64,000 nt of DNA from Gammaproteobacteria bacterium. Its GTDB lineage: Bacteria > Pseudomonadota > Gammaproteobacteria > SZUA-229. Made by a program: the position numbers and the translations under genes. Below are positions 1 to 64,000 of this stretch, piece by piece (position 1 is the first letter of the stretch; every line of letters begins with the position of its first letter). The notes under the pieces are model-generated. The model searched no databases. It was not told where the DNA came from and saw only the letters and a list, made by a program, of their open reading frames with translations. The stretch lies in contig JAOUNI010000001.1 of the NCBI GenBank assembly GCA_029881035.1, forward strand, positions 92,924 to 156,923. Direction: 5' to 3'.

Positions 1-71
1 CGCAACGAGTTAGAGTGCGCGAAATGCATAAAATTCACTAGATTGATATTCTGTTGTGGGAATAGTACCAA

Positions 72-707
72 ATGCACCTTGAGCTGCCTATTAAAAACCG
101 TGTTTCTCTGCGATGGAATCATGCTTTATGGCTTTTTATAGTCTTACTGAGCGCCTATCTACAGGCCAGCGGTCAGGTGCCTGGCTGGCGTTATGATCAG
201 GCGCTGATTGATAATGGTCATTACTGGTTATTGCTGACTGGTAATATCGTACATCTCAATTGGGCGCACTGGGGATTGAATGTGGCAGGTTTGACCATTG
301 GTATCTTTTTTTTCGGTAGTTATGGCAGTGTATTTCACTGGCTGTTTGTGATTTTTGTTGCTGCTATTTTTGTTGGCTTTGGTTTGTACTGGTTTAACCC
401 CGAAGTGATGACTTACGTGGGTTTGTCGGGTGTTCTACACGGGCTGCTTATTTATGGTGGTGTGCGTGAAATACGGGTGTATCCCGCTAGCGGTTATGTG
501 TTTTTGCTGATTCTGATCGGCAAGCTGATCTGGGAAATATTATATGGTGTGGTGCCGGGTTCGGAAGATCTGATTACTGGTCGAGTGGTTACCGATGCTC
601 ATTTATATGGTGCTATTGGCGGTGCTCTGGCAACGGTATTACTGGGTTTATTTGACCAGCTGGTTGAGGTCAAAAATGGGCAGCAGAATACCGAGCACAA
701 TCAATAA
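72..707 (+). CDS. rrtA: Rhombosortase-like rhomboid-family intramembrane protease
   Basis: A 211-residue protein made almost entirely of membrane segments. It has the rhomboid-type catalytic pattern: GLSGVLHG with the likely nucleophile Ser119, DAHLYGAIGG with the likely catalytic His177, and an upstream HLNWAHWGLN segment. The short length and GLSGVLHG signature fit rhombosortases, which cleave the GlyGly-CTERM tail of proteins delivered to the surface by type II secretion. The neighbour supports this, because the convergent operon on the other strand encodes GspF, GspE, GspD and GspC. The last 60 bases overlap the 3' end of gspF. The start is the first ATG, after a GGGA-like ribosome site. 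A generic rhomboid protease is the alternative. No GlyGly-CTERM substrate is visible here. Confidence 0.75.
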   Translation: MHLELPIKNRVSLRWNHALWLFIVLLSAYLQASGQVPGWRYDQALIDNGHYWLLLTGNIVHLNWAHWGLNVAGLTIGIFFFGSYGSVFHWLFVIFVAAIFVGFGLYWFNPEVMTYVGLSGVLHGLLIYGGVREIRVYPASGYVFLLILIGKLIWEILYGVVPGSEDLITGRVVTDAHLYGAIGGALATVLLGLFDQLVEVKNGQQNTEHNQ

Positions 708-1883
708 AACGATCAACCCCATGATGCTGATGATAACCGGCTCCATGATGCCAACGATGAAAGCAATCAGTGTTACCTGTTCACGTTCCAGTTGAGTGGA
801 GGCGCGGCTCAACATTTCTTCGAGTTTCCCGCTGTTTTCACCGCTGGCAATGAGTTGCAGGGTGATAGGTGGAAATAAGTGGCTAGCTTCCAGCGATTTG
901 CTGATGCTACCGCCTTCGCGTACTCGCTCGGCGGCGTTAAGAATGGCATTGCGTAACGGCAGGTTGACGACCACCTGCGCTGAAATGGTCATCGATTCGA
1001 GCACGGCAACGCCGCTGCCCGAGAGAATGCTGAAAGTGCGGGTGAACAGGGCGGTATTCAGGCCGCGAACCAGTTTCTGTATTAATGGTAATTTTAATAA
1101 TAAGCGGTGATAACGCTCCTGATGCACAGGTTGCTGAAGCATGATCTTCAGGCTGATAACCAGTGTGACAAGAATAAAAAATACGTAGATGCCATAGTTG
1201 ACGACAAAATCACTGATACTGATTAGCGTCAAGGTCAGGCCGGGTAGTTCTTCACCAATATCATCGAAAACAGCGACTACCTGCGGTACAACATAGGCCA
1301 TCAAAAAGCCGACAATCAGAATAGCAAAACCGGTAAGAAAGGCAGGGTAGATCATCGCCTGGCTAACTTTGCTCTGTAGTTCCTGTCGGTTTTCGGTGTA
1401 GTCAGCCAGCCGTTCCAGCACGGTATCAAGATGGCCAGATTTTTCACCCGCTTCAACGGTGGCGCAAAAAAGTTGTGAGAAAACTCTGGGAAAATCGGAT
1501 AAGCCTGCGGCCAGCGTATGGCCTTCCATCACCTTTGAACGTATCGCGTACATCATGCTTTTGATGCGCGGTTTTTCTGACTGGTTGGCTACCGCCGCGA
1601 GTGATTCTTCCAGAGGCAAAGCGGCCTGAACCAGGGTAGCCAGTTGCCGGGTGATCAGGGAGAGTTCGGTTGAGTTGATACCGCGCTGAAAAAGTTTTGA
1701 ACGATTTGATGGTGATGAATCTTTGCCAAACTTTTTTCTTGCTACTTTAGTGCTATCAATTTGTAACGGAGTCAGACCTTTGTCACGCAGAATCTGGCGT
1801 GTTTGTTTGGCCGTATCTGCTTCGATGACGCCTTTCTTTTCCTTGCCTTTTGCATCCAGTGCAATGTATTCAAATGCCGCCAT
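648..1883 (-). CDS. gspF: Type II secretion inner-membrane platform protein GspF
   Basis: A 411-residue polytopic protein of the GspF/PilC family, forming the inner-membrane platform on which the GspE ATPase acts. Two homologous T2SSF domains are visible, at about residues 70-195 and 275-400, with membrane segments near 173-200, 225-245 and at the C-terminus. The N-terminus (AAFEYIALDAKGKEKKG) is typical of the family. It is the last gene of a leftward gspC-D-E-F run and starts 5 bases after gspE ends. Since pilQ, pilM-P and pilT genes are also in this window, PilC is the alternative. Adjacency to gspE, gspD and gspC with its PDZ domain decides for GspF. Its 3' end overlaps the convergent rhombosortase gene. 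Confidence 0.93.
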   Translation of the reverse strand: MAAFEYIALDAKGKEKKGVIEADTAKQTRQILRDKGLTPLQIDSTKVARKKFGKDSSPSNRSKLFQRGINSTELSLITRQLATLVQAALPLEESLAAVANQSEKPRIKSMMYAIRSKVMEGHTLAAGLSDFPRVFSQLFCATVEAGEKSGHLDTVLERLADYTENRQELQSKVSQAMIYPAFLTGFAILIVGFLMAYVVPQVVAVFDDIGEELPGLTLTLISISDFVVNYGIYVFFILVTLVISLKIMLQQPVHQERYHRLLLKLPLIQKLVRGLNTALFTRTFSILSGSGVAVLESMTISAQVVVNLPLRNAILNAAERVREGGSISKSLEASHLFPPITLQLIASGENSGKLEEMLSRASTQLEREQVTLIAFIVGIMEPVIISIMGLIVLLIVLGILLPIFDLNQLVK

Positions 1884-1888
1884 TAATT

Positions 1889-3406
1889 TTAATCTTCGCG
1901 GCTAACGCGGATAACCTCTTCGAGTGAGGTGATGCCTTTCAGGATCATGCGCCTGCCATCCTGGCGCAGGCTGGGGGATTTTTTTCGGGCATATTGTTCC
2001 ATAGCGTGTTCACCCGCACCATCGTGAATCATGTCCAGCAGGGTGTCATCGATGGAGACCAGCTCATACAGGCCAGTGCGGCCTATATAACCCTGGTAGT
2101 TACAGACTTCACAACCCTCGGCTGAATAGACTTCAGTAACATCATCGGCCTTCATGCCCAGCCATTCGCGTTCACTTTTACTGGCGGTATGCGGCTTCTT
2201 GCAGTTGGGGCACAGGTTGCGCACCAGACGTTGTGCCAGAACACCGATGAGACTGGAGGCCAGCAGGAAGGGTTCAACACCCATGTCACGTAAACGGGTG
2301 ATCGCGCCAATAGCCGTGTTGGTATGCAGAGTAGAAAGTACCAGGTGTCCGGTCAAACTGGCTTGCACTGCAATCGAAGCGGTTTCAAGATCACGAATTT
2401 CACCGATCATGACGACATCGGGGTCCTGTCGAAGAATGGAGCGCAGGCCGCGTGCAAAAGTCATATCTACTTTGGTATTTACCTGAGTCTGGCCAATGCC
2501 GTCGATATAATACTCAATCGGGTCTTCGACGGTGAGGATGTTGCGAGACTTGACGTTGAGGCGCGACAGGCCGGCGTAAAGTGTCGTGGTTTTACCGGAA
2601 CCGGTTGGGCCGGTGACCAGAATAATGCCGTGCGGTTTATGCAGTAGCTGGTCGAAAGTATCGCGTGCTGCTTCGGACATGCCTAGCTGCTCCAGGTCCA
2701 GTCGTCCTGCCTGTTTGTCGAGCAAACGCATAACCACGCGTTCACCATGACCCGAGGGCAGGGTGGACACACGTACGTCGACCGAGCGACCGGCGACGCG
2801 TAATGAAATACGGCCATCCTGCGGTAAGCGTTTTTCAGCGATATCCAGTTTGGCCATGACTTTGATACGTGAAATTACCAGCGGTGCAATATTGCTTGGT
2901 GGTTGCAGGATTTCGCGCAGCATGCCGTCAACACGGAAGCGTACTCGCATTCTGGTTTCAAAAGGTTCAATATGAATATCCGAGGCATCGACTTTGATAG
3001 CTTCGGTGAGCAGAGCGTTGATCAGGCGAATGATCGGTGCGTCGTCATCCGCTTCCATTAAATCTTCCGGCTCCAGTGAGCCAGCCAGCTCGTCGAGATT
3101 GAGCTCGTCGCCGACACCTTCCATCATGGCCATAGCCTGATCACTGCCCTGCTCATATGTTTGGGCGAGTAGCGCTGCGAACTGTTCGTCGGAAGCAGGT
3201 GATAAATTGAGCTTACGGCCAGTAGCGCGTTTGACTTCAGCGAGAATCAGGGGGCTGAAATTGGCACGATGTAAAATTTGAATGTAATCCTCTTTTATCT
3301 GACCAATCAACACGCCATGACGTTTGGCAAAGGCATAGGGCAGCCTTTGTGGAGTCAGAATATCGCTGGGAGATTCAATGGCTTCAGAGGTACTGGTCAT
3401 GGTCAT
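1889..3406 (-). CDS. gspE: Type II secretion ATPase GspE
   Basis: A 505-residue cytoplasmic ATPase that powers pseudopilus assembly. The N-terminal domain (about 1-120) would bind GspL. The Walker A motif GPTGSGKT lies at about 266-273, followed by the Asp box, the Walker B region (DVVMIGEIRD) and the His box (LSTLHTNTA). Two CxxC pairs (CPNC and CEVC, about 400-440) form the zinc-binding element typical of GspE and PilB. The gene overlaps the end of gspD by 23 bases, so translation is probably coupled. A second in-frame ATG at 3400 could be the true start. PilB is the alternative, but the neighbours are secretion genes. Confidence 0.95.
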   Translation of the reverse strand: MTMTSTSEAIESPSDILTPQRLPYAFAKRHGVLIGQIKEDYIQILHRANFSPLILAEVKRATGRKLNLSPASDEQFAALLAQTYEQGSDQAMAMMEGVGDELNLDELAGSLEPEDLMEADDDAPIIRLINALLTEAIKVDASDIHIEPFETRMRVRFRVDGMLREILQPPSNIAPLVISRIKVMAKLDIAEKRLPQDGRISLRVAGRSVDVRVSTLPSGHGERVVMRLLDKQAGRLDLEQLGMSEAARDTFDQLLHKPHGIILVTGPTGSGKTTTLYAGLSRLNVKSRNILTVEDPIEYYIDGIGQTQVNTKVDMTFARGLRSILRQDPDVVMIGEIRDLETASIAVQASLTGHLVLSTLHTNTAIGAITRLRDMGVEPFLLASSLIGVLAQRLVRNLCPNCKKPHTASKSEREWLGMKADDVTEVYSAEGCEVCNYQGYIGRTGLYELVSIDDTLLDMIHDGAGEHAMEQYARKKSPSLRQDGRRMILKGITSLEEVIRVSRED

Positions 3407-5447
3407 CCCAGTCGAAGTCGTCTTTGGGTTCGATCACTTCGGGTGTTTTATTTTTGACCTGAGCTTTGTCCAGCGTTCTTGGTTTCAATGGTTCGAGTAC
3501 TGTAGAGGATTCATCCAGCATATTCAGTGGCTCGTCTTCAAACAGTAGTTGCTGGCTACGCAGATAATTGTACTTTTCGTTGGTGATATACGCGGCTGCG
3601 GTATCATCACGTAGGATACTGGGGCGCAGGAAGACCATTAAATTCTGTTTACTCTTGTTGGATGAAGTAGATTTAAACAGGTTGCCCAGTAGCGGAATGT
3701 CACCCAGTAAAGGAACCTTAGTTTCACCTTCACTGACCGTTTCCTGAATCAGGCCGCCCAGAACCAGAATGCCGCCATCATCGACCAGAACACTGGTTTT
3801 GATCGAGCGTTTACGCGTGGTAATGCCGGTCACTTCACTGCCTGGGATAACGCTGGAAGTTTCCTGTTCGAGATCAAGTTTAATGGTATCGCCTTCGTTA
3901 ACTTGTGGTGTGACTCGCAAGGTCAGACCAACGTCCTGCCGTTCGATGGTCTGGAAGGGGTTGGTAGGATCGGTGCTGCCGGTATTGGTGAATGAACCGG
4001 TAATGAAAGGCACGTTTTCACCAACAATAATTTCGGCTTCTTCGTTGTCCAGCGTGACAATACTGGGCGTGGAAAGAATATTGCTGGAATCATCAGTCGA
4101 GAGTGCGCGTAGCAACAGGGCATAACGTGTGCCGGAGTTGCTGGTTTTACCTGCGCCCAGTGTCAGTCCCGGGCTTAATAAAGAACTGGGATCCGTCGAC
4201 AGTCCACCTACTGCAGCCAGAATATTGCCGAGTCCACCAAAATTACTCATGCCAATAGGGATGTTTTGATTGGTCGACGGTGAACCATCAACGGCCATAC
4301 CTACACCTAACTCGCGACCTTTGCCCGCGGTGATTTCAGCAATAATAGCTTCGATTAGTACCTGTGCACGGCGGATATCCAGCTGTCGGATTACGGATTG
4401 CAGGCTTTTTAAGGTATTGGGGTCGGCGGTGATGATCAGTGCATTGGTGTCTTCATCGGCCTGAATATCAGCGACCTGGGAAAAAGCGCCAGCTGTGCCG
4501 GCTGCATTGGCTACTGCTGGCGCTCTCGCAACGGAGGCTCCTTTGGTTCTTGATGTTCTGGTCGTTGAACTCTGGATGCCGGTGAGTATTTTGACCAGGT
4601 TTTCAGCCTTGGCATATTTGAGGTAAATAACGTGAGTGTTGCCACCGTCACTTTCCAGCGGTGTATCTAATTGTACAATGGTGGTACGTGCTTTGAGTCT
4701 GGCAGCAGGTTCTCCGGTCATCAGTATGCTGTTGGTTCGCTCGTCAGCCGCCAGATTGACTTTCGAAGCGTCATCTTTTGTAGCACCGCTAGTCTGATAT
4801 AAGGAATTGACGATGCGTACCAGTTCGGTCGCTGAAGCATGTTTGAGTGGGATAATCTCGAGTTCATCGCTATCTGGTCGATCAATACCCGCAATAATCT
4901 CCATTAAGCGTTCAATATTGCCGGCATGATCAGTAATGATCAGGCTATTGGTCGGCGCGTAAGCCGCCAGATGGCCCTGTTGAGGGACCAGCGGTCTCAA
5001 GATAGGTACCAGTTGTGCTGCAGGTACGTGGTCCATGCGGATTACTTTGGTAATCAGGGCATCACCAGATGGATCATCCTTGCCAATGGATAGCGGTACT
5101 CCAGTCTGTTTGGCATTGACCTCGGGAATAATTTTAATAACCGAGCCTGAAGGGATTGCGGCAAAGCCATGTACCTGTAATACCGAAAGAAAAACTTCAT
5201 AGACTTCGTCCTGTGACATGGTGTTGGCAGAGACTACAGTTACTTTGGCTTTGATGCGTGGATCAATGATGAAGTTTTTACCGGTGAATTTTGAAACCGT
5301 ACTGATCAGGGCGCGAATATCGGCATCTTTAAGATTTAAAGTAATTTCGTTAGCCAGTGCGGAAAAACTGAAAAACAGCAGGAAGATAAAACTACTGGTG
5401 AAGCCAGATATTTGTCTTGCAGTGGGTTTATTTGTCAAACTGATCAT
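3384..5447 (-). CDS. gspD: Type II secretion outer-membrane secretin GspD
   Basis: A 687-residue secretin forming the outer-membrane channel of the T2SS. A signal peptide ends near residue 32 (FSALA|NEITL). It is followed by an N0 domain (ITLNLKDADIRALI), three N1-N3 repeats to about residue 340, and the C-terminal secretin barrel. Conserved secretin features are visible: VPFITG and the VPLLGDIPLLGNLF region near the C-terminus. The tail is acidic and ends in HDQYL. Length matches the family (about 650-700). A linker rich in Ala, Ser and Thr near 300-325 is usual for N3. The gene lies 39 bases after gspC and overlaps gspE. Confidence 0.96.
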   Translation of the reverse strand: MISLTNKPTARQISGFTSSFIFLLFFSFSALANEITLNLKDADIRALISTVSKFTGKNFIIDPRIKAKVTVVSANTMSQDEVYEVFLSVLQVHGFAAIPSGSVIKIIPEVNAKQTGVPLSIGKDDPSGDALITKVIRMDHVPAAQLVPILRPLVPQQGHLAAYAPTNSLIITDHAGNIERLMEIIAGIDRPDSDELEIIPLKHASATELVRIVNSLYQTSGATKDDASKVNLAADERTNSILMTGEPAARLKARTTIVQLDTPLESDGGNTHVIYLKYAKAENLVKILTGIQSSTTRTSRTKGASVARAPAVANAAGTAGAFSQVADIQADEDTNALIITADPNTLKSLQSVIRQLDIRRAQVLIEAIIAEITAGKGRELGVGMAVDGSPSTNQNIPIGMSNFGGLGNILAAVGGLSTDPSSLLSPGLTLGAGKTSNSGTRYALLLRALSTDDSSNILSTPSIVTLDNEEAEIIVGENVPFITGSFTNTGSTDPTNPFQTIERQDVGLTLRVTPQVNEGDTIKLDLEQETSSVIPGSEVTGITTRKRSIKTSVLVDDGGILVLGGLIQETVSEGETKVPLLGDIPLLGNLFKSTSSNKSKQNLMVFLRPSILRDDTAAAYITNEKYNYLRSQQLLFEDEPLNMLDESSTVLEPLKPRTLDKAQVKNKTPEVIEPKDDFDWDDHDQYL

Positions 5448-5486
5448 GCATGGAATCCTGTTGCGTTTTTGCGTATCCGGTGATGT

Positions 5487-6392
5487 TTATTGTAGCTGAA
5501 TATTAAGAGGGACTTCGGTACCGTTTCGTTTCACGGTGATGCTGACCTGATCGGCTGAACGAAGTTCGTTTAATGCACCAATGCTATTTTTCATGTCGTC
5601 AAGCTTGATACCATTGATCGAAGTAATCACGTCAGAGGACTCAAGCCCTGCTTGAGTGAGCAGGTCACTTTTCTGTTGTGCTTGCAGGCGATAACCTATT
5701 TGTTTGCCGTTTTCCCTGACCACTACCGGTAAAGCGTATTTGCGGAACGAGGTTGGATCTTTAATTATGTCGTTACGAATATTTTTTAGTTCTTGAGTAG
5801 AGGCAGTCGAAATTGTTGATGATATCGGTTGGATACTACTGTTGGCTGGAGAAATTAGATCAGGGCTGCTGTCCTTTTCTAAATGTAATGTTTCAAGTTT
5901 GCCCTGACGTTCCAGAATAATGTGTTCAGGATAGATTTCTCTAAGTGTTATACCACCAGGGATTTTATCATCAATACCGTATATTTCTTCCCTGCCGTTG
6001 GCGCCCTGAGCAATAATGGCACTGGCCGCCTGAGTTGTACCGGCAGTCAGGATACCTCTAAGTACTAGATTAAGTTTTGTTTCAGGCATTTTTTCGGTGC
6101 TGCCAGATACTTTTATTGTTTCAGCAATGCCAAACAGGTGGGTACTGGTCAGGGTGCGAAAATCCTGTTGTTGTGATTTTTTATTGTTGAGAGTCTGGTT
6201 CACAACTGAATTGGCTGGTGCAATGATAGCCATGGGTTCAACGCCGGATTCGTCTAGCATTAACCAGATAAGTTCAGAGGCCTGCTGAGCACAGGCAATA
6301 ATCAACACAATACTGATCACCACGGGTAAACGCTTCAATAATGGTTGAAGTTGTTCTATCTGGTTAATCAGCTGGTTGAACGACTGGGTCAT
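5487..6392 (-). CDS. gspC: Type II secretion inner-membrane linker protein GspC
   Basis: A 301-residue bitopic protein linking the inner-membrane platform to the secretin. One membrane segment lies near residues 20-38 (VVISIVLIIACAQQASELIW). A homology region at about 85-165 (LFGIAETIKV, then LRGILTAG) would contact GspD. A C-terminal PDZ-like domain covers about 220-300 (LLTQAGLESSDVITSINGIK). First gene of the visible gspC-D-E-F operon. The upstream gap holds an inverted repeat at 6423-6455. The gspG-N genes that complete a T2SS are not in this window. Confidence 0.9.
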   Translation of the reverse strand: MTQSFNQLINQIEQLQPLLKRLPVVISIVLIIACAQQASELIWLMLDESGVEPMAIIAPANSVVNQTLNNKKSQQQDFRTLTSTHLFGIAETIKVSGSTEKMPETKLNLVLRGILTAGTTQAASAIIAQGANGREEIYGIDDKIPGGITLREIYPEHIILERQGKLETLHLEKDSSPDLISPANSSIQPISSTISTASTQELKNIRNDIIKDPTSFRKYALPVVVRENGKQIGYRLQAQQKSDLLTQAGLESSDVITSINGIKLDDMKNSIGALNELRSADQVSITVKRNGTEVPLNIQLQ

Positions 6393-6422
6393 ACGATATT
6401 GCTTAAGCTGTTTGGCATAATG

Positions 6423-6455
6423 GCGCTAATCTTAGCAGGATGATGCTATTAGCGC
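6423..6455. repeat. Inverted repeat upstream of gspC / downstream of metW
   Basis: Two perfect 8-base arms (GCGCTAAT and ATTAGCGC) enclose a second short pair (TAGCA/TGCTA). No run of T follows on the minus strand, so it is a poor intrinsic terminator. It could be a stabilising 3' hairpin for metX-metW or an operator for gspC. Confidence 0.5.
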
Positions 6456-6493
6456 AGTATATCGAGGGCTTTTCAGCCACTAATAACTCTGTT

Positions 6494-7096
6494 TCAATTG
6501 GAGCGGCAAAAGCGGTAGAGGGCTATTTCGCTGAACAAATTAGGAAATAACTTCATCATCAGCGAGCTGCGACTATGGGTATAGTCAACAAAGGTTCGCT
6601 CAAGAATTTTGATACCACGTTCACGACAGAAAATTTCAAAATCCTGTACCGTGCAGAGGTGAATATTGGGGGTGTCATACCAACGATTGGGCAGGCTTTT
6701 AGTTACCGGCATATAACCGCCTAATGCCAGTTGTATGCGGCCTTTCCAGTGCGCCATATTGGGGAAGGTGACGATGCCTTCTTTGCCAACGCGTAGCATT
6801 TCATCAATCAGCCTGTCGGGGCGGACGGTGGCTTGAAGCGTCTGGCTCATAATGACGTAGTCGAAACTGTTGTCTGAGAAATAGCCTTGTAGGCCATTGT
6901 TCAGGTCGGACTGAATAATATTCAGGTTGTTGCCGAGGCAGACTTCTATATTGTGTTCGTCAATTTCCAGGCCGATACCGCGCACCTGTTGATGTTCGCG
7001 CAGGTGTTTGAGTAGCGTACCATCGCCGCAGCCAAGATCCAGGATGGATGATCCTGGCTTGATCCATTCAGCAATAATCGTCAGGTCGGCGCGCAT
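6494..7096 (-). CDS. metW: Methionine biosynthesis protein MetW (class I methyltransferase fold)
   Basis: A 200-residue protein with a SAM-binding Rossmann fold; motif I is ILDLGCGDGTLLKHL at about residues 19-33. In many proteobacteria MetW is encoded directly after metX and is needed for efficient homoserine acylation. Its own methyl-transfer activity is not established. The start codon overlaps the metX stop by one base (TAATG), so the two are co-translated. Length is normal for the family. The pair sits between the T2SS genes and yggU, close to the order in Pseudomonas. Confidence 0.93.
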   Translation of the reverse strand: MRADLTIIAEWIKPGSSILDLGCGDGTLLKHLREHQQVRGIGLEIDEHNIEVCLGNNLNIIQSDLNNGLQGYFSDNSFDYVIMSQTLQATVRPDRLIDEMLRVGKEGIVTFPNMAHWKGRIQLALGGYMPVTKSLPNRWYDTPNIHLCTVQDFEIFCRERGIKILERTFVDYTHSRSSLMMKLFPNLFSEIALYRFCRSN

Positions 7097-8241
7097 TATT
7101 GAATGGCCTCGCGGATGCTTTTCATATAACTATGGAAAACATTCATGTAATGGGGGATGGGTATCAAAAAGGCATCATGGCCATGTTGGGCTTTGATTTC
7201 AACGTAACTGACCTGTTTGCCCGCATCCAGCAGAGCTTTGACAATTTCTCGCGAGCGCTCGGGCGCGAAACGCCAGTCCGAAGTGAAAGACATCACCATG
7301 AATTTGGCGGTGGCTTTGCTGAAAGTGGCGGCCAGATCATGATCGTATTCTTTGGCGGGGTCGAAGTAATCCAACGCCTTGGTCATCAGCAGGTACGAGT
7401 TGGCATCGAAACGATCAACAAAAGACTTGCCCTGATAGCGCAGGTAACTCTCGACCTGAAAGTCCACGTCAAAACCAAAGCTGAGATGGCCTTCGCGTAG
7501 TTCACGGCCGAATTTTTCGCGCATGGAGTCATCGGAAAGGTAAGTGATGTGCCCCAGCATTCTGGCCAGCATCAGGCCACGGCGCGGGATGCTGTGGTTT
7601 TCCAGATAGTGACCTTCGTGGAAGTCCGGGTCGGACATAATGGCCTGACGCGCAACCTCGTTGAAGGCGATATTTTGTGCAGAAAGTTTCGGTGCAGCGG
7701 CAATGACTAGGGCGTATTTGATTAGATCGGGGTAATCGATCGACCATTGCATCACCTGCATGCCGCCCAGACTGCCGCCAATGACTGCGCACCAGTGATC
7801 AATATTTAGCTCTTTCATCAGCCGTTGCTGGCTATTAACCCAGTCTCTGACGGTGACGATGGGGAAGTCGGGGCCCCAGTATTTATCCGTGCCGGGGATT
7901 TTTGTGTTTGGCCCGCTCGAACCTTTGCAGCTGCCCAGATTATTGGGGCAAACCACGTAAAAATGATTGGTGTCGATAGGCTTGCCGGGACCGATGCTGC
8001 TGTCCCACCAGCCCGGTTTACGGTCTTCCATGGAATGATAACCGGCAGCGTGCTGATCACCCGAAAGCGCGTGACAAATTAGAATCGCGTTGTTGCCTGA
8101 TTCATTGAGTTCACCATAGGTTTCGTAGGCGATATCGTATTCAGATAATACTTTTCCGCACTCGAGCTGAAGCGGCTCTGAAAAATGCAGAGTTTTTGTG
8201 GCGACGATTCCTACGGAATCTTGTGGTATTGAATCTGGCAT
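7096..8241 (-). CDS. metX: Homoserine O-acyltransferase MetX
   Basis: A 381-residue alpha/beta hydrolase that acylates homoserine at the start of methionine synthesis. The nucleophile elbow GGSLGGMQ places the catalytic Ser near residue 157. The acid is in FTSDWRF and the histidine in QHGHDAF near the C-terminus. MetX proteins paired with MetW can use succinyl-CoA rather than acetyl-CoA in related gammaproteobacteria; I cannot tell which from the sequence. I see no SAM-II-like element in the 70-base leader, in contrast to metK. It forms an operon with metW. Confidence 0.93.
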
Positions 8242-8311
8242 GGATGCTTGAGTCTATTTTTCGGCAAGTCTAAACATTGCAGTATAGGGTTTCAATCGTT
8301 GTATAGCGACT

Positions 8312-8620
8312 TTATGTGTTAAATGGCGCGCCATGTTGGGCGATGGCCTCGGGCAAAGCTTTGGGTTGCTGAATCAGTAATCGTTTATTTCTGCCGGTTT
8401 CACCGGAAAGTAGCAGGATGCCGGATTTGGCGACCTTGAAGGCTTTGGATAAAAAAGCGATTAAATGCGCGTTGGCTTTGCCGTTAATTGGTGGTGCGGT
8501 GATCCGTACTTTGATGTATTCGTCATTATATTCGGCAAAGGCGTCATTGGCGGCGCGAGGCTGAACGCGTACCGAGATAATGAGGTCATTGCCCTGCCAT
8601 TTGAAAAACACCGGGATCAA
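8312..8620 (-). CDS. yggU: YggU / DUF167 family protein
   Basis: A 102-residue small conserved protein of the DUF167 (YggU) family. The motif region VRVQPRAANDAF and the segment APPINGKANAHLIAFLSKAF are typical. Function is unknown. Its start overlaps the end of yggT by 4 bases, continuing the leftward proC-yggT-yggU operon. Confidence 0.88.
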   Translation of the reverse strand: MIPVFFKWQGNDLIISVRVQPRAANDAFAEYNDEYIKVRITAPPINGKANAHLIAFLSKAFKVAKSGILLLSGETGRNKRLLIQQPKALPEAIAQHGAPFNT

Positions 8621-9168
8621 AATTGGGTGAAGATGAAAAGTACGGCGCGTTTGATAAACATCAGGCCAATCAGGGCAACGATGGGTGAAAGATCCAATCC
8701 GCCCATGACAGGCAGGTGTTTTCTAATCGGGCGCAAAATGGGGCGGGTCAGGCTGCTGAGTAGCGCGGATACCGGGTTGTATGGATCAGGATTAACCCAG
8801 CTCAGGATGGCCTGAACAAAAATGGCAAAAATGAAAACGTCAAAAATCAGCTCGACCAGATTGTGCATGCTGTAGATCAGCAGGGTGCCGATCGATGCCT
8901 GAAGGCCGCCCAGTGGCAGCAGGATGCTCAGTTTGATAAAAATCAGCAGTATCACCAGAACCAGAGAAGCGAGATCAATGCCGCGGTAGCTGGGTACGAT
9001 ACGCCGCGCAATGACGACCGGCTTTTGCGTAACTTTGACAATAAACTGCGAAATGGGATTATAAAAGTCGGCCCCAACCTGCTGGAGCAGGAAGCGTAAT
9101 AAGACGATGGCGATGTAAATGTTGAACAGCGTATCGATCAGGAATATGAATGGGTTGTCGTGATTCAT
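8617..9168 (-). CDS. yggT: YggT family integral membrane protein
   Basis: A 183-residue membrane protein with two YggT repeats, each with paired hydrophobic helices and the motif around NPISQF (about 37) and NPVSALLSSLTRPILRPIRK (about 132-151). It is associated with proC in many bacteria and has been linked to osmotic or cation stress, but its biochemical role is unsettled. It overlaps both neighbours by 4 bases (proC upstream, yggU downstream), so it is translated as part of one mRNA. Confidence 0.9.
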   Translation of the reverse strand: MNHDNPFIFLIDTLFNIYIAIVLLRFLLQQVGADFYNPISQFIVKVTQKPVVIARRIVPSYRGIDLASLVLVILLIFIKLSILLPLGGLQASIGTLLIYSMHNLVELIFDVFIFAIFVQAILSWVNPDPYNPVSALLSSLTRPILRPIRKHLPVMGGLDLSPIVALIGLMFIKRAVLFIFTQF

Positions 9169-9998
9169 GCGGTATCTTTGCTTAGTTCATCGGCTAGTGT
9201 TTGTGATCGGTCGCTGGCGGTTTTAAGGGCGTTTTCAACCAGCTGTTCGAAGTTCGCGGCCTGAAAACTTCTGATCGCCTGTTCGGTTGTCCCGCCTTTT
9301 GAAGTCACGCGTGCGCGTAAGGTGGCCACATCTACATCGCTGTTGTCAGCCATTAAGGCAGCACCCAGAGCGGTCTGGAGGACGAGTTTTTCAGCCGTTT
9401 CGGGCTCTAACCCCAATTTAACGCCGGCCTGCTGCATGGCTTCCATCAACAGGAAAAAATAAGCGGGACCGCTGCCGGAAACGGCGGTGACCGCGTCCAG
9501 TTCATCTTCCCTGTTGACCCATAGGGTAATGCCCACAGCTTGCAGAATGTTTTCAGCCAGTGTTTTTTGTCTGGTATTCACTTGCGGGTTGGCATAAAGC
9601 CCGGTTGCACCCGACTGTAATAGCGATGGCGTATTCGGCATGCAGCGCACAATCGCCTGATTTCCGCCCAGCCAGCGATCGATATCAGCACTGCGCACGC
9701 CGGCGGCAATAGAGATAAAAAGTGGCTGTGGGTTTGATTGTCCGAGTGTTTCACCCAGTTGACGGCAAACCGTTTGGAGTAGCTGGGGTTTGACGGCCAG
9801 CACAACGACATCGGCTTTGAGTGTGTCGCTGTTGTTAGCGGTGGTTTGAATGCCGAACTGCTGTGCTAATTGCTCGCGCTGCACTGCATTGGGTTCGGCA
9901 ACGAGAATATGAGCAGGCGGTGCTGCTGATGAAGTCAGACCACCGATGAGGCTGGAGGCCATGTTGCCTCCGCCAATAAAAGCTATAGACGTGCTCAT
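9165..9998 (-). CDS. proC: Pyrroline-5-carboxylate reductase ProC
   Basis: A 277-residue enzyme that reduces pyrroline-5-carboxylate to proline with NAD(P)H. The N-terminal dinucleotide-binding motif is IAFIGGGNMASSLIGGL (about 5-21). The signature VTAVSGSGPAYFFLLMEAM lies near residue 170, and the C-terminal dimer domain carries VTSKGGTTEQAI. Length is normal. The gene usually found between pilT and proC, yggS, is absent here. pilT is divergent, across a 234-base gap. Confidence 0.96.
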   Translation of the reverse strand: MSTSIAFIGGGNMASSLIGGLTSSAAPPAHILVAEPNAVQREQLAQQFGIQTTANNSDTLKADVVVLAVKPQLLQTVCRQLGETLGQSNPQPLFISIAAGVRSADIDRWLGGNQAIVRCMPNTPSLLQSGATGLYANPQVNTRQKTLAENILQAVGITLWVNREDELDAVTAVSGSGPAYFFLLMEAMQQAGVKLGLEPETAEKLVLQTALGAALMADNSDVDVATLRARVTSKGGTTEQAIRSFQAANFEQLVENALKTASDRSQTLADELSKDTA

Positions 9999-10021
9999 TT
10001 GATCGATTTCAATTCCAAAGC

Positions 10022-10059
10022 ATGTTAGAAGGTAGTTTTTAGTCTGAAAATTCTAACAT
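10022..10059. repeat. 9-bp inverted repeat in the proC-pilT intergenic region
   Basis: Perfect arms ATGTTAGAA (10022-10030) and TTCTAACAT (10051-10059) separated by 20 bases. The site is 24-61 bases upstream of the proC start codon, so it may be an operator or a leader hairpin for proC. The rest of the 9999-10232 gap is AT-rich, and I could not identify a convincing promoter in it. Confidence 0.4.
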
Positions 10060-10232
10060 AGCCTGAGTAGTGCATTTGATGAGGATAAAAAAATATCTGA
10101 ATAACATCGCTAAATAACGTGAAGCCCGGTGATTTGTTGGCTATAAGTAGTAGGATACAAAAGTATTCAGTGGCACTGCAAATTTTGCGCGCCTGGGTCA
10201 GGTAAAACAAATAGAAATATGTGGGGGAATTG

Positions 10233-11267
10233 ATGGATATTGCGCAACTTTTGGCATTTAGTGTCAAGAATGGGGCTTCTGACTTGCATTTATCAGCAGG
10301 TCTGCCACCGATGATACGCGTTGATGGTGATGTTAGACGTATCAATGTAGATTTGATGGAGCATGATGATGTTCATAGCATGGTGTATGACATCATGAAT
10401 GACAAACAGCGAAAGACTTTTGAGGAATACTGGGAAACTGACTTTTCTTTCGAGATTCCGGGACTGGCGCGTTTTCGTGTTAATGCTTTTAATCATAACC
10501 GTGGCGCAGGTGCGGTATTTCGTACCATTCCCTCTAAGATTCTGACTCTGGAAGAGCTGGGTGCACCAAAGATTTTTGAAGATATCGCCAATACACCGCG
10601 CGGCATTGTGCTGGTGACCGGGCCAACTGGTTCGGGCAAATCAACCACGCTGGCGGGTATGGTCAATTACGTTAACGAGAACCACTATGGTCATATTCTG
10701 ACCATCGAAGACCCGATCGAATTTGTGCACGAAAGTAAAAAATGTCTGATGAATCAGCGTGAGGTGCATCGTGATACGCTCGGCTTTAGTGAAGCTTTGC
10801 GTTCGGCGTTGCGTGAAGACCCCGACGTTATTCTGGTGGGTGAGATGCGTGACCTTGAAACCATACGATTAGCACTATCAGCCGCGGAAACCGGCCATCT
10901 GGTGTTCGGTACATTGCATACCAGTTCGGCGGCAAAAACCGTTGACCGTATTGTGGACGTGTTCCCGGCGGCAGAAAAAGAAATGGTTCGTGCCATGATG
11001 TCAGAATCATTGCGCGCGGTTATTTCCCAGACTTTGCTGAAAAAAATCGGTGGTGGCCGCGTCGCCGCCCATGAAATCATGATTGGTACGCCGGCGATCC
11101 GTAACTTGATTCGTGAAAATAAGATCGCACAGATGTATTCAGCGATTCAAACAGGCCAGAGTATTGGTATGCAGACACTGGATCAAAACCTTCAAGAGCT
11201 TTTAAGCAAGGGTTTGATTAGTAAGGAAGAGGCCAGAACGAAAGCGGCAAATAAAGATAACTTCTGA
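10233..11267 (+). CDS. pilT: Type IV pilus retraction ATPase PilT
   Basis: A 344-residue hexameric ATPase that depolymerises the pilus for twitching. It has Walker A GPTGSGKS (about 130-137), a Walker B region ending in GEMRDLE, the His box GTLHTSSA, and the PilT-specific AIRNLIRE motif that separates retraction PilT from PilU. I chose the ATG at 10233 because a GGGGG ribosome site lies just upstream; an in-frame GTG at 10221 would place that site inside the gene. First of three related ATPase genes in tandem. Confidence 0.96.
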   Translation: MDIAQLLAFSVKNGASDLHLSAGLPPMIRVDGDVRRINVDLMEHDDVHSMVYDIMNDKQRKTFEEYWETDFSFEIPGLARFRVNAFNHNRGAGAVFRTIPSKILTLEELGAPKIFEDIANTPRGIVLVTGPTGSGKSTTLAGMVNYVNENHYGHILTIEDPIEFVHESKKCLMNQREVHRDTLGFSEALRSALREDPDVILVGEMRDLETIRLALSAAETGHLVFGTLHTSSAAKTVDRIVDVFPAAEKEMVRAMMSESLRAVISQTLLKKIGGGRVAAHEIMIGTPAIRNLIRENKIAQMYSAIQTGQSIGMQTLDQNLQELLSKGLISKEEARTKAANKDNF

Positions 11268-11333
11268 GTATTTTGCTTAGTTTATTATTTAGTATCGAGA
11301 TTAATTAGATGAAAACAGATGAGGTGATCATAG

Positions 11334-12506
11334 ATGGATCGCGATAAGGCCATACGATATATGCACGACCTTCTACGTAACGTGGTGCAGAAAGGTGGTT
11401 CTGATTTATTTATTACAGCGGGTGCACCGCCTTCCGTTAAGGTGGATGGTGCGATGGAGACGTTGTCGAATCAGGCATTGAGTCCTCAGCATACTCAGAT
11501 TTTAGTGCGTTCCCTGATGAACGATAAACAATCGACAGAATTTGAGTCAACACAGGAGTGTAATTTTGCAATCAGTTTGCCTGGAGTTTCACGTTTTCGT
11601 GTAAACGCCTTTACTCAGCGAGGTTCGGTCGGTGTTGTGCTGCGAAGAATTCAATCTGATATTCCTGAGTTTGATGACCTGAATTTGCCGCCGATATTGA
11701 AAGAAATATCCATGACTAAACGTGGTCTGGTGATTTTTGTGGGTGCAACCGGCTCCGGTAAATCGACATCACTAGCTGCGATGGTGGGTTTTCGAAATGA
11801 AAATAGTAAAGGCCACATTATCACTATTGAAGACCCTATCGAGTTTGTCCATAACCATCGCAACTGTATTGTGACTCAGCGCGAAGTGGGGGTTGATACA
11901 GACAGTTATGAAATTGCATTGAAGAATACCTTGCGACAGGCGCCGGATGTGATTCTGATTGGTGAGATTCGTGATCGTGAAACCATGGAATATGCAATTG
12001 CTTTTGCTGAGACCGGACATTTGTGTTTATCCACCTTGCACGCCAACAGCACTAATCAGGCACTGGATCGTATTATTAACTTTTTCCCTGAAGAGCGTCG
12101 TCAGCAGTTGTTGATGGATTTATCATTGAACCTGAAGAGTCTGATTTCTCAACGACTGGTACCATCGGCCAACGGTGAGGGACGTGTTGCAGCGGTAGAA
12201 GTGATGATTAATACTCCCTTTATGTCAGATCTTATTTTCAAGGGTCAGGTCCATGATATGAAAGAGCTGATCTCTAAATCTACCGAGCTGGGGATGCAGA
12301 CTTTTGACCAGGCCCTGTTTACTCTTTGTGAGAGCGGCAGGATTACCTATGAAGATGCGTTACGAAATGCGGATTCGGTGAATGATTTGAGATTAAGATT
12401 TAAGCTTGAGAGCAAGGGCTCCAAGAAAGAAGATTTGATGAGTGGATTAGATAAACTCCAAATGGCGGAAGATCCTTCTGATAAATCAGCGGGCAGACTC
12501 AGATAG
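11334..12506 (+). CDS. pilU: Type IV pilus accessory retraction ATPase PilU
   Basis: A 390-residue PilT paralogue that assists PilT in retraction under load. Walker A is GATGSGKS (about 137-144), with GEIRDRE and STLHANSTNQ as Walker B and His box. The close match to Pseudomonas PilU through the body and the C-terminal extension (DALRNADSVNDLRLRF) identify it. It lacks the AIRNLIRE motif of PilT. A GAGGTGA ribosome site precedes the ATG. The 66-base gap from pilT shows no terminator. Confidence 0.94.
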   Translation: MDRDKAIRYMHDLLRNVVQKGGSDLFITAGAPPSVKVDGAMETLSNQALSPQHTQILVRSLMNDKQSTEFESTQECNFAISLPGVSRFRVNAFTQRGSVGVVLRRIQSDIPEFDDLNLPPILKEISMTKRGLVIFVGATGSGKSTSLAAMVGFRNENSKGHIITIEDPIEFVHNHRNCIVTQREVGVDTDSYEIALKNTLRQAPDVILIGEIRDRETMEYAIAFAETGHLCLSTLHANSTNQALDRIINFFPEERRQQLLMDLSLNLKSLISQRLVPSANGEGRVAAVEVMINTPFMSDLIFKGQVHDMKELISKSTELGMQTFDQALFTLCESGRITYEDALRNADSVNDLRLRFKLESKGSKKEDLMSGLDKLQMAEDPSDKSAGRLR

Positions 12507-12528
12507 TGATGTTTAGAGGGTTACAAAA

Positions 12529-13665
12529 ATGAATTTACAGCCTTATCTTAAATTGATGTCAGAACAGCAGGCTTCGGATTTGTATTTCACCACCGGCGCG
12601 CCGGTGAGTGTGCGTATTGATGGCACCATGCGCCCTGTAGGTAAGAGCATGTTGACACCAGGCATGACCAAAAAATTAGCTTATGATTTATTGACCCCCG
12701 CTCAGATTCAGGATTTTGAAAGGAATCTTGAAATGAATATGGGTATGTCCTACACCGATCTTGGACGATTCCGCGTCAATATCTACATGCAGCGCGGTGA
12801 AGTGTCTATGGTCATTCGTTATATCAGATCAGAGATTCCAACGCCTGACGAATTGGGTCTGCCCGATTTGTACAAAGAGATGATTAGCCGTAAGAAAGGT
12901 CTGGTGCTGGTTGTGGGTGCCACCGGTATGGGTAAGTCTACTTCGCTGGCTTCGATGATTGATTATCGCAATGGTAATGAAACAGGGCATATCCTGACAA
13001 TCGAAGATCCGATTGAATTTATGTTTCGTCATAAAAAATCAATTGTCGGTCAACGGGAAATTGGGCTTGATACGCTTTCGTTTGAAAATGCATTACGTGA
13101 GGCCATGCGTGAAACCCCGGATGTAATTATGATTGGTGAAGCACGCGACCGGGTGGCGATTCAATCAGCCTTGAGGTATGCAGATACCGGTCATCTTTGT
13201 TTGACAACTATGCATGCTACCAATGCGAACCAGACACTGGATCGCATACTAAATTTCTTCCCAAATGATGCACATAATCAAATTTTGATGGATTTATCGC
13301 TCAATTTGAACGCAATACTAGCTCAACGTCTGGTGTCTTCTATTGATGGTACACGCGTTGCAGCCGTCGAAGTTCTAATGAATACCCCCTATATTTCCAG
13401 TCTGATACGTGAAGGTGACTTTCATGGTATCAAAGCGGTGATGGAGAAAGGAGGAAAAGACGGTATGCAAACCTTTGATCAGTCGTTATACGACTTGTAT
13501 AAGAAAGATCGCATTGATCTTAAGACGGCATTGGCTAATGCCGATTCGAGCAGTGATCTTGAATGGAAGATTAATTTTGGTGGCGGTGTTGAATCAGGGT
13601 CAAAAGAAAAACCGCCTACACTGCAATTCCCTAGTAGTCCCCCGACTAGTGCTAAAAAGTCCTGA
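12529..13665 (+). CDS. Third PilT/PilU-family ATPase, PilU-like
   Basis: A 378-residue ATPase homologous to PilU, in tandem 22 bases after pilU. Catalytic parts look intact: Walker A GATGMGKS (about 130-137), Walker B region ending in MIGEARD, His box TTMHATNANQ. It differs from PilU in having GEA rather than GEI/GEV, and a C-terminal tail (about 350-378) rich in Gly, Lys, Pro and Ser. The AIRNLIRE motif is absent, so it is closer to PilU than PilT. I infer an extra motor subunit of the retraction machine, or a motor for another pilus-like system. It may reflect duplication of pilU followed by divergence. Confidence 0.85.
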   Translation: MNLQPYLKLMSEQQASDLYFTTGAPVSVRIDGTMRPVGKSMLTPGMTKKLAYDLLTPAQIQDFERNLEMNMGMSYTDLGRFRVNIYMQRGEVSMVIRYIRSEIPTPDELGLPDLYKEMISRKKGLVLVVGATGMGKSTSLASMIDYRNGNETGHILTIEDPIEFMFRHKKSIVGQREIGLDTLSFENALREAMRETPDVIMIGEARDRVAIQSALRYADTGHLCLTTMHATNANQTLDRILNFFPNDAHNQILMDLSLNLNAILAQRLVSSIDGTRVAAVEVLMNTPYISSLIREGDFHGIKAVMEKGGKDGMQTFDQSLYDLYKKDRIDLKTALANADSSSDLEWKINFGGGVESGSKEKPPTLQFPSSPPTSAKKS

Positions 13666-13695
13666 GGCTCAACAAGTTCTTAGCATTGTCAATAT

Positions 13696-14979
13696 TCAGT
13701 CGGTATGGCTATGGATCGGTGTACCGCTAACAATGGTGTGCTCAACACGAGTTTGAAAATTCCAGCCGATAAAGGGTGAGTTTTTGCCTGAACTGTGAAT
13801 GTTTGATTCGTCCAGTTGCCAACTGGCATCTCGATTGAAAATACAAATATCAGCTCTGGAACCAACGGTCAGCGTGCCTGTGTTGGTGCCCAATATCGAT
13901 GCGGGTGTCGAGGTGATAGCGCGAATGATAGTTTCAATATCAGCAATTCCTTGATCAACCAGACGTGTTGCCAACGGTAGTAGAGTGGCTAATGCACTGA
14001 TGCCAGGTGCAGTGCTGATGAAAGGAGATTCTTTGGCATCAGGATCATGGGGCTGGTGATCGGAACAGATAGCGTCCAGTGTGCCGTCAGCAATACCACG
14101 TTGTAGTGCTTCCTGATCACGCTGACTGCGTAATGGTGGCAATACGTGGCAAGCGCTGTTAAAACTGCTGATATCGAATTCGTTTAAATGCAACTGGTGA
14201 GCACTAACATCGGCGGTGATATTCAGGCCGTCATCTTTGGCTCGGCGAATCATAGCCACACTGGCAGCGCTGGAGAGTCGGCCAAAGTGAGCTTTAACAC
14301 CAGTTTCGGCGACGATTTCCAGTGCGCGGGCAAGTGCCACGGTCTCAGCAGAGACGGGGATACCTTTTAAACCGAGGCGGCTGGCAATAGTGCCTTCGTG
14401 AACGCAGCCACCGGCACTTAGCCAGTGATCATCGGGTTCGATGAAGACGGTTAATCCGCAATTGGCAGCGTAAGCATAAGCGCGTTTCAGTACCAAAGTA
14501 TTGTCAATAGGGTGTCTGCCATTGCTTAAGCCGACACAACCGGCAATTTTAAGTGCCTGCATTTCACTGAGTAATTCACCTTTTAGCCCTGTGGTGAGTG
14601 CGCCGAGCATGAGTACATTACTGTGGGCAGCATTCGCAGTTTTATGATTAATGAGTTCGACTACCGCGGGTTCATCGATGACCGGATCAGTGTCTGGTGG
14701 ACAGCATAAAGTAGTGATACCGGACATCGCAGCAGCAACGGTTTCACTCTGGATGGTGGCCTTGTATTCCTGGCCAGGCTCTCGTAGACGAGCGCATAAA
14801 TCGACAATGCCGGCAATGACTGTTAAACCTTGAGCATCAATTGTCTGATCAGCTTTGAAGTTTTTTGGGGCGACATCGATGGCTGCAATATGACCATTTT
14901 CGATGTATAGGTTAGCCTGGCGGTTGATCTTATTAACGGGGTCCAGAAGGTGACCGTTTGTGATCTGTAACTGGCTCAT
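13696..14979 (-). CDS. pyrC': Dihydroorotase-like protein PyrC', predicted non-catalytic
   Basis: A 427-residue amidohydrolase-fold protein of the dihydroorotase family. The metal-binding D-x-H-x-H-x-R motif is degenerate: residues 60-66 read DLCARLR, so both histidines are replaced (Cys62, Arg64). The following EPG and the later CSDHQPH segment remain. Such pseudo-dihydroorotases are known next to pyrB in Pseudomonas, where they are needed to assemble active aspartate transcarbamoylase. The start overlaps the pyrB stop by 4 bases (ATGA), which fits a stoichiometric complex. A true dihydroorotase must then be encoded elsewhere. Confidence 0.9.
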
Positions 14980-16004
14980 GCTTTTTCACCCTCGTTGCTT
15001 TCAGGTTCACGCCCGAGTGCCATCGACATGACCGCCATACGTACAGAGATACCATTAGTGACCTGTTCGAGGATGACAGATTGAGGTCCATCGGCAACGC
15101 AGGATTCGATTTCTACACCACGATTTATCGGACCCGGGTGCATCACAATAGCATCAGGCTTGGCCAGGCGGAGTCGGTTTTCGGTGAGACCATACATCTG
15201 AAAGTATTCCTGTTCACTGGGCAGTAAAGCACCCTGCATGCGTTCCTTTTGCAGCCGTAACATGATTACGACATCGGCATCTCGAATGCCTTCTTCCATG
15301 TTATTAAAGACTTCGACACCCATATCCTCAACGCCGGCCGGGATAAGTGTTTTGGGTGCAATAACTCGAACATTGCCGGTGTTTAGAATGTTAAGGGCGT
15401 GTATCTGTGAGCGTGCAACGCGGGAATGCAGGACGTCGCCGACAATGGCAACGCGTAACTGGCCAAAGTTATCGCCCTTGTTGCGTCGGATGGTGAACAT
15501 GTCCAGCATGGCCTGAGTCGGGTGGGCATGACTACCGTCACCGGCATTGATGACGCTGATGCCGGGGGCAACCCGATTGGCAATGTAGTGGGCAGCTCCC
15601 GATTGATTATGTCTGACGACAAACATATCGCATTGCATGGCCTGCAGATTTTGCAGTGTATCCATCAGCGTTTCGCCTTTACTGGTGGCAGAGGTGCTGA
15701 TGTTGACATTGAGGACGTCGGCAGAAAGTCGTTTAGCAGCCAGCTCAAAGGTGTTGCGTGTTCGGGTGCTGGCTTCAAAAAATAAATTAGCGATAGTTTT
15801 ACCGCGCAGTAAAGGTACCTTTTTGACGCTCTGAGCATTGATATTGGCGAAGCTTTCGGCGGTATCTAGAATATTGGTAAGTAGCTTGGTGCTCAAACCT
15901 TCGACGGTCAAAAAATGTTTGAGATGACCGTTTTTATCCAGCTGGATATTCCAGGCATCGTGCCCTATCAGGGAATCGGTGGGTCGGCTGGCTTTATTGA
16001 CCAT
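14976..16004 (-). CDS. pyrB: Aspartate carbamoyltransferase catalytic subunit PyrB
   Basis: A 342-residue enzyme making carbamoyl-aspartate in pyrimidine synthesis. It has the carbamoyl-phosphate signature [19 protein letters not shown] (about 74-92) and [12 protein letters not shown] near residue 290. It is longer at the N-terminus than E. coli PyrB by about 30 residues, as in the Pseudomonas-type class whose N-terminal extension contributes to nucleotide regulation. No pyrI regulatory-subunit gene is present. It overlaps pyrC' by 4 bases and follows pyrR by 21. Confidence 0.96.
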
Positions 16005-16025
16005 GTTCTGTTCCTGTTGAATTCA

Positions 16026-16523
16026 TCACTCGACAACAAACTCCAGAGGCTGGGGGCCGGTCAGCTTGATGTGCTGGTTATCTTCAAGGTGCAGATATTG
16101 CCCGACTACATTTGCCTGAATGGGTAATTCTCTGCCGCTGCGCTCAATCAGGCAGACCAGAATAATGCTGGCTGGGCGACCATAATCAAAAATCTCGTTC
16201 ATGGCGGCGCGAATAGTGCGTCCCGTGTGCAGCACGTCGTCCACTAAAATAATGTGGCGATCATCAATTTGAGACGGTAAGTTCGAAGGTTTAACCTGTG
16301 GATTCATGCCGATACGAGAAAAATCGTCGCGGTAAAAACTGATGTCCAGCGTATAGAGCGGTTGTTCCAGAGAGAGTTTCTGGTGCAGTGCATTGGCGAC
16401 CCAGACGCCGCCAGTATGAATACCCACCATTAAGGGGTGATCAATCGCTCGTTCGGCGAGCAGCGTTTTCAGTTGCTCAGCCAGTTTGTCCAGAAGTGTT
16501 TCTGGGTTGGCAATTTCTTCCAT
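16026..16523 (-). CDS. pyrR: PyrR bifunctional regulator / uracil phosphoribosyltransferase
   Basis: A 165-residue PRTase-fold protein with the PRPP-binding loop VDDVLHTGRTIRAAM (about 90-104). In Gram-positive bacteria PyrR is an RNA-binding attenuator of pyr operons. In Pseudomonas the homologue is encoded in the same pyrR-pyrB-pyrC' order and its regulatory mode differs. I see no clear PyrR attenuator hairpin in the 12-base gap before it. Co-transcribed with ruvX upstream and pyrB downstream. Confidence 0.92.
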   Translation of the reverse strand: MEEIANPETLLDKLAEQLKTLLAERAIDHPLMVGIHTGGVWVANALHQKLSLEQPLYTLDISFYRDDFSRIGMNPQVKPSNLPSQIDDRHIILVDDVLHTGRTIRAAMNEIFDYGRPASIILVCLIERSGRELPIQANVVGQYLHLEDNQHIKLTGPQPLEFVVE

Positions 16524-16535
16524 AAGTAACAGGTC

Positions 16536-16958
16536 TTATTGTTGGTTGAGCCAGTTTTGCACAATGATTGCGGCCGCCATTTTATCAATCTCATGTTTAT
16601 TGTGCTTGCCTATTTTGGTATTTTTTTTCAGCATGGTTTCGGCTTCGTAAGAACTCAAGGCTTCATTAATTTTGAAGACGGGTAATGTAAAGCGCTGTTC
16701 CAGTTCAAGGCAGAATGCTTCAACACTTTTTGTCATGTCATTTTCTTTGCCGTCGAGATAATAGGGCATGCCGACAATAAGTGCCTGAGGTTTCCATTGG
16801 TTAATAAGTTGTTCGAGTGCAGGCCAATCGGGTGAACCATTGATTTGATTGAGTGTGGTGATGGGTGTGGCAGAGTTGGTAATGGTCTGGCCGGTGGCAA
16901 TGCCAATACGTTTCAGGCCGTAGTCAAAGCCTATGACTGAGGTGATGCGTGTGTTCAT
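16536..16958 (-). CDS. ruvX: Putative pre-16S rRNA nuclease RuvX/YqgF
   Basis: A 140-residue RNase H-fold protein (YqgF family) implicated in maturation of the 16S rRNA 5' end. The N-terminal motif IGFDYGLKRIGIATG and the acidic site region are characteristic. I used the ATG at 16958; a GTG immediately before it is also possible, and no strong ribosome site decides between them. It lies between yqgE and pyrR, as in Pseudomonas and many other gammaproteobacteria. Confidence 0.92.
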   Translation of the reverse strand: MNTRITSVIGFDYGLKRIGIATGQTITNSATPITTLNQINGSPDWPALEQLINQWKPQALIVGMPYYLDGKENDMTKSVEAFCLELEQRFTLPVFKINEALSSYEAETMLKKNTKIGKHNKHEIDKMAAAIIVQNWLNQQ

Positions 16959-16978
16959 CACTATTTGTTATTCACGGC

Positions 16979-17542
16979 TCAGGCGTGTCCTGCATCACTG
17001 CTCAGTAGTTGTAGATTTACACCTAATAGATCAGCCGCAGCCTGCCAGCGTTTTTCAGCAGGAATATTGAAAATAATTTGCTCATCTGCAGGACAGTTGA
17101 GCCAGGTGTTATTGGCAAGTTCCTGCTCGAGCTGTCCAGATGACCAGCCAGCATAACCGAGGGCGATAATTGATTGCTCAGGACCTCGGTCTAGAGCAAT
17201 AGCTTCAAGAATATCGCGGGAAGTTGTAAGTGCCAAATGGTCGCTGATTTTTAAAGTTGAGCCCCATTTGCCAGCTGGCTTGTGAAGTATAAAGCCTCGT
17301 TCCTGTTGTACAGGACCACCATGATAGATGTATTTATTACGGATGGTAGATTCGCTGACCTCTATATCCATTTGATGAATGATTTCATCAAGAGTAACGT
17401 CAGTTCTCCGGTTGATAACAATACCAAAAGAACCCTGTTCATTGTGCTCACAAATATAGGTGACGGTATGATTGAAAGTATCATCTAGCAAACCCGGCAT
17501 GGCGATAATGAAATGATTGGTTAGGTTGGTGGCTATCATCAT
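16979..17542 (-). CDS. yqgE: YqgE/AlgH family protein (UPF0301)
   Basis: A 187-residue protein of the UPF0301 (YqgE/AlgH) family. The N-terminal pattern NHFIIAMPGLLDDTFNHTVT and the segment GYAGWSSGQLEQEL near 125-138 are diagnostic. In Pseudomonas the homologue AlgH was named for an effect on alginate, but its molecular role is unsettled. Start overlaps the tonB stop by 4 bases, with a second ATG one codon on. ruvX follows it. Confidence 0.93.
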   Translation of the reverse strand: MMIATNLTNHFIIAMPGLLDDTFNHTVTYICEHNEQGSFGIVINRRTDVTLDEIIHQMDIEVSESTIRNKYIYHGGPVQQERGFILHKPAGKWGSTLKISDHLALTTSRDILEAIALDRGPEQSIIALGYAGWSSGQLEQELANNTWLNCPADEQIIFNIPAEKRWQAAADLLGVNLQLLSSDAGHA

Positions 17543-18438
17543 TGTGTTTTAAATTGGCTATTATTTATAAATTCCCAGCTTCTTGTAATGTGTATGACAT
17601 CAGCTTCCTGTTTTAGTTTGTCGGGAAAGGGAGAATATGGTGCGGCCAGTTTGACGATGCGTTGTGCGGCATCATCCAAAATTTTGTGTCCCGATGATTT
17701 CCGTAAATCGACATTGATTAATTCGCCTTTGGCATTGATGGTGACATCTAAAATCAATGTGCCGCTGAGTTTGTTGCGTCGCGCCTGATCAGGGTAGTTC
17801 AGGTTACCAATTCGCTCCACGCGATTGATCCATTCACGCATATATCGTGCAGGCACAAACTCTTTGGTGCTGGAGTTCATGTACTTAACTTTGGGTCGCT
17901 CGATCTGATGTTCGATGATATTGCTTATTTCCTGAATAAGACGTGCAGTTCTGGCATTTTTTGTTGTGCTTTCCTGTTGTTTGATAGTTATGTCATCAGG
18001 ATTTGTCTGTTGTTTCTTGGTGTCGACATTGAAGCTGGATTGTTTCTGGCTCAGTACAGCCACTTTTTCAGTCTGTTTTTGTCGTGAAGCCTGCTGCTGT
18101 ATCTGTAATGCCTGGCCGGATTCTTTAGATACACTGGGCGCGGTAAATAGGTCACGAGGACGACTTTTCTTTTCGCTATTTCCGCCACCCTGTTGCGAGA
18201 TCTGAGCCAGATATTTTGCATCTTTGGCTTCTGAAGGGTTTTGTGTCTGGACCAGAATTATGTCCAGCGTAGGTGGAGTTTTGTCTTCAATAACAGGTGA
18301 AGTGCTGAAGGTGATTCCTAGAATGAGGATACCATGTAATAACGCCGCGAGAAAAAAGGTCATGCCAAGACGGTCATTGTCCGTAATTTTTGGAGGCCTG
18401 ATAGGCGAGTTTATGGGGATTTGGGCGACAGTTGACAT
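17539..18438 (-). CDS. TonB-family energy transducer (TonB3-like)
   Basis: A 299-residue bitopic protein with one N-terminal membrane helix (about 25-45, FFLAALLHGILILGITF), a Gln/Lys/Ser-rich periplasmic spacer (about 60-205), and a C-terminal TonB domain with NYPDQARRNKLSGTLILDV (about 214-232). It lacks the Pro-rich spacer of classical TonB. No exbB or exbD is nearby. In Pseudomonas a TonB paralogue (TonB3) at this same locus affects twitching. I infer a similar link to pilus function or the envelope, rather than simple iron uptake. Confidence 0.8.
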   Translation of the reverse strand: MSTVAQIPINSPIRPPKITDNDRLGMTFFLAALLHGILILGITFSTSPVIEDKTPPTLDIILVQTQNPSEAKDAKYLAQISQQGGGNSEKKSRPRDLFTAPSVSKESGQALQIQQQASRQKQTEKVAVLSQKQSSFNVDTKKQQTNPDDITIKQQESTTKNARTARLIQEISNIIEHQIERPKVKYMNSSTKEFVPARYMREWINRVERIGNLNYPDQARRNKLSGTLILDVTINAKGELINVDLRKSSGHKILDDAAQRIVKLAAPYSPFPDKLKQEADVIHITRSWEFINNSQFKTQ

Positions 18439-18447
18439 AGGTAATGA

Positions 18448-19503
18448 TTATAGCGATTCACTGATCACAATGTTACCGGACTGGTTTTGATTAAAGTGTA
18501 TACGTTCTGCCATTTTGGCTGTCATATGTATGATTCCTTTGGTATCAATTAGCATGACATATTCAATACCCATGGATTGTGCAATTTCCAGCCATTGTTC
18601 GGGACCGGCGACAAAAAGTGCAGTGGCTGCCGCATCGGCTGTGCCGGCATTGTTATGAATAATGGTTACCGATGTAGAGCCTTTGGCCGGATAGCCGGTA
18701 CGAGGATCAAGAATATGGTGATAACGTTGACCCTTATAATCGTAGAATCGTTCGTAATCGCCCGAAGTAAAAATGCTTTCCTTGTCTTGTGTTTCCAGCC
18801 AGGCAATGGTGCCATCTTCTCTTGGGTGTCGAATACCTACTCTCCAGGGGCGGTCGCCATGTTGTCCACGGACGCTGAGATCACCGCCAGCATTAATTAC
18901 TGCATTTTTGATGCCCAGGCTTTGCAGATAATCAAAGCACAGATCGATGGCATAACCCTTGGCAAAAGCGCCAAAATTGAACTGGACGGTAGAGTTTCGG
19001 CTGGAAAGTTGCTGGCCATCGAGAGTTATGTCATCCATGTCTGGTTTATTTTGTAACCAGTTGACAATGTCCTGATGATTGGGTGGCTGGATATCAGGTT
19101 CATCGCTACGGTGAAATTGCCACATTCCAATGAGCTGATTGATACTCGGATTAAAGAGTCCGTGACTACTTTTTGAAAGTGCCTGAGACTCTTTAATTAA
19201 TGGGATAATGCTGGAATGAATCTGAACAGACTGACCAGAGGCTAGTTTTTGATTGGCTCTGGTGAGTGGGCTATCTTGCCACGAGGTCCAGTCATCGTGG
19301 TATTGATTGAAGTTGGCCTCAATCTGATCAAGAGCTTTTTGTGCCAGTGAGGGTTCTACATCAAAAAGCGTGACATCAATTAATGTGCCGAACTTTAAGA
19401 TTGTGCGCTTAAATTCCTGGGGGGGGTGTCTGTCGCAGCTCGTACTGCACAAGCTGATGCAGAGTGCTAAAAAGAGAGCGAATATGGGGTTCATTGAGAA
19501 CAA
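18448..19503 (-). CDS. apbE: FAD:protein FMN transferase ApbE (lipoprotein)
   Basis: A 351-residue exported flavin transferase that attaches FMN from FAD to a Thr of target proteins in the cell envelope. The N-terminus is a lipoprotein signal ending at Cys23 (LCSTSC). The segment FNFGAFAKGYAIDLC (about 175-189) and INAGGDLSVRG near 206 bind flavin, and the metal site HHILDPRTGYPA is near 272. Substrates such as NqrB/NqrC or RnfG are not in this window. The gene sits between gshB and the tonB-like gene with gaps below 10 bases. Confidence 0.93.
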   Translation of the reverse strand: MFSMNPIFALFLALCISLCSTSCDRHPPQEFKRTILKFGTLIDVTLFDVEPSLAQKALDQIEANFNQYHDDWTSWQDSPLTRANQKLASGQSVQIHSSIIPLIKESQALSKSSHGLFNPSINQLIGMWQFHRSDEPDIQPPNHQDIVNWLQNKPDMDDITLDGQQLSSRNSTVQFNFGAFAKGYAIDLCFDYLQSLGIKNAVINAGGDLSVRGQHGDRPWRVGIRHPREDGTIAWLETQDKESIFTSGDYERFYDYKGQRYHHILDPRTGYPAKGSTSVTIIHNNAGTADAAATALFVAGPEQWLEIAQSMGIEYVMLIDTKGIIHMTAKMAERIHFNQNQSGNIVISESL

Positions 19504-19506
19504 TGC

Positions 19507-20460
19507 TCAGTGTTTTATGTGTTGTTCGATACAGTCCATTAATTGACCAGCAATGTCCAGATTAAATTGTCTGTCGAGTTCGCGAATACAGGTTGGGCTG
19601 GTAATATTTATCTCGGTGAGATAGTCACCAATAACATCAATGCCGGCAAATAGAATTCCCATTTCACGCAGGCGTGGGCCGACTTGAGTGCAAATCCAGT
19701 GGTCACGCTCTGTTAGTTTAATGCCTATGCCTGAGCCGCCAGCGGCCAGATTACCTCGCGTTTCCCCTTGTGCAGGGATGCGAGCCAGTGCATAAGGCAC
19801 AGGTTCACCATCGATGAGTAGAATACGTTTGTCACCCTGGGTAATTTCAGGAATATATCGCTGAGCCATAATAGTTTTCTGGCCACGTCGGGTAATAGTT
19901 TCCAGAATAACGGAAATATTGGGGTCATCAGGGGTGAGGCGAAAAATGGATTCACCACCCATGCCATCCAGAGGTTTGATAATGATATCTTTTTGCTCAT
20001 CAATGAACTGGCGGATTAATGATGCTTTGCTGGTGATCAGCATAGGGGTGCAGCACTGAGGGAAATGAGTAATAAACATTTTTTCATTGGCATCGCGTAA
20101 ACTGGAAGGCCGATTTACAATCAGGCTGCCACCTGTGTATTCAGCCATTTCCAGGATGTAGGTGCTGGTAATGTATTCGATATCAAAGGGTGGATCCTTA
20201 CGCATTAGGATGGCATCAAGCGAGGCCAGCTCAATAACGTCGGGCGATTGAGCGCTGTACCAGTTGTCTGTGTTATCGACCACCTCAATACGTTGTGCCT
20301 GTGCCATCGCTGTGGCGCCCACCATATAGATATCTGATTGCTGCATATAATACAATGGCCAGCCTCGTTGTTGTGCGGCGAGCAGCATGGCAAAACTACT
20401 ATCTTTCTTAGTGTTTATGGATTCAATGGGATCCATCACTATGCCTAATTTGAGTTGCAT
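19507..20460 (-). CDS. gshB: Glutathione synthetase GshB
   Basis: A 317-residue ATP-grasp enzyme joining gamma-glutamylcysteine and glycine. N-terminal LKLGIVMDPIESINTKKD and the ATP-grasp segment IIIKPLDGMGGESIFRL (about 150-166) are typical, as is the C-terminal GIDVIGDYLTEINITSPTC. First gene of the leftward run gshB-apbE-tonB-yqgE-ruvX-pyrR-pyrB-pyrC'. Its promoter must lie in 20461-20660, shared with the divergent pilG. Confidence 0.96.
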   Translation of the reverse strand: MQLKLGIVMDPIESINTKKDSSFAMLLAAQQRGWPLYYMQQSDIYMVGATAMAQAQRIEVVDNTDNWYSAQSPDVIELASLDAILMRKDPPFDIEYITSTYILEMAEYTGGSLIVNRPSSLRDANEKMFITHFPQCCTPMLITSKASLIRQFIDEQKDIIIKPLDGMGGESIFRLTPDDPNISVILETITRRGQKTIMAQRYIPEITQGDKRILLIDGEPVPYALARIPAQGETRGNLAAGGSGIGIKLTERDHWICTQVGPRLREMGILFAGIDVIGDYLTEINITSPTCIRELDRQFNLDIAGQLMDCIEQHIKH

Positions 20461-20660
20461 AAGTAAGCCTGAGAATATTGTTTGTATCTGTCGTCAGATT
20501 GGTGAAATTTGACTGGTAATGTAACGAATATTGTCTTATCAAGCAATTTGTTAGAGAATTTTGTTAATGTACTACTCATTGATTGCTAATAGCCAGAACA
20601 TGGTCTACATTTGGGTTATACCGTGATTTGGGTAAGTATTTTTTGACGGGTTAATTTTTA

Positions 20661-21074
20661 ATGAGTGAAACGGCGGCGGCGATGACAGAAGAAGTTGTTG
20701 ATTTAAAAGACCTTAAGGTGATGGTCATTGATGATAGTAAGACTATTCGTCGAACTGCAGAAAACCTGTTGAAAAAAGAAGGTTGTGAGGTTGTGACTGC
20801 AGTGGATGGTTTTGAGGCGTTGTCAAAAATTGCTGAGACCAGGCCTGATATTATTTTTGTGGATATTATGATGCCAAGGCTGGATGGTTATCAGACCTGT
20901 GCACTCATCAAGAATAACAGTATGTTTCATAAAACACCTGTGATTATGTTGTCCAGTAAAGATAGTATTTTTGATCGCGCTCGTGGTCGTATTGTCGGTT
21001 CAACCCAGTATTTAACCAAGCCATTTACAAAGGAAGATTTGCTTGGTGCAATTAAAGAGCATGCCAGAAAATAA
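20661..21074 (+). CDS. pilG: Twitching motility response regulator PilG
   Basis: A 137-residue single-domain CheY-like receiver. The phospho-acceptor is the Asp in IIFVDIMMPRLDGY (about 70), with the acidic pair in VIDDSKTIR and the conserved Lys in LTKPFTKED. It acts in the Pil-Chp pathway that controls pilus extension and cAMP in Pseudomonas. A second in-frame ATG at 20682 would give a protein seven residues shorter; neither start has a clear ribosome site. First gene of the pilGHIJ-chpA-chpC operon. Confidence 0.93.
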   Translation: MSETAAAMTEEVVDLKDLKVMVIDDSKTIRRTAENLLKKEGCEVVTAVDGFEALSKIAETRPDIIFVDIMMPRLDGYQTCALIKNNSMFHKTPVIMLSSKDSIFDRARGRIVGSTQYLTKPFTKEDLLGAIKEHARK

Positions 21075-21119
21075 ATTGGCATTTTCTATGTTTAAAATTT
21101 TTCAGTGTGGTGATAAGTA

Positions 21120-21485
21120 ATGGCAAAAGTACTCATAGTTGATGACTCTCCAACAGAGATTCATGTTTTAAAAACATTATTGGAAAAAAATGGACATGAT
21201 GTTGCTACCGCAAACTCTGGTGAAGAGGGTGTGGTAGTAGCGAAAGACGTGTTACCAGATGTAATTCTTATGGATGTTGTGATGCCGGGGATGAATGGCT
21301 TCCAGGCTACAAGGCAGCTTTCGCAACAAGTAGAGACGGCAAATATTCCAGTTATTATCGTTACAACTAAAGATCAGGAAACAGATAAGGTCTGGGCTAA
21401 ACGTCAGGGTGCGGTGGACTATATAGTCAAGCCTGTGCATGAAAAAGCACTGATTGATGCATTGAATCGAGTGTTCGCAGGTTAG
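21120..21485 (+). CDS. pilH: Twitching motility response regulator PilH
   Basis: A 121-residue CheY-like receiver with VLIVDDSPTE (acidic pocket), phospho-acceptor Asp in VILMDVVMPGMNGF (about 52) and Lys in YIVKPVHEKA. In Pseudomonas PilH works as the antagonist of PilG, drawing phosphate from ChpA and promoting retraction. It follows pilG by 45 bases. Confidence 0.94.
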   Translation: MAKVLIVDDSPTEIHVLKTLLEKNGHDVATANSGEEGVVVAKDVLPDVILMDVVMPGMNGFQATRQLSQQVETANIPVIIVTTKDQETDKVWAKRQGAVDYIVKPVHEKALIDALNRVFAG

Positions 21486-21509
21486 CCTGATTATTCAGGA
21501 AATATTATA

Positions 21510-22046
21510 GTGAATAGAATTGACCCGTTTGATGTATTGCTGGATTTTGAAAAACGTTGTCGGCAGAACGCTGAGCGGTTGCCAGCGGCGGGCGATATTG
21601 AGGATAAATGGGTGGGCGTCGGTTTTCGGATCGGTGATGATAAATTGATCGCTGATATGTTGGAAGTGGGTGAAATTCTCGATGTGCCTGAGTACACAAA
21701 AGTGCCTGGTGTAAAGTCCTGGGTGGTTGGTATTGCTAATGTCCGCGGCAGCCTTTTACCTATTATGGATCTAAAAGGATACCTGTTGGGTGTTGATATG
21801 CAGCACCGGAAACGTGGGCGTTTGATTGTTATTAATTATAAAGGTTTTCGTACAGGGTTGTTGGTTGATGAAGTATATGGAATGAGGCACTTTTTTGTTG
21901 ATGATCAGAGTAATGAGCAGCCTCATGTGCATAACAGTATCTCACCATATATAAAAAATATGTTTAGTAAGGAAAATGAAAGCTGGCCAGTCTTTAGTTT
22001 TGAAAATATGGCCAGTGATGAGCGCTTTTCTAAAGCGGCACTATAA
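21510..22046 (+). CDS. pilI: CheW-like coupling protein PilI
   Basis: A 178-residue CheW-domain protein that couples the receptor PilJ to the kinase ChpA. The domain begins near residue 33 (VGVGFRIGDDKLIADMLEVG) and carries VPGVKSWVVGIANVRGSLLPIMDL, the classical CheW core. The start is a GTG with an AGGAAA-type ribosome site. Distinct from ChpC, a second CheW-like protein after chpA. Confidence 0.93.
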   Translation: MNRIDPFDVLLDFEKRCRQNAERLPAAGDIEDKWVGVGFRIGDDKLIADMLEVGEILDVPEYTKVPGVKSWVVGIANVRGSLLPIMDLKGYLLGVDMQHRKRGRLIVINYKGFRTGLLVDEVYGMRHFFVDDQSNEQPHVHNSISPYIKNMFSKENESWPVFSFENMASDERFSKAAL

Positions 22047-22068
22047 ATGATTTTAAGAATAATAATTC

Positions 22069-22081
22069 CCGGTTTAACCGG
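22069..22081. repeat. Short palindrome in the pilI-pilJ gap
   Basis: CCGGTTTAACCGG, arms of six bases around one T, 27 bases upstream of the pilJ start. It could form a small hairpin that tunes translation of pilJ or mRNA stability. It may have no function. Confidence 0.3.
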
Positions 22082-22107
22082 AGAAGGCGTAACGGAGAGT
22101 ATTTTCC

Positions 22108-24165
22108 ATGAGTTCAGATAAAAAAACATCAGCCATAGGTAGCCCATCGGTGGTGCTTGGTGTCATCCTGGGTGTGTCAATTCTTTTTATGTTAGTTAGT
22201 TTGGTTTACGTGGGTTATAAGCGTGCAGACTTGCAGAAACATCTTGGTTTATCAGCAGAGCAACTATTGCTTTCACAGCGAATGGCTAACTTTGCGATTG
22301 CTGCTTCATCCGGTAGTGAAGCCGATTTTGTGGCTTTAACCGAGGGTATGATGAGATTTGATGAAGTTTTACGCACATATCGACATGGTGGAATTGAAGC
22401 GCCGTCTTTGGCATCTGATTTATCTAAAGGATTGACCGAAGTAGAGGCTAGCTGGGATGCTTACAAGAAAGATATTGGTATCATCCTTGGCGGTAAAGAG
22501 CCAATTTCTGAAGTGCGTGAACTTTATCAGGTTATTGATAGTTTTATCCCTCAAATGTTGACTTACTCAGATGAGGTGGTTGGTGCTTTGATGAAAACTA
22601 AAGCATCAACACGGCAAATATATCTGGCAAGTCGCCAGATGATGTTGTCTCAGCGTATTAAAAATAATCTAAATAAAGTACTTAGTGGTGGTGAGGCTGC
22701 GGCAGCAGCAGCAGATCGTTTTGGTCGAGATGCGGCTTTATTTGGTCGCGTACTTGAGGGACTTCTAAAAGGTTCGAAAGCTTTGGATATAGATAAAGTG
22801 ACTGATAAGGAAGCGGTTGCAAAATTACGTGAAGTCGCCATGTTAATTAAAGTGGTGAGCGACAATATTGCCGGCATTCTTGAGTTGTCACCAGAATTGT
22901 TTGAAGTTAAGGATGCTGCCAGTGAAATTAGTGGTGATAGCCAGGATTTGTTGGAAAAATTACAGATTTTTGAAAAACAAATTGCAGGTCAGGGTAAGTT
23001 TCTAGACGTGGTGCAGCTTGTAGGTGTTGGTTTTGGTGGTTTTGCAGTGGTACTGATGGTATTCCTTGGTTGGTTATCGGTGAAAGAGGCTCGTAAACGT
23101 GAGGAGTCAGCGTTAGAGAACAATCGCCGAAATCAACGAGCTATTTTACGATTGCTCGATGAAATGGCGAGTTTAGCTGATGGTGATTTAACGGTACATG
23201 CTACAGTGACGGAAGAAATCACCGGGGCGATTGCGGATTCGGTGAACTTTACTATTGATGCGTTACGCTCCCTGGTTACAACGATTAACTCGACTGCAGT
23301 AGAAGTATCTTCTGCTACAGAAAAAACACAGGCCACAGCATCAGAGTTGGCTGAAGCTTCAACACGACAGGCGCGCGAGATTGCTTCAGCGAGTGCAGCG
23401 ATTACTGATATGGCTGAATCTATGGAGCATGTAACAAAGGACGCTCTGGATTCTGCAAATGTAGCGCAGCAGTCTTTGGAAATTGCACAGAAAGGTGCGG
23501 GCGTTGTGCATAGCACCATTAGTAATATGGATAAAATTCGTGAGCAAATTCAGGAGACATCCAAACGTATTAAACGACTGGGTGAGTCTTCCCAGGAAAT
23601 TGGCGATATCGTGGGACTGATTACAGAAATTGCGGATCAAACCAATATTCTTGCTTTGAATGCGGCGATTCAGGCTTCGACCGCAGGTGATGCCGGTCGT
23701 GGCTTTGCGGTGGTAGCGGATGAGGTGCAACGATTAGCAGAGCGCGCAGGTAATGCGACCAAACAGATTGAGGGTCTGGTAAATACCATTCAGGCGGATA
23801 CGAATGAGGCGGTTAAATCAATGGAAGTCAGTACCGCAGGTGTGGTTGGTGGTGCTGAGATGGCGGAAGCTGCGGGTGTTGCACTGAAAGAAATTGAGGA
23901 TGTATCTGCACAGCTTTCAAAACGAATTCAAATGATTTCTGATGCTACGAAAAAACAGCTGGGTGTGGCGTCGAGTGTATCTGACACTATGAATGTTATT
24001 CAGGAAATCACACTGCAAACATCAGAAGGGACTGAGGAGACATCGGATTCGTTGGATACGTTGAACGTATTATCAAGTGAATTACGACGTTCGGTGTCAG
24101 GTTTCAAATTACCAACGGTTGATGATGGCAATGTTGAGACCGTCGTGCTTGAGCGCCAGGCATAA
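22108..24165 (+). CDS. pilJ: Methyl-accepting chemotaxis-type receptor PilJ
   Basis: A 685-residue transmembrane receptor of the Pil-Chp system. Membrane segments lie at about 11-32 and 300-325. Between them is a helical periplasmic region with two PilJ-type modules, marked by [10 protein letters not shown] (about 54-63) and [13 protein letters not shown] (about 181-193). A HAMP-like linker follows, then the signalling domain whose hairpin tip reads around [17 protein letters not shown] (about 511-527). The usual adaptation genes do not follow, since pilK and chpB are missing. Ligand is unknown; in Pseudomonas PilJ detects retracted pilin. Confidence 0.94.
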
Positions 24166-24225
24166 AATAATTGCGCTGTTACGTGATAGTGCAAATACTG
24201 ATATGCGTAGGATGGTGAGTTGATA

Positions 24226-27200
24226 ATGAGACCTGAAGGCACAGTACAATACAACTCTTTGAGCTGGGTAAAAAAACAGTTAGACGCTGTTTTGCATGAT
24301 GCCCAGACATCACTGTCTGATTATATTGAAGATAATGAAAATCGTGCTGCACTGGAGCGATGCATCGAACATTTGCGTTTGGTATACGGTACCCTGCAAA
24401 TGGTTGAAGTCTATGGCGCGGCTATGTTAGCTGAGGAAATGGAGTTAACAGCAAGAGCACAGCTTGAAGGTCTTATTGAAAAACCAGAAGATGTCTATGA
24501 TGTTTTGATGAGAGCCATGCTGCAGCTGCCGGATTATCTTGAAGGTCTGCAAGCGGGTAATCAGGATGCGCCAATCACGCTTATGCCGCTAATGAATGAT
24601 ATGCGTGCAGCGCGTAAAGTAAAGTTATTATCTGAGAGCGTTCTTTTTCTGCCGGATATTAATGCTGTTGGTATTGAAGAACTTAGTCTTGATTCTTCAG
24701 CTATAGAGCCGGGACGACTTGCCGACGAAGCTAAACGTTTACGTACACATTATCAATTAGGGCTACTCGATTTATTACGAAATAATAAACATGCCGCAGG
24801 TTTGAAGCGCATGAGAGCAGTGATTGATTCACTGCAAAAAGTAACCGCTGACGCAGCTGTTAAGCGTTTCTGGATGGTTGTTTCAGCATTATTGGAAGCA
24901 GTCTCTGATGATGCATTGCTAGAAAGCAATATTACTGTAAAAGGCTTGTTTGGTAGTATTGACCGACAAATTAAATTACTGATTGATTTGGGTGAAGATA
25001 AATTTATCAATCAATTTTCTCAGGAACTTCTTAAAAATATTCTTTATTATGTAGGCACTAGCAAATCAACTGGGTCACGTGTTAGTAAAGTTAAGCATGC
25101 TTATAAGCTGGACGAGTTACTTGCAGACAAATCATCAGCAACAGACTTGACTGCCAGTATGGGCGGTATTAATGCTGAGTTGTTTGATACGGTTTCACAG
25201 GGTATTAGGGAAGATCTTGCAACAGTAAAAGATACGCTTGAAATCTTTATGCAAAGTAATGATAAAGACGTCGGGCAGTTGTCCTCGATTGTTCAGCAGA
25301 TAGAAAAAATCGGCGACACTTATGGCATGTTAGGTTTTGGTGCAATAAGACAAAAAGTACTGAGTCAACGTGATGAAATGGAAAAAATCATCAATGGTGA
25401 GTCAGAAGCAACTGAGCAAAAGGTCATGGATATAGCTAGCACGTTGCTGGAGGCTGAAGCCACGCTTGATGACTATATTGCGGGTAAATCAGGTTTTGTT
25501 GATGATAAGGATGATTCAGCTCGTATGGTCCCAAGCTCCGAGTATCGGAAGGTGTTGGCGGCAGTAGTCGAGGAAGGCCAGAAAAACTTTTCTGAAGCGA
25601 AAGAAGCTATTCTTGTATATGCAGCTGGTAATAGTGATATCGGTCAGCTAGAAACAGTTATGCAGCGCCTGGAAGAGGTTCGTGGTGCTTGCATGATGTT
25701 ATCAGCAGAGCCAGTTGAGAAATTAATTTCTGGTTTGAAAGAATATGTGCATGTCGCCCTGCAGATTCATCATCGACAGCCAGAGGTGAATGAGCAAGAC
25801 GCACTTGCCGATGTTGTAACATCCATAGAATATTACTTTGAAGCATTGTCGGAAGGAAGGCCAGGTGTAGATCAGGGCTTACAAGCCGGTGCGCGTGCAT
25901 TGAGTGATTTGATAGCGGTTGTAAAACAGTATGGAGATGTGCAGCCATCAGTTACTGATAATATTGAGTCAGAAACAGTAGCAGCCGATAACACCAAAAT
26001 TAAAGATAAATTGGTAATGGCAGATCATGCTGAGACGGAGGAAACGGAGGCGTCTGAATCTAAAGCTGAGTCTGTCGTAACACCAGCTGTTAGCGTTGCG
26101 AGTGCGGCAATACCAGTTCAGCATGAGGAATATGAAATTCTGAGTGATGACGCTGATGAAGAGATTGTTGAAATTTTTATTGAAGAGGCGGTTGAAGTCC
26201 TTGGTTCATTGCATGAATACATGCCCAAGTGGAAAAATGATATTAATGATGAAGAATCATTAACAGTAGTACGCAGGAATTTCCATACATTAAAGGGAAG
26301 TGGTCGTTTAATTGGTGCTGCACTGATTGGAGAATTTTCCTGGAAAATTGAGAGTTTACTTAATCGAGTAATAGATAAAAAAATTGAAGTTTCCGATGAG
26401 TTGTTATCGCTTATGGACGAGGTGCTAGCTGTTCTGCCGCAGTTAATAGAACAGCTTCGAGGTAATCGTGAACCAATTCCAAATATATATCAGTTAATGG
26501 CGTATGCAGGCGCATTGGCTGAAGGCCGTGCACATGATTCGACAGTAGTTGATGAAGAAGTCAGTACCAAAGTTGAGGAAGTTGCTGAGCTAGAGTCTGC
26601 AGCAACTGAATCCGAGATCGATTTAACTTTGAATGAAGTAATGGAAGTGGGAGGGGATCTTTCTGACGAAGATGAGATGCTGTTAGACGCGTTAAATGAA
26701 GTAGAAGATGAAGTAACACTCGAAGCGCCTACTGAAACTGATGAAGTCTTGCTCGATGTAATGGACCACGATTTCGGTGAAGAAGAAATACTGTTCGATA
26801 CGACAAATGAAGTAGAAGATGAAATAACTCTCGAAGCGCCTACTGAGACCGATGAAGTCTTGCTCAATGTGACGGATCAAGATTCTGATGAAGAGACGAT
26901 GTTATTCGATGTAAGTGACGATTTATCGGAAACAGTTGAGATTACAGATATAGACAAAGAAGTACCGGTTGATGAATTTGAGACAATTGACCTTACCGTT
27001 GAAGAGAGTAAAGCTGATAACGATACGATTGAGGCAGTGGATGTTGATGGTCTTGATAGTTTTGAAACATCAATGGAAGATTTATCTTTAGATGAAGCTG
27101 AAAATGACTTTGTTATAGAAATTGATGAGTCAGATGAGCTGGATGAAGTTGAGGAAGTTTCTGGTTTACAAATGGATCCGATGTTATTTCAGATCTATTA

Positions 27201-30129
27201 CGATGAAAGTTGTGGTCATCTGCAAGTTGTTACTGATGCGCTTGCAAAGCATGAGTCAGGCACACAAAAGCTAGAAGCTAATAAGGATTTAATTAGAGCG
27301 TTACACACCTTGTTTGGAAGTGCTCGTACTGCAGAAATCGAAGCCATTGCTGAAATCTGCGGAGCGATTGAGAAATATGTAGTGGCTCGCGAAGACGCAG
27401 AAGAAGCATTAATCCCTGACAATGTAGTCAGGATTATTGCTGAGGTGATGAATAATGTTGAGGCGATGCTTGAAAAGTTGAAAGCAGGCAGCATGCCTGA
27501 GCCAAATAAGGCGTTACTAGATAAAATTAATAAAGCCGTACAGGATGAGTTGCAGCGTCAATTGCAGCAATCTTCATCAGCACATGAAGTGATTGCGCAG
27601 GACGCAACGCAGGAGGCGGCCTCTGCTGAAGAGAAGAAAGGCTCGGCAGAAAATCAAGGAACATTGTATACCTATGGGGATGTCGATGATGATCTGATTG
27701 ATATTTTTCTGGAAGAGGCTGAGGAGTTACTGGAGGACTGCGAAAGCACACTGAGTAAGCTTCGTGAAAATGAAGATGATGCGGCAAGTATCAATGAGCT
27801 GCAACGCCATATGCATACGCTGAAAGGTGGTGCGCGTATGGCTACTTTGACACCTGTGGGCGATTTGACTCATGTTCTTGAGTCAATGGTTATTTCTCTG
27901 TCAGAAAATAAAATTGAAGCAGGCAAAGAGTTTTTTGATGTTCTACATGAGTCTCTGGATACGCTAAATACTATGCTTGGAAGTGTTAAACAGCGGCAAG
28001 CAATAAAATCAGCTGATGGTCTAGTTAAAAGAATTGAAGCAATAATACGTGGTGAAACAATCGAACAGCCTGCAATTGATCAGCGTGTTGTCGAGCGTTT
28101 TGATGTCGAGGTTGATGAGCTCCATGATACAGATATTGAGGAGCATTTGCCAGATGAGATTGTAAGTCTTGATATCCAGCAACAAATGCCAGAGATGGTT
28201 AGTGCTATATCAACCGAGCGTGTTGAAGACCCGCATCGTAGAAAATCTGATGAAATTGAGAAAAAGCCACACTGGGGTGAGCGTGCGACTGATGTTAATT
28301 TCAAAGACTCTCAGGAGCAGGTGCGTGTACGTGCAGATTTACTCAATAATCTGGTGAATTATGCTGGTGAAGTAAATATTCATCATGCACGTATGGGTAA
28401 GCAGATTACAGATATTGGTTTTAACCTTAAAGAATTGAATCAAACAGTTATCAGGTTGAAGGAGCAACTACGTAAACTTGAAATTGAAACCGAGATTCAA
28501 ATTCGTTCGAATTATGAAAAAGAATCGGACGACTATGATGAAAACTTTGATCCACTAGAAATGGATCGCTATTCAACATTGCAACAGCTTGCTCGAAGTT
28601 TGTCAGAAACTGCGAGCGACGTGGATAGTATTAAAGACATTCTTTCCGATATTGTCGGTGATTCCGAGACTCTATTATTACAGGAGTCACGAATCAGCAC
28701 CGACTTGCAGGAAGGTTTGATGCGCACGCGCATGGTTCGATTCGGTGGCATGTCTACACGTTTACGCCGCATTGTGCGTCAAACAACCAGAGAACTAGGT
28801 AAGGAAGTAGAGGTAGAAATAGTTGGTGAAGAACAGGAAGTTGATCGTACGATCCTTGATCGTGTGGTTGCGCCTCTAGAACATATGTTACGTAATGCAG
28901 TAGCACATGGTATTGAATTACCAAAAGACAGGTTGGCAGCTGGCAAGCCTGAGGTGGGCAATATAAAAATTACCGTTGGTCGTCAGGGCACTGACGTTAT
29001 TGTTAAAGTTGAAGATGATGGTGCAGGCATAAATGCTGATGCAATTCGGAGAAAAGCGATCAAGCAAGGTCTGCTTGAAGAAGAGAGTGTACTGACTGAT
29101 CGTGACGTATTACAGTTCATTTTAAAGAGTGGTTTTAGTACGGCAGAGGAAGTAACACAAGTAGCAGGACGTGGCGTTGGCATGGATGTTGTGGATAGTG
29201 AAATCAAGCAACTCGGTGGTGTGCTTGAAATAGATACGACTCGTGGTAAAGGAACTAGTTTTAAAGTCAGATTGCCGTTAACACTGGCGATAAATCAGGC
29301 TCTACTGGTTGATGCAGGAGATAATATTTATGCTGTTCCATTGGCCAGTATTGAAGGTGTTGTTCGTATCACAGGCACTGAGCTACAAGGATTCTATGAT
29401 AGTGGTGAATTAGAGTATGAGTTTAATAACATTAATTATGAATTGAAGCATTTGGCTTTTTTGCTTACAGGTCAGCAGCCTAATTATGCTGATCAAGGGC
29501 AATTGTTTCCAGTCTTGCTTGTGCATGTAGGAGACCAGTATTTTGCTTTACACGTTGATGACCTACTGGGTCGGCGTGAGATTGTGATTAAACCTGTTGG
29601 CGCACAGATCAGCACGGTACGTGGTATTGCGGGTGCAACAATTTTGGCAGATGGCCGTGTCGTACTAATTCTTGAAATGTCAGCACTGGTTGTTGGCGAA
29701 AGCCTGTTTAAAGAGGTTGTTACTGAAGAACCGGTTGCTGAGGTTGTGGAAGAAACCGAACCGACTATTATGGTGGTGGATGATTCTATTACTATCCGTA
29801 AGGTTACTGCTAGAATATTGGAACGCCATGGTATGAAAGTAATACTGGCTACCGATGGTGTTGATGCGACCAGTAAGTTACAGGAAGATATTCCTGACCT
29901 GATGTTGCTGGATATTGAGATGCCGAAAATGGATGGTTTTGAATTGGCAACCTATATGCGTAACGAAGAACGGTTGAAAGAAATACCGATTATTATGATT
30001 ACATCACGTACAGGTACCAAACATAAAGAGCGGGCCAAGGAGATTGGTGTCGAACAGTATTTAGGTAAGCCATTCCAGGAAGAAGAGCTTATGAAGAACA
30101 TTAAAGTATTATTAGAGTTGGCACGATAG
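24226..30129 (+). CDS. chpA: Hybrid chemosensory histidine kinase ChpA (PilL)
   Basis: A very large CheA-type kinase of 1967 residues. The start is the ATG at 24226 after a GGTGAG ribosome site. Histidine-phosphotransfer-like motifs are seen at His687 (HTLKGSGR), His1027 (HTLFGSAR, degenerate) and His1197 (HTLKGGAR). The N-terminal 600 residues probably hold decayed phosphotransfer modules. Next come the kinase dimerisation and ATPase domains (HMLRNAVAHGIE, about 1553-1564), a CheW-like domain, and a C-terminal receiver with acceptor Asp1896. An acidic stretch (about 800-980) contains a 37-residue direct repeat. Pseudomonas ChpA is longer (about 2470) with more phosphotransfer domains. Confidence 0.95.
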   Translation: MRPEGTVQYNSLSWVKKQLDAVLHDAQTSLSDYIEDNENRAALERCIEHLRLVYGTLQMVEVYGAAMLAEEMELTARAQLEGLIEKPEDVYDVLMRAMLQLPDYLEGLQAGNQDAPITLMPLMNDMRAARKVKLLSESVLFLPDINAVGIEELSLDSSAIEPGRLADEAKRLRTHYQLGLLDLLRNNKHAAGLKRMRAVIDSLQKVTADAAVKRFWMVVSALLEAVSDDALLESNITVKGLFGSIDRQIKLLIDLGEDKFINQFSQELLKNILYYVGTSKSTGSRVSKVKHAYKLDELLADKSSATDLTASMGGINAELFDTVSQGIREDLATVKDTLEIFMQSNDKDVGQLSSIVQQIEKIGDTYGMLGFGAIRQKVLSQRDEMEKIINGESEATEQKVMDIASTLLEAEATLDDYIAGKSGFVDDKDDSARMVPSSEYRKVLAAVVEEGQKNFSEAKEAILVYAAGNSDIGQLETVMQRLEEVRGACMMLSAEPVEKLISGLKEYVHVALQIHHRQPEVNEQDALADVVTSIEYYFEALSEGRPGVDQGLQAGARALSDLIAVVKQYGDVQPSVTDNIESETVAADNTKIKDKLVMADHAETEETEASESKAESVVTPAVSVASAAIPVQHEEYEILSDDADEEIVEIFIEEAVEVLGSLHEYMPKWKNDINDEESLTVVRRNFHTLKGSGRLIGAALIGEFSWKIESLLNRVIDKKIEVSDELLSLMDEVLAVLPQLIEQLRGNREPIPNIYQLMAYAGALAEGRAHDSTVVDEEVSTKVEEVAELESAATESEIDLTLNEVMEVGGDLSDEDEMLLDALNEVEDEVTLEAPTETDEVLLDVMDHDFGEEEILFDTTNEVEDEITLEAPTETDEVLLNVTDQDSDEETMLFDVSDDLSETVEITDIDKEVPVDEFETIDLTVEESKADNDTIEAVDVDGLDSFETSMEDLSLDEAENDFVIEIDESDELDEVEEVSGLQMDPMLFQIYYDESCGHLQVVTDALAKHESGTQKLEANKDLIRALHTLFGSARTAEIEAIAEICGAIEKYVVAREDAEEALIPDNVVRIIAEVMNNVEAMLEKLKAGSMPEPNKALLDKINKAVQDELQRQLQQSSSAHEVIAQDATQEAASAEEKKGSAENQGTLYTYGDVDDDLIDIFLEEAEELLEDCESTLSKLRENEDDAASINELQRHMHTLKGGARMATLTPVGDLTHVLESMVISLSENKIEAGKEFFDVLHESLDTLNTMLGSVKQRQAIKSADGLVKRIEAIIRGETIEQPAIDQRVVERFDVEVDELHDTDIEEHLPDEIVSLDIQQQMPEMVSAISTERVEDPHRRKSDEIEKKPHWGERATDVNFKDSQEQVRVRADLLNNLVNYAGEVNIHHARMGKQITDIGFNLKELNQTVIRLKEQLRKLEIETEIQIRSNYEKESDDYDENFDPLEMDRYSTLQQLARSLSETASDVDSIKDILSDIVGDSETLLLQESRISTDLQEGLMRTRMVRFGGMSTRLRRIVRQTTRELGKEVEVEIVGEEQEVDRTILDRVVAPLEHMLRNAVAHGIELPKDRLAAGKPEVGNIKITVGRQGTDVIVKVEDDGAGINADAIRRKAIKQGLLEEESVLTDRDVLQFILKSGFSTAEEVTQVAGRGVGMDVVDSEIKQLGGVLEIDTTRGKGTSFKVRLPLTLAINQALLVDAGDNIYAVPLASIEGVVRITGTELQGFYDSGELEYEFNNINYELKHLAFLLTGQQPNYADQGQLFPVLLVHVGDQYFALHVDDLLGRREIVIKPVGAQISTVRGIAGATILADGRVVLILEMSALVVGESLFKEVVTEEPVAEVVEETEPTIMVVDDSITIRKVTARILERHGMKVILATDGVDATSKLQEDIPDLMLLDIEMPKMDGFELATYMRNEERLKEIPIIMITSRTGTKHKERAKEIGVEQYLGKPFQEEELMKNIKVLLELAR
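26695..26916 (+). repeat. 111-bp direct repeat inside chpA
   Basis: Two adjacent copies with a 111-base period: AATGAAGTAGAAGATGAA begins at 26695 and again at 26806. Each encodes 37 residues with the core EAPTETDEVLL. A weaker start of a third copy (MLFDV) follows. The repeat is in frame and lies in the acidic linker, so copy number can change without breaking the kinase. Confidence 0.85.
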
Positions 30130-30130
30130 G

Positions 30131-30607
30131 ATGGCGCATAATATACAAGTTATAAAATGCATGATTCTGACATTGCGCAGTGAAAATGTGATTTTGCCTG
30201 CAGCTTCCGTAGCAGAGATGGTATCAGCGCAAGGCGCAAAGAAAGTTCCAAATATGCCATATTGGTACGTTGGCAAGATGAGGTGGCATGGGGTTGATGT
30301 GCCATTGGTTTCATTTGAGGCGGCAGGTGGCGGTGAGGCAAAAACAGTTAACCAGAATACTCAAATTGCTATGATTTATACAGCAAGTTCTGATGAAACG
30401 CGGTATCCATATATTGGGCTAGTTATATCAGGTGTGCCGCATGTAACTCAATTCAGTAGAAATCAGATTGTCACTGATCCAGATTCATTGCTAGAAATAC
30501 ATGATCATCCAATGGTGGCGCAGAAAACACGTATTAATGGTGCTGCTGTTAGTATTCTGAATATTGATAGCATCGAAGCTATGATCAAGGATGCAGAGGC
30601 TACGTGA
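30131..30607 (+). CDS. chpC: ChpC-like CheW-domain protein
   Basis: A 158-residue protein with a single CheW-like fold (MILTLRSENVILPAASVAEM at the N-terminus, YWYVGKMRWHGVDVPLVSFE at about 44-63). It begins one base after the chpA stop, so it is translated with it. In Pseudomonas, chpC follows chpB after chpA; here chpB is absent and chpC is directly next. It probably couples additional receptors to ChpA. Last gene of the operon; the next gene, rsmE, is convergent. Confidence 0.85.
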   Translation: MAHNIQVIKCMILTLRSENVILPAASVAEMVSAQGAKKVPNMPYWYVGKMRWHGVDVPLVSFEAAGGGEAKTVNQNTQIAMIYTASSDETRYPYIGLVISGVPHVTQFSRNQIVTDPDSLLEIHDHPMVAQKTRINGAAVSILNIDSIEAMIKDAEAT

Positions 30608-30629
30608 TAGATTTAAGCGAAGTTTCAAG

Positions 30630-31355
30630 CTAGCCTAAATCACCCCATAAAGCTTGAATAACTGCGATACACGCGGGACCGGCTGTTTCAGTTCGGAGTA
30701 TTCTTGGGCCTAATGATATCGAAGTAAAACCATTGTCAGTGGCCTGTTGTATCTCATCCAGAGTAAAGCCTCCTTCAGGGCCAATTAAAATACAAATATT
30801 TTTTTCAGGATTTTTAATAGTGCTGATACTGTTAGTCGCACCTGGTGCAAGAATTAATTTATGATTATTTCCGATGGTTTGTATTCCTTGCATAAAATCA
30901 ATGGCAGGTTGGATGACAGGAACTATGCATCGTCCAGATTGTTCACAAGCACTGATGGCAATTTGTTGCCAATGATTTAATTTTTTTTCAGCACGTTCGC
31001 CTTTGAGATTGGTGCCTGTTCGTTGGCAAAGCAGGGGGGTTACGTTACATACACCGAGTTCAATGGATTTTTGTATACAGGTATCCATTCTGTCGCTGCG
31101 CGAAATACCTTGTAGTAGGGTAATATTTAAAGATGATTCGTTGTCGATTTTTATTTTCTGTTTTATTCTTACCTGGCAATGTTTAGGACTTTCATCAAGA
31201 ATTTCACCAGGATATTCATGGCCATCACCATTAAATAGAGTAACTTCCGAGCCCTTTCTGGCGCGTAATACACGAATTAAATGGTGTGATGCAATTTTAT
31301 CAAGAATGATAACTTGATCTAAATTAAGTAAGGAAGAATGATAGATTCGAGTCAT
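30630..31355 (-). CDS. rsmE: 16S rRNA m3U1498 methyltransferase RsmE
   Basis: A 241-residue SPOUT-class methyltransferase that methylates U1498 of 16S rRNA. The family signatures are LIGPEGGFTLDEI (about 191-203) and SLGPRILRTETA (about 214-225), which build the trefoil knot that binds SAM. N-terminal PUA-like domain. Last gene of the leftward run from metK to here, after metF with a 35-base gap, though it may have its own promoter. Confidence 0.95.
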   Translation of the reverse strand: MTRIYHSSLLNLDQVIILDKIASHHLIRVLRARKGSEVTLFNGDGHEYPGEILDESPKHCQVRIKQKIKIDNESSLNITLLQGISRSDRMDTCIQKSIELGVCNVTPLLCQRTGTNLKGERAEKKLNHWQQIAISACEQSGRCIVPVIQPAIDFMQGIQTIGNNHKLILAPGATNSISTIKNPEKNICILIGPEGGFTLDEIQQATDNGFTSISLGPRILRTETAGPACIAVIQALWGDLG

Positions 31356-31390
31356 GGTCTCGATTATCTATTGTGGTAAGTCATTATTGA

Positions 31391-32236
31391 TTAAAGTCTA
31401 TTCCAGATATTTAGGATTGCATCGGCTTGATTTAGTGTATAAAAATGTAGCCCTGGCGCACCAGATTCCAGTAACTGATGACATAGCTGTGTAACAACAT
31501 CGGCACCAAAATCACGTAGGCTTACCGGATCATTTTCGTAAGCAGCTAGCTGTAACCTAATCCAACGTGGAATTTCAGCGCCGCAGTTATCTGAAAAACG
31601 TATCAGGTTAGCGTAATTGGTAATGGGCATAATGCCAGGAACGATTGGAATATTTAGATGAGCCTGTTCACATTTTTCAATGAAGTGAGTGTACGCATCA
31701 ACATTGTAAAAGTATTGGGTGATTGCTGAATCAGCACCCGCATGTGCTTTGTTCATAAAATATTTGAAATCATCATCTGGAGATGATGATTCAGGATGGT
31801 ATTCAGGATAGGCTGCAATCTCGATATGAAAGTGGTTACCGGTTTTTTCACGGATAAAGGTAACTAATTCGTTGGCATGCGTTAGCTCATTATCAGGTTC
31901 CCCTTCATCGGGAATGTCACCTCTTAATGTCACCAGTCGATTAATGCCGAGTTTGATGTATTCATCAAGCAAATCAGCAATTTGCTGTTTAGTAGAACCC
32001 ATGCAGGAAATGTGTGGAGCAATAATTTGTGAGCTATCAGAATGCAGTTGTTTGACTGTTTCCATGGTGCGATCGCGGGTGGTGCCGCCAGCGCCAAAGG
32101 TTACGGAAAAAAAAGCAGGGTTGATAATGTCATTCAATTGTCGATGTGTCGCAATTAGCTTATCCATTCCAGCATCGGTGCGGGGTGGAAAAAACTCACA
32201 ACTGAAAATAGGCTTATTACGGTGTTTAATACTCAT
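31391..32236 (-). CDS. metF: 5,10-methylenetetrahydrofolate reductase MetF
   Basis: A 281-residue flavoenzyme that reduces methylene-THF to methyl-THF, the methyl donor for methionine synthase. FSCEFFPPRT at the N-terminus and FGAGGTTRDRT (about 48-58) are conserved, as is ALRGD-like TLRGDIPDEG. It follows ahcY, the usual partner downstream of SAH riboswitches in Pseudomonas. The 86-base gap holds a strong inverted repeat (32273-32308). No metE or metH is in the window. Confidence 0.96.
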   Translation of the reverse strand: MSIKHRNKPIFSCEFFPPRTDAGMDKLIATHRQLNDIINPAFFSVTFGAGGTTRDRTMETVKQLHSDSSQIIAPHISCMGSTKQQIADLLDEYIKLGINRLVTLRGDIPDEGEPDNELTHANELVTFIREKTGNHFHIEIAAYPEYHPESSSPDDDFKYFMNKAHAGADSAITQYFYNVDAYTHFIEKCEQAHLNIPIVPGIMPITNYANLIRFSDNCGAEIPRWIRLQLAAYENDPVSLRDFGADVVTQLCHQLLESGAPGLHFYTLNQADAILNIWNRL

Positions 32237-32272
32237 AGTGTTGTATTGCTTGAGTGTATAGATTCGATAATT

Positions 32273-32308
32273 GGTGACACTGCATAAATATGAGTTTGCA
32301 GTATCACC
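32273..32308 (-). repeat. Inverted repeat in the ahcY-metF gap
   Basis: Twelve-base arms GGTGACACTGCA and TGCAGTATCACC, one T-G wobble when folded as the minus-strand RNA, loop of 12 bases. No T tract follows in the direction of metF. It could partly terminate or stabilise the ahcY transcript, lowering metF output relative to ahcY. Confidence 0.6.
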
Positions 32309-32322
32309 TATATCAAAGAAAC

Positions 32323-33747
32323 TTAGTAACGATAGTGTTCAGGTTTGTATGGGCCTTCGACAGGTACATTGATGTAATCAGCCTGTTTTTGTGACAGTGG
32401 AGTCAGGTATGCGCCAATTTTGCCAAGGTGAAGTCGTGCAACTTTTTCATCCAGCTTTTTGGGTAATATATAAACCTGATTTTCATATTGATCACCGTTT
32501 GTGTAGAACTCCATTTGCGCCATTACCTGATTGGTAAAGGAGGCGGACATAACAAAGCTGGGGTGGCCGGTGGCGCAGCCGAGATTAACCAGTCGGCCTT
32601 TGGCTAGAATGATAATGCGTTTACCGTCTGGGAAAATAACATGATCAACTTGTGGTTTAATTTCGTCCCACTCATATTTTTCCAGTGAAGCAATGTTGAT
32701 TTCAGAATCGAAGTGACCAATATTACAAACGATAGCTTCATTTTTCATTGCCACCATATGGTCGTGGTCGATAACATTCACATTACCTGTAGTGGTAACA
32801 AAAATATCGCCCTGGCTTGAAGCTACATTCATGTCAACCACGCGGTAACCTTCCATTGCAGCCTGAAGTGCACAAATAGGATCAATTTCAGTGACCATAA
32901 CGGTCGCACCCATACCGCGGAATGCCTGTGCACAACCTTTACCAACATCACCATAACCCAGGACAACGCAGATTTTGCCAGCAATCATAACGTCAGTAGC
33001 GCGTTTGATACTGTCGATAAGTGATTCACGGCAACCGTACAAATTGTCAAATTTTGATTTAGTAGCTGAGTCGTTGACGTTCATTGCAGGGAACAGTAGT
33101 TGGCCTGCTTCCATCATTTGGTACAAACGATGCACACCTGTGGTGGTTTCTTCTGTAACACCTTTTATATTTGCGGCCATTTTAGACCACATTTTGCTGT
33201 TGCCAGTGATAGTGCGTTTTAGTACGTCAAGAATAGCTTTCCATTCTTCGTTGTCGTCGGCTTTTGCTGCGGGTACAACGCCACCGGCATTTTCGTATTC
33301 AGTGCCTTTGTGTATCAATAAGGTGGCATCTCCACCATCATCGAGAATCATATTGGCTGTGCCACCATCAGGCCAGGTCAGAGCTTTTTCAGTACACCAC
33401 CAGTATTCCTCAATAGTTTCACCTTTCCAGGCATAGACTGGGATACCCTGATCGGCAATAGCGGCTGCAGCTTGATCCTGTGTGGAAAAAATATTGCATG
33501 AAGCCCAGCGGACTTGTGCGCCCAGAGCAATCAGTGTTTCAATTAAGACGGCAGTCTGGATGGTCATGTGCAGGCTACCGGTTATACGTGCACCCTTAAG
33601 TGGTTGTACAGCACCGAATTCTTCACGCAGAGCCATCAGGCCAGGCATCTCGGTTTCGGCAATGCGAATTTCTTTGTGTCCCCATTCAGCAAGGGAAAGA
33701 TCGGCAACTTTAAAGTCGGTGAAATTTTTATTAGTAACGGCGCTCAT
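32323..33747 (-). CDS. ahcY: Adenosylhomocysteinase AhcY
   Basis: A 474-residue NAD-dependent enzyme that hydrolyses S-adenosylhomocysteine to adenosine and homocysteine, relieving inhibition of methyltransferases. NAD-binding motif [20 protein letters not shown] is near 260-279, and the C-terminus ends in PYKPEHYRY as in the family. Length is that of the proteobacterial type with the roughly 40-residue insertion. A GGAGATGAG ribosome site precedes the ATG. It is controlled by the SAH riboswitch just upstream and is followed by metF. Confidence 0.97.
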
Positions 33748-33775
33748 GGCTCATCTCCAAAGTAGTAAAAAGAAA

Positions 33776-33838
33776 TGAGCGCCGTTGTCTAGTTCTGAGC
33801 CTCGCGATGGTAGATTATCGCTGCAGCGCTCCTCAGAA
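33776..33838 (-). promoter_or_regulatory. SAH riboswitch in the ahcY leader
   Basis: Read on the minus strand, the leader has the SAH riboswitch core GAGGAGCGCTGCAGCG followed by a GCGAT/ATCGC hairpin and GCGAGGCTC. The P1 stem is TTCTGAG (complement of 33832-33838) with CTCAGAA (complement of 33793-33799). The pseudoknot pairs GAGCGC (33827-33832) with GCGCTC in AACGGCGCTC (33777-33786). All conserved parts known from the family are present and the downstream gene is ahcY, the standard target. SAH binding should raise ahcY (and metF) expression. The 3' pseudoknot strand ends 29 bases before the start codon. Confidence 0.95.
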
Positions 33839-33851
33839 AATTAGTAAGGGA

Positions 33852-35009
33852 TTATAGCTTAGCTGCGTCTTTTAGTGCAGCCGCTTTATCCGTTTTTTCC
33901 CAGGTAAAATCAGGTTCTTCTCGTCCAAAATGACCGTATGCAGCGGTATCACTGTATATGGGTCTCAACAAGTCAAGCATTTGAATCAGGCCTTTTGGTT
34001 TCAGGTTGAAGTGCTCACGAACAAGTTGAACTATCCTGGCATCACTGATTTTTCCTGTGCCAAACGTTTGCACAGAAATTGAGGTGGGTTCAGCTACGCC
34101 AATGGCATAAGAAACCTGAATTTCACATTTGTCAGCCAGACCGGCAGCAACGATGTTCTTAGCGACGTAACGGCCCGCATAGGCAGCAGAACGGTCAACT
34201 TTAGAAGGATCTTTGCCTGAGAAGGCGCCGCCACCGTGACGAGCCATGCCACCATAAGTATCAACGATGATCTTGCGACCGGTTAATCCACAATCACCCA
34301 CAGGGCCGCCAATAACGAAGTTACCTGTTGGATTGATAAAAAATTTGGTGTCTTTATTGAGTAATTCAGCAGGTAAAATTGGCTTGATAATTTCGTCCAT
34401 GACAGCTTCACGTAGGTCTTTCAAGCCGATTTCGGGATTATGTTGTGTAGAAAGAACAACTGCATCAATTCCAATGGGCTTGTCATTTTCGTAACGGAAA
34501 GTCACCTGACTTTTAGCATCAGGACGAAGCCACGAAAGAGTACCATTTTTGCGCACTTCTGCCTGACGTTTTACTAATTTATGAGCATAAGTAATGGGTG
34601 CTGGCATAAGGACGTTAGTTTCATTGCTGGCATAACCAAACATCAGACCCTGATCACCAGCACCTTGCTCATGATCTTCTGATTCATTAACGCCCATGGC
34701 GATATCGGCGGATTGTTTGTCGATGGAAGTGATAACAGCGCAGGATTCCCAGTCGAAACCCATGTCTGAATGGTTGTAGCCAATGCGTTTCACGGTTTTA
34801 CGGACGATATCCTGCATGTCGACCCAGGCTTCAGTCGTGATTTCACCAGCTAATATGACCATGCCAGTATTAACTAAGGTTTCGCAGGCAACGCGTGCTT
34901 TGGTGTCTTGCTCAAAAATGGCATCAAGTACGGCATCTGAGATTTGATCAGCGACCTTGTCTGGGTGGCCTTCAGAAACAGATTCTGAAGTAAATAAGTA
35001 GTCATTCAT
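33852..35009 (-). CDS. metK: S-adenosylmethionine synthetase MetK
   Basis: A 385-residue enzyme making SAM from methionine and ATP. Signatures [12 protein letters not shown] (about 116-127) and the P-loop-like [16 protein letters not shown] (about 256-271) are present, as is the N-terminal [17 protein letters not shown]. The start ATG follows an AGG ribosome site by 8 bases. Its 180-base leader carries a SAM-II-type riboswitch, a terminator-like hairpin and a clear promoter. ahcY follows in the same direction with its own riboswitch. Confidence 0.97.
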
Positions 35010-35023
35010 ATTTTGTTACCTGC

Positions 35024-35060
35024 AATAAAAAACCCATAAAAGCACAGCTTCAACGGGTTT
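35024..35060 (-). terminator. Attenuator-type terminator hairpin in the metK leader
   Basis: On the minus strand AAACCC (35055-35060) pairs with GGGTTT (35030-35035), with an inner AAGC/GCTT pair, followed by a T run (TTTTTTATT). It lies between the SAM-II aptamer and the metK start, where a premature terminator is expected. AGCTGT within its loop (35044-35049) is complementary to ACAGCT of the aptamer (35091-35096). A competing hairpin TTTTGAT/ATCAAAA (35058-35082) shares bases with the terminator stem. Confidence 0.7.
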
Positions 35061-35084
35061 TGATATTCTAGGTAGATCAAAATT

Positions 35085-35135
35085 CGCTTTAGCTGTATTT
35101 ATAAAGCGCCCGCAATCTGAGTCAAATTGGCGCTT
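35085..35135 (-). promoter_or_regulatory. SAM-II-type riboswitch in the metK leader
   Basis: The minus-strand leader matches the SAM-II (SAM_alpha) aptamer as I know it: stem GCGC, then ATTTGA, ATTGC, closing GCGC, then ATAAAT and AGCTAAA at the expected spacings. The P1 arms are AAGCGC and GCGCTT. The AGCTAAA strand forms the pseudoknot around SAM. SAM-II is best known in alphaproteobacteria upstream of metA/metX; a metK target in a gammaproteobacterium fits product feedback. It sits just after the promoter and before an attenuator hairpin. Identified by eye; a covariance-model search would settle it. Confidence 0.88.
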
Positions 35136-35145
35136 GAGGTTGGTC

Positions 35146-35173
35146 ATTATCCACCAAATTGCATACTTGTCAA
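35146..35173 (-). promoter_or_regulatory. Sigma-70-type promoter of metK
   Basis: Perfect -35 TTGACA (35168-35173) and -10 GATAAT (35146-35151), spacing 16 bases, reading leftward. Transcription would start near 35138-35140, a few bases before the SAM-II aptamer, which agrees with the position of a riboswitch leader. Confidence 0.8.
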
Positions 35174-35191
35174 CATGCTGGTTGTATGGCT

Positions 35192-36931
35192 TTAGCGGGT
35201 AAATAACGCTTTATATTCCCCTAATTCAGTTTCGTTCAGGCCAGTTTCCTGTAATTTTTTTTCGAGAATTTCATAACGATGATCATTATTTTTATCAATT
35301 AGATTTTTTATGGTATCAACTAGAACATTTTTAGTATTTTGAGGATCATCACTGCCGACAATGTTTCGTTGCATCATTTTTTGTAAGGCAGAAAAATTAT
35401 TATTATCACGCCAACGTTCTAATAAAGCAGAAGGAGTAATTTCAGGGTGGCTTTGAATTAGCTTATGTATTTCATATAACAGAGGTAGACCTTGTATCGC
35501 AGAATCCTTAAAACTATCAGGAATATGTACTTCGAAGGCAAGCTTTGGAGATTGTAATAATAAGGCTATAGCATCGCGAGTTGCGTTCTGTTTTATTTCG
35601 CGATTTGATTTTGGTTTTGATGAAACTATAACAGTATTGTTTACAGTCGCTGAGAGCTGGAGTTTGCTTGCGTTGAGACCTGTGCGTGAAGCAAGCTCCT
35701 GATAGAGTAAATCTTTGAATACGCTTTCTGGAAGTTTACTTAATAAAGGCCGGGCTTTTTCCGTGAGTGAGGACTTTCCTTCAGAAGTATTTACATTAAT
35801 ATTTTCTGAAAGTCGTTCGAATAAAAACTCAGAAAGAGGCTTTGCGCTGGTGAGTCGTTGCTCGAAATTTTTTTTACCTTCTTTTCGGATCATTGAATCG
35901 GGATCTTCACCTTCGGGTAGAAAAAGAAATTTTGCTTCAAATCCATCACGCAACAAGGGCAGGGCATTTTCCAAAGCGCGCCATGCCGCTTTTATGCCTG
36001 CTTGATCGCCATCGTAGCAGAAGATGACGGTTCTAACTGTGCGGAATGCGCGCTGCAATTGTTCACTGGTGGTGGCTGTGCCTAATGAAGCAATGGCATA
36101 GTTGACACCGTGTTGTGCTAGTGCAACCACATCCATGTAACCTTCAACAATGATGAGTTGTTCGAGGTTACGAACCGCTTTGCGAGCTTCGTACAAGCCA
36201 TACAATTCCTGGCCCTTGTGGAAAACTGCATTCTCCGGAGAGTTTAGATATTTGGGCTCACCCTGGTCGATAACGCGGCCGCCGAAACCAATAATAAGAC
36301 CACGACGGTCAGTAATGGGGAATATAATACGATCGCGGAAACGATCATATTGTTTATCATTTTCATTAATAACTAACAGACCGGTTGCAATTAATGCATC
36401 GATGGTGTTTTTGTCAGTGCCCAGATGATCGGTTAAAAAGTTCCAGCCTTCAGGGGCGTAACCAATTTGATAGGCTTTAGCGACCTCTCCAGTTAAGCCG
36501 CGTTGCTGCAGATATTGAATGGCCTTGTTTGAGGTCTTTAGCTGTTGCTTGAAGAGTACGGAAACTTTTTCGAGAATATCGTATAGCGGTTGTTTGTCAT
36601 CTTTGCTGTTTGTAGAACTAAAGTGAGTGTTCTCTCTGGGTACTTCAAGGTTATATTCAGTGGCGAGTGCTTCGACAGCATCTACAAAGTCCAGGTTTTC
36701 GTATTCCATGATAAAGCCCAGTGCCGTACCATGAGCGCCGCAGCCAAAGCAGTGGTAAAACTGTTTACTATCGCTGACGGTAAACGAAGGGGTCTTTTCA
36801 TTATGAAAAGGACAGCAGGCGGTGTATTCCTTACCTTTTTTTCTGAGTGGCACACGAGCATTAATGACCTCAATAATATCTGCACGAGATATTAGGTCAT
36901 CGATGAAGTTTTGTGGAATACGGCCTGCCAT
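35192..36931 (-). CDS. dnaG: DNA primase DnaG
   Basis: A 579-residue primase that makes RNA primers for replication. The CHC2 zinc finger covers about 38-65 (CCPFHNEKTPS then CFGCGAHG). The TOPRIM catalytic core includes IVEGYMDVVAL (about 262) and FCYDGDQAG (about 307). The C-terminal DnaB-binding region is present. I used the ATG at 36931 (MAGRIPQNF); a TTG two codons earlier is less likely. It is unusual that dnaG is not between rpsU and rpoD; rpsU lies about 12 kb away at 49281. Confidence 0.96.
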   Translation of the reverse strand: MAGRIPQNFIDDLISRADIIEVINARVPLRKKGKEYTACCPFHNEKTPSFTVSDSKQFYHCFGCGAHGTALGFIMEYENLDFVDAVEALATEYNLEVPRENTHFSSTNSKDDKQPLYDILEKVSVLFKQQLKTSNKAIQYLQQRGLTGEVAKAYQIGYAPEGWNFLTDHLGTDKNTIDALIATGLLVINENDKQYDRFRDRIIFPITDRRGLIIGFGGRVIDQGEPKYLNSPENAVFHKGQELYGLYEARKAVRNLEQLIIVEGYMDVVALAQHGVNYAIASLGTATTSEQLQRAFRTVRTVIFCYDGDQAGIKAAWRALENALPLLRDGFEAKFLFLPEGEDPDSMIRKEGKKNFEQRLTSAKPLSEFLFERLSENINVNTSEGKSSLTEKARPLLSKLPESVFKDLLYQELASRTGLNASKLQLSATVNNTVIVSSKPKSNREIKQNATRDAIALLLQSPKLAFEVHIPDSFKDSAIQGLPLLYEIHKLIQSHPEITPSALLERWRDNNNFSALQKMMQRNIVGSDDPQNTKNVLVDTIKNLIDKNNDHRYEILEKKLQETGLNETELGEYKALFTR

Positions 36932-36966
36932 ATACAATAAAAAATTACTTGATGTAACTTATGTGA

Positions 36967-38151
36967 TTAAGGAATTAAATTTACGAATGATAATTGTCTT
37001 GGGTTAAAAATCCGCTCATATTCAACAATGGCATAACGATCTGTCATGCCAGCGATATAGTCGGAAATACCACGTGCCATGCCTTCCTGAGGGTTATTTT
37101 TTTCCAGCTGTTTGCAATGTTCAAGTGCTTCAGTTGGCAAGATACGAGGGTCATTCATAAAGGCTTCAAACAGTGCATCAATAATGGCACAGGCTTTCAT
37201 GCTCATTCTATGTACACGATAATGCTGATATAAGTTTGTCCGCAAGAACTGTTTAAGTTCTAATTTCTGTTCACACATGGATTCACTGAAAGCCATTAGT
37301 GGTTTAGTTTGGTTACGAATATCATCAATGCTTTCTGGTTTGGCATTCTCAATATTGTTGCGTGAAGTATCAATTAAATCAACTACCATGACATTAATCA
37401 TGCGCCGAATAATTTCATGAATTAGATGGCGATCATTTAAGTTTGTATAGCGTTTGATAACGATATCATGCTGGCGTCTAAATAATTCGATCTTTAGTAA
37501 GTTGTTAACGCTGATTAGTCCATAACGTAAACCATCGTCCACATCGTGGTTGTTGTATGCGGTCTCATCTGCCAGGTCCGTGAGTTGTGCTTCAAGGCTG
37601 GGCTGAGTTTTATCTAGAAAACGCCTTCCCACGGAGCCCAGTAGTTTCGCGTTATTTTGTGAGCAATGCTTGAGTATGCCTTCGCGAGTTTCGAAAGTTA
37701 GATTGAGACCGGCGAAATCAGCGTATTTTTGTTCCAGTTTATCGACTACGCGTAGTGACTGTAAATTATGCTCAAAACCACCATAGTCTTTCATGCATTG
37801 ATTGAGTGCAGTTTGCCCAGCATGGCCAAATGGTGTGTGACCAAGATCATGTGAAAGTGCTATCGCTTCTGCCAGGTCCTCATGCAGGCCAAGTTCGCGT
37901 GCAATACTACGAGCGATCTGAGCAACTTCCAGTGAATGTGTTAAACGAGTACGAAATAAATCTCCTTCATGATTTACAAAAACCTGAGTTTTGTATTCAA
38001 GTCGACGGAATGCCGCCGAGTGGATAATACGGTCACGGTCTCTTTGATAATTATTTCTGTATATCGGTGTTTCTTCATTGAATAAACGCCCCAGTGATTT
38101 TTTATCGTTGCACGCATAAGGGGTGAGAATGCCAGAATAATTTTTATCCAT
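36967..38151 (-). CDS. dgt: Deoxyguanosinetriphosphate triphosphohydrolase-like protein
   Basis: A 394-residue HD-domain dNTP triphosphohydrolase. Metal ligands are visible in [15 protein letters not shown] (about 68-82) and [15 protein letters not shown] (about 97-111), with Asp in [15 protein letters not shown]. This is the dGTPase type 2 subfamily, shorter than E. coli Dgt, whose members hydrolyse dNTPs to nucleoside and triphosphate. It lies between aroB and dnaG, in the order aroK-aroB-dgt on the minus strand. Confidence 0.92.
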
Positions 38152-38170
38152 GAGAACGTATTAATTAAGT

Positions 38171-39262
38171 TTAATTCGTATAGCCGAGGCGTATGGCTTT
38201 TCTGAGTTGGTCTTTGCTGTAATCACTACTAATGACAGCATGACCGATGTTTTTCAGTAAAACAAGACGAAGCACGCCATCTAATACTTTTTTATCCACT
38301 GACATCAAATCAAGAAACTGTTCTTCACTTATGTTATGTGGAGCTGTCGTGGGCAGTTTGGCATGTTGTATAATGGCAATAGTTTTTGCTACTTGGTTTT
38401 CGTCTAGCCAGCCTAATAAAGCTGACATTTTTGCGGCCATACACATGCCAACACCAACAGCCTCACCGTGTAACCATTGGCCGTAACCCATGCCGGTTTC
38501 GATGGCGTGGCCAAAGGTATGGCCGAGATTGAGCAGGGCACGTTGACCACTTTCTTTTTCATCAGCGGCCACAACATTAGCTTTAATTTTGCAGGAAACT
38601 TCAATGGCATAAGCCAGTGCCTGATGGTCACGACGTAGCAGTGCATCCATATTTTGATCGATCCATTCAAAAAAATCGGCGTCCTTGATCAGGCCATACT
38701 TAATCACTTCAGCGAGTCCAGCGCTCAATTGGCGATCATCCAAAGTATCTAATGTACTGGTATCGGCGATGACGGCGCGTGGCTGATAGAACGCACCAAT
38801 CATATTTTTTCCAAGTGGGTGATTGACGCCAGTTTTTCCGCCGACTGAAGAATCAACCTGAGACAGTAATGTTGTAGGTATTTGAACCAGATGTACACCA
38901 CGTTGATAACTGGCCGCCGCAAAGCCCGCCATGTCACCGACCACACCACCACCGAGGGCAATTATCGTGGTGTTACGGTCAAGACGGTGGGTTAATAGAG
39001 CGTCAAAAATAGTATTGAGCACGTCGAGATTTTTATACTGTTCACCGTCAGGCAAGATCACGCTTTCATGGCGGATGCCAGTAAGCAGGGCTTCAACTTT
39101 CTTTAAGTATAGGGGTGCCACAGTTTCATTGCTGACAATCAAAGCACTGTTGCCGGGAATATGCTTTTTCAGAATATCGGCATGATCGAGCAGATTTTGG
39201 CCAATATAAATTGGGTAGCTACGGTCACCCAGATTAACCTTAAGTGTGGAGTATTCAGACAT
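38171..39262 (-). CDS. aroB: 3-dehydroquinate synthase AroB
   Basis: A 363-residue NAD- and zinc-dependent enzyme, second step of the shikimate pathway. The segments [21 protein letters not shown] (about 102-122), [18 protein letters not shown] and the metal ligand in [12 protein letters not shown] identify it. It follows aroK by 18 bases; both are probably co-transcribed with dgt. Confidence 0.97.
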
Positions 39263-39280
39263 GGTATTTCTTAGTGGTTT

Positions 39281-39805
39281 CTATTCGGAACTGTGTAGGT
39301 GTCCAATAATAACTTGTATTACGTGACGTAGCGAGTCATTGCTGGTGTCAACAATATAATCAGCCGTTTCTCGATATAAAGGATCACGTTGTTCGATCAG
39401 GCGGGTAAGAATGACCTCGGGCGTTTCCTCGCCATGTAACAAAGGACGATTTTTATCTTTGTGTGTTCGCTCGAGCAAGGAGTCCAGATCACTGCTCAAA
39501 TAAAACACTGTGCCGCGTGACTTCAGATGCTGGCGGTTATTTTCATCTAAAACTGCACCACCACCTGTGGCCAGTAAAATGTGATTTTTCTGGGTAAATT
39601 CATCAATAACAGCACTTTCGCGTTGGCGGAATCCTGCTTCACCCTCTTTTTCAAAAATCAGCGGGATATCAACCCCGGTTCTTTCTTCAATAATGCGGTC
39701 GCTATCGTAAAAATCCATATTCAGCCGACGTGCTAGCTGGCGGCCAATGGTGGTTTTGCCTGCCCCCATAGGGCCAATGAGGAAGATGTTTGTTTGTTTG
39801 ATCAT
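39281..39805 (-). CDS. aroK: Shikimate kinase AroK
   Basis: A 174-residue kinase phosphorylating shikimate. P-loop GPMGAGKTTIGRQLA at about 11-25, then the substrate-binding DSDRIIEERTG and GGGAVLDE. Just downstream of pilQ on the same strand, as in most gammaproteobacteria, but separated from it by a strong terminator (39877-39907), so it needs its own promoter in the 71 bases before its start. Confidence 0.96.
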   Translation of the reverse strand: MIKQTNIFLIGPMGAGKTTIGRQLARRLNMDFYDSDRIIEERTGVDIPLIFEKEGEAGFRQRESAVIDEFTQKNHILLATGGGAVLDENNRQHLKSRGTVFYLSSDLDSLLERTHKDKNRPLLHGEETPEVILTRLIEQRDPLYRETADYIVDTSNDSLRHVIQVIIGHLHSSE

Positions 39806-39876
39806 AGCTGCTAAAGCCTAGCTTTTCATGTGGATAGAAGCAACTAACAGTAAGGGTTAATTTTTATATGCGTAAA

Positions 39877-39907
39877 TAAAAGAAGCGACATTTTAGTCGC
39901 TTCTTTT
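39877..39907 (-). terminator. Rho-independent terminator after pilQ
   Basis: Perfect arms of about 12 bases, AAAAGAAGCGAC and GTCGCTTCTTTT, with a six-base loop. The A-rich and T-rich ends give a U tract on the minus-strand RNA. It ends the pilMNOPQ transcript before aroK. Confidence 0.85.
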
Positions 39908-39935
39908 ATGTGTGACGATTGTTTCTGGATCAAAG

Positions 39936-42128
39936 TTACAAAGATAGAGACTCCTTAAGAATCTTAGGCGTAACGAATATCAGTAGCTCAGCTTTTGAGT
40001 CGCTTTCCAGTGTATGCCTGAATAAAAAGCCTAGCAGAGGGATATCACCCAACAGTGGTATTTTATCCACTTCTCTACCCTTGATCTGTTCGTAAATGCC
40101 GCCCAGTACAATGGTATCACCATTGTTAACAAGAACCTGAGTTTGTACTTCACGAGTATCAATACTTGGGATGCCTACAAATACTTCACCGACGGAGTCT
40201 TTGTTTACGGTTAAGTCCATAATAATTCTGTCATCTGGAGTAATCTGAGGTGTGACTTTAATACTCAATACGGCTTTTTTGAATTCAACCGTTGTGGCAC
40301 CGGCAGATGAAGCAGTCAGGTATGGGATTTCAACACCCTGTTCAATAAAGGCTTCATGTCTGTCCGCAGTAACAACGCGTGGGCTGGAAATAACTTCACC
40401 CTTATTCTCGCTTTGCATGGCAGATATTTCCAGATCAACCAGTGAGCCGCCTTTTAGTACTGAAAAGGCGATAGCTCCGGCATTTGTACCAACAACTGGT
40501 AAATTTACGCCCAGGCGGCCATTGATTGAGGGATGGCTAAGGGTGCCTGCAGAGCCTGTAGCTGCGATATTTGTTATGGCTTCGTCAGTAACGGTACTGG
40601 TACCAAATATGTTACCTTGAACAGTGGTTACACCACTGGTGCCGCTTCTCTTGATGCCGCTGACACCAAATCTTGCGCCAAGTTCTTTCGAGAAGTCGTC
40701 CTGGGCGATGACGATTCGTGAGCCAATAAGGACCTGACGAATAGGTACGTCTAGCTGATTGAGGATTCGACGTATTTCACTGATAACCTCATCGGTATCT
40801 TTTACTATCAAAGTATTAGTACGTTCATCAATGATAACGCTGCCGCGAGATGACAATAAGCTACCGCCAGCGTTTTCACCTTCGCCTCCTTCGCTAGTGA
40901 ACAGTGTCTTTAATTCAGTAACTTTTGCAAAATTGACGGTAAAGAAAACACTACGTAATGGTGCAAGATCTGTAATGGCCTGAGAAGCTTCCAGGTCAAT
41001 TTTCTCCTGGGCTGCAATTTCTTCACTAGGAGCAACTAACATGACATTACCTGATTCACGTTTGGATAATCCTTTGGCCTTCAGGATAATATCTAGTGCT
41101 TGATCCCAGGGAACATTTTTCAATCGTAAAGTAAGATTACCATCGACCGAGTCACTAACCACGACATTTAGCCCTGTGAAGTCAGCAATAAGCTGTAGTA
41201 CCGCACGTACAGGAATATCCTGGAAGTTGAGTGATAAACGTTCCCCAGTGTAACCAAATTTTGCTTTGTTTTGATCTTCCAGTTCTTCTTTAGAGATAGG
41301 CTTGAGTTCTATAGTGAAAATGTTATCTGTCTGATAGGCGACATGTTCATAATCTCTACTTGCGGGTTCGATTTCGATGCGTACATCATCATCTTTCTTG
41401 AAGCTGCTAATAGATTTTACGGGTGTCGCAAAGTCAAGAACATCCAGTGATTGATGTAGATTATCAGGAAGGTTAGAGCCTAAGAATTTGACGATGACTT
41501 TGCCAAACTCTTCAGTGATGTCCATAGGAATGTTATTTTGTGTGAGTGTAATGATGACTCTACCTTCACCTTTTTCACCACGACGAAAATCAACATTTTT
41601 GACGCCTTTTTTAAAGTCAGAAAATCTTGCTGCTTCGTTTGTTTCTGCTACATCACTTGATGATGCATCTGATGGACCAGTCAAATTTGTGCCTGTAGCA
41701 TCACTATCTAACGTGATTAATACGGAGTTACCTTTTGTGTTGACCTGATAAGGAATAACCTCTGTTAAATTTAATATTACACGTGTTCGATCTTTGGCGC
41801 TGATCGTAGTTATAGACTGTGCAATGCCGATTCCAATTGGTTGTTGCTTTTTAGGTAAAGAGCTACCAGTATTTGCAAAATCAAATGCGATACGTGCAGG
41901 GTTATCGATAGTGAAGCTTAATGGCTTGACAGCTTCCTGGCTCATTTCCAATATAACTTGTACACGATTGCCTGGCAGCGTGTTGTATTGGACGGATTCG
42001 ATCATGTTCTGGTTAGCTGACGCGGATGTGCTGCTTAAACAGAAAAATAATGTCAGAAACGTAAATAATTTATGCGTTCCGTAAAGAGCATTAAGCTTGT
42101 TATGATTTTTGGTTTTTGTTATTTTCAT
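39936..42128 (-). CDS. pilQ: Type IV pilus secretin PilQ
   Basis: A 730-residue outer-membrane secretin through which the pilus emerges. The signal peptide ends near residue 38 (STSASA|NQN). Two AMIN domains (about 40-270) bind peptidoglycan, followed by N0 (LSLNFQDIPVRAVLQLIADF, about 303), N1 and the secretin barrel ending in IPLLGDIPLLGFLFRH. The ATG at 42128 is preferred over an in-frame GTG at 42140 because GGAG lies 7 bases before it. Last gene of pilMNOPQ. Confidence 0.96.
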   Translation of the reverse strand: MKITKTKNHNKLNALYGTHKLFTFLTLFFCLSSTSASANQNMIESVQYNTLPGNRVQVILEMSQEAVKPLSFTIDNPARIAFDFANTGSSLPKKQQPIGIGIAQSITTISAKDRTRVILNLTEVIPYQVNTKGNSVLITLDSDATGTNLTGPSDASSSDVAETNEAARFSDFKKGVKNVDFRRGEKGEGRVIITLTQNNIPMDITEEFGKVIVKFLGSNLPDNLHQSLDVLDFATPVKSISSFKKDDDVRIEIEPASRDYEHVAYQTDNIFTIELKPISKEELEDQNKAKFGYTGERLSLNFQDIPVRAVLQLIADFTGLNVVVSDSVDGNLTLRLKNVPWDQALDIILKAKGLSKRESGNVMLVAPSEEIAAQEKIDLEASQAITDLAPLRSVFFTVNFAKVTELKTLFTSEGGEGENAGGSLLSSRGSVIIDERTNTLIVKDTDEVISEIRRILNQLDVPIRQVLIGSRIVIAQDDFSKELGARFGVSGIKRSGTSGVTTVQGNIFGTSTVTDEAITNIAATGSAGTLSHPSINGRLGVNLPVVGTNAGAIAFSVLKGGSLVDLEISAMQSENKGEVISSPRVVTADRHEAFIEQGVEIPYLTASSAGATTVEFKKAVLSIKVTPQITPDDRIIMDLTVNKDSVGEVFVGIPSIDTREVQTQVLVNNGDTIVLGGIYEQIKGREVDKIPLLGDIPLLGFLFRHTLESDSKAELLIFVTPKILKESLSL

Positions 42129-42143
42129 GTCTTGCTCCACGCG

Positions 42144-42680
42144 TTATTCATTTCCGACGGCTATTGATGCGTCACGCTCAACATAGCCACCGACACCATC
42201 TGGTACTATTTCCACCAGATAAATACTAGTTTCTGTTATACCGGTAACACGGCCTTCATTTTGTCCCATGTAGTCACCCAGCTTTACTTTATGCACTACG
42301 TTTTGAGGGTCTTTGATAAGTCCCCATGAATTATCATTCTGTTCCAGTGTGCCGACCATAGATAATGTATCAAGAGGAAAAACTTCAAGTTGTTGTTTGG
42401 GTCGGTCCGTTTCAGGATGTAAAGAATTTTTTACTGTGCCAGGGTCTTCGGCAAGATCAATAGCAGCCACAAATGGGTCACGGAGATCGTTTGCAGAATA
42501 GGCGAAACTTTGATAGGGCCTGAATTGCGGTATTGGACGTACACTACCAACACCAGATGCTTTAGTCTGTGCTATGAAGTCTTGCAAATCATTTATATCT
42601 TTACTACAGGCGGTTACCGCTAGAGCAAGGGCGGGAAGAGTCAGAATGATTCGGTTGATTCTATATGATGTCATCTTCAT
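42144..42680 (-). CDS. pilP: Type IV pilus assembly lipoprotein PilP
   Basis: A 178-residue inner-membrane lipoprotein with lipobox ALAVTAC (Cys at about 25). The C-terminal domain (about 95-170, LDTLSMVGTLEQNDNSWGLI) is the PilP fold that links PilNO to PilQ. Nine bases after pilO, 15 before the pilQ start. Confidence 0.94.
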   Translation of the reverse strand: MKMTSYRINRIILTLPALALAVTACSKDINDLQDFIAQTKASGVGSVRPIPQFRPYQSFAYSANDLRDPFVAAIDLAEDPGTVKNSLHPETDRPKQQLEVFPLDTLSMVGTLEQNDNSWGLIKDPQNVVHKVKLGDYMGQNEGRVTGITETSIYLVEIVPDGVGGYVERDASIAVGNE

Positions 42681-42689
42681 TTTTGTTCC

Positions 42690-43376
42690 TTAGCCCTTCT
42701 TTTTTCCCGAACTTTTTTTCTTTTTGCCGGAGCCGGCTTTTTTCTTTTTTGCCGAGACTACATTTTCAGTTACTGCAGATTCATCAAGATATTGATAGGT
42801 AACTGCGGTAATATCCATTACCAGTTTTATACCACTGTCTTTTCCGGCAGGCTCAATAGTAATGTCCTGTAATGTAACGATACGTGGTAATGCAGCAACA
42901 CCGCTGACAAATGCAGCAAACTCATGGTAGTGACCGGTTACTTTTAATTTAATGGGGTATTCTGCATAGAACTCTTTGGGGCTTAAACCTTCTGGTTTGA
43001 AATACTCTATTTCTAAACCACTTGAAATGCCGGTTTGTGATATATCAGTTAATAATGTTTCTATTTCTGTGCTATTGGGTAATTGACGTAATAAGGCTCC
43101 AAAAGATGTCCGCATTTCTTCAAGTTGTTGCTTATAGGCGTCAAGATTGACAGCTTTAGCATGTTTTTCTGAAAACGTTTGTCTTAAAGTGAGCTCTTCA
43201 TTTTCTATTTTTTTAAGATTATCTAATTGTTTGGTTGTATCAAGAAAATAACCTGCAGCAGCAACGGCAATGCAGGCAATTACAATAAGTACTGCTTTGA
43301 CAGGCATGGGGGCCATGCCTATTTTCTTGATATCATTTACATCGATATTATTAAGATCGATTTCAGAAAGATTCAT
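42690..43376 (-). CDS. pilO: Type IV pilus alignment protein PilO
   Basis: A 228-residue bitopic protein that pairs with PilN in the alignment subcomplex. One membrane helix at about 27-46, a coiled coil (about 48-95), and the periplasmic ferredoxin-like domain with EYPIKLKVTGHYHEFAAFVS (about 134-153). The last 20 or so residues are almost pure Lys, Gly and Ser, which is unusual for PilO. Its ATG overlaps the pilN end by one base. Confidence 0.94.
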   Translation of the reverse strand: MNLSEIDLNNIDVNDIKKIGMAPMPVKAVLIVIACIAVAAAGYFLDTTKQLDNLKKIENEELTLRQTFSEKHAKAVNLDAYKQQLEEMRTSFGALLRQLPNSTEIETLLTDISQTGISSGLEIEYFKPEGLSPKEFYAEYPIKLKVTGHYHEFAAFVSGVAALPRIVTLQDITIEPAGKDSGIKLVMDITAVTYQYLDESAVTENVVSAKKKKAGSGKKKKSSGKKKG

Positions 43377-43939
43377 TAGCTGCCTTCTCCGTCTTCATCT
43401 TGGGGAGAAGACTGGGATGTGGTTAATACAAAATTACTACTTCTCAATGTACCTTTTTTGGTTTCAATAACGGTTAATTTAGGTGTGGCCATCCAGGGGG
43501 AAATATCAATGTTCCTCATGTATGCTGAAACACGGCCATTGGATTCAGCGACACCGTTAATGGTTAGGCTTTGTCCGTTTTGTTTGATGCTGGTGAGGTA
43601 AATGCCTTCAGGCACAGTTCTGACAAATTCATCAAATAAATGGACAATTTGCGGACGTTTCTGTTGTAGCGATTGAATAACTTCCATACGGGATAGTAAT
43701 TCCTGTTTGGTATCTTCCAGAGCATCAATTTCTTTTAATGCAAGATCTAGTGCGGAAATTTCTTTTTTTAGCATTTCGTTACGAAATTGTTGATGGTCAA
43801 TTTGTCCGGCGATATTTAAGTGTACAAGTGCAACGATAGCTACCGTCAGGAAGGCAAACAACCCTAGCATAGTTACAAATTGCCGGGTTTGTTCCGCGCG
43901 TAACTCTTCACGCCAGGGTAATAAGTTTATTTTTGCCAT
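43376..43939 (-). CDS. pilN: Type IV pilus assembly protein PilN
   Basis: A 187-residue bitopic protein. The N-terminal INLLPWREELR (about 4-14) is the conserved cytoplasmic motif that inserts into PilM. A membrane helix follows (about 24-44), then a coiled coil and the periplasmic domain. It overlaps pilM by one base and pilO by one base. Confidence 0.96.
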   Translation of the reverse strand: MAKINLLPWREELRAEQTRQFVTMLGLFAFLTVAIVALVHLNIAGQIDHQQFRNEMLKKEISALDLALKEIDALEDTKQELLSRMEVIQSLQQKRPQIVHLFDEFVRTVPEGIYLTSIKQNGQSLTINGVAESNGRVSAYMRNIDISPWMATPKLTVIETKKGTLRSSNFVLTTSQSSPQDEDGEGS

Positions 43940-45000
43940 TAGTCAAAGCTCCTCATGGCCAGGCCGCAGGCAATCATTAATGAAGGCGCATCATTACTTA
44001 GTGACTGTGGGTTTACTTTAGGCGATAGTGACATGTTAGCAAATGGGTTGGCGATAACTGTGCGCGTTTCCAGTTGGCTTTCTATGAGTTCATCAATACC
44101 GGGTATGGCGGCACAACCACCAGCTAACGCAATTAGACTAACACTACTGTGCTGTCCTGAAGTGTAGAAAAATTGTAGGAAACGCCCGACTTGTTGTGCA
44201 ATCGTTTCTTTAAAGGGTTCTAGAACTTCCGGAATATAGTTGTCTGGTAAGCCGCCTGTTTTTTTGAGGCGACCAGCTTCTTCGTAGGATAGGCCGTAAC
44301 GCCGCATAATTTCTTCAGTGAGTTGTTTGCCACCAAAACTTTGTTCACGTGTGTAGATAAGATTGCCATCTTCGATGACATTCAGGCTGGTCATAGTTGC
44401 ACCTATATCAATGACAGCAATGATTCGATTATCTTCACCTTCTTCTATTTGTGCTGCAATCAAGGATGAGGCATGTTCAATGGTATATGCTTCAACATCC
44501 ATAATCTTGGGTTTTAAGCCGCCGATTTCTAATGCTGTAGTGCGTGTTTCGATATTTTCGCTACGTGAGGCGGCTAGAAGCACATCAACCGTTTCTGGAT
44601 TATCTCTAGTTGGACCTATTACTTCAAAGTCAAGATTGATCTCTTCCAGGGGGTAAGGAATATATTGATCAGCCTCCATTTCAATCTGAGACTCAAGCTC
44701 ACTATCGCTGAGGTTAGCGGGCATGGTAATGATTTTGGTAATAACGGCGGAGCCTGCAACGGCTACAGCTGCATTTTTTACTTTAGTGCCACTTTTTTTC
44801 ACGGCTTTCTGGATGCATTCGCCAACAGCTTCCGGGTCCTGAATATTTTTTTCAGAGACGGCGTCGTCTGGTAATGGCTCTATGGCCATACTTTCTACTT
44901 TGTAATGCCCGTCAGTCATGGACAGTTCAAGCAGCTTTACTGTAGTAGAGCTGATATCCAGGCCTAGCATGACAGGTTGTTTTCGTTTCAGCAGAGACAC
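43939..45000 (-). CDS. pilM: Type IV pilus actin-like protein PilM
   Basis: A 353-residue FtsA/actin-like ATP-binding protein of the pilus alignment complex. GLDISSTTVKLLELS (about 13-27) and IAVIDIGATMTSLNVIEDG (about 193-211) are nucleotide-binding motifs. The start is GTG with GGGGATTGAG upstream. First gene of pilMNOPQ; divergent from mrcA, an arrangement conserved in gammaproteobacteria. Confidence 0.96.
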   Translation of the reverse strand: MSLLKRKQPVMLGLDISSTTVKLLELSMTDGHYKVESMAIEPLPDDAVSEKNIQDPEAVGECIQKAVKKSGTKVKNAAVAVAGSAVITKIITMPANLSDSELESQIEMEADQYIPYPLEEINLDFEVIGPTRDNPETVDVLLAASRSENIETRTTALEIGGLKPKIMDVEAYTIEHASSLIAAQIEEGEDNRIIAVIDIGATMTSLNVIEDGNLIYTREQSFGGKQLTEEIMRRYGLSYEEAGRLKKTGGLPDNYIPEVLEPFKETIAQQVGRFLQFFYTSGQHSSVSLIALAGGCAAIPGIDELIESQLETRTVIANPFANMSLSPKVNPQSLSNDAPSLMIACGLAMRSFD

Positions 45001-45133
45001 GTCTCAATCCCCATATTCTATTTATTTTAAGTAGTTATAGAACATATATATAGTTATGCATGAAATATTAGACACAAGTATCGAAAAATTCTAGTCAAAT
45101 ATTGAATTAATCGCCAAAGCGTGATCAAAAGAT

Positions 45134-45139
45134 TATAAT
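45134..45139 (+). promoter_or_regulatory. Possible -10 element of mrcA
   Basis: TATAAT lies 41 bases upstream of the mrcA start, in the AT-rich 179-base pilM-mrcA divergent gap. No good -35 is found at 16-18 bases upstream, so this is a weak call. Confidence 0.35.
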
Positions 45140-45179
45140 TTGCAACCTCTTTCTGACAGTCAATTACATCAAGGGAACT

Positions 45180-47714
45180 ATGAAGCTGGTTAAAATACTC
45201 AAATATGGCTTGATTATCTCATTAGCTACGTCAGCGATTTTACTGGTGGCTATATTTGGCTTATATCTCCACCTTGCGCCCCAATTGCCTTCCATAGAAG
45301 GTTTAAGCGATACCAGGCTGCAAGTTCCTTTGCGTATATATAGCAGTGATGGTTCATTATTGGGGGAATTTGGCGAGAAAAGACGCATTCCGAAGACGCT
45401 TGAAGAAATACCAGAGTTGATGCAGCAGGCGTTCCTGGCTGCAGAAGATAATCGTTTTTACGATCATGGTGGCGTTGATTATCAGGGCATATTGCGTGCA
45501 GTGATTAATTTGATCAAAACCGGTGAACGTGGGCAGGGTGGTAGTACGATCACTATGCAGCTGGCGAGAAACTTCTACCTTAGTACAGAGAAAACTTATA
45601 CGCGAAAAATCAGTGAAATTTTTCTGGCGTTTAAGATTGAGCAGGAGCTGAGTAAACAGCAGATTTTTGAGCTCTACCTAAACAAAATATATCTGGGTAA
45701 TCGTGCCTATGGTGTGGCGGCAGCAGCACAGATTTATTACGGTAAGGACTTAGATGATCTGAGTATTGCCCAGATTGCCATGATTGCAGGCCTGCCAAAA
45801 GCACCATCACGCTACAATCCTGTTGTTGATCCTGAAAGAGCATTAATCCGACGTAATTATGTGTTGTCACGAATGTTGGCACTGGGCTTTATTTCCGAAG
45901 AGACTTACGATCAGGAGAGGCTTGAAAGTGCTGCAGTTGAACGCCACTTCAGTAGTGTTCAGGTACAAGCTCCCTATGTGAATGAAATGGTACGCGCTGA
46001 AATTGTCAAACAATTTGGTGATGAGGCTTATTCAAGGGGTTTGAATGTCTATACCACTATTAAGGATAAATTGCAGTTAGTTGCTAATGAGAGTTTGTGG
46101 AATGGCCTGATTAATTATGATCTGCGTCACGGATATCGAGGTGTAGTGAGGCACGTAGAGTTAAATGAAAATAACTCAGAATTGAGCTTGCTTAATAATG
46201 ATGACGCTCTGTTAAAAATTCTTGAATATGATGGTGATTATGGCGTACTCAAACCTGCACTGGTTTTATCGATTCATGATGAGGCGAATAATAAGGAGCT
46301 AGAAAATGAACAGCTTTCGCTTGATGTGACTGCTGGTGATAAAGCGCAAGATTTAGGCCGTCATGCTGAGATAATGTTAAAAAATGGTGAGCGGGTCATT
46401 TTGCCCTGGCAGGGTATCGTCTGGGCGCGATCCTATATCAGCGTAAATCGTCTTGGTAACGAACCCACCGCTATTGGTGAGGTTTTACGTGTGGGTGATG
46501 TGATCTGGGTGTCCAGGCAGAAAGATGATTCCTGGGCATTAGCCCAAGTACCTGAGGTACAGGGTGCTCTCGTTGCGGTTGCGCCGAATGATGGTGCCAT
46601 TCAGGCACTCAAAGGCGGGCTGGATTTCAATCGTAGTAAATTTAATCGTGCATCGCAAGCCAGGCGTCAGGCTGGGTCAGGTTTTAAACCGGTTATTTAT
46701 TCAGCGGCTTTGTCAAAATCGTTCACCCCTGCAAGTTTAATTAATGATGCCCCCGTTGTTTTTGAAGATGAGGCGCTTGAAGCTTCATGGCGTCCTGAGA
46801 ATTACAGTGGCCAATTTTTTGGCCCCACGCGTTTGCGCATGGCTTTATATAAATCGCGTAATTTGGTTTCTATTCGATTATTACGTTCAGTAGGGGTGGG
46901 TTATGCTACCCAGTTTGCACGCAATTTTGGCTTTGATGATAAAGAGTTGCCGCATGATTTGTCATTAGCACTGGGTAGTTGTGAGGTGAGTCCTCTGCAA
47001 ATGGCAAGAGCTTACTCTGTGCTGGCTAATGGTGGTTATCTGATACAGCCTTACCTGATTGATCGCATTGAAGATACGGATGGTGCGATATTGTTTGAGG
47101 CTGATCCTGCAGTTGCTTGCGTTGCCTGTGAGCTGAATGCTCGCCGTGTAGAGAAGACGATGACGGTAGCTCCAGATATAGTGATTGAAGAAGAGACATT
47201 AGTCGCCTTGCCTAAGCAGGCAGAGCGAACATTAGAGCCTCGTCTGGCTTACCAGATGAATTCAATGTTGCAGGATGTGGTGTTGCGTGGCACAGGGCGT
47301 AAAGCTTTGTCGTTAGGGCGTAAAGACCTGGCGGGTAAAACAGGTACCACCAATGATCAAAAAGATGCATGGTTTAATGGTTTTCATCCTGACCTGGTAG
47401 CAATTGCGTGGATTGGTTTTGATCAGCTGAGGCCTTTAGGTGGCAGTGAAACTGGTTCTAATGCGGCTTTGCCAATCTGGATTGATTTTATGAAAGATGC
47501 CTTGTCGGGTGTTCCAGAGAAACACTTGCCAAGACCTGAGGGTCTGGTGACGATGAAGATTAATGCCGAGACTGGGGCAGCGGCTACCGATCTGGATAAA
47601 GATACTATCTTTGAAATCTTTAGAAGTGAAAACGCTCCTATAGTAGGAGAATCAGCTTCAGGCATGAGCTTGGATGTGAAAACCGGTGATGCAATTCCTG
47701 AGCAGTTATTCTAA
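45180..47714 (+). CDS. mrcA: Bifunctional penicillin-binding protein 1A MrcA
   Basis: An 844-residue inner-membrane enzyme that polymerises and cross-links peptidoglycan. One N-terminal membrane helix (about 9-31). The glycosyltransferase domain carries AAEDNRFYDHGGVDYQGI (about 90-107) and GGSTITMQLARNFYL. An OB-like insertion follows, then the transpeptidase with the active Ser in GSGFKP (about 500), SRN in KSRNLVS and KTGTTND. Family length. Typical neighbour of pilM. Confidence 0.96.
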   Translation: MKLVKILKYGLIISLATSAILLVAIFGLYLHLAPQLPSIEGLSDTRLQVPLRIYSSDGSLLGEFGEKRRIPKTLEEIPELMQQAFLAAEDNRFYDHGGVDYQGILRAVINLIKTGERGQGGSTITMQLARNFYLSTEKTYTRKISEIFLAFKIEQELSKQQIFELYLNKIYLGNRAYGVAAAAQIYYGKDLDDLSIAQIAMIAGLPKAPSRYNPVVDPERALIRRNYVLSRMLALGFISEETYDQERLESAAVERHFSSVQVQAPYVNEMVRAEIVKQFGDEAYSRGLNVYTTIKDKLQLVANESLWNGLINYDLRHGYRGVVRHVELNENNSELSLLNNDDALLKILEYDGDYGVLKPALVLSIHDEANNKELENEQLSLDVTAGDKAQDLGRHAEIMLKNGERVILPWQGIVWARSYISVNRLGNEPTAIGEVLRVGDVIWVSRQKDDSWALAQVPEVQGALVAVAPNDGAIQALKGGLDFNRSKFNRASQARRQAGSGFKPVIYSAALSKSFTPASLINDAPVVFEDEALEASWRPENYSGQFFGPTRLRMALYKSRNLVSIRLLRSVGVGYATQFARNFGFDDKELPHDLSLALGSCEVSPLQMARAYSVLANGGYLIQPYLIDRIEDTDGAILFEADPAVACVACELNARRVEKTMTVAPDIVIEEETLVALPKQAERTLEPRLAYQMNSMLQDVVLRGTGRKALSLGRKDLAGKTGTTNDQKDAWFNGFHPDLVAIAWIGFDQLRPLGGSETGSNAALPIWIDFMKDALSGVPEKHLPRPEGLVTMKINAETGAAATDLDKDTIFEIFRSENAPIVGESASGMSLDVKTGDAIPEQLF

Positions 47715-47734
47715 GTTTTTGTGGGTGCTGCTGA

Positions 47735-48808
47735 TCAGAGGTGATACTGGGCGCTTTCTTCGTGCACGGTATCAACCAGGGCTTTAACGTTCTCGGGATT
47801 GATGTTGGGCGTAATGCCATGACCGAGATTGAATACGTGGCCTGAGCCCTGACCGTAGGATGCCAGAATATGGCTAGTTTCGGCCCGGATAGCGGTAGGC
47901 GTCGTGCCCATCACCGCAGGGTCCATATTGCCCTGTAAGGCAACCTTGTCGCCAATCTGTTCGCGCGCGACACCAATATCAATTGACCAGTCTAGGCCCA
48001 CTGCGTCACAGCCAGTGGCGGCGATGTCTTTCAGCCAGAGTCCGCCGCCTTTGGTGAACAAAGTGATAGGAATTTTGATGTCATCTTTTTCGCGAGTTAG
48101 CTGGTCAACGATCTTCTGCATGTAGGCGAGTGAAAATTCTCTGTAGTGAGGTGTCGTCAGTGCACCGCCCCAGCTATCAAAAATCATTACTGCCTGCGCG
48201 CCGGCGGCAATCTGTGCATTCAGATAAGAGGCGACTGAGTCAGCCAGTACAGATAAGAGCTGATGTGCAGACTTAGGATCTTCGAATAAAAGTGCTTTTA
48301 TTTTTGAGAAAGATTTGCTGCTGCCACCTTCAACCATATAGGTCGCCAGCGTCCATGGGCTACCGGAAAAGCCGATCAAAGGTACGTCACCGTTCAGTTC
48401 TTTTCTAATCAGGCTGACAGCGTCAATCACATAAGATAACTCATCATGTGGGTCGGGTGCCGCCAGTTTGGCGATATCAGCAGTGCTTTGAATGGGGTGC
48501 CTGAATTTAGGGCCTTCACCTTCTTCGAAGTAGAGGCCCAGTCCCATTGCATCGGGAATGGTCAGGATGTCCGAGAATAAAATAGCGGCATCCAGATCAA
48601 AACGGCGTAAGGGCTGCAGTGTGACTTCGCAGGCCAGTTCCGGCGTGCTGCACAAGGTCATAAAATCACCGGCCTGTTCACGTACAGCGCGGTATTCCGG
48701 CAGATAGCGTCCTGCCTGGCGCATAATCCAGACTGGGGTGCGGTCCACCGGTTGTCTAAGCAGGGCGCGGATGAAACGGTCGTTTTTCAGGGGGGGAGTG
48801 GCAGACAT
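47735..48808 (-). CDS. hemE: Uroporphyrinogen decarboxylase HemE
   Basis: A 357-residue enzyme converting uroporphyrinogen III to coproporphyrinogen III in heme synthesis. Signatures [16 protein letters not shown] (about 21-36) and [14 protein letters not shown] (about 78-91) are conserved. Convergent with mrcA across 20 bases without a clear terminator. Starts one base after the yqeY stop region. Confidence 0.97.
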
Positions 48809-48809
48809 A

Positions 48810-49262
48810 TCAGGCAGACAGAATTTTTTTGATTGTTTCGCTGATCACGCTCATATCGCCGCGACCAACAATGAGAGGTCTAACGAGCCCCATCACCTTG
48901 CCCATATCCTTTATTGATTCGGCGCCAGTCTTGCTGATTGCTTCATTAATAATGGTTTCGATTTCACTTTCACTGAGCGCCTGAGGCAGAAAGGTCTGAA
49001 TAACATCAATTTCAGCCTGTTCTATGCTGGATAAATCATCGCGACCCGCCTTATCAAACTGGCTGATGGATTCACGGCGCATTTTGATCATTTTATCCAG
49101 GGTGCTAATGATACGGGTATCATCAAGCTCAATGCGTTCATCAACTTCAATCTGCTTTAGTGCAGAAAAAATAAGACGAATGACGCCAAGGCGTTGCTTG
49201 TCGCCAGCCTTCATGGCCGCCTTCATCGCATCCTGTAGATTAGTTTTCAGGGCGCTACTCAT
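48810..49262 (-). CDS. yqeY: GatB/YqeY domain protein
   Basis: A 150-residue protein of the YqeY family, homologous to the tRNA-binding tail of GatB. [18 protein letters not shown] at the N-terminus and the C-terminal [19 protein letters not shown] (about 121-139) are diagnostic. Commonly follows rpsU; role in tRNA or amidotransferase biology is not established. Confidence 0.95.
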
Positions 49263-49280
49263 GGCGAGCCGTTTCCGGAA

Positions 49281-49511
49281 TTAACGTCTACGCTGGTGAG
49301 GTGAGCGAGCGAATTTGCTGCGTTCCTTAGACAACTTTTTCAGGTGACGCTTAACAGCAGCAGCTGCTTTGCGCTTGCGTTCAGTTGTCGGTTTTTCGTA
49401 AGCTTCTTTGCTGCGAACGTCGTTCATAATGCCTGCTTTCTCGCATGAGCGTTTGAAGCGGCGTAGGGCAACGTCGAAAGGTTCGTTTTCTTTAACACGT
49501 ATTGCTGGCAT
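49281..49511 (-). CDS. rpsU: 30S ribosomal protein S21
   Basis: A 76-residue basic ribosomal protein that helps base-pairing between mRNA and the 16S anti-Shine-Dalgarno. Start at [20 protein letters not shown], with AGAAGA as ribosome site; the longer in-frame reading is not supported. Slightly longer than E. coli S21 (71). It is divergent from tsaD, the conserved arrangement, but dnaG and rpoD do not follow; yqeY does. Confidence 0.96.
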
Positions 49512-49608
49512 AGTTCTTCTCAAAGATACATAAAAAATCCGCATCCAAGTGCGGTGAACGGCGTAGTATAGCCCACTTTTACAGAATCCAAAAGCCTAAG
49601 AGTACGAA

Positions 49609-50652
49609 ATGATAGTTCTAGGAATTGAAAGCTCCTGCGACGAGACAGGTATAGCGCTTTACGATAGCGAGAAAGGCCTGCTTTCTCATGTTTTACATAG
49701 CCAGATTGAACTACACGCGGAATATGGTGGTGTCGTACCCGAGCTGGCTTCAAGGGATCATATCCGCCATCTGGTGCCGCTGATGGAGCAGACCCTGCAG
49801 CAGGCAGGTCTTACTCAGAAAGATATACAGGGTGTGGCCTATACTGCAGGACCGGGTCTGATTGGTGCACTGATGTCGGGAGCCTGTGTCGGACGTAGTC
49901 TGGCCTGGGCACTGGGCGTACCCGCGCAGGAAGTACACCATATGGAAGGCCATCTGTTAGCGCCGATGCTGGAGGAAAATCCACCTGAATTTCCATTTGT
50001 GGCTCTACTGGTTTCCGGTGGGCATACCCTGTTGGCGCATGTTACCGGTGTCGGGCAGTATGAAATATTGGGGCAAAGTCTGGATGATGCCGCCGGCGAA
50101 GCATTTGATAAAACCGCCAAAATGCTTGGGTTGGGTTATCCGGGTGGTCCAATCTTGGCCAAACTGGCAGTAAAGGGCGTGGCCGGGGTCTACAGATTCC
50201 CGCGCCCGATGACCGATCGGCCCGGACTGGATTTTAGTTTTAGTGGTCTGAAAACGTTCGCCCTGAACACCTGGCAGAAACTGCAGGTTGAATGTGAGGG
50301 ACAGACCGAAAAATTAGAGCAGGGTCAGGCTGATGTGGCCCGTGCCTTTGAAGAAGCAGTGGTGGATACGCTCTCGCTCAAATGCCGGCGTGCGCTCAAG
50401 CAGGTGCACTGCAAAAGACTGGTGATCGCGGGCGGTGTGGGCGCAAATCAGCATTTACGTCAGCAATTGAAAGCGATGGTAAAAAAGGAAGGTGGTGAGC
50501 TGTATTACCCGCGCATCGAATTCTGTACCGATAATGGCGCGATGATCGCTTATGTGGGTTGTTTGCGCCTGATGGCGGGTGAGAGTAAGGCGCTGAGCAT
50601 CGATGCCAGAGCGCGTTGGCCAATTGATGAGTTGCCGTCTATTCGGGATTGA
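49609..50652 (+). CDS. tsaD: tRNA N6-adenosine threonylcarbamoyltransferase TsaD
   Basis: A 347-residue ASKHA-fold enzyme that transfers threonylcarbamoyl to A37 of ANN-decoding tRNAs, with TsaB/Tsa[20 protein letters not shown] at the start, metal ligands in [10 protein letters not shown] (about 110-119), and [11 protein letters not shown]. Full length. Divergent from rpsU across about 97 bases that hold both promoters. Confidence 0.97.
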
Positions 50653-50667
50653 TTTTTCAGGGATAAT

Positions 50668-51252
50668 TTAGTCTTCCGTACCCGCCATCATTTTTTTGAT
50701 ATTGCTGCGATGTCGCCAGATAAGCAGAATTGCCATGAAAGTGGTAGCAGTAATCAAAACTTCAGAGCCGCCAAAATACCAGACAATAAACGGTGATGAA
50801 AAAGCTGAAACCAGTGCGGAAAGCGAAGATATTTTGAATAACAGCAGTACCAGCACCCATACAAGCAGCGCGGCCAGACCTATCATCCAGTTAATGCCTA
50901 GCAGAACTCCATAGAAAGTAGCGACGCCCTTGCCGCCTTTGAAACGATAATATAAAGGGTAAAGATGGCCCAGAAACGCTGAAATGCCGGTGACCGTCAG
51001 TGCCATGGTGTCAGCCTGTAGTTGCTGCACTGCTAAAACAGGCAGTAAGCCCTTCAACATATCACCCAATAAGGTAATAATAGCTGCCTTTTTTCCGCCG
51101 GTGCGCAGCACATTGGTGGCGCCGGGGTTGTTTGAACCGACGTTACGCGGGTCTTCCAGTCCCATCAGTTTGCAGGTGATGATGGCGGTAGAAATCGATC
51201 CGAGCAGGTAAGCGATTAAGGCGTAGGCAATATAAACAGGTTCAAAGCTCAT
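50668..51252 (-). CDS. plsY: Glycerol-3-phosphate acyltransferase PlsY
   Basis: A 194-residue multi-pass membrane enzyme that acylates glycerol-3-phosphate from acyl-phosphate, the first step of phospholipid synthesis. Signatures GSNNPGATNVLRTGGKKAA (about 38-56) and KGGKGVATFYG are typical. I placed the start at the ATG at 51252, which gives family length and begins just before the first membrane helix; an upstream in-frame extension is not conserved-looking. Convergent with tsaD. Confidence 0.94.
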   Translation of the reverse strand: MSFEPVYIAYALIAYLLGSISTAIITCKLMGLEDPRNVGSNNPGATNVLRTGGKKAAIITLLGDMLKGLLPVLAVQQLQADTMALTVTGISAFLGHLYPLYYRFKGGKGVATFYGVLLGINWMIGLAALLVWVLVLLLFKISSLSALVSAFSSPFIVWYFGGSEVLITATTFMAILLIWRHRSNIKKMMAGTED

Positions 51253-51352
51253 GATGTCAGGAAAACGTATAATGTCTCGAAAAAGTAATGGGGACTTTAT
51301 TTTGATATCGTTATTGAAAGTCGAGTGCAAGCTTACCTCAGGTTGTCATTAA

Positions 51353-52114
51353 ATGCCGCCTAAAACTACTGGAAAAGTGACCTGTGTTTTTGTGCATGGC
51401 TGGGCCATGAACGGTGCGGTGTGGGAAACCTGTTCTGAATTATTGCCTGACTGGATGGAACTGGTTCAGGTTGATTTGCCGGGTCATGGCACCATGGCTG
51501 ATGCCAGGGCGGAAAATATCAATGACTACGTCAGTACACTGGCAGCGGTCGCCAATCGCCCGGTAATCTGGGTGGGCTGGTCTCTTGGTGGTCTGGCTTT
51601 GCTGCAGTTAGCGAAAGATTATCCTGAACGCGTTGCCGGTTTATTCATGGTGGCGAGCACGCCCTGTTTTGTGCGCAAGGATGACTGGTCCTGTGCAGTG
51701 GCAGAAGATATTTTTAAGTTGTTTGCTGATTCGCTGGCAGAAGACGTAGACGCAACCATTAAACGGTTTCTTGCCCTGCAGGTAAAAGGCTCGGGTGTGG
51801 CCATGAGCACGGTTCGTGAACTGCAGAAATTATTGCAGCAGCGTGGCCGGCCTTCTGCTGAAGCGCTGAGGTATGGGCTGGATATTTTGTCATCGACTGA
51901 TTTGCGTGCTGAACTGCCTCGCATAAATCGCCCGATCACCTGGCTGCTCGGTGGCCGCGATGCGCTTGTGCCTGTGTCGCTAGCAGAAGCATTGAAAACA
52001 TTAAAGCCGGATATAAACGTCCTCGTTGAAAAAGAGGCCGCGCACGCGCCATTTATTTCTCATTCAGAAAATTTTGCCAGCGCCTTAATTGATTTTGCAG
52101 AGAGTGTGCGATGA
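51353..52114 (+). CDS. bioH: Pimeloyl-ACP methyl ester carboxylesterase BioH
   Basis: A 253-residue alpha/beta hydrolase that removes the methyl group from pimeloyl-ACP methyl ester in biotin synthesis. Nucleophile Ser77 in GWSLGG, acid in GGRDALVP (about 203), His in AAHAPFISH (about 232). It overlaps bioC by 4 bases, which fixes the assignment among similar hydrolases. bioA, bioB, bioD and bioF are not in the window. Confidence 0.92.
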   Translation: MPPKTTGKVTCVFVHGWAMNGAVWETCSELLPDWMELVQVDLPGHGTMADARAENINDYVSTLAAVANRPVIWVGWSLGGLALLQLAKDYPERVAGLFMVASTPCFVRKDDWSCAVAEDIFKLFADSLAEDVDATIKRFLALQVKGSGVAMSTVRELQKLLQQRGRPSAEALRYGLDILSSTDLRAELPRINRPITWLLGGRDALVPVSLAEALKTLKPDINVLVEKEAAHAPFISHSENFASALIDFAESVR

Positions 52115-52959
52115 CACAGGTTTTTGATCAGCAGCGTATCCGTAAAGCGTTTGATAATGCGGCAGAGAGTTACGATCAGGCGGCAGTCCTGCAAAAGGAA
52201 GTTTGTAAACGCCTGCTGGAAAAACTCGATGCAGTTCGGCTGTCACCCGACTGGATTCTGGATGCCGGTACAGGCACGGGTGAAGCGGTAAAACCGCTAC
52301 AGAAAAAATATAAAAAATCAGAAATTGTTCTGCTCGACTTATCTGAGAGCATGCTGAAAAAAGCCGTTAAACAAGGCGCGTTATTTAGAAAGCCACACCA
52401 AATTTGTGGCAACATTGAATCGTTACCATTCGTTGATCAAAGCTTTGATTTATTATTTTCTAATTTAGCCATGCAATGGTGTAATGATCTGGGTGTGACA
52501 TTGGCGGAATTCAGGCGAGTATTAAAACCGGGCGCATTGTTGCAGTTTGCGACCTTTGGTCCTGATACCTTGAAAGAGCTCCGCGCCAGCTGGCAGAAAG
52601 TAGATGCGGCTGTGCACGTGAATAGTTTTATAGATATGCATGATATTGGCGATGGTTTGTTGCAGGCGGGGTTTGCCGAGCCGATAATGGAATCAGAAAT
52701 TATCACGGTCAATTATAAAGAAGTCGATACTCTGATGCAGGATCTGAGGGATATAGGTGCCAATGTCACGGCCGATGGACACCGTCAGGGTTTATTGACG
52801 CGTAATATGTTGAAGAAATTGCGTGAAGCTTACGAAGTGTATCGACAGAATGATGTGTTGCCAGCCAGTTATGAGATTGTTTATGGGCATGCATGGGTCA
52901 CTACAAAAGAGAAAGAAAAACAAACATCAGCTGATATTAATGTTAATTTTAAGTTTTGA
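52111..52959 (+). CDS. bioC: Malonyl-ACP O-methyltransferase BioC
   Basis: A 282-residue class I methyltransferase that methylates malonyl-ACP to start pimelate assembly. N-terminal RIRKAFDNAAESYDQAAVLQ is the BioC signature; SAM motif I is WILDAGTGTGEAVKPLQ (about 48-64). ATGA overlap with bioH. It consumes SAM, linking biotin synthesis to metK. Followed by a 69-base gap and an unrelated exported protein. Confidence 0.94.
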   Translation: MTQVFDQQRIRKAFDNAAESYDQAAVLQKEVCKRLLEKLDAVRLSPDWILDAGTGTGEAVKPLQKKYKKSEIVLLDLSESMLKKAVKQGALFRKPHQICGNIESLPFVDQSFDLLFSNLAMQWCNDLGVTLAEFRRVLKPGALLQFATFGPDTLKELRASWQKVDAAVHVNSFIDMHDIGDGLLQAGFAEPIMESEIITVNYKEVDTLMQDLRDIGANVTADGHRQGLLTRNMLKKLREAYEVYRQNDVLPASYEIVYGHAWVTTKEKEKQTSADINVNFKF

Positions 52960-53028
52960 ATTTCGTTTGCGGAAGAAGGATGCTTTTGGCAAACTGACTA
53001 AATTAATATTCTTCTAATGGATGATTTA

Positions 53029-54522
53029 ATGTTTTCAAAAAACGTTTTATTTATTTTACTGATTTTGAGCTTGATGTCTGGAGCCCATGCAGAATCCTGT
53101 GATTTTTTACCGCGTGCTATGCAGCCTGAATGGACATTTGAGGCTCCAGCGATTGAAGGTTTTTACGTGGGTGTGGGTCTGGCTGAGGCAGAGGACTTAT
53201 CGGCAAATGAGCAAATGGAGCGTGCCAAACAGAGTGCGCTTAGCGATCTGTCGAGTAATATTAGAGTATCGGTGCGCAGTAGTTTATCGCTGGATATCAA
53301 ACAGAAAACTTTATCAGGTGATGAGGAAGTTGAAAAAAATGTGCGGCAATTAACAGAAACTATTACCGAAATCTCCCTGAAAGATGTGGAAATTGATTCA
53401 ACCTGGCTTGATCGTAAACGGTGCATTGTCTGGGTTCGGGTAAAAGTCAGTCGTGACATTGTTGATGAAATGGGGCGCCGGGAACTAAATGCGGCGAAGC
53501 TGAGTCAGCTTGATTTTCATTATGAACAAGCGAGAAATAAAAAATCCAGTGCAGAAGAAAGAGATATGGCTTTAAAACAAGCTTATGTTTTGCTGGATGA
53601 AATTGATTTTAAAGTGTTGAATGGCAATCAAAGTAAACGTTATTATCAGCGTTTACTGGATGGTCTTGGCAGTAGTCTTAGTATAAAGATGAATGCTATA
53701 CAGGAAGCGGAAAAATTACGTCAACAGGCAGAGAGTTTGCTGTTAAAAGCAAGTTCAACCAGTGATGCTGACCAACGTAAAAAATATACAGTTGATGCTA
53801 TAGCAAAGCTCAAAGAAATCATCGCCACTAACCCTATTGGCGAGCGTGATGATGTAACAGCGGGTGAAGCGGCATTGTTTAAAATAGCTGAAGTCGAGAA
53901 GGCCAGAAACAATGGATGTGAAGCGCAGCTTCAGTACGAAATTGTGCGTGATCGATCCAGATCCGAAGACTGGATTAATAAATCGATGCAGATGCTTGAT
54001 ACTGTAAGCTGTACCAGGAAAGATCATAAAACACGGGCATGGCGTAAAGCATTTGATGGTATCCAAACCAGTTTTTTGTGTGCAAATGATTTGCATGATG
54101 AAGTCGATGACTGGGATAAGCCATGTGAAAATGTAGCCAGTTTTTTGCAAAGTTATGGCGCGCTGTCGGCGACTAAAATCAATATGAATTCACGTGAAGT
54201 GGTAAAGCTGGCTTATCAGCTGGATAGCAATGCTAACGCAGCTAAAGAAAATCTAGGTGGCAAGGGACGTGTTCTTGTTTTTATCGCCAAAGGTAAAATA
54301 AAACATCGTGATAATCCTAAAAATCCTATGGGTCAGGATCATCAGTTTACCGGTAAGATATATAGTTTCCTGCTGGATAACGGTGATGTTGAGTTTCGTG
54401 ATACCTATACAGGAACCGGTGGCTGGAATCCGGTTTCGGAGGAAATGACCATGGAGGTAATGGGTTTGAATGTGGCTAAGCGCTGGAAGTCAAGATACTT
54501 TGAACATATAAAAAATAATTAA
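53029..54522 (+). CDS. Exported LPP20-domain-like protein, function unknown
   Basis: A 497-residue protein with a Sec signal peptide ending near residue 21 (SGAHA|ES). I prefer the ATG at 53029, preceded by a GGATG site, over the in-frame ATG at 53017. Residues about 45-140 resemble the LPP20/FlgP fold: a Gly-x-Gly-x-Ala start (YVGVGLAEAEDLS), a helix that would pack against it (AKQSALSDLSSNI), and a closing strand (CIVWVRVKVSRDI). The middle (about 140-320) is helical and Lys/Glu-rich. Residues about 370-490 form another domain with GKGRVLVFIAKGK and GDVEFRDTYTGTGGWNP. Not a lipoprotein, since Cys is not at the cleavage site. Two bases separate it from the next gene; the two likely act together in the periplasm. 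Confidence 0.7.
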   Translation: MFSKNVLFILLILSLMSGAHAESCDFLPRAMQPEWTFEAPAIEGFYVGVGLAEAEDLSANEQMERAKQSALSDLSSNIRVSVRSSLSLDIKQKTLSGDEEVEKNVRQLTETITEISLKDVEIDSTWLDRKRCIVWVRVKVSRDIVDEMGRRELNAAKLSQLDFHYEQARNKKSSAEERDMALKQAYVLLDEIDFKVLNGNQSKRYYQRLLDGLGSSLSIKMNAIQEAEKLRQQAESLLLKASSTSDADQRKKYTVDAIAKLKEIIATNPIGERDDVTAGEAALFKIAEVEKARNNGCEAQLQYEIVRDRSRSEDWINKSMQMLDTVSCTRKDHKTRAWRKAFDGIQTSFLCANDLHDEVDDWDKPCENVASFLQSYGALSATKINMNSREVVKLAYQLDSNANAAKENLGGKGRVLVFIAKGKIKHRDNPKNPMGQDHQFTGKIYSFLLDNGDVEFRDTYTGTGGWNPVSEEMTMEVMGLNVAKRWKSRYFEHIKNN

Positions 54523-54524
54523 CC

Positions 54525-55655
54525 ATGATTAAAAAAATATTACATTTGCTGGTTGTGAGTGCTCTTTGTTTTTTTGCAGTTAATTCGGCACCTTCGTATG
54601 CATCACTTAAAATTGGTGGTCAGGAAGTCAATTTCGAGCAGGTAGCAGTGATGGTTTATGCTAAAACACCTGACGCAAAGGCGATGAAGCGCACCGCACA
54701 AACGCGTATCGAAAGCATTCTACTAGATAACGGTATTACTGTGCTTGACCAGGACAAGGCTGATGATCTAAAAAATATCTGGAAGCGTCTGGAAGATCCG
54801 AGTTACTTTGTTACAGCAGAAGATTTTGTAGAAAATGCCGAGAAATATGAAATTGATGGTTTGATTCGTTTGTACCTGAATGCAGATGCAACCTCGGCTC
54901 TGGCGAATTTTTATACGGCGACCGCACAGGCAGATATTCGTTTTGTCGATAAAGATGCTAACGTAGAAGCATATACAACTGTTTCTATGGGTGTGCCCGG
55001 TGTGCCACCTTCAGATGGTTTAACACGCAATGCTGCGTTGTTGAATGCAATTCAACGTGCGGTGGATGAGGCGGCGAGCAAAACAGGTCTGGAAATTATC
55101 GATTATGCTAAGCCGCGTACTTTGACTTATGAATTACAGGGGCCAACAGATGTGATGCATAAGGTTGTAGCTGTAAAAAAAGAAATACATGACTTTAGTC
55201 AGTATGCTTCATTGGCAAATAAAACCTGGACCAATGAGGAGGTGTCGACGACCTGTAAAGCGCCTTCAGGTGAGCTGGGCGCAGTTGCCGGTTACGTTCG
55301 TGAAACTAGTGCGGGTATGCGTAGAAGTTATAGTTCACTGGTTCATCTAGTTGATATTGGTGATAAGAAAGAGACGGGTATTTTTGATAGTACAACGAAG
55401 AAAAAGAAAGGAAAAACGGGTTCGGTAAAAGTACTTGATTGTATGTTTTTGACTAGCTGGCGTTATTTAGCCGCAGTAACAGGATTAGAGTTATTTTTGT
55501 GGGACACTGAACGTGGCTTGTTAATGTCTTCAATTAGATTAGATAATGGAACTGAGCAAGCAAATCTGGGTTATACAAAATATAATAATAAAGATTATTT
55601 ATCAGTAGATACTGGACAAGGTGTAGTGAGTTATGAAATTGTGCGTAAGAAGTAA
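54525..55655 (+). CDS. Exported protein of unknown function, partner of the preceding gene
   Basis: A 376-residue protein with a signal peptide cleaved near residue 27 (PSYA|SLKIGG). Residues about 30-200 look like a TolB/FlgT-type alternation of strands and helices (VAVMVYAKTPDAK, then IESILLDNGITVLDQDKA, then YEIDGLIRLYLNADA and ADIRFVDKDANVEAYTTVS). This pattern is shared with CsgG and FlgT-like envelope proteins, but I cannot claim homology. Residues about 250-370 look like beta-propeller-type strands (VKVLDCMFLTSWRYLAAVTG, LFLWDTERGLLMSS). It starts two bases after the previous gene. Transcription ends at a 29-bp palindrome. Confidence 0.65.
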   Translation: MIKKILHLLVVSALCFFAVNSAPSYASLKIGGQEVNFEQVAVMVYAKTPDAKAMKRTAQTRIESILLDNGITVLDQDKADDLKNIWKRLEDPSYFVTAEDFVENAEKYEIDGLIRLYLNADATSALANFYTATAQADIRFVDKDANVEAYTTVSMGVPGVPPSDGLTRNAALLNAIQRAVDEAASKTGLEIIDYAKPRTLTYELQGPTDVMHKVVAVKKEIHDFSQYASLANKTWTNEEVSTTCKAPSGELGAVAGYVRETSAGMRRSYSSLVHLVDIGDKKETGIFDSTTKKKKGKTGSVKVLDCMFLTSWRYLAAVTGLELFLWDTERGLLMSSIRLDNGTEQANLGYTKYNNKDYLSVDTGQGVVSYEIVRKK

Positions 55656-55660
55656 TTTAA

Positions 55661-55719
55661 TAATAAGAGCGCAATAAAAAAGCCCGATATTATCGGGCTT
55701 TTTTATTGCGCTCTTATTA
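55661..55719. terminator. Bidirectional terminator, 29-bp perfect palindrome
   Basis: Arms 55661-55689 and 55691-55719 are perfectly complementary around a single T. The GC core GCCCGAT/ATCGGGC is flanked by A6/T6 runs, giving a U tract on both strands, then by a further TTATTGCGCTCTTATTA arm. It lies between convergent genes. The outer 13 bases exceed what a terminator needs. Confidence 0.92.
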
Positions 55720-55723
55720 TGAA

Positions 55724-56221
55724 TCAATCAAGGAAGATAGTTAAACCAACAGAAGCGACTGTAGCATCATAACTATCTGAGCTTATGACCTGTAATTGGT
55801 AGTTAATGGCAATCTCTTCAGCCAGAAATTGTTTGAATCCTACTTGAGCGTTTAGAGATAGCTCTGTTTCACTAAAGCCAAAAGTTGGGTCACTATCTTT
55901 AATATTAAGAATCTGACCACCAGCACCAATATAGGGTATGAAATCGGGGTTATTACCAGGCAGATACAGGTTGGCATTTGCGCCTAAGCCTGTGATGGTC
56001 AAAGTGCCAGCATCGATAAGTAAGACTACGCCCTGAAGTTCAAGAGTTTCTGTTGTGAATAGACCACCAGAAGCCATGACCATCAGCATATCCTCGCCAT
56101 CAGATGACATAAGCTGTGCATTAATGCTGAAGGTCTTATCATTTTTTTCGATTCCCGCTTGTGCAGAGAACGATATTAAGCTGAAGATGAAAAGGAATAA
56201 AGGGGTAATAGTTTTACGCAT
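55724..56221 (-). CDS. Small outer-membrane beta-barrel-like protein
   Basis: A 165-residue protein with a signal peptide cleaved near residue 22 (SFSAQA|GIEK). The mature part shows alternating hydrophobic strands (TLTITGLGANANLYL, FIPYIGAGGQILNI, ELSLNAQVGFKQFL, TVASVGLTIFLD). The final aromatic/hydrophobic residue pattern ends in FLD rather than F. This fits an eight-stranded outer-membrane barrel like OmpW/OmpX in size, but I recognise no family. Convergent with the exported pair. Confidence 0.7.
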   Translation of the reverse strand: MRKTITPLFLFIFSLISFSAQAGIEKNDKTFSINAQLMSSDGEDMLMVMASGGLFTTETLELQGVVLLIDAGTLTITGLGANANLYLPGNNPDFIPYIGAGGQILNIKDSDPTFGFSETELSLNAQVGFKQFLAEEIAINYQLQVISSDSYDATVASVGLTIFLD

Positions 56222-56314
56222 TATGCGAGGCTCCTGATTATTGTGAATTATGATGTGGCTTTATACATGTAAAAACCAGCGCATAGAATAATCGAGAGAG
56301 GGATGTAAAACAAC

Positions 56315-56350
56315 ACTTACAAAGTAAAGGTCAAGCTTTACTTTGTAAGT
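56315..56350. repeat. 15-bp perfect inverted repeat downstream of rpoH
   Basis: Arms ACTTACAAAGTAAAG and CTTTACTTTGTAAGT around a six-base loop, 19 bases after the rpoH stop. A likely hairpin terminator for rpoH, although the T tract on the minus strand is short. The remaining 56222-56368 gap holds the promoter region of the outer-membrane gene, in which I see no clear elements. Confidence 0.6.
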
Positions 56351-56368
56351 GAATTTAAATCTGGATGA

Positions 56369-57226
56369 TCAAGCGGTTAATGCAACGCGTAACTTTTTGA
56401 TTGCATTCTGCTCGATTTGGCGAATGCGTTCGGCAGATACCTGATGCTCATCGGCCAGTTCGTGTAGTGTTGCTTTGTTTTCATCCAGCCAGCGGCGCTG
56501 GATAATATTACGACTGCGGTCGTCCAGCTGATGTAATGAAGCAGTCATAAGCTCCAGGTGCTGAGACTGACTATCGTCGGCTTCCAGTTGACGCGCCGGA
56601 TCTGCATGCTGGTCAGTCAGATAAGCGGAAGGTGAAAAAGCATGTTCATCGTCCTCATCATCAGGTGCATCGAAGGCGACGTCATAATTACTCAGTCGGG
56701 ACTCCATTTCCAGCACGGTTTCAGGTTTGACTCCGAGGGTATCGGCGACATCCTGAACTTCTTCGTGATTAAACCAGCCCAGACGAGTTTTACTGCTGCG
56801 CAATTTGAAAAATAGTTTACGTTGCGATTTGGTGGTCGCGATCTTCACGATCTTCCAGTTACGAATGACAAACTCATGGATTTCGGCCTTGATCCAGTGC
56901 ACAGCATAGGAAATCAGGCGGACATTATGCTCGGGTGAAAAGTGTTTCACGGCTTTCATCAGGCCAATATTACCTTCCTGAATCAGGTCATTGAGTTGCA
57001 GACCGTAGCCCATGTAACCCCGGGCAATTTTGACTACAAAACGCAGGTTGGACATAACCAGTTGCTGAGCGGCATCTACGCTACCATGTTCCTGAAGTTC
57101 GGTAGCCAGTGCGCGCTCTTCATCAGCATCCAGTAGGGTAAAGCTATTCACCTGCTGAATATAGGCGCTCAGATTGCTAACACTAACCGGATATCGGTGG
57201 GAAGCTGGAATCAGGGCTGTGTTCAT
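56369..57226 (-). CDS. rpoH: RNA polymerase sigma-32 factor RpoH
   Basis: A 285-residue heat-shock sigma factor. Region 2.1-2.4 covers DLIQEGNIGLMKAVKHFSPE (about 80-99), and the RpoH box is QRKLFFKLRS (about 136-145). Region 4 has EHQVSAERIRQIEQNAIKKL. Length is normal. It sits after ftsX, as in E. coli, but has its own 122-base leader with a CIRCE operator (57257-57283), suggesting repression by HrcA. Confidence 0.97.
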   Translation of the reverse strand: MNTALIPASHRYPVSVSNLSAYIQQVNSFTLLDADEERALATELQEHGSVDAAQQLVMSNLRFVVKIARGYMGYGLQLNDLIQEGNIGLMKAVKHFSPEHNVRLISYAVHWIKAEIHEFVIRNWKIVKIATTKSQRKLFFKLRSSKTRLGWFNHEEVQDVADTLGVKPETVLEMESRLSNYDVAFDAPDDEDDEHAFSPSAYLTDQHADPARQLEADDSQSQHLELMTASLHQLDDRSRNIIQRRWLDENKATLHELADEHQVSAERIRQIEQNAIKKLRVALTA

Positions 57227-57256
57227 AAATGTGTCTCCGGAAATCTATAGCTAATA

Positions 57257-57283
57257 TTAGCACTCGAAGCGTGAGAGTGCCAA
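57257..57283 (-). promoter_or_regulatory. CIRCE operator (HrcA binding site) upstream of rpoH
   Basis: The plus strand reads TTAGCACTC, nine bases, GAGTGCCAA. The CIRCE consensus is TTAGCACTC-N9-GAGTGCTAA, so 17 of 18 arm bases match. The palindrome continues outward to GCTAATA/TATTAGC on each side. It lies 31-57 bases upstream of the rpoH start codon and 66 bases after the end of ftsX. CIRCE normally controls groESL or dnaK. No hrcA gene is in the window. Confidence 0.9.
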
Positions 57284-57348
57284 TATTAGCGAAAGTTCCA
57301 TAGAAAATAGCTATGTTTTTTTGATGGTAATCAAGAAAAAGGCTATTT

Positions 57349-58293
57349 TTAGCTGGGCTCTATTTCGTCCAGATGCCGGCCCACTGCCAACCATGAGCCA
57401 AGTAGACCCAGACTGCAGCTGATCATGATGAGGTTCATGGTATCGCCGAAACTGAGGCCGTTGAGTTGAAAATCACTGTGATAGAGCAAGGTGAGTTTTT
57501 CGACCGGTTCTGCCAGCAGGTAAAGTGATGCTGTGGTTAACAGCCAGGCCAGCAGGCCACCGGTAAAGCCATACCAGAAACCAGTGTACAGAAAGGGGCG
57601 GCGAATAAAGGCATTGGAAGCTCCAATCAGTTTGGAAACTTCGATTTCAGAACGACGATTTTGAATGTCCAGGCGAATGGTATTGCCGACAATGAGTAAC
57701 ACCGCCAGTCCTAGCAGACTGCCAATAGCCCAGATACCGCGGTGCGCAATTTCTAGCATGGCATACAGGCGTTTTACCCATTGCATATCGAGCTGTGCAA
57801 GCTCCACCAGTTTATCGTTTTCCAGTTCTTTGAGTAGCTGGTTAATATGGTCAGGGCGTTTAGTATCAATAATAGGTTGAACTACCAGCACGATAGGTAA
57901 CGGGTTATCTTCGAGAAATTGCAGAGCACTACCAAAGCCGGAACCCTGTTTGAATTGCTCAAGCCCCTGGTCTTTTGAAATCATACTAACGTGGTCGATT
58001 TCATTATGTAAGCGTAAACGTTCGAGTAAGGTTTGTGCCTTTTTTTCATCGACGCTGGTGTGTAGAAATAGTGAAATCTTGGTTGAACTGTCCCAGCCCG
58101 CACTTAGCCCGCTGATATTATTGAGTGCCAGATACAGTCCTGATGGTAGTGTTAGCGCTATAGCAATCACTGCCATAGTCATCATAGTAGATAGAGGCTG
58201 GCGTGTTAAATGACCAAGACTGCTTAGTAGCACTCTAATGTGGTGAATGAGATAAGCCGTAATCAGGGTATTGTATTGAGGTCCTTTACGCAT
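57349..58293 (-). CDS. ftsX: Cell division protein FtsX
   Basis: A 314-residue four-helix membrane protein that, with FtsE, relays divisome signals to murein amidases. Membrane segments are near 38-60, about 188-210, 236-258 and 285-305; the large periplasmic loop spans about 65-185. It begins two bases after ftsE ends. Confidence 0.94.
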   Translation of the reverse strand: MRKGPQYNTLITAYLIHHIRVLLSSLGHLTRQPLSTMMTMAVIAIALTLPSGLYLALNNISGLSAGWDSSTKISLFLHTSVDEKKAQTLLERLRLHNEIDHVSMISKDQGLEQFKQGSGFGSALQFLEDNPLPIVLVVQPIIDTKRPDHINQLLKELENDKLVELAQLDMQWVKRLYAMLEIAHRGIWAIGSLLGLAVLLIVGNTIRLDIQNRRSEIEVSKLIGASNAFIRRPFLYTGFWYGFTGGLLAWLLTTASLYLLAEPVEKLTLLYHSDFQLNGLSFGDTMNLIMISCSLGLLGSWLAVGRHLDEIEPS

Positions 58294-58295
58294 GA

Positions 58296-58988
58296 TCAGG
58301 CGGCTCCGGTGATGATTTCATTGGGGCTGATTTCATCGTTAACGATTCGACCATCTTTCAGGCTGAGTGTTTGCGCACCCATATGCTGGATCAGATCAAG
58401 ATCATGGCTGGCAATCAGAACGCTGGTACCAACCTGATTAAATCGGGCAAATAACTCCATGATTTCCAGTGAGAGTTCGGGATCAAGATTACCGGTAGGC
58501 TCGTCGGCCAGAAGTAAAGATGGTTTGTGGACAATGGCCCGGGCAATACCAACGCGCTGTTGTTCACCGCCGGAAAGCGTAATCGGGTCAGATTTTTCTT
58601 TTTTGAGCAGACCCACCTGATCAAGCGCGGCACGTACACGGCTCTGAATTTCACGGTGTCGATAACCCTGAATCACTAGCGGCATGGCGACGTTATCAAA
58701 AACCGGGCGATCATAGAGCAAATGATGATTTTGAAAAATAATACCAATATTGCGGCGTACGTAGGGAACCTGACGGTTGCTGATATGGTTGAGGTTGATG
58801 CCATCGAGAATAATCTGGCCACGGCTGGGACGTTCGATGAGAGCAATTAATTTGAGTAATGTACTTTTACCTGCGCCTGAGTGGCCGGTCAGATAGCCCA
58901 TTTTACCTCGGGGCAAACGGAAACTAACCTGATTAAGCGCTTCGAAGCCACCTGGGTAGCGTTTGCTGACGTTGTCGAAATGAATCAT
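58296..58988 (-). CDS. ftsE: Cell division ATP-binding protein FtsE
   Basis: A 230-residue ABC ATPase. Walker A is [14 protein letters not shown] (about 34-47), signature [14 protein letters not shown] (about 138-151), Walker [12 protein letters not shown]. Partner of FtsX. The order ftsY-ftsE-ftsX-rpoH is conserved in gammaproteobacteria. Confidence 0.96.
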
Positions 58989-59017
58989 ACGTGCAGTGTC
59001 TCGGTTTTATAATGCCG

Positions 59018-60067
59018 TTATTCGAGTATGGCTTTAACAAATTCTTCGGCATGGAAGGGGCGTAAATCTTCAATGCCTTCGCCCACGCCGATAAATCGAA
59101 TCGGCAGTTTAAGCTTACTGGCGATGGCAAACAGAATACCACCTTTTGCTGTGCCATCAAGTTTAGTGATAGCTAGCCCGCTGAGCGCCATGGCATCATG
59201 AAACTGCTGAGCCTGCTGTAGTCCATTCTGTCCAAAACCGGCATCCATGATGAGCAGGGTTTCGTGCGGTGCCGAGGTATCGAGTTTGCCCATGACACGT
59301 TTGATTTTTTTCAGTTCTTCCATCAAATTGTCCTGGGTGTGCAAACGGCCGGCAGTGTCGGCAATAACAATATCAATTTTTTTTGAACTTGCTGATGCCA
59401 TGGCGTCAAAGATAACGGAAGCGGGGTCAGCGCCCGTGCCCTGAGCGATCACCGGCACATTATTGCGTTTGCCCCATTCTTTGAGCTGTTCGACAGCAGC
59501 GGCGCGGAAAGTATCACCAGCGGCCAATAGTACAGATTTACCCTGCTGCTGGAAATGATGAGCCAGTTTGCCGATGCTGGTAGTTTTACCAGCGCCATTG
59601 ATGCCAACTACAAGAATAACGTAGGGTTTGTGTTGAGTGTCGATAACTAGCGGTTGTTCACAGGGCTTGAGAATATTAGTCATAACATCTCTCAGGGCGA
59701 TGTACAGAGCATCTACATTATTCATGGCCTTGCGTGTTAGCTGTGATTGCAGCGTATTGATAATTGTGCCGGTGGCTTCGATACCGACATCAGCGCTGAG
59801 CAGTGTGCATTCGAGCTCATCCAGCATATGGTGGTCGAGTTCTTTTTTACCAAGAACGAAGTCGGCCATGCCATCGCCAAAGCCACGACGGGTTTTAGCC
59901 AGCTTTTCGGTCAGATCGGTGGGCTCTGTGCCTTCAATCTGTTCTGGCTCGACGGGTCTGATGGTTAATGGGTTAAAGGGTGTGTCAGCTACTTGTACAG
60001 TAGCTGATCTGGCTTCCTGTTCAACAGGGTTATCGTTAGATTTTTTGCGTTTACCGAAACCGAACAT
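59018..60067 (-). CDS. ftsY: Signal recognition particle receptor FtsY
   Basis: A 349-residue SRP-receptor GTPase for co-translational membrane targeting. The start at MFGFGKRKK (60067) is preferred; an upstream in-frame reading to 60166 gives a non-typical N-terminus. A short acidic A domain (about 10-60) precedes the N domain; G-domain motifs are GINGAGKTTSIGKLA (about 150), DTAGRL and TKLDGTAKGG. The A domain is much shorter than in E. coli (497 residues). Confidence 0.95.
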   Translation of the reverse strand: MFGFGKRKKSNDNPVEQEARSATVQVADTPFNPLTIRPVEPEQIEGTEPTDLTEKLAKTRRGFGDGMADFVLGKKELDHHMLDELECTLLSADVGIEATGTIINTLQSQLTRKAMNNVDALYIALRDVMTNILKPCEQPLVIDTQHKPYVILVVGINGAGKTTSIGKLAHHFQQQGKSVLLAAGDTFRAAAVEQLKEWGKRNNVPVIAQGTGADPASVIFDAMASASSKKIDIVIADTAGRLHTQDNLMEELKKIKRVMGKLDTSAPHETLLIMDAGFGQNGLQQAQQFHDAMALSGLAITKLDGTAKGGILFAIASKLKLPIRFIGVGEGIEDLRPFHAEEFVKAILE

Positions 60068-60167
60068 TTGTATAGAGTTTATGTGTGGTGTATAGAAGCA
60101 GGATATCCTATCATCCAGCACTACCAAGATTAAGAGTTTTATTTTTATTAAGGATTTTATTTTCATA

Positions 60168-61574
60168 ATGCGTATTTATATTTCACTACTAGTTTTGACC
60201 GCTTTTGTTCTGGGCGCGATCCTGTTTATTTTCAATAATGATGCTTCTTCGAAAAAAGAAGGTGAAGTTCAGGCATACGAACTGACCAATGGCATGAAGA
60301 TCAGAGTGATCGAGAATCATCGTGCGCCGGTGGTGGTGTCACAGATCTGGTACAACGTCGGCGGTAGTTTTGAGCACAACGGTATTACCGGTGTTTCCCA
60401 TGTGCTGGAACACATGATGTTTAAGGGCACCCCAGATTATCCGGCAGGTAAATTCTCAGAAATTGTGGCGGCCAATGGTGGTAAGGAAAATGCCTTTACC
60501 AGCAAAGATTACACGGCTTATTTTCAGCAGATTGCCAGCGATAAGCTGGAACTTTGTCTGCGCATGGAAGCTGATCGTATGCGCAATCTGACTCTGGATG
60601 AAGCAGAATTTCTTAAGGAACTTGAAGTGGTGAAAGAGGAGCGCCGTTTGCGTACCGATGATAGTCCGATTGCACTATTATCTGAACGTTTTAATGCCAT
60701 GGCCTACACCAACAGCCCATATCGGCAGCCTATTATCGGCTGGATGGAGGACCTGGATAGCATGACTATTGGTGATTTACGTCGTTGGTATAAGACCTGG
60801 TATGCACCAAATAATGCGACTTTAGTAGTGGTGGGTGATGTTGAGGCCGATGAAGTTTTTAAACTGGCCAAAGAGTATTTTAGTCCTCTGGCTATCGTTG
60901 ATCTGCCCGTGCTCAAGCCACGACATGAAGCTGAACAGTACGGGGTGCAGCGCATGATCATGCAACTGCCCGCTGAGGTGCCAACACTATTAATGGGTTA
61001 TAAAGTGCCTGTCCTGATAACAGCAGCAGATCCGGGGGAGGCGTACGCACTGGAAGTTCTGGCCGGTTTACTGGATGGTGGTGACAGTGCCCGTTTGACG
61101 CGCAATCTGGTGCGCGGTGAGCAACTGGCGACCAGCGCCAGTGCCGGTTACAGTCTGTATGGCCGACACGAAGACTTATTAACATTTTCAGTAATACCCT
61201 CTGATGGTGTGAGTATGGATCAGCTGGAAGCGGCGATTAAAAAAGAAATTGAGACTATTAAAGAGGTGCCGCCCGAACAGAAAGAGATGGATCGAGTTAT
61301 TGCTCAGGTGCTGGCTTCATCGGTATATGAGCAGGATTCGAGTTTTTATCGGGCTATGCAGATTGGCATACTGGAAACACTGGGGTTGGGCTGGCGTGCC
61401 AAGGATGAGTACATCGAAAAAATCAAAGCAGTGACTCCTGAGCAGGTGCAGCAGGTGGCGAGAAAATATCTGATCGATAAACGCCTGTCGGTCGCTGTGC
61501 TCGATCCCATGACCATGGAACAGAAAGCCGTCAATACCAGCAGTGCGTCAGCAGGAGGTTATCATGTTAACTAA
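60168..61574 (+). CDS. M16-family zinc peptidase, catalytic subunit type
   Basis: A 468-residue exported or membrane-anchored peptidase of the M16 (pitrilysin) family. An N-terminal hydrophobic stretch (about 1-22) may be an anchor. The inverted zinc motif is HVLEH (78-82), with a downstream Glu in EVVKEERRL (about 148). It pairs with a second M16 homologue without the motif. Both sit between ftsY and rsmD, a common gammaproteobacterial arrangement; substrate unknown. Overlaps the next gene by 11 bases. Confidence 0.92.
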   Translation: MRIYISLLVLTAFVLGAILFIFNNDASSKKEGEVQAYELTNGMKIRVIENHRAPVVVSQIWYNVGGSFEHNGITGVSHVLEHMMFKGTPDYPAGKFSEIVAANGGKENAFTSKDYTAYFQQIASDKLELCLRMEADRMRNLTLDEAEFLKELEVVKEERRLRTDDSPIALLSERFNAMAYTNSPYRQPIIGWMEDLDSMTIGDLRRWYKTWYAPNNATLVVVGDVEADEVFKLAKEYFSPLAIVDLPVLKPRHEAEQYGVQRMIMQLPAEVPTLLMGYKVPVLITAADPGEAYALEVLAGLLDGGDSARLTRNLVRGEQLATSASAGYSLYGRHEDLLTFSVIPSDGVSMDQLEAAIKKEIETIKEVPPEQKEMDRVIAQVLASSVYEQDSSFYRAMQIGILETLGLGWRAKDEYIEKIKAVTPEQVQQVARKYLIDKRLSVAVLDPMTMEQKAVNTSSASAGGYHVN

Positions 61575-62937
61575 ATTTTCATTAATGATGGTTAGCCTGT
61601 GGCTGAGTCTGGTCTCGATTCAGGCGCACGCCATGCCGGATATTCAGAGCTGGCAATCGGATAATGGTGCAAAGGTGATGTATGTGCATGTCAATGGCCT
61701 GCCTATGGTCGATGTGCGTGTGGTATTTGATGCTGGCAGTGCGCGTGATGACGGCCTCAGTGGTCTGGCCGCTCTAACCAATGGTCTGCTGGCTGAAGGT
61801 GCGGGCGGTCAAACGGCACAGGTGCTGGCTGAGCAGTTTGAATCGGTGGGCGCACAACTTGAAAATGATTCGCTACGCGATATGGCTATTGTTGGCGTAC
61901 GCAGTCTGACCGATAAAGCCTATCTTGATACGGCTTTGAGCGCATTATCGACGGTATTGAGTCAGCCTGATTTTAATCAGAGTGAATTTGAACGTGAGCT
62001 GGCCAGAATGAAAGTGGCGGTGACGGCAAGAAAACAGTCGCCTTCCGATATTGCTGACGAGGCTTTTTATAAAGCCATTTATGGTGATCATCCTTATGCG
62101 GTACCTTCAGGCGGGACTGAAGAGTCAGTAGAAAGATTAAATCTAGATGCGATTAAGGCTTTTTACAAAAAATATTATGTCGCTAGAAATGCTTTGATTG
62201 TGATGGTGGGCGCGATAGATCGTCCACAGGCTGAAATGATTGCTAATAATCTGTCGAAGGGACTGGCTGCCGGTGAGAAAGCAGTATCTCTTCCAGAAGT
62301 AAAGCCACTAACAGAGAGCAAGGTGATTCGTATTCAATATCCTTCCAAACAGGCGCATATTTTTATGGGCCAGCCCGGAATGAAACGTGGTGATAAGGAT
62401 TATTTCAGTCTGTACATGGCTAACCATCCTTTTGGTGGTAGTGGTTTCGCTTCACGCCTGGTGAAAACGATTCGTGAAGATCGTGGTTTGGCGTATAGCG
62501 TCTATAGTTACTTTTCACCCATGCGCGAGGCCGGACCTTTTATGATGGGCATGCAGACGCGTGCTGACCAGACTGATCAGGCGGTGGCTTTGTTACAGGC
62601 GGAGCTGGAAAAATATCTCGCAGAGGGTCCTGCCGAGGATGAGCTGGACGACAGTATTAGTAATGTCGTCGGAAGTTTTCCGTTGAATCTGGACGGCAAT
62701 GGCAAGCTGATGGGGTATCTGGCAATGATCGGTTTTTATAATCTGCCGGATGATTACCTGCAGGATTTTGTTAAAAATATTGAATCAGTGAGCCCTGCTG
62801 GTGCTAAAAATGCAATGGCACGCAGAATCAAAGTCGATAAACTGGTGACCGTGATTGTTGGTGATATTGAGGCGGCTACAGCCGCCGTCGATCAGGTTGC
62901 TGGCGAGGATAAAAAGGTCGAGACGCCTCAGGAATGA
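61564..62937 (+). CDS. M16-family peptidase homologue, non-catalytic subunit
   Basis: A 457-residue exported protein with a signal peptide ending at about QAHA. It has the M16 fold (Arg/Tyr motif region IREDRGLAYSVYSYFSP near 310) but the HxxEH zinc motif is absent: the equivalent position reads LAALTNGLL. By analogy with processing-peptidase pairs it would be the non-catalytic partner of the preceding protein. The ATG at 61564 follows an AGGAGG site. Confidence 0.9.
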   Translation: MLTKFSLMMVSLWLSLVSIQAHAMPDIQSWQSDNGAKVMYVHVNGLPMVDVRVVFDAGSARDDGLSGLAALTNGLLAEGAGGQTAQVLAEQFESVGAQLENDSLRDMAIVGVRSLTDKAYLDTALSALSTVLSQPDFNQSEFERELARMKVAVTARKQSPSDIADEAFYKAIYGDHPYAVPSGGTEESVERLNLDAIKAFYKKYYVARNALIVMVGAIDRPQAEMIANNLSKGLAAGEKAVSLPEVKPLTESKVIRIQYPSKQAHIFMGQPGMKRGDKDYFSLYMANHPFGGSGFASRLVKTIREDRGLAYSVYSYFSPMREAGPFMMGMQTRADQTDQAVALLQAELEKYLAEGPAEDELDDSISNVVGSFPLNLDGNGKLMGYLAMIGFYNLPDDYLQDFVKNIESVSPAGAKNAMARRIKVDKLVTVIVGDIEAATAAVDQVAGEDKKVETPQE

Positions 62938-63521
62938 GCAAGTCGGAGCGCGGCCAGTTAAGAATCATTGCGGGTTCATGGCGTGGTCGAAAATTAAGTT
63001 TCCTCGACCGCGAAGGACTCAGGCCGACCACCGATAGAGTAAGAGAAACCCTGTTTAACTGGTTACAGATGGATTTGCCAGGTAGTCGCTGCCTGGATTT
63101 ATTCGCGGGCAGTGGTGCGCTGGGTTTTGAAGCCGCTTCGCGTGGTGCGGCGAAAGTCGTGATGGTCGATAGTGATAGCGAAACCGTCAGTATGTTGCGT
63201 AGCAATATTGATTTATTATCCGCGTCACAAACCGAAGTTATTTGTAATGATGCGGTAAAATTTTTAAAAAATTATGAGCAGTGTGATAACCGGATATTTG
63301 ATATTGTCTTTATCGATCCGCCCTATCGAATGGATGTGATTGCCCAGTGTTGTGAATGGCTGGAGAGCAGGCAATGTTTGTCAGATCATGCGAAAATATA
63401 CGTTGAATGCGATGCCAGCAGAGATTTAAGTAATAATTCAAATGCATTGCCTGCCAACTGGCGGTGTTTAAAACATAAAAAGACGGGGCAGGTGGGTTAT
63501 CATCTCTTTACACGAGACTGA
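62934..63521 (+). CDS. rsmD: 16S rRNA m2G966 methyltransferase RsmD
   Basis: A 195-residue methyltransferase modifying G966 of 16S rRNA. GSWRGRKLSFLD and LRPTTDRVRETLFNWL (about 30-45) are diagnostic, CLDLFAGSGALGFEAASRGA is motif I, and FIDPPYRMD (about 124) is the DPPY catalytic motif. ATGA overlap with the M16 homologue. coaD follows, as in E. coli and other bacteria. Confidence 0.96.
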   Translation: MSKSERGQLRIIAGSWRGRKLSFLDREGLRPTTDRVRETLFNWLQMDLPGSRCLDLFAGSGALGFEAASRGAAKVVMVDSDSETVSMLRSNIDLLSASQTEVICNDAVKFLKNYEQCDNRIFDIVFIDPPYRMDVIAQCCEWLESRQCLSDHAKIYVECDASRDLSNNSNALPANWRCLKHKKTGQVGYHLFTRD

Positions 63522-63542
63522 TTCCATAATATTAAAAAATGA

Positions 63543-64000
<458 letters not shown>

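Follow-up and report, generated by a model that had tools for sequence, protein, structure and literature searches.

How is metK, the gene for methionine adenosyltransferase, controlled in a gammaproteobacterium without MetJ? The question arises in a stretch of 64,000 nucleotides from such a genome (here, the window). MetJ was sought in the whole genome and is absent, which leaves metK without that known repressor. From the sequence of the window, a SAM-II-type riboswitch had been predicted in the metK leader, a few bases after a strong promoter; the element was thought either to extend the range of its class or to indicate transfer. The analysis reported here points to a riboswitch of this type that very probably feeds the SAM level back on metK through transcription attenuation, as judged from sequence and predicted folds.

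The metK leader and its operon

On the minus strand, the dnaG stop at 35192 is followed by a sigma-70-type promoter, a SAM-II-type aptamer, a short linker, a terminator hairpin with its U run, AGG, and metK, which starts at 35009 (Table 1). The promoter of the original prediction is there: TTGACA, a 16-nt spacer, and GATAAT give 11 of 12 matches in a consensus promoter scan. The metK transcript would start at about 35141–35137, immediately 5' of the aptamer stem P1. The original prediction also had the position of the aptamer right, at 35085–35135, but ended it too soon: the core reaches 35079 and the terminator 35027.

Table 1. Features of the metK locus, with positions counted in the window
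Feature	Position	Strand	Basis
-35 box TTGACA	35168..35173	-	consensus scan; most genus leaders show the TTGACA...GATAAT arrangement
-10 box GATAAT	35146..35151	-	consensus scan
SAM-II-type aptamer core	35079..35135	-	RF00521, 26.6 bits; R2, 63.4 bits, E 1.5e-14; R1, 82.7 bits, partly circular
P1 5' strand AGCGCC	35129..35134	-	compensatory changes: 3 of 6 pairs in 26 sequences, 4 of 6 in 91 sequences
AUUUG block (L1), which in SAM-II supplies the third strand of the SAM-binding triplex	35123..35127	-	invariant, 26 of 26; role by homology
UUGC block, 5' strand of the putative pseudoknot P2	35112..35115	-	invariant in 26 sequences
P1 3' strand GGCGCU	35105..35110	-	compensatory changes
ACAGCUAAAGCGA, 3' strand of the putative pseudoknot P2, proposed to act as the switching strand	35084..35096	-	GCUAAA and final GA invariant; pairs with terminator 5' arm in predicted fold
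GCUAAA block	35088..35093	-	invariant in 26 sequences
Predicted antiterminator, one long arm: aptamer-tail UACAGCU, AGCG and UUUUGA with AGCUGUG, CGUU and UCAAAA of the terminator 5' arm	35043..35097	-	minimum free-energy fold of the transcript before the terminator 3' arm; putative function
Intrinsic terminator AAAACCCGUUGAAGC UGU GCUUUUAUGGGUUUU and U run	35027..35061	-	stem -14.2 kcal/mol; conserved in the genus and most of the order
AGG, the probable metK Shine-Dalgarno sequence	35019..35021	-	sequence
metK, methionine adenosyltransferase	33852..35009	-	TIGR01034, 632.8 bits
SAH riboswitch between metK and ahcY	33770..33840	-	RF01057, 58.5 bits
ahcY, adenosylhomocysteinase	32323..33747	-	TIGR00936, 632.5 bits
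metF, methylenetetrahydrofolate reductase	31391..32236	-	TIGR00676, 312.1 bits

Default annotation overlooks the aptamer because its score lies under the Rfam gathering cut-off, at which the window yields the SAH riboswitch only. In a cmscan of 401 nt, RF00521 matches 35143–35068 with 26.6 bits (E 4.1e-4) against a gathering score of 36 bits, a threshold that reflects curation, not structure; RF01726 scores 22.3 bits in the same leader, and RF01826 (SAM-V) has no match in the region up to E 10. No RF00521 site in the 2.69-Mb genome outscores the metK leader (E 6.5e-4); the runner-up has 15.4 bits (E 0.75).

Two further covariance models bear on the assignment. R2, made from Marinomonas and Thiomicrospira-type metK leaders only, holds nothing from the window's lineage and so avoids circularity; it finds the site in the genome with 63.4 bits (E 1.5e-14), the next match scoring 22 bits. 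R1 includes the window's lineage, hence its 82.7 bits are partly circular for this site. Each of R1 and RF00521 recognises the other's members, which argues for one class. All seven genus genomes carry RF00521 matches (26.6–34.5 bits), and those whose sequence was read lie in the metK leader; the same element exceeds the Rfam cut-off before metK in four Marinomonas leaders (36.4–39.2 bits) and at loci L142, L143, and L148 (38.3–39.0 bits). A search of the whole window with R1 gave no second copy; the original prediction had noted that metX in the window has no such element.

The conserved blocks P1, AUUUG, UUGC, and GCUAAA stand on the minus strand in the order originally described. Among 26 metK-leader aptamers, AUUUG, UUGC, GCUAAA, and the GA two bases beyond GCUAAA show no variation. 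P1 changes from C-G to U-A at two separate pairs, one in Marinomonas and the other in L019 and L023. Over 91 sequences, four of its six pairs show double changes (34 cells), 96.9% of cells are paired, and none of 500 shuffles reaches the score. The G-C and C-G pairs of P2a are kept in all 26 aptamers. An additional outer pair, between the last loop base and a base just 5' of GCUAAA, is G-C in all aptamers but one, which has A-U; a pair resembling it was predicted from mutual information (PMC2258182). In P2b the inner pairs are kept (C-G in 26 of 26, U-A in 25 of 26) and the outer ones occur in about half. The window's own P2b is weak, with two adjacent pairs (C-G, U-A) and then a C-A mismatch; the metX SAM-II of the crystal structure likewise has just two P2b pairs (PMC6061858). 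The aptamer core is nearly identical in the seven genus genomes, amid flanking letters that vary. Conservation supports a putative binding site for SAM. The central claim of the original prediction, an aptamer of SAM-II type before a gammaproteobacterial metK, is supported by RF00521 and R2 as independent covariance models, by conservation in the genus and the order, and by the compensatory changes in P1; the conditions set for its refutation, no covariance-model match and no P1 covariation among relatives, were checked and did not refute it. The prediction had overlooked the expression platform (terminator plus antiterminator), the second riboswitch, for SAH, ahead of ahcY, and how widespread the family is.

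Downstream on the minus strand follow metK, ahcY, metF, and rsmE. The SAH riboswitch begins 12 nt 3' of metK and stops 22 nt 5' of ahcY. The 12 nt that separate metK from the SAH aptamer are too few for a promoter, so metK and ahcY probably share one transcript; a second promoter within metK might still drive ahcY separately. An SAH element lies 3' of metK in all eight related SAM-II–metK loci scanned, which belong to the window's wider group. The whole genome holds one SAH element, and one R1 match at E <= 0.01. In seven other metK leaders (L024, L027, L029, L047, L049, L056, and L076), the sequence resembles an SAH riboswitch by eye: GGGGCGCUGC...GGCUC...CGCUCAUU...AAUGAGCG. According to PMC4239095, metK is not under SAH riboswitch control.

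A predicted attenuation switch

A simple terminator scan of the leader called none; direct folding gave the hairpin and then the U run. When the transcript is folded only up to the terminator loop, without the 3' arm, the aptamer tail pairs with the terminator 5' arm and P1 stays intact. Because the binding strand itself pairs with the terminator arm in this partial-transcript fold, the SAM-binding strand would prevent termination. UUUUGAU/AUCAAAA was considered as the sole antiterminator and set aside, since in the partial-transcript fold it makes up no more than the inner stretch of a longer arm. Once the transcript is complete, the terminator fold is favoured over the antiterminator fold (-39.2 against -34.1), which means that any switch would need to be kinetic.

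The same antiterminator is predicted in all 38 terminator-type metK leaders, with 8–13 interstrand pairs against shuffled means of 0.7–3.6; these folds are free-energy minima only, with the pseudoknot left out. The partners change in step: ACAGCU (35096–35091) with AGCUGU (35049–35044) in the window, GCAGCU with AGCUGC in relatives, GCUAAAGCG with CGUUUUAGC in other genera of the family, and GCUAAACAG with CUGUUUAGC in Marinomonas. Each leader's own pairing exceeds swapped pairings (permutation p<0.001 overall and 0.0018 in the GCUAAAGCG group, uncorrected for relatedness). Among 14 close leaders, position 2 of the antiterminator is G-C in six, A-U in five, and G-U in three, with no break, and covariation there does not rise above shuffles. 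The antiterminator is supported by the swap and shuffle tests, not by covariation in the close leaders. Complementary stretches are visible by eye in the metX leaders L220 and L226.

These observations suggest the following model. The RNA would start just 5' of P1, and P1 would form constitutively. The SAM-binding strand, ACAGCUAAAGCG, would have an alternative partner, the 5' arm of the intrinsic terminator. Without SAM, UACAGCUAAAGCG and the UUUUGA that follows it would pair with that arm, and polymerase would read into metK. With SAM, the GCUAAA strand would be captured in pseudoknot P2 around the ligand, the terminator would fold, and metK would be off; ahcY and metF would also be shut off, if they lie on the metK transcript. 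By analogy, the SAH riboswitch 3' of metK would control ahcY separately, raising its expression when SAH accumulates. SAM binding, the switching, and its OFF-with-SAM direction are what we infer from the leader, as is the double duty of the ligand-binding strand as antiterminator strand.

Folding found no terminator in Thiomicrorhabdus-type leaders. There, a CCGUACCUCG segment can pair either with the aptamer tail or with CGAGGA before metK, which by eye suggests that these leaders may control ribosome binding by sequestering the site.

Might the aptamer have a different ligand? Riboswitch folds of other classes are known to have changed ligand, and a SAM-II homologue could bind another molecule or be poorly selective, accepting for instance SAH, or SAM and SAH alike. 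The short P2b, a loop presumably one nucleotide longer than the crystal-type SAM-II loop, and the SAH riboswitch in the same operon would fit such a change. However, the SAM-site blocks of SAM-II are invariant; the targets among relatives are genes of methionine and SAM synthesis (metK, metZ, metX, metF, and metN); and repression of metK by its product suits SAM better than SAH. We therefore consider a changed ligand unlikely.

A decayed SAM-II, with an aptamer that has lost binding and a terminator left as a constitutive attenuator, seems less probable again: the Rfam score under the cut-off and the weak P2b would be expected of it, but the core is nearly identical across the seven genus genomes amid variable flanks, P1 covaries, and the complementarity between terminator arm and aptamer strand persists through sequence change. 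Least credible of all is a chance likeness in the leader of an unrelated attenuator. RF00521 alone is modest evidence against it (E 6.5e-4 for the genome), but the independent model R2, at E 1.5e-14, for practical purposes already refutes it, and the motif also precedes metK in Marinomonas, Thiomicrorhabdus, and Thiomicrospira, as well as other methionine genes across the class. SAM-responsive attenuation of metK thus remains the preferred reading.

A branch below the cut-off

With R1, the element is found in 35 of the 54 genomes searched from the order. In an even sample of the class it is found in 181 of 369 genomes (E <= 1e-3), about 160 of which have E < 1e-8. A phylum sample, which shares some genomes with the class sample, gives 46 of 299. 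The GTDB class Gammaproteobacteria takes in the former Betaproteobacteria, so the class and phylum counts cover both groups. About 95 of the class and phylum aptamers were fetched, with downstream genes called partly from N-termini: about two thirds precede a metZ/metY-type sulfhydrylase gene, followed in number by metK, metF, metN, and metX. The RF00521 cut-off was reached at 8 of 49 loci scanned with Rfam, and one of these is the clearly alpha-type L222 (67.4 bits); as it now stands, the cut-off misses most of the gamma- and betaproteobacterial branch.

The element is not universal near the window's lineage, as L017, the closest metK relative (91% identity), has no SAM-II motif in its metK leader. 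Beyond the class, L156, L158, L159, and L160 (same phylum, other classes) score 66–70 bits with R1, against 26–36 bits in most other non-class matches, and could reflect transfer or an older branch. Tandem pairs of SAM-II-type aptamers, about 100–120 nt apart, stand in L128 (1501/1620), L189 (1699/1585, minus strand), L211 (301/414), L203 (301/412), L205 (1700/1603, minus strand), and L159 (1501/1613). In Neisseria gonorrhoeae NZ_CP119140 (L225, 2000–2045), a 32.9-bit R1 match with a shortened P1 and a linker 8 nt shorter apparently precedes a metN-type ABC transporter gene and may be a miniature variant; in Legionella adelaidensis NZ_LR134430 (L223, 2499–2559), a 58.4-bit SAM-II-type aptamer adjoins a frame that starts like metN.

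SAM-II was described in alphaproteobacteria (PMC1273637). A 2007 paper noted sporadic gammaproteobacterial members and suggested transfer (PMC2258182), and by 2009 the class was said to be commonest in Alpha-, Beta-, and Gammaproteobacteria (PMC2704228); the range extension offered in the original prediction is thus not new. Isolated recent transfer from alphaproteobacteria, its other suggestion, is unlikely given that the element occurs in about half of the class genomes sampled. A 2014 regulon study with Rfam profiles placed SAM_alpha in Rhizobiales and Rhodobacterales only, with none at metK (PMC4239095). Literature searches that covered few subscription papers gave no report of a metK-linked SAM-II in Gammaproteobacteria or of SAM-II with Marinomonas. 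The metK target, the abundance of 181 in 369, and the likely identity with the two elements discussed below were found in no paper searched.

Orphan elements and known systems

Two published elements of unknown ligand come into question. The metXZ element of betaproteobacteria was described as a separate element before metX or metZ (PMC4239095). Its pseudoknot of conserved regions 1-4 and 2-6, competing hairpin, and terminator match a SAM-II-type element as the text describes them; it was published as distinct and new, and the comparison with the SAM-II-type branch is by text description. The metX leaders L161, L220, and L226 match R1 at 54–62 bits. On description and these matches, metXZ is likely to belong to the SAM-II branch.

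The other is Bp2_Cand287, found in 2012 before metX or metZ in Burkholderia and suggested to be a cis element for methionine metabolism (PMC3521395). Rfam holds it as RF02424 (Bp2_287; Bp2_Cand287_SIPHT), classed as an sRNA gene. Read as its reverse complement, the consensus is GCGUCGAUUUGAUUUCAGCUUGCGGACGC...GCUAAAGCGA and contains the whole SAM-II core, as none of 200,000 shuffles does. RF02424 matches sit opposite R1 or RF00521 matches: in the window at 35027–35159 (plus strand), in L226 at 1501–1650 (minus strand), and in most of L127–L131, L140–L144, L149, and L154. A search of 12 genomes gave none over the RF02424 cut-off and two weak matches, one opposite an R1 match and the other in genome G276 near tRNA-like sequence. 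RF02424 appears to have been modelled on the strand opposite a SAM-II riboswitch and its terminator, and the reverse-complement core and opposite-strand matches make a strong case that Bp2_287 would be the SAM-II branch on the wrong strand.

Taken together, the results make it likely that SAM-II is not mainly alphaproteobacterial: a large gamma- and betaproteobacterial branch, mostly below the cut-off, would control metZ, metK, metX, metF, and metN; metXZ and the wrong-strand RF02424 would be the same riboswitch; and one operon would combine a SAM-OFF switch for metK with an SAH switch for ahcY. If so, SAM and SAH levels separately set two halves of the methylation cycle in the window's lineage, and metXZ and Bp2_287 acquire a concrete ligand hypothesis, SAM. 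The distribution suggests that SAM-II control of methionine and SAM genes is widespread in the class, the MetJ-less genome of the window included. Of more interest than this one leader are the extent of the missed branch and the orphan elements that it would explain; the leader itself is predicted to be a compact attenuator, its ligand-binding strand serving as antiterminator strand.

A review of tandem riboswitches states that SAH riboswitches are never found in tandem (PMC9481103); the window's arrangement differs in that a gene, metK, stands between the SAM-II-type and SAH elements. SAM-V (RF01826) shares its binding core and fold family with SAM-II (PMC6061858) and has a short outer helix; as noted, the window region has no match to its model. 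With SAM-II proper (RF00521, SAM_alpha; RF01726, long loop), the window's element shares P1, the AUUUG, UUGC, and GCUAAA blocks, the order and spacing of the putative pseudoknot, a link to methionine genes, and the predicted attenuation by a terminator, as in many members. It differs in its target, metK, as against metA, metX, metY/metZ, metC, hom, and metW in the papers searched; in its GCGCC-type P1, short P2b, and score under the gathering cut-off; and in the predicted use of one strand both to bind the ligand and to form the antiterminator.
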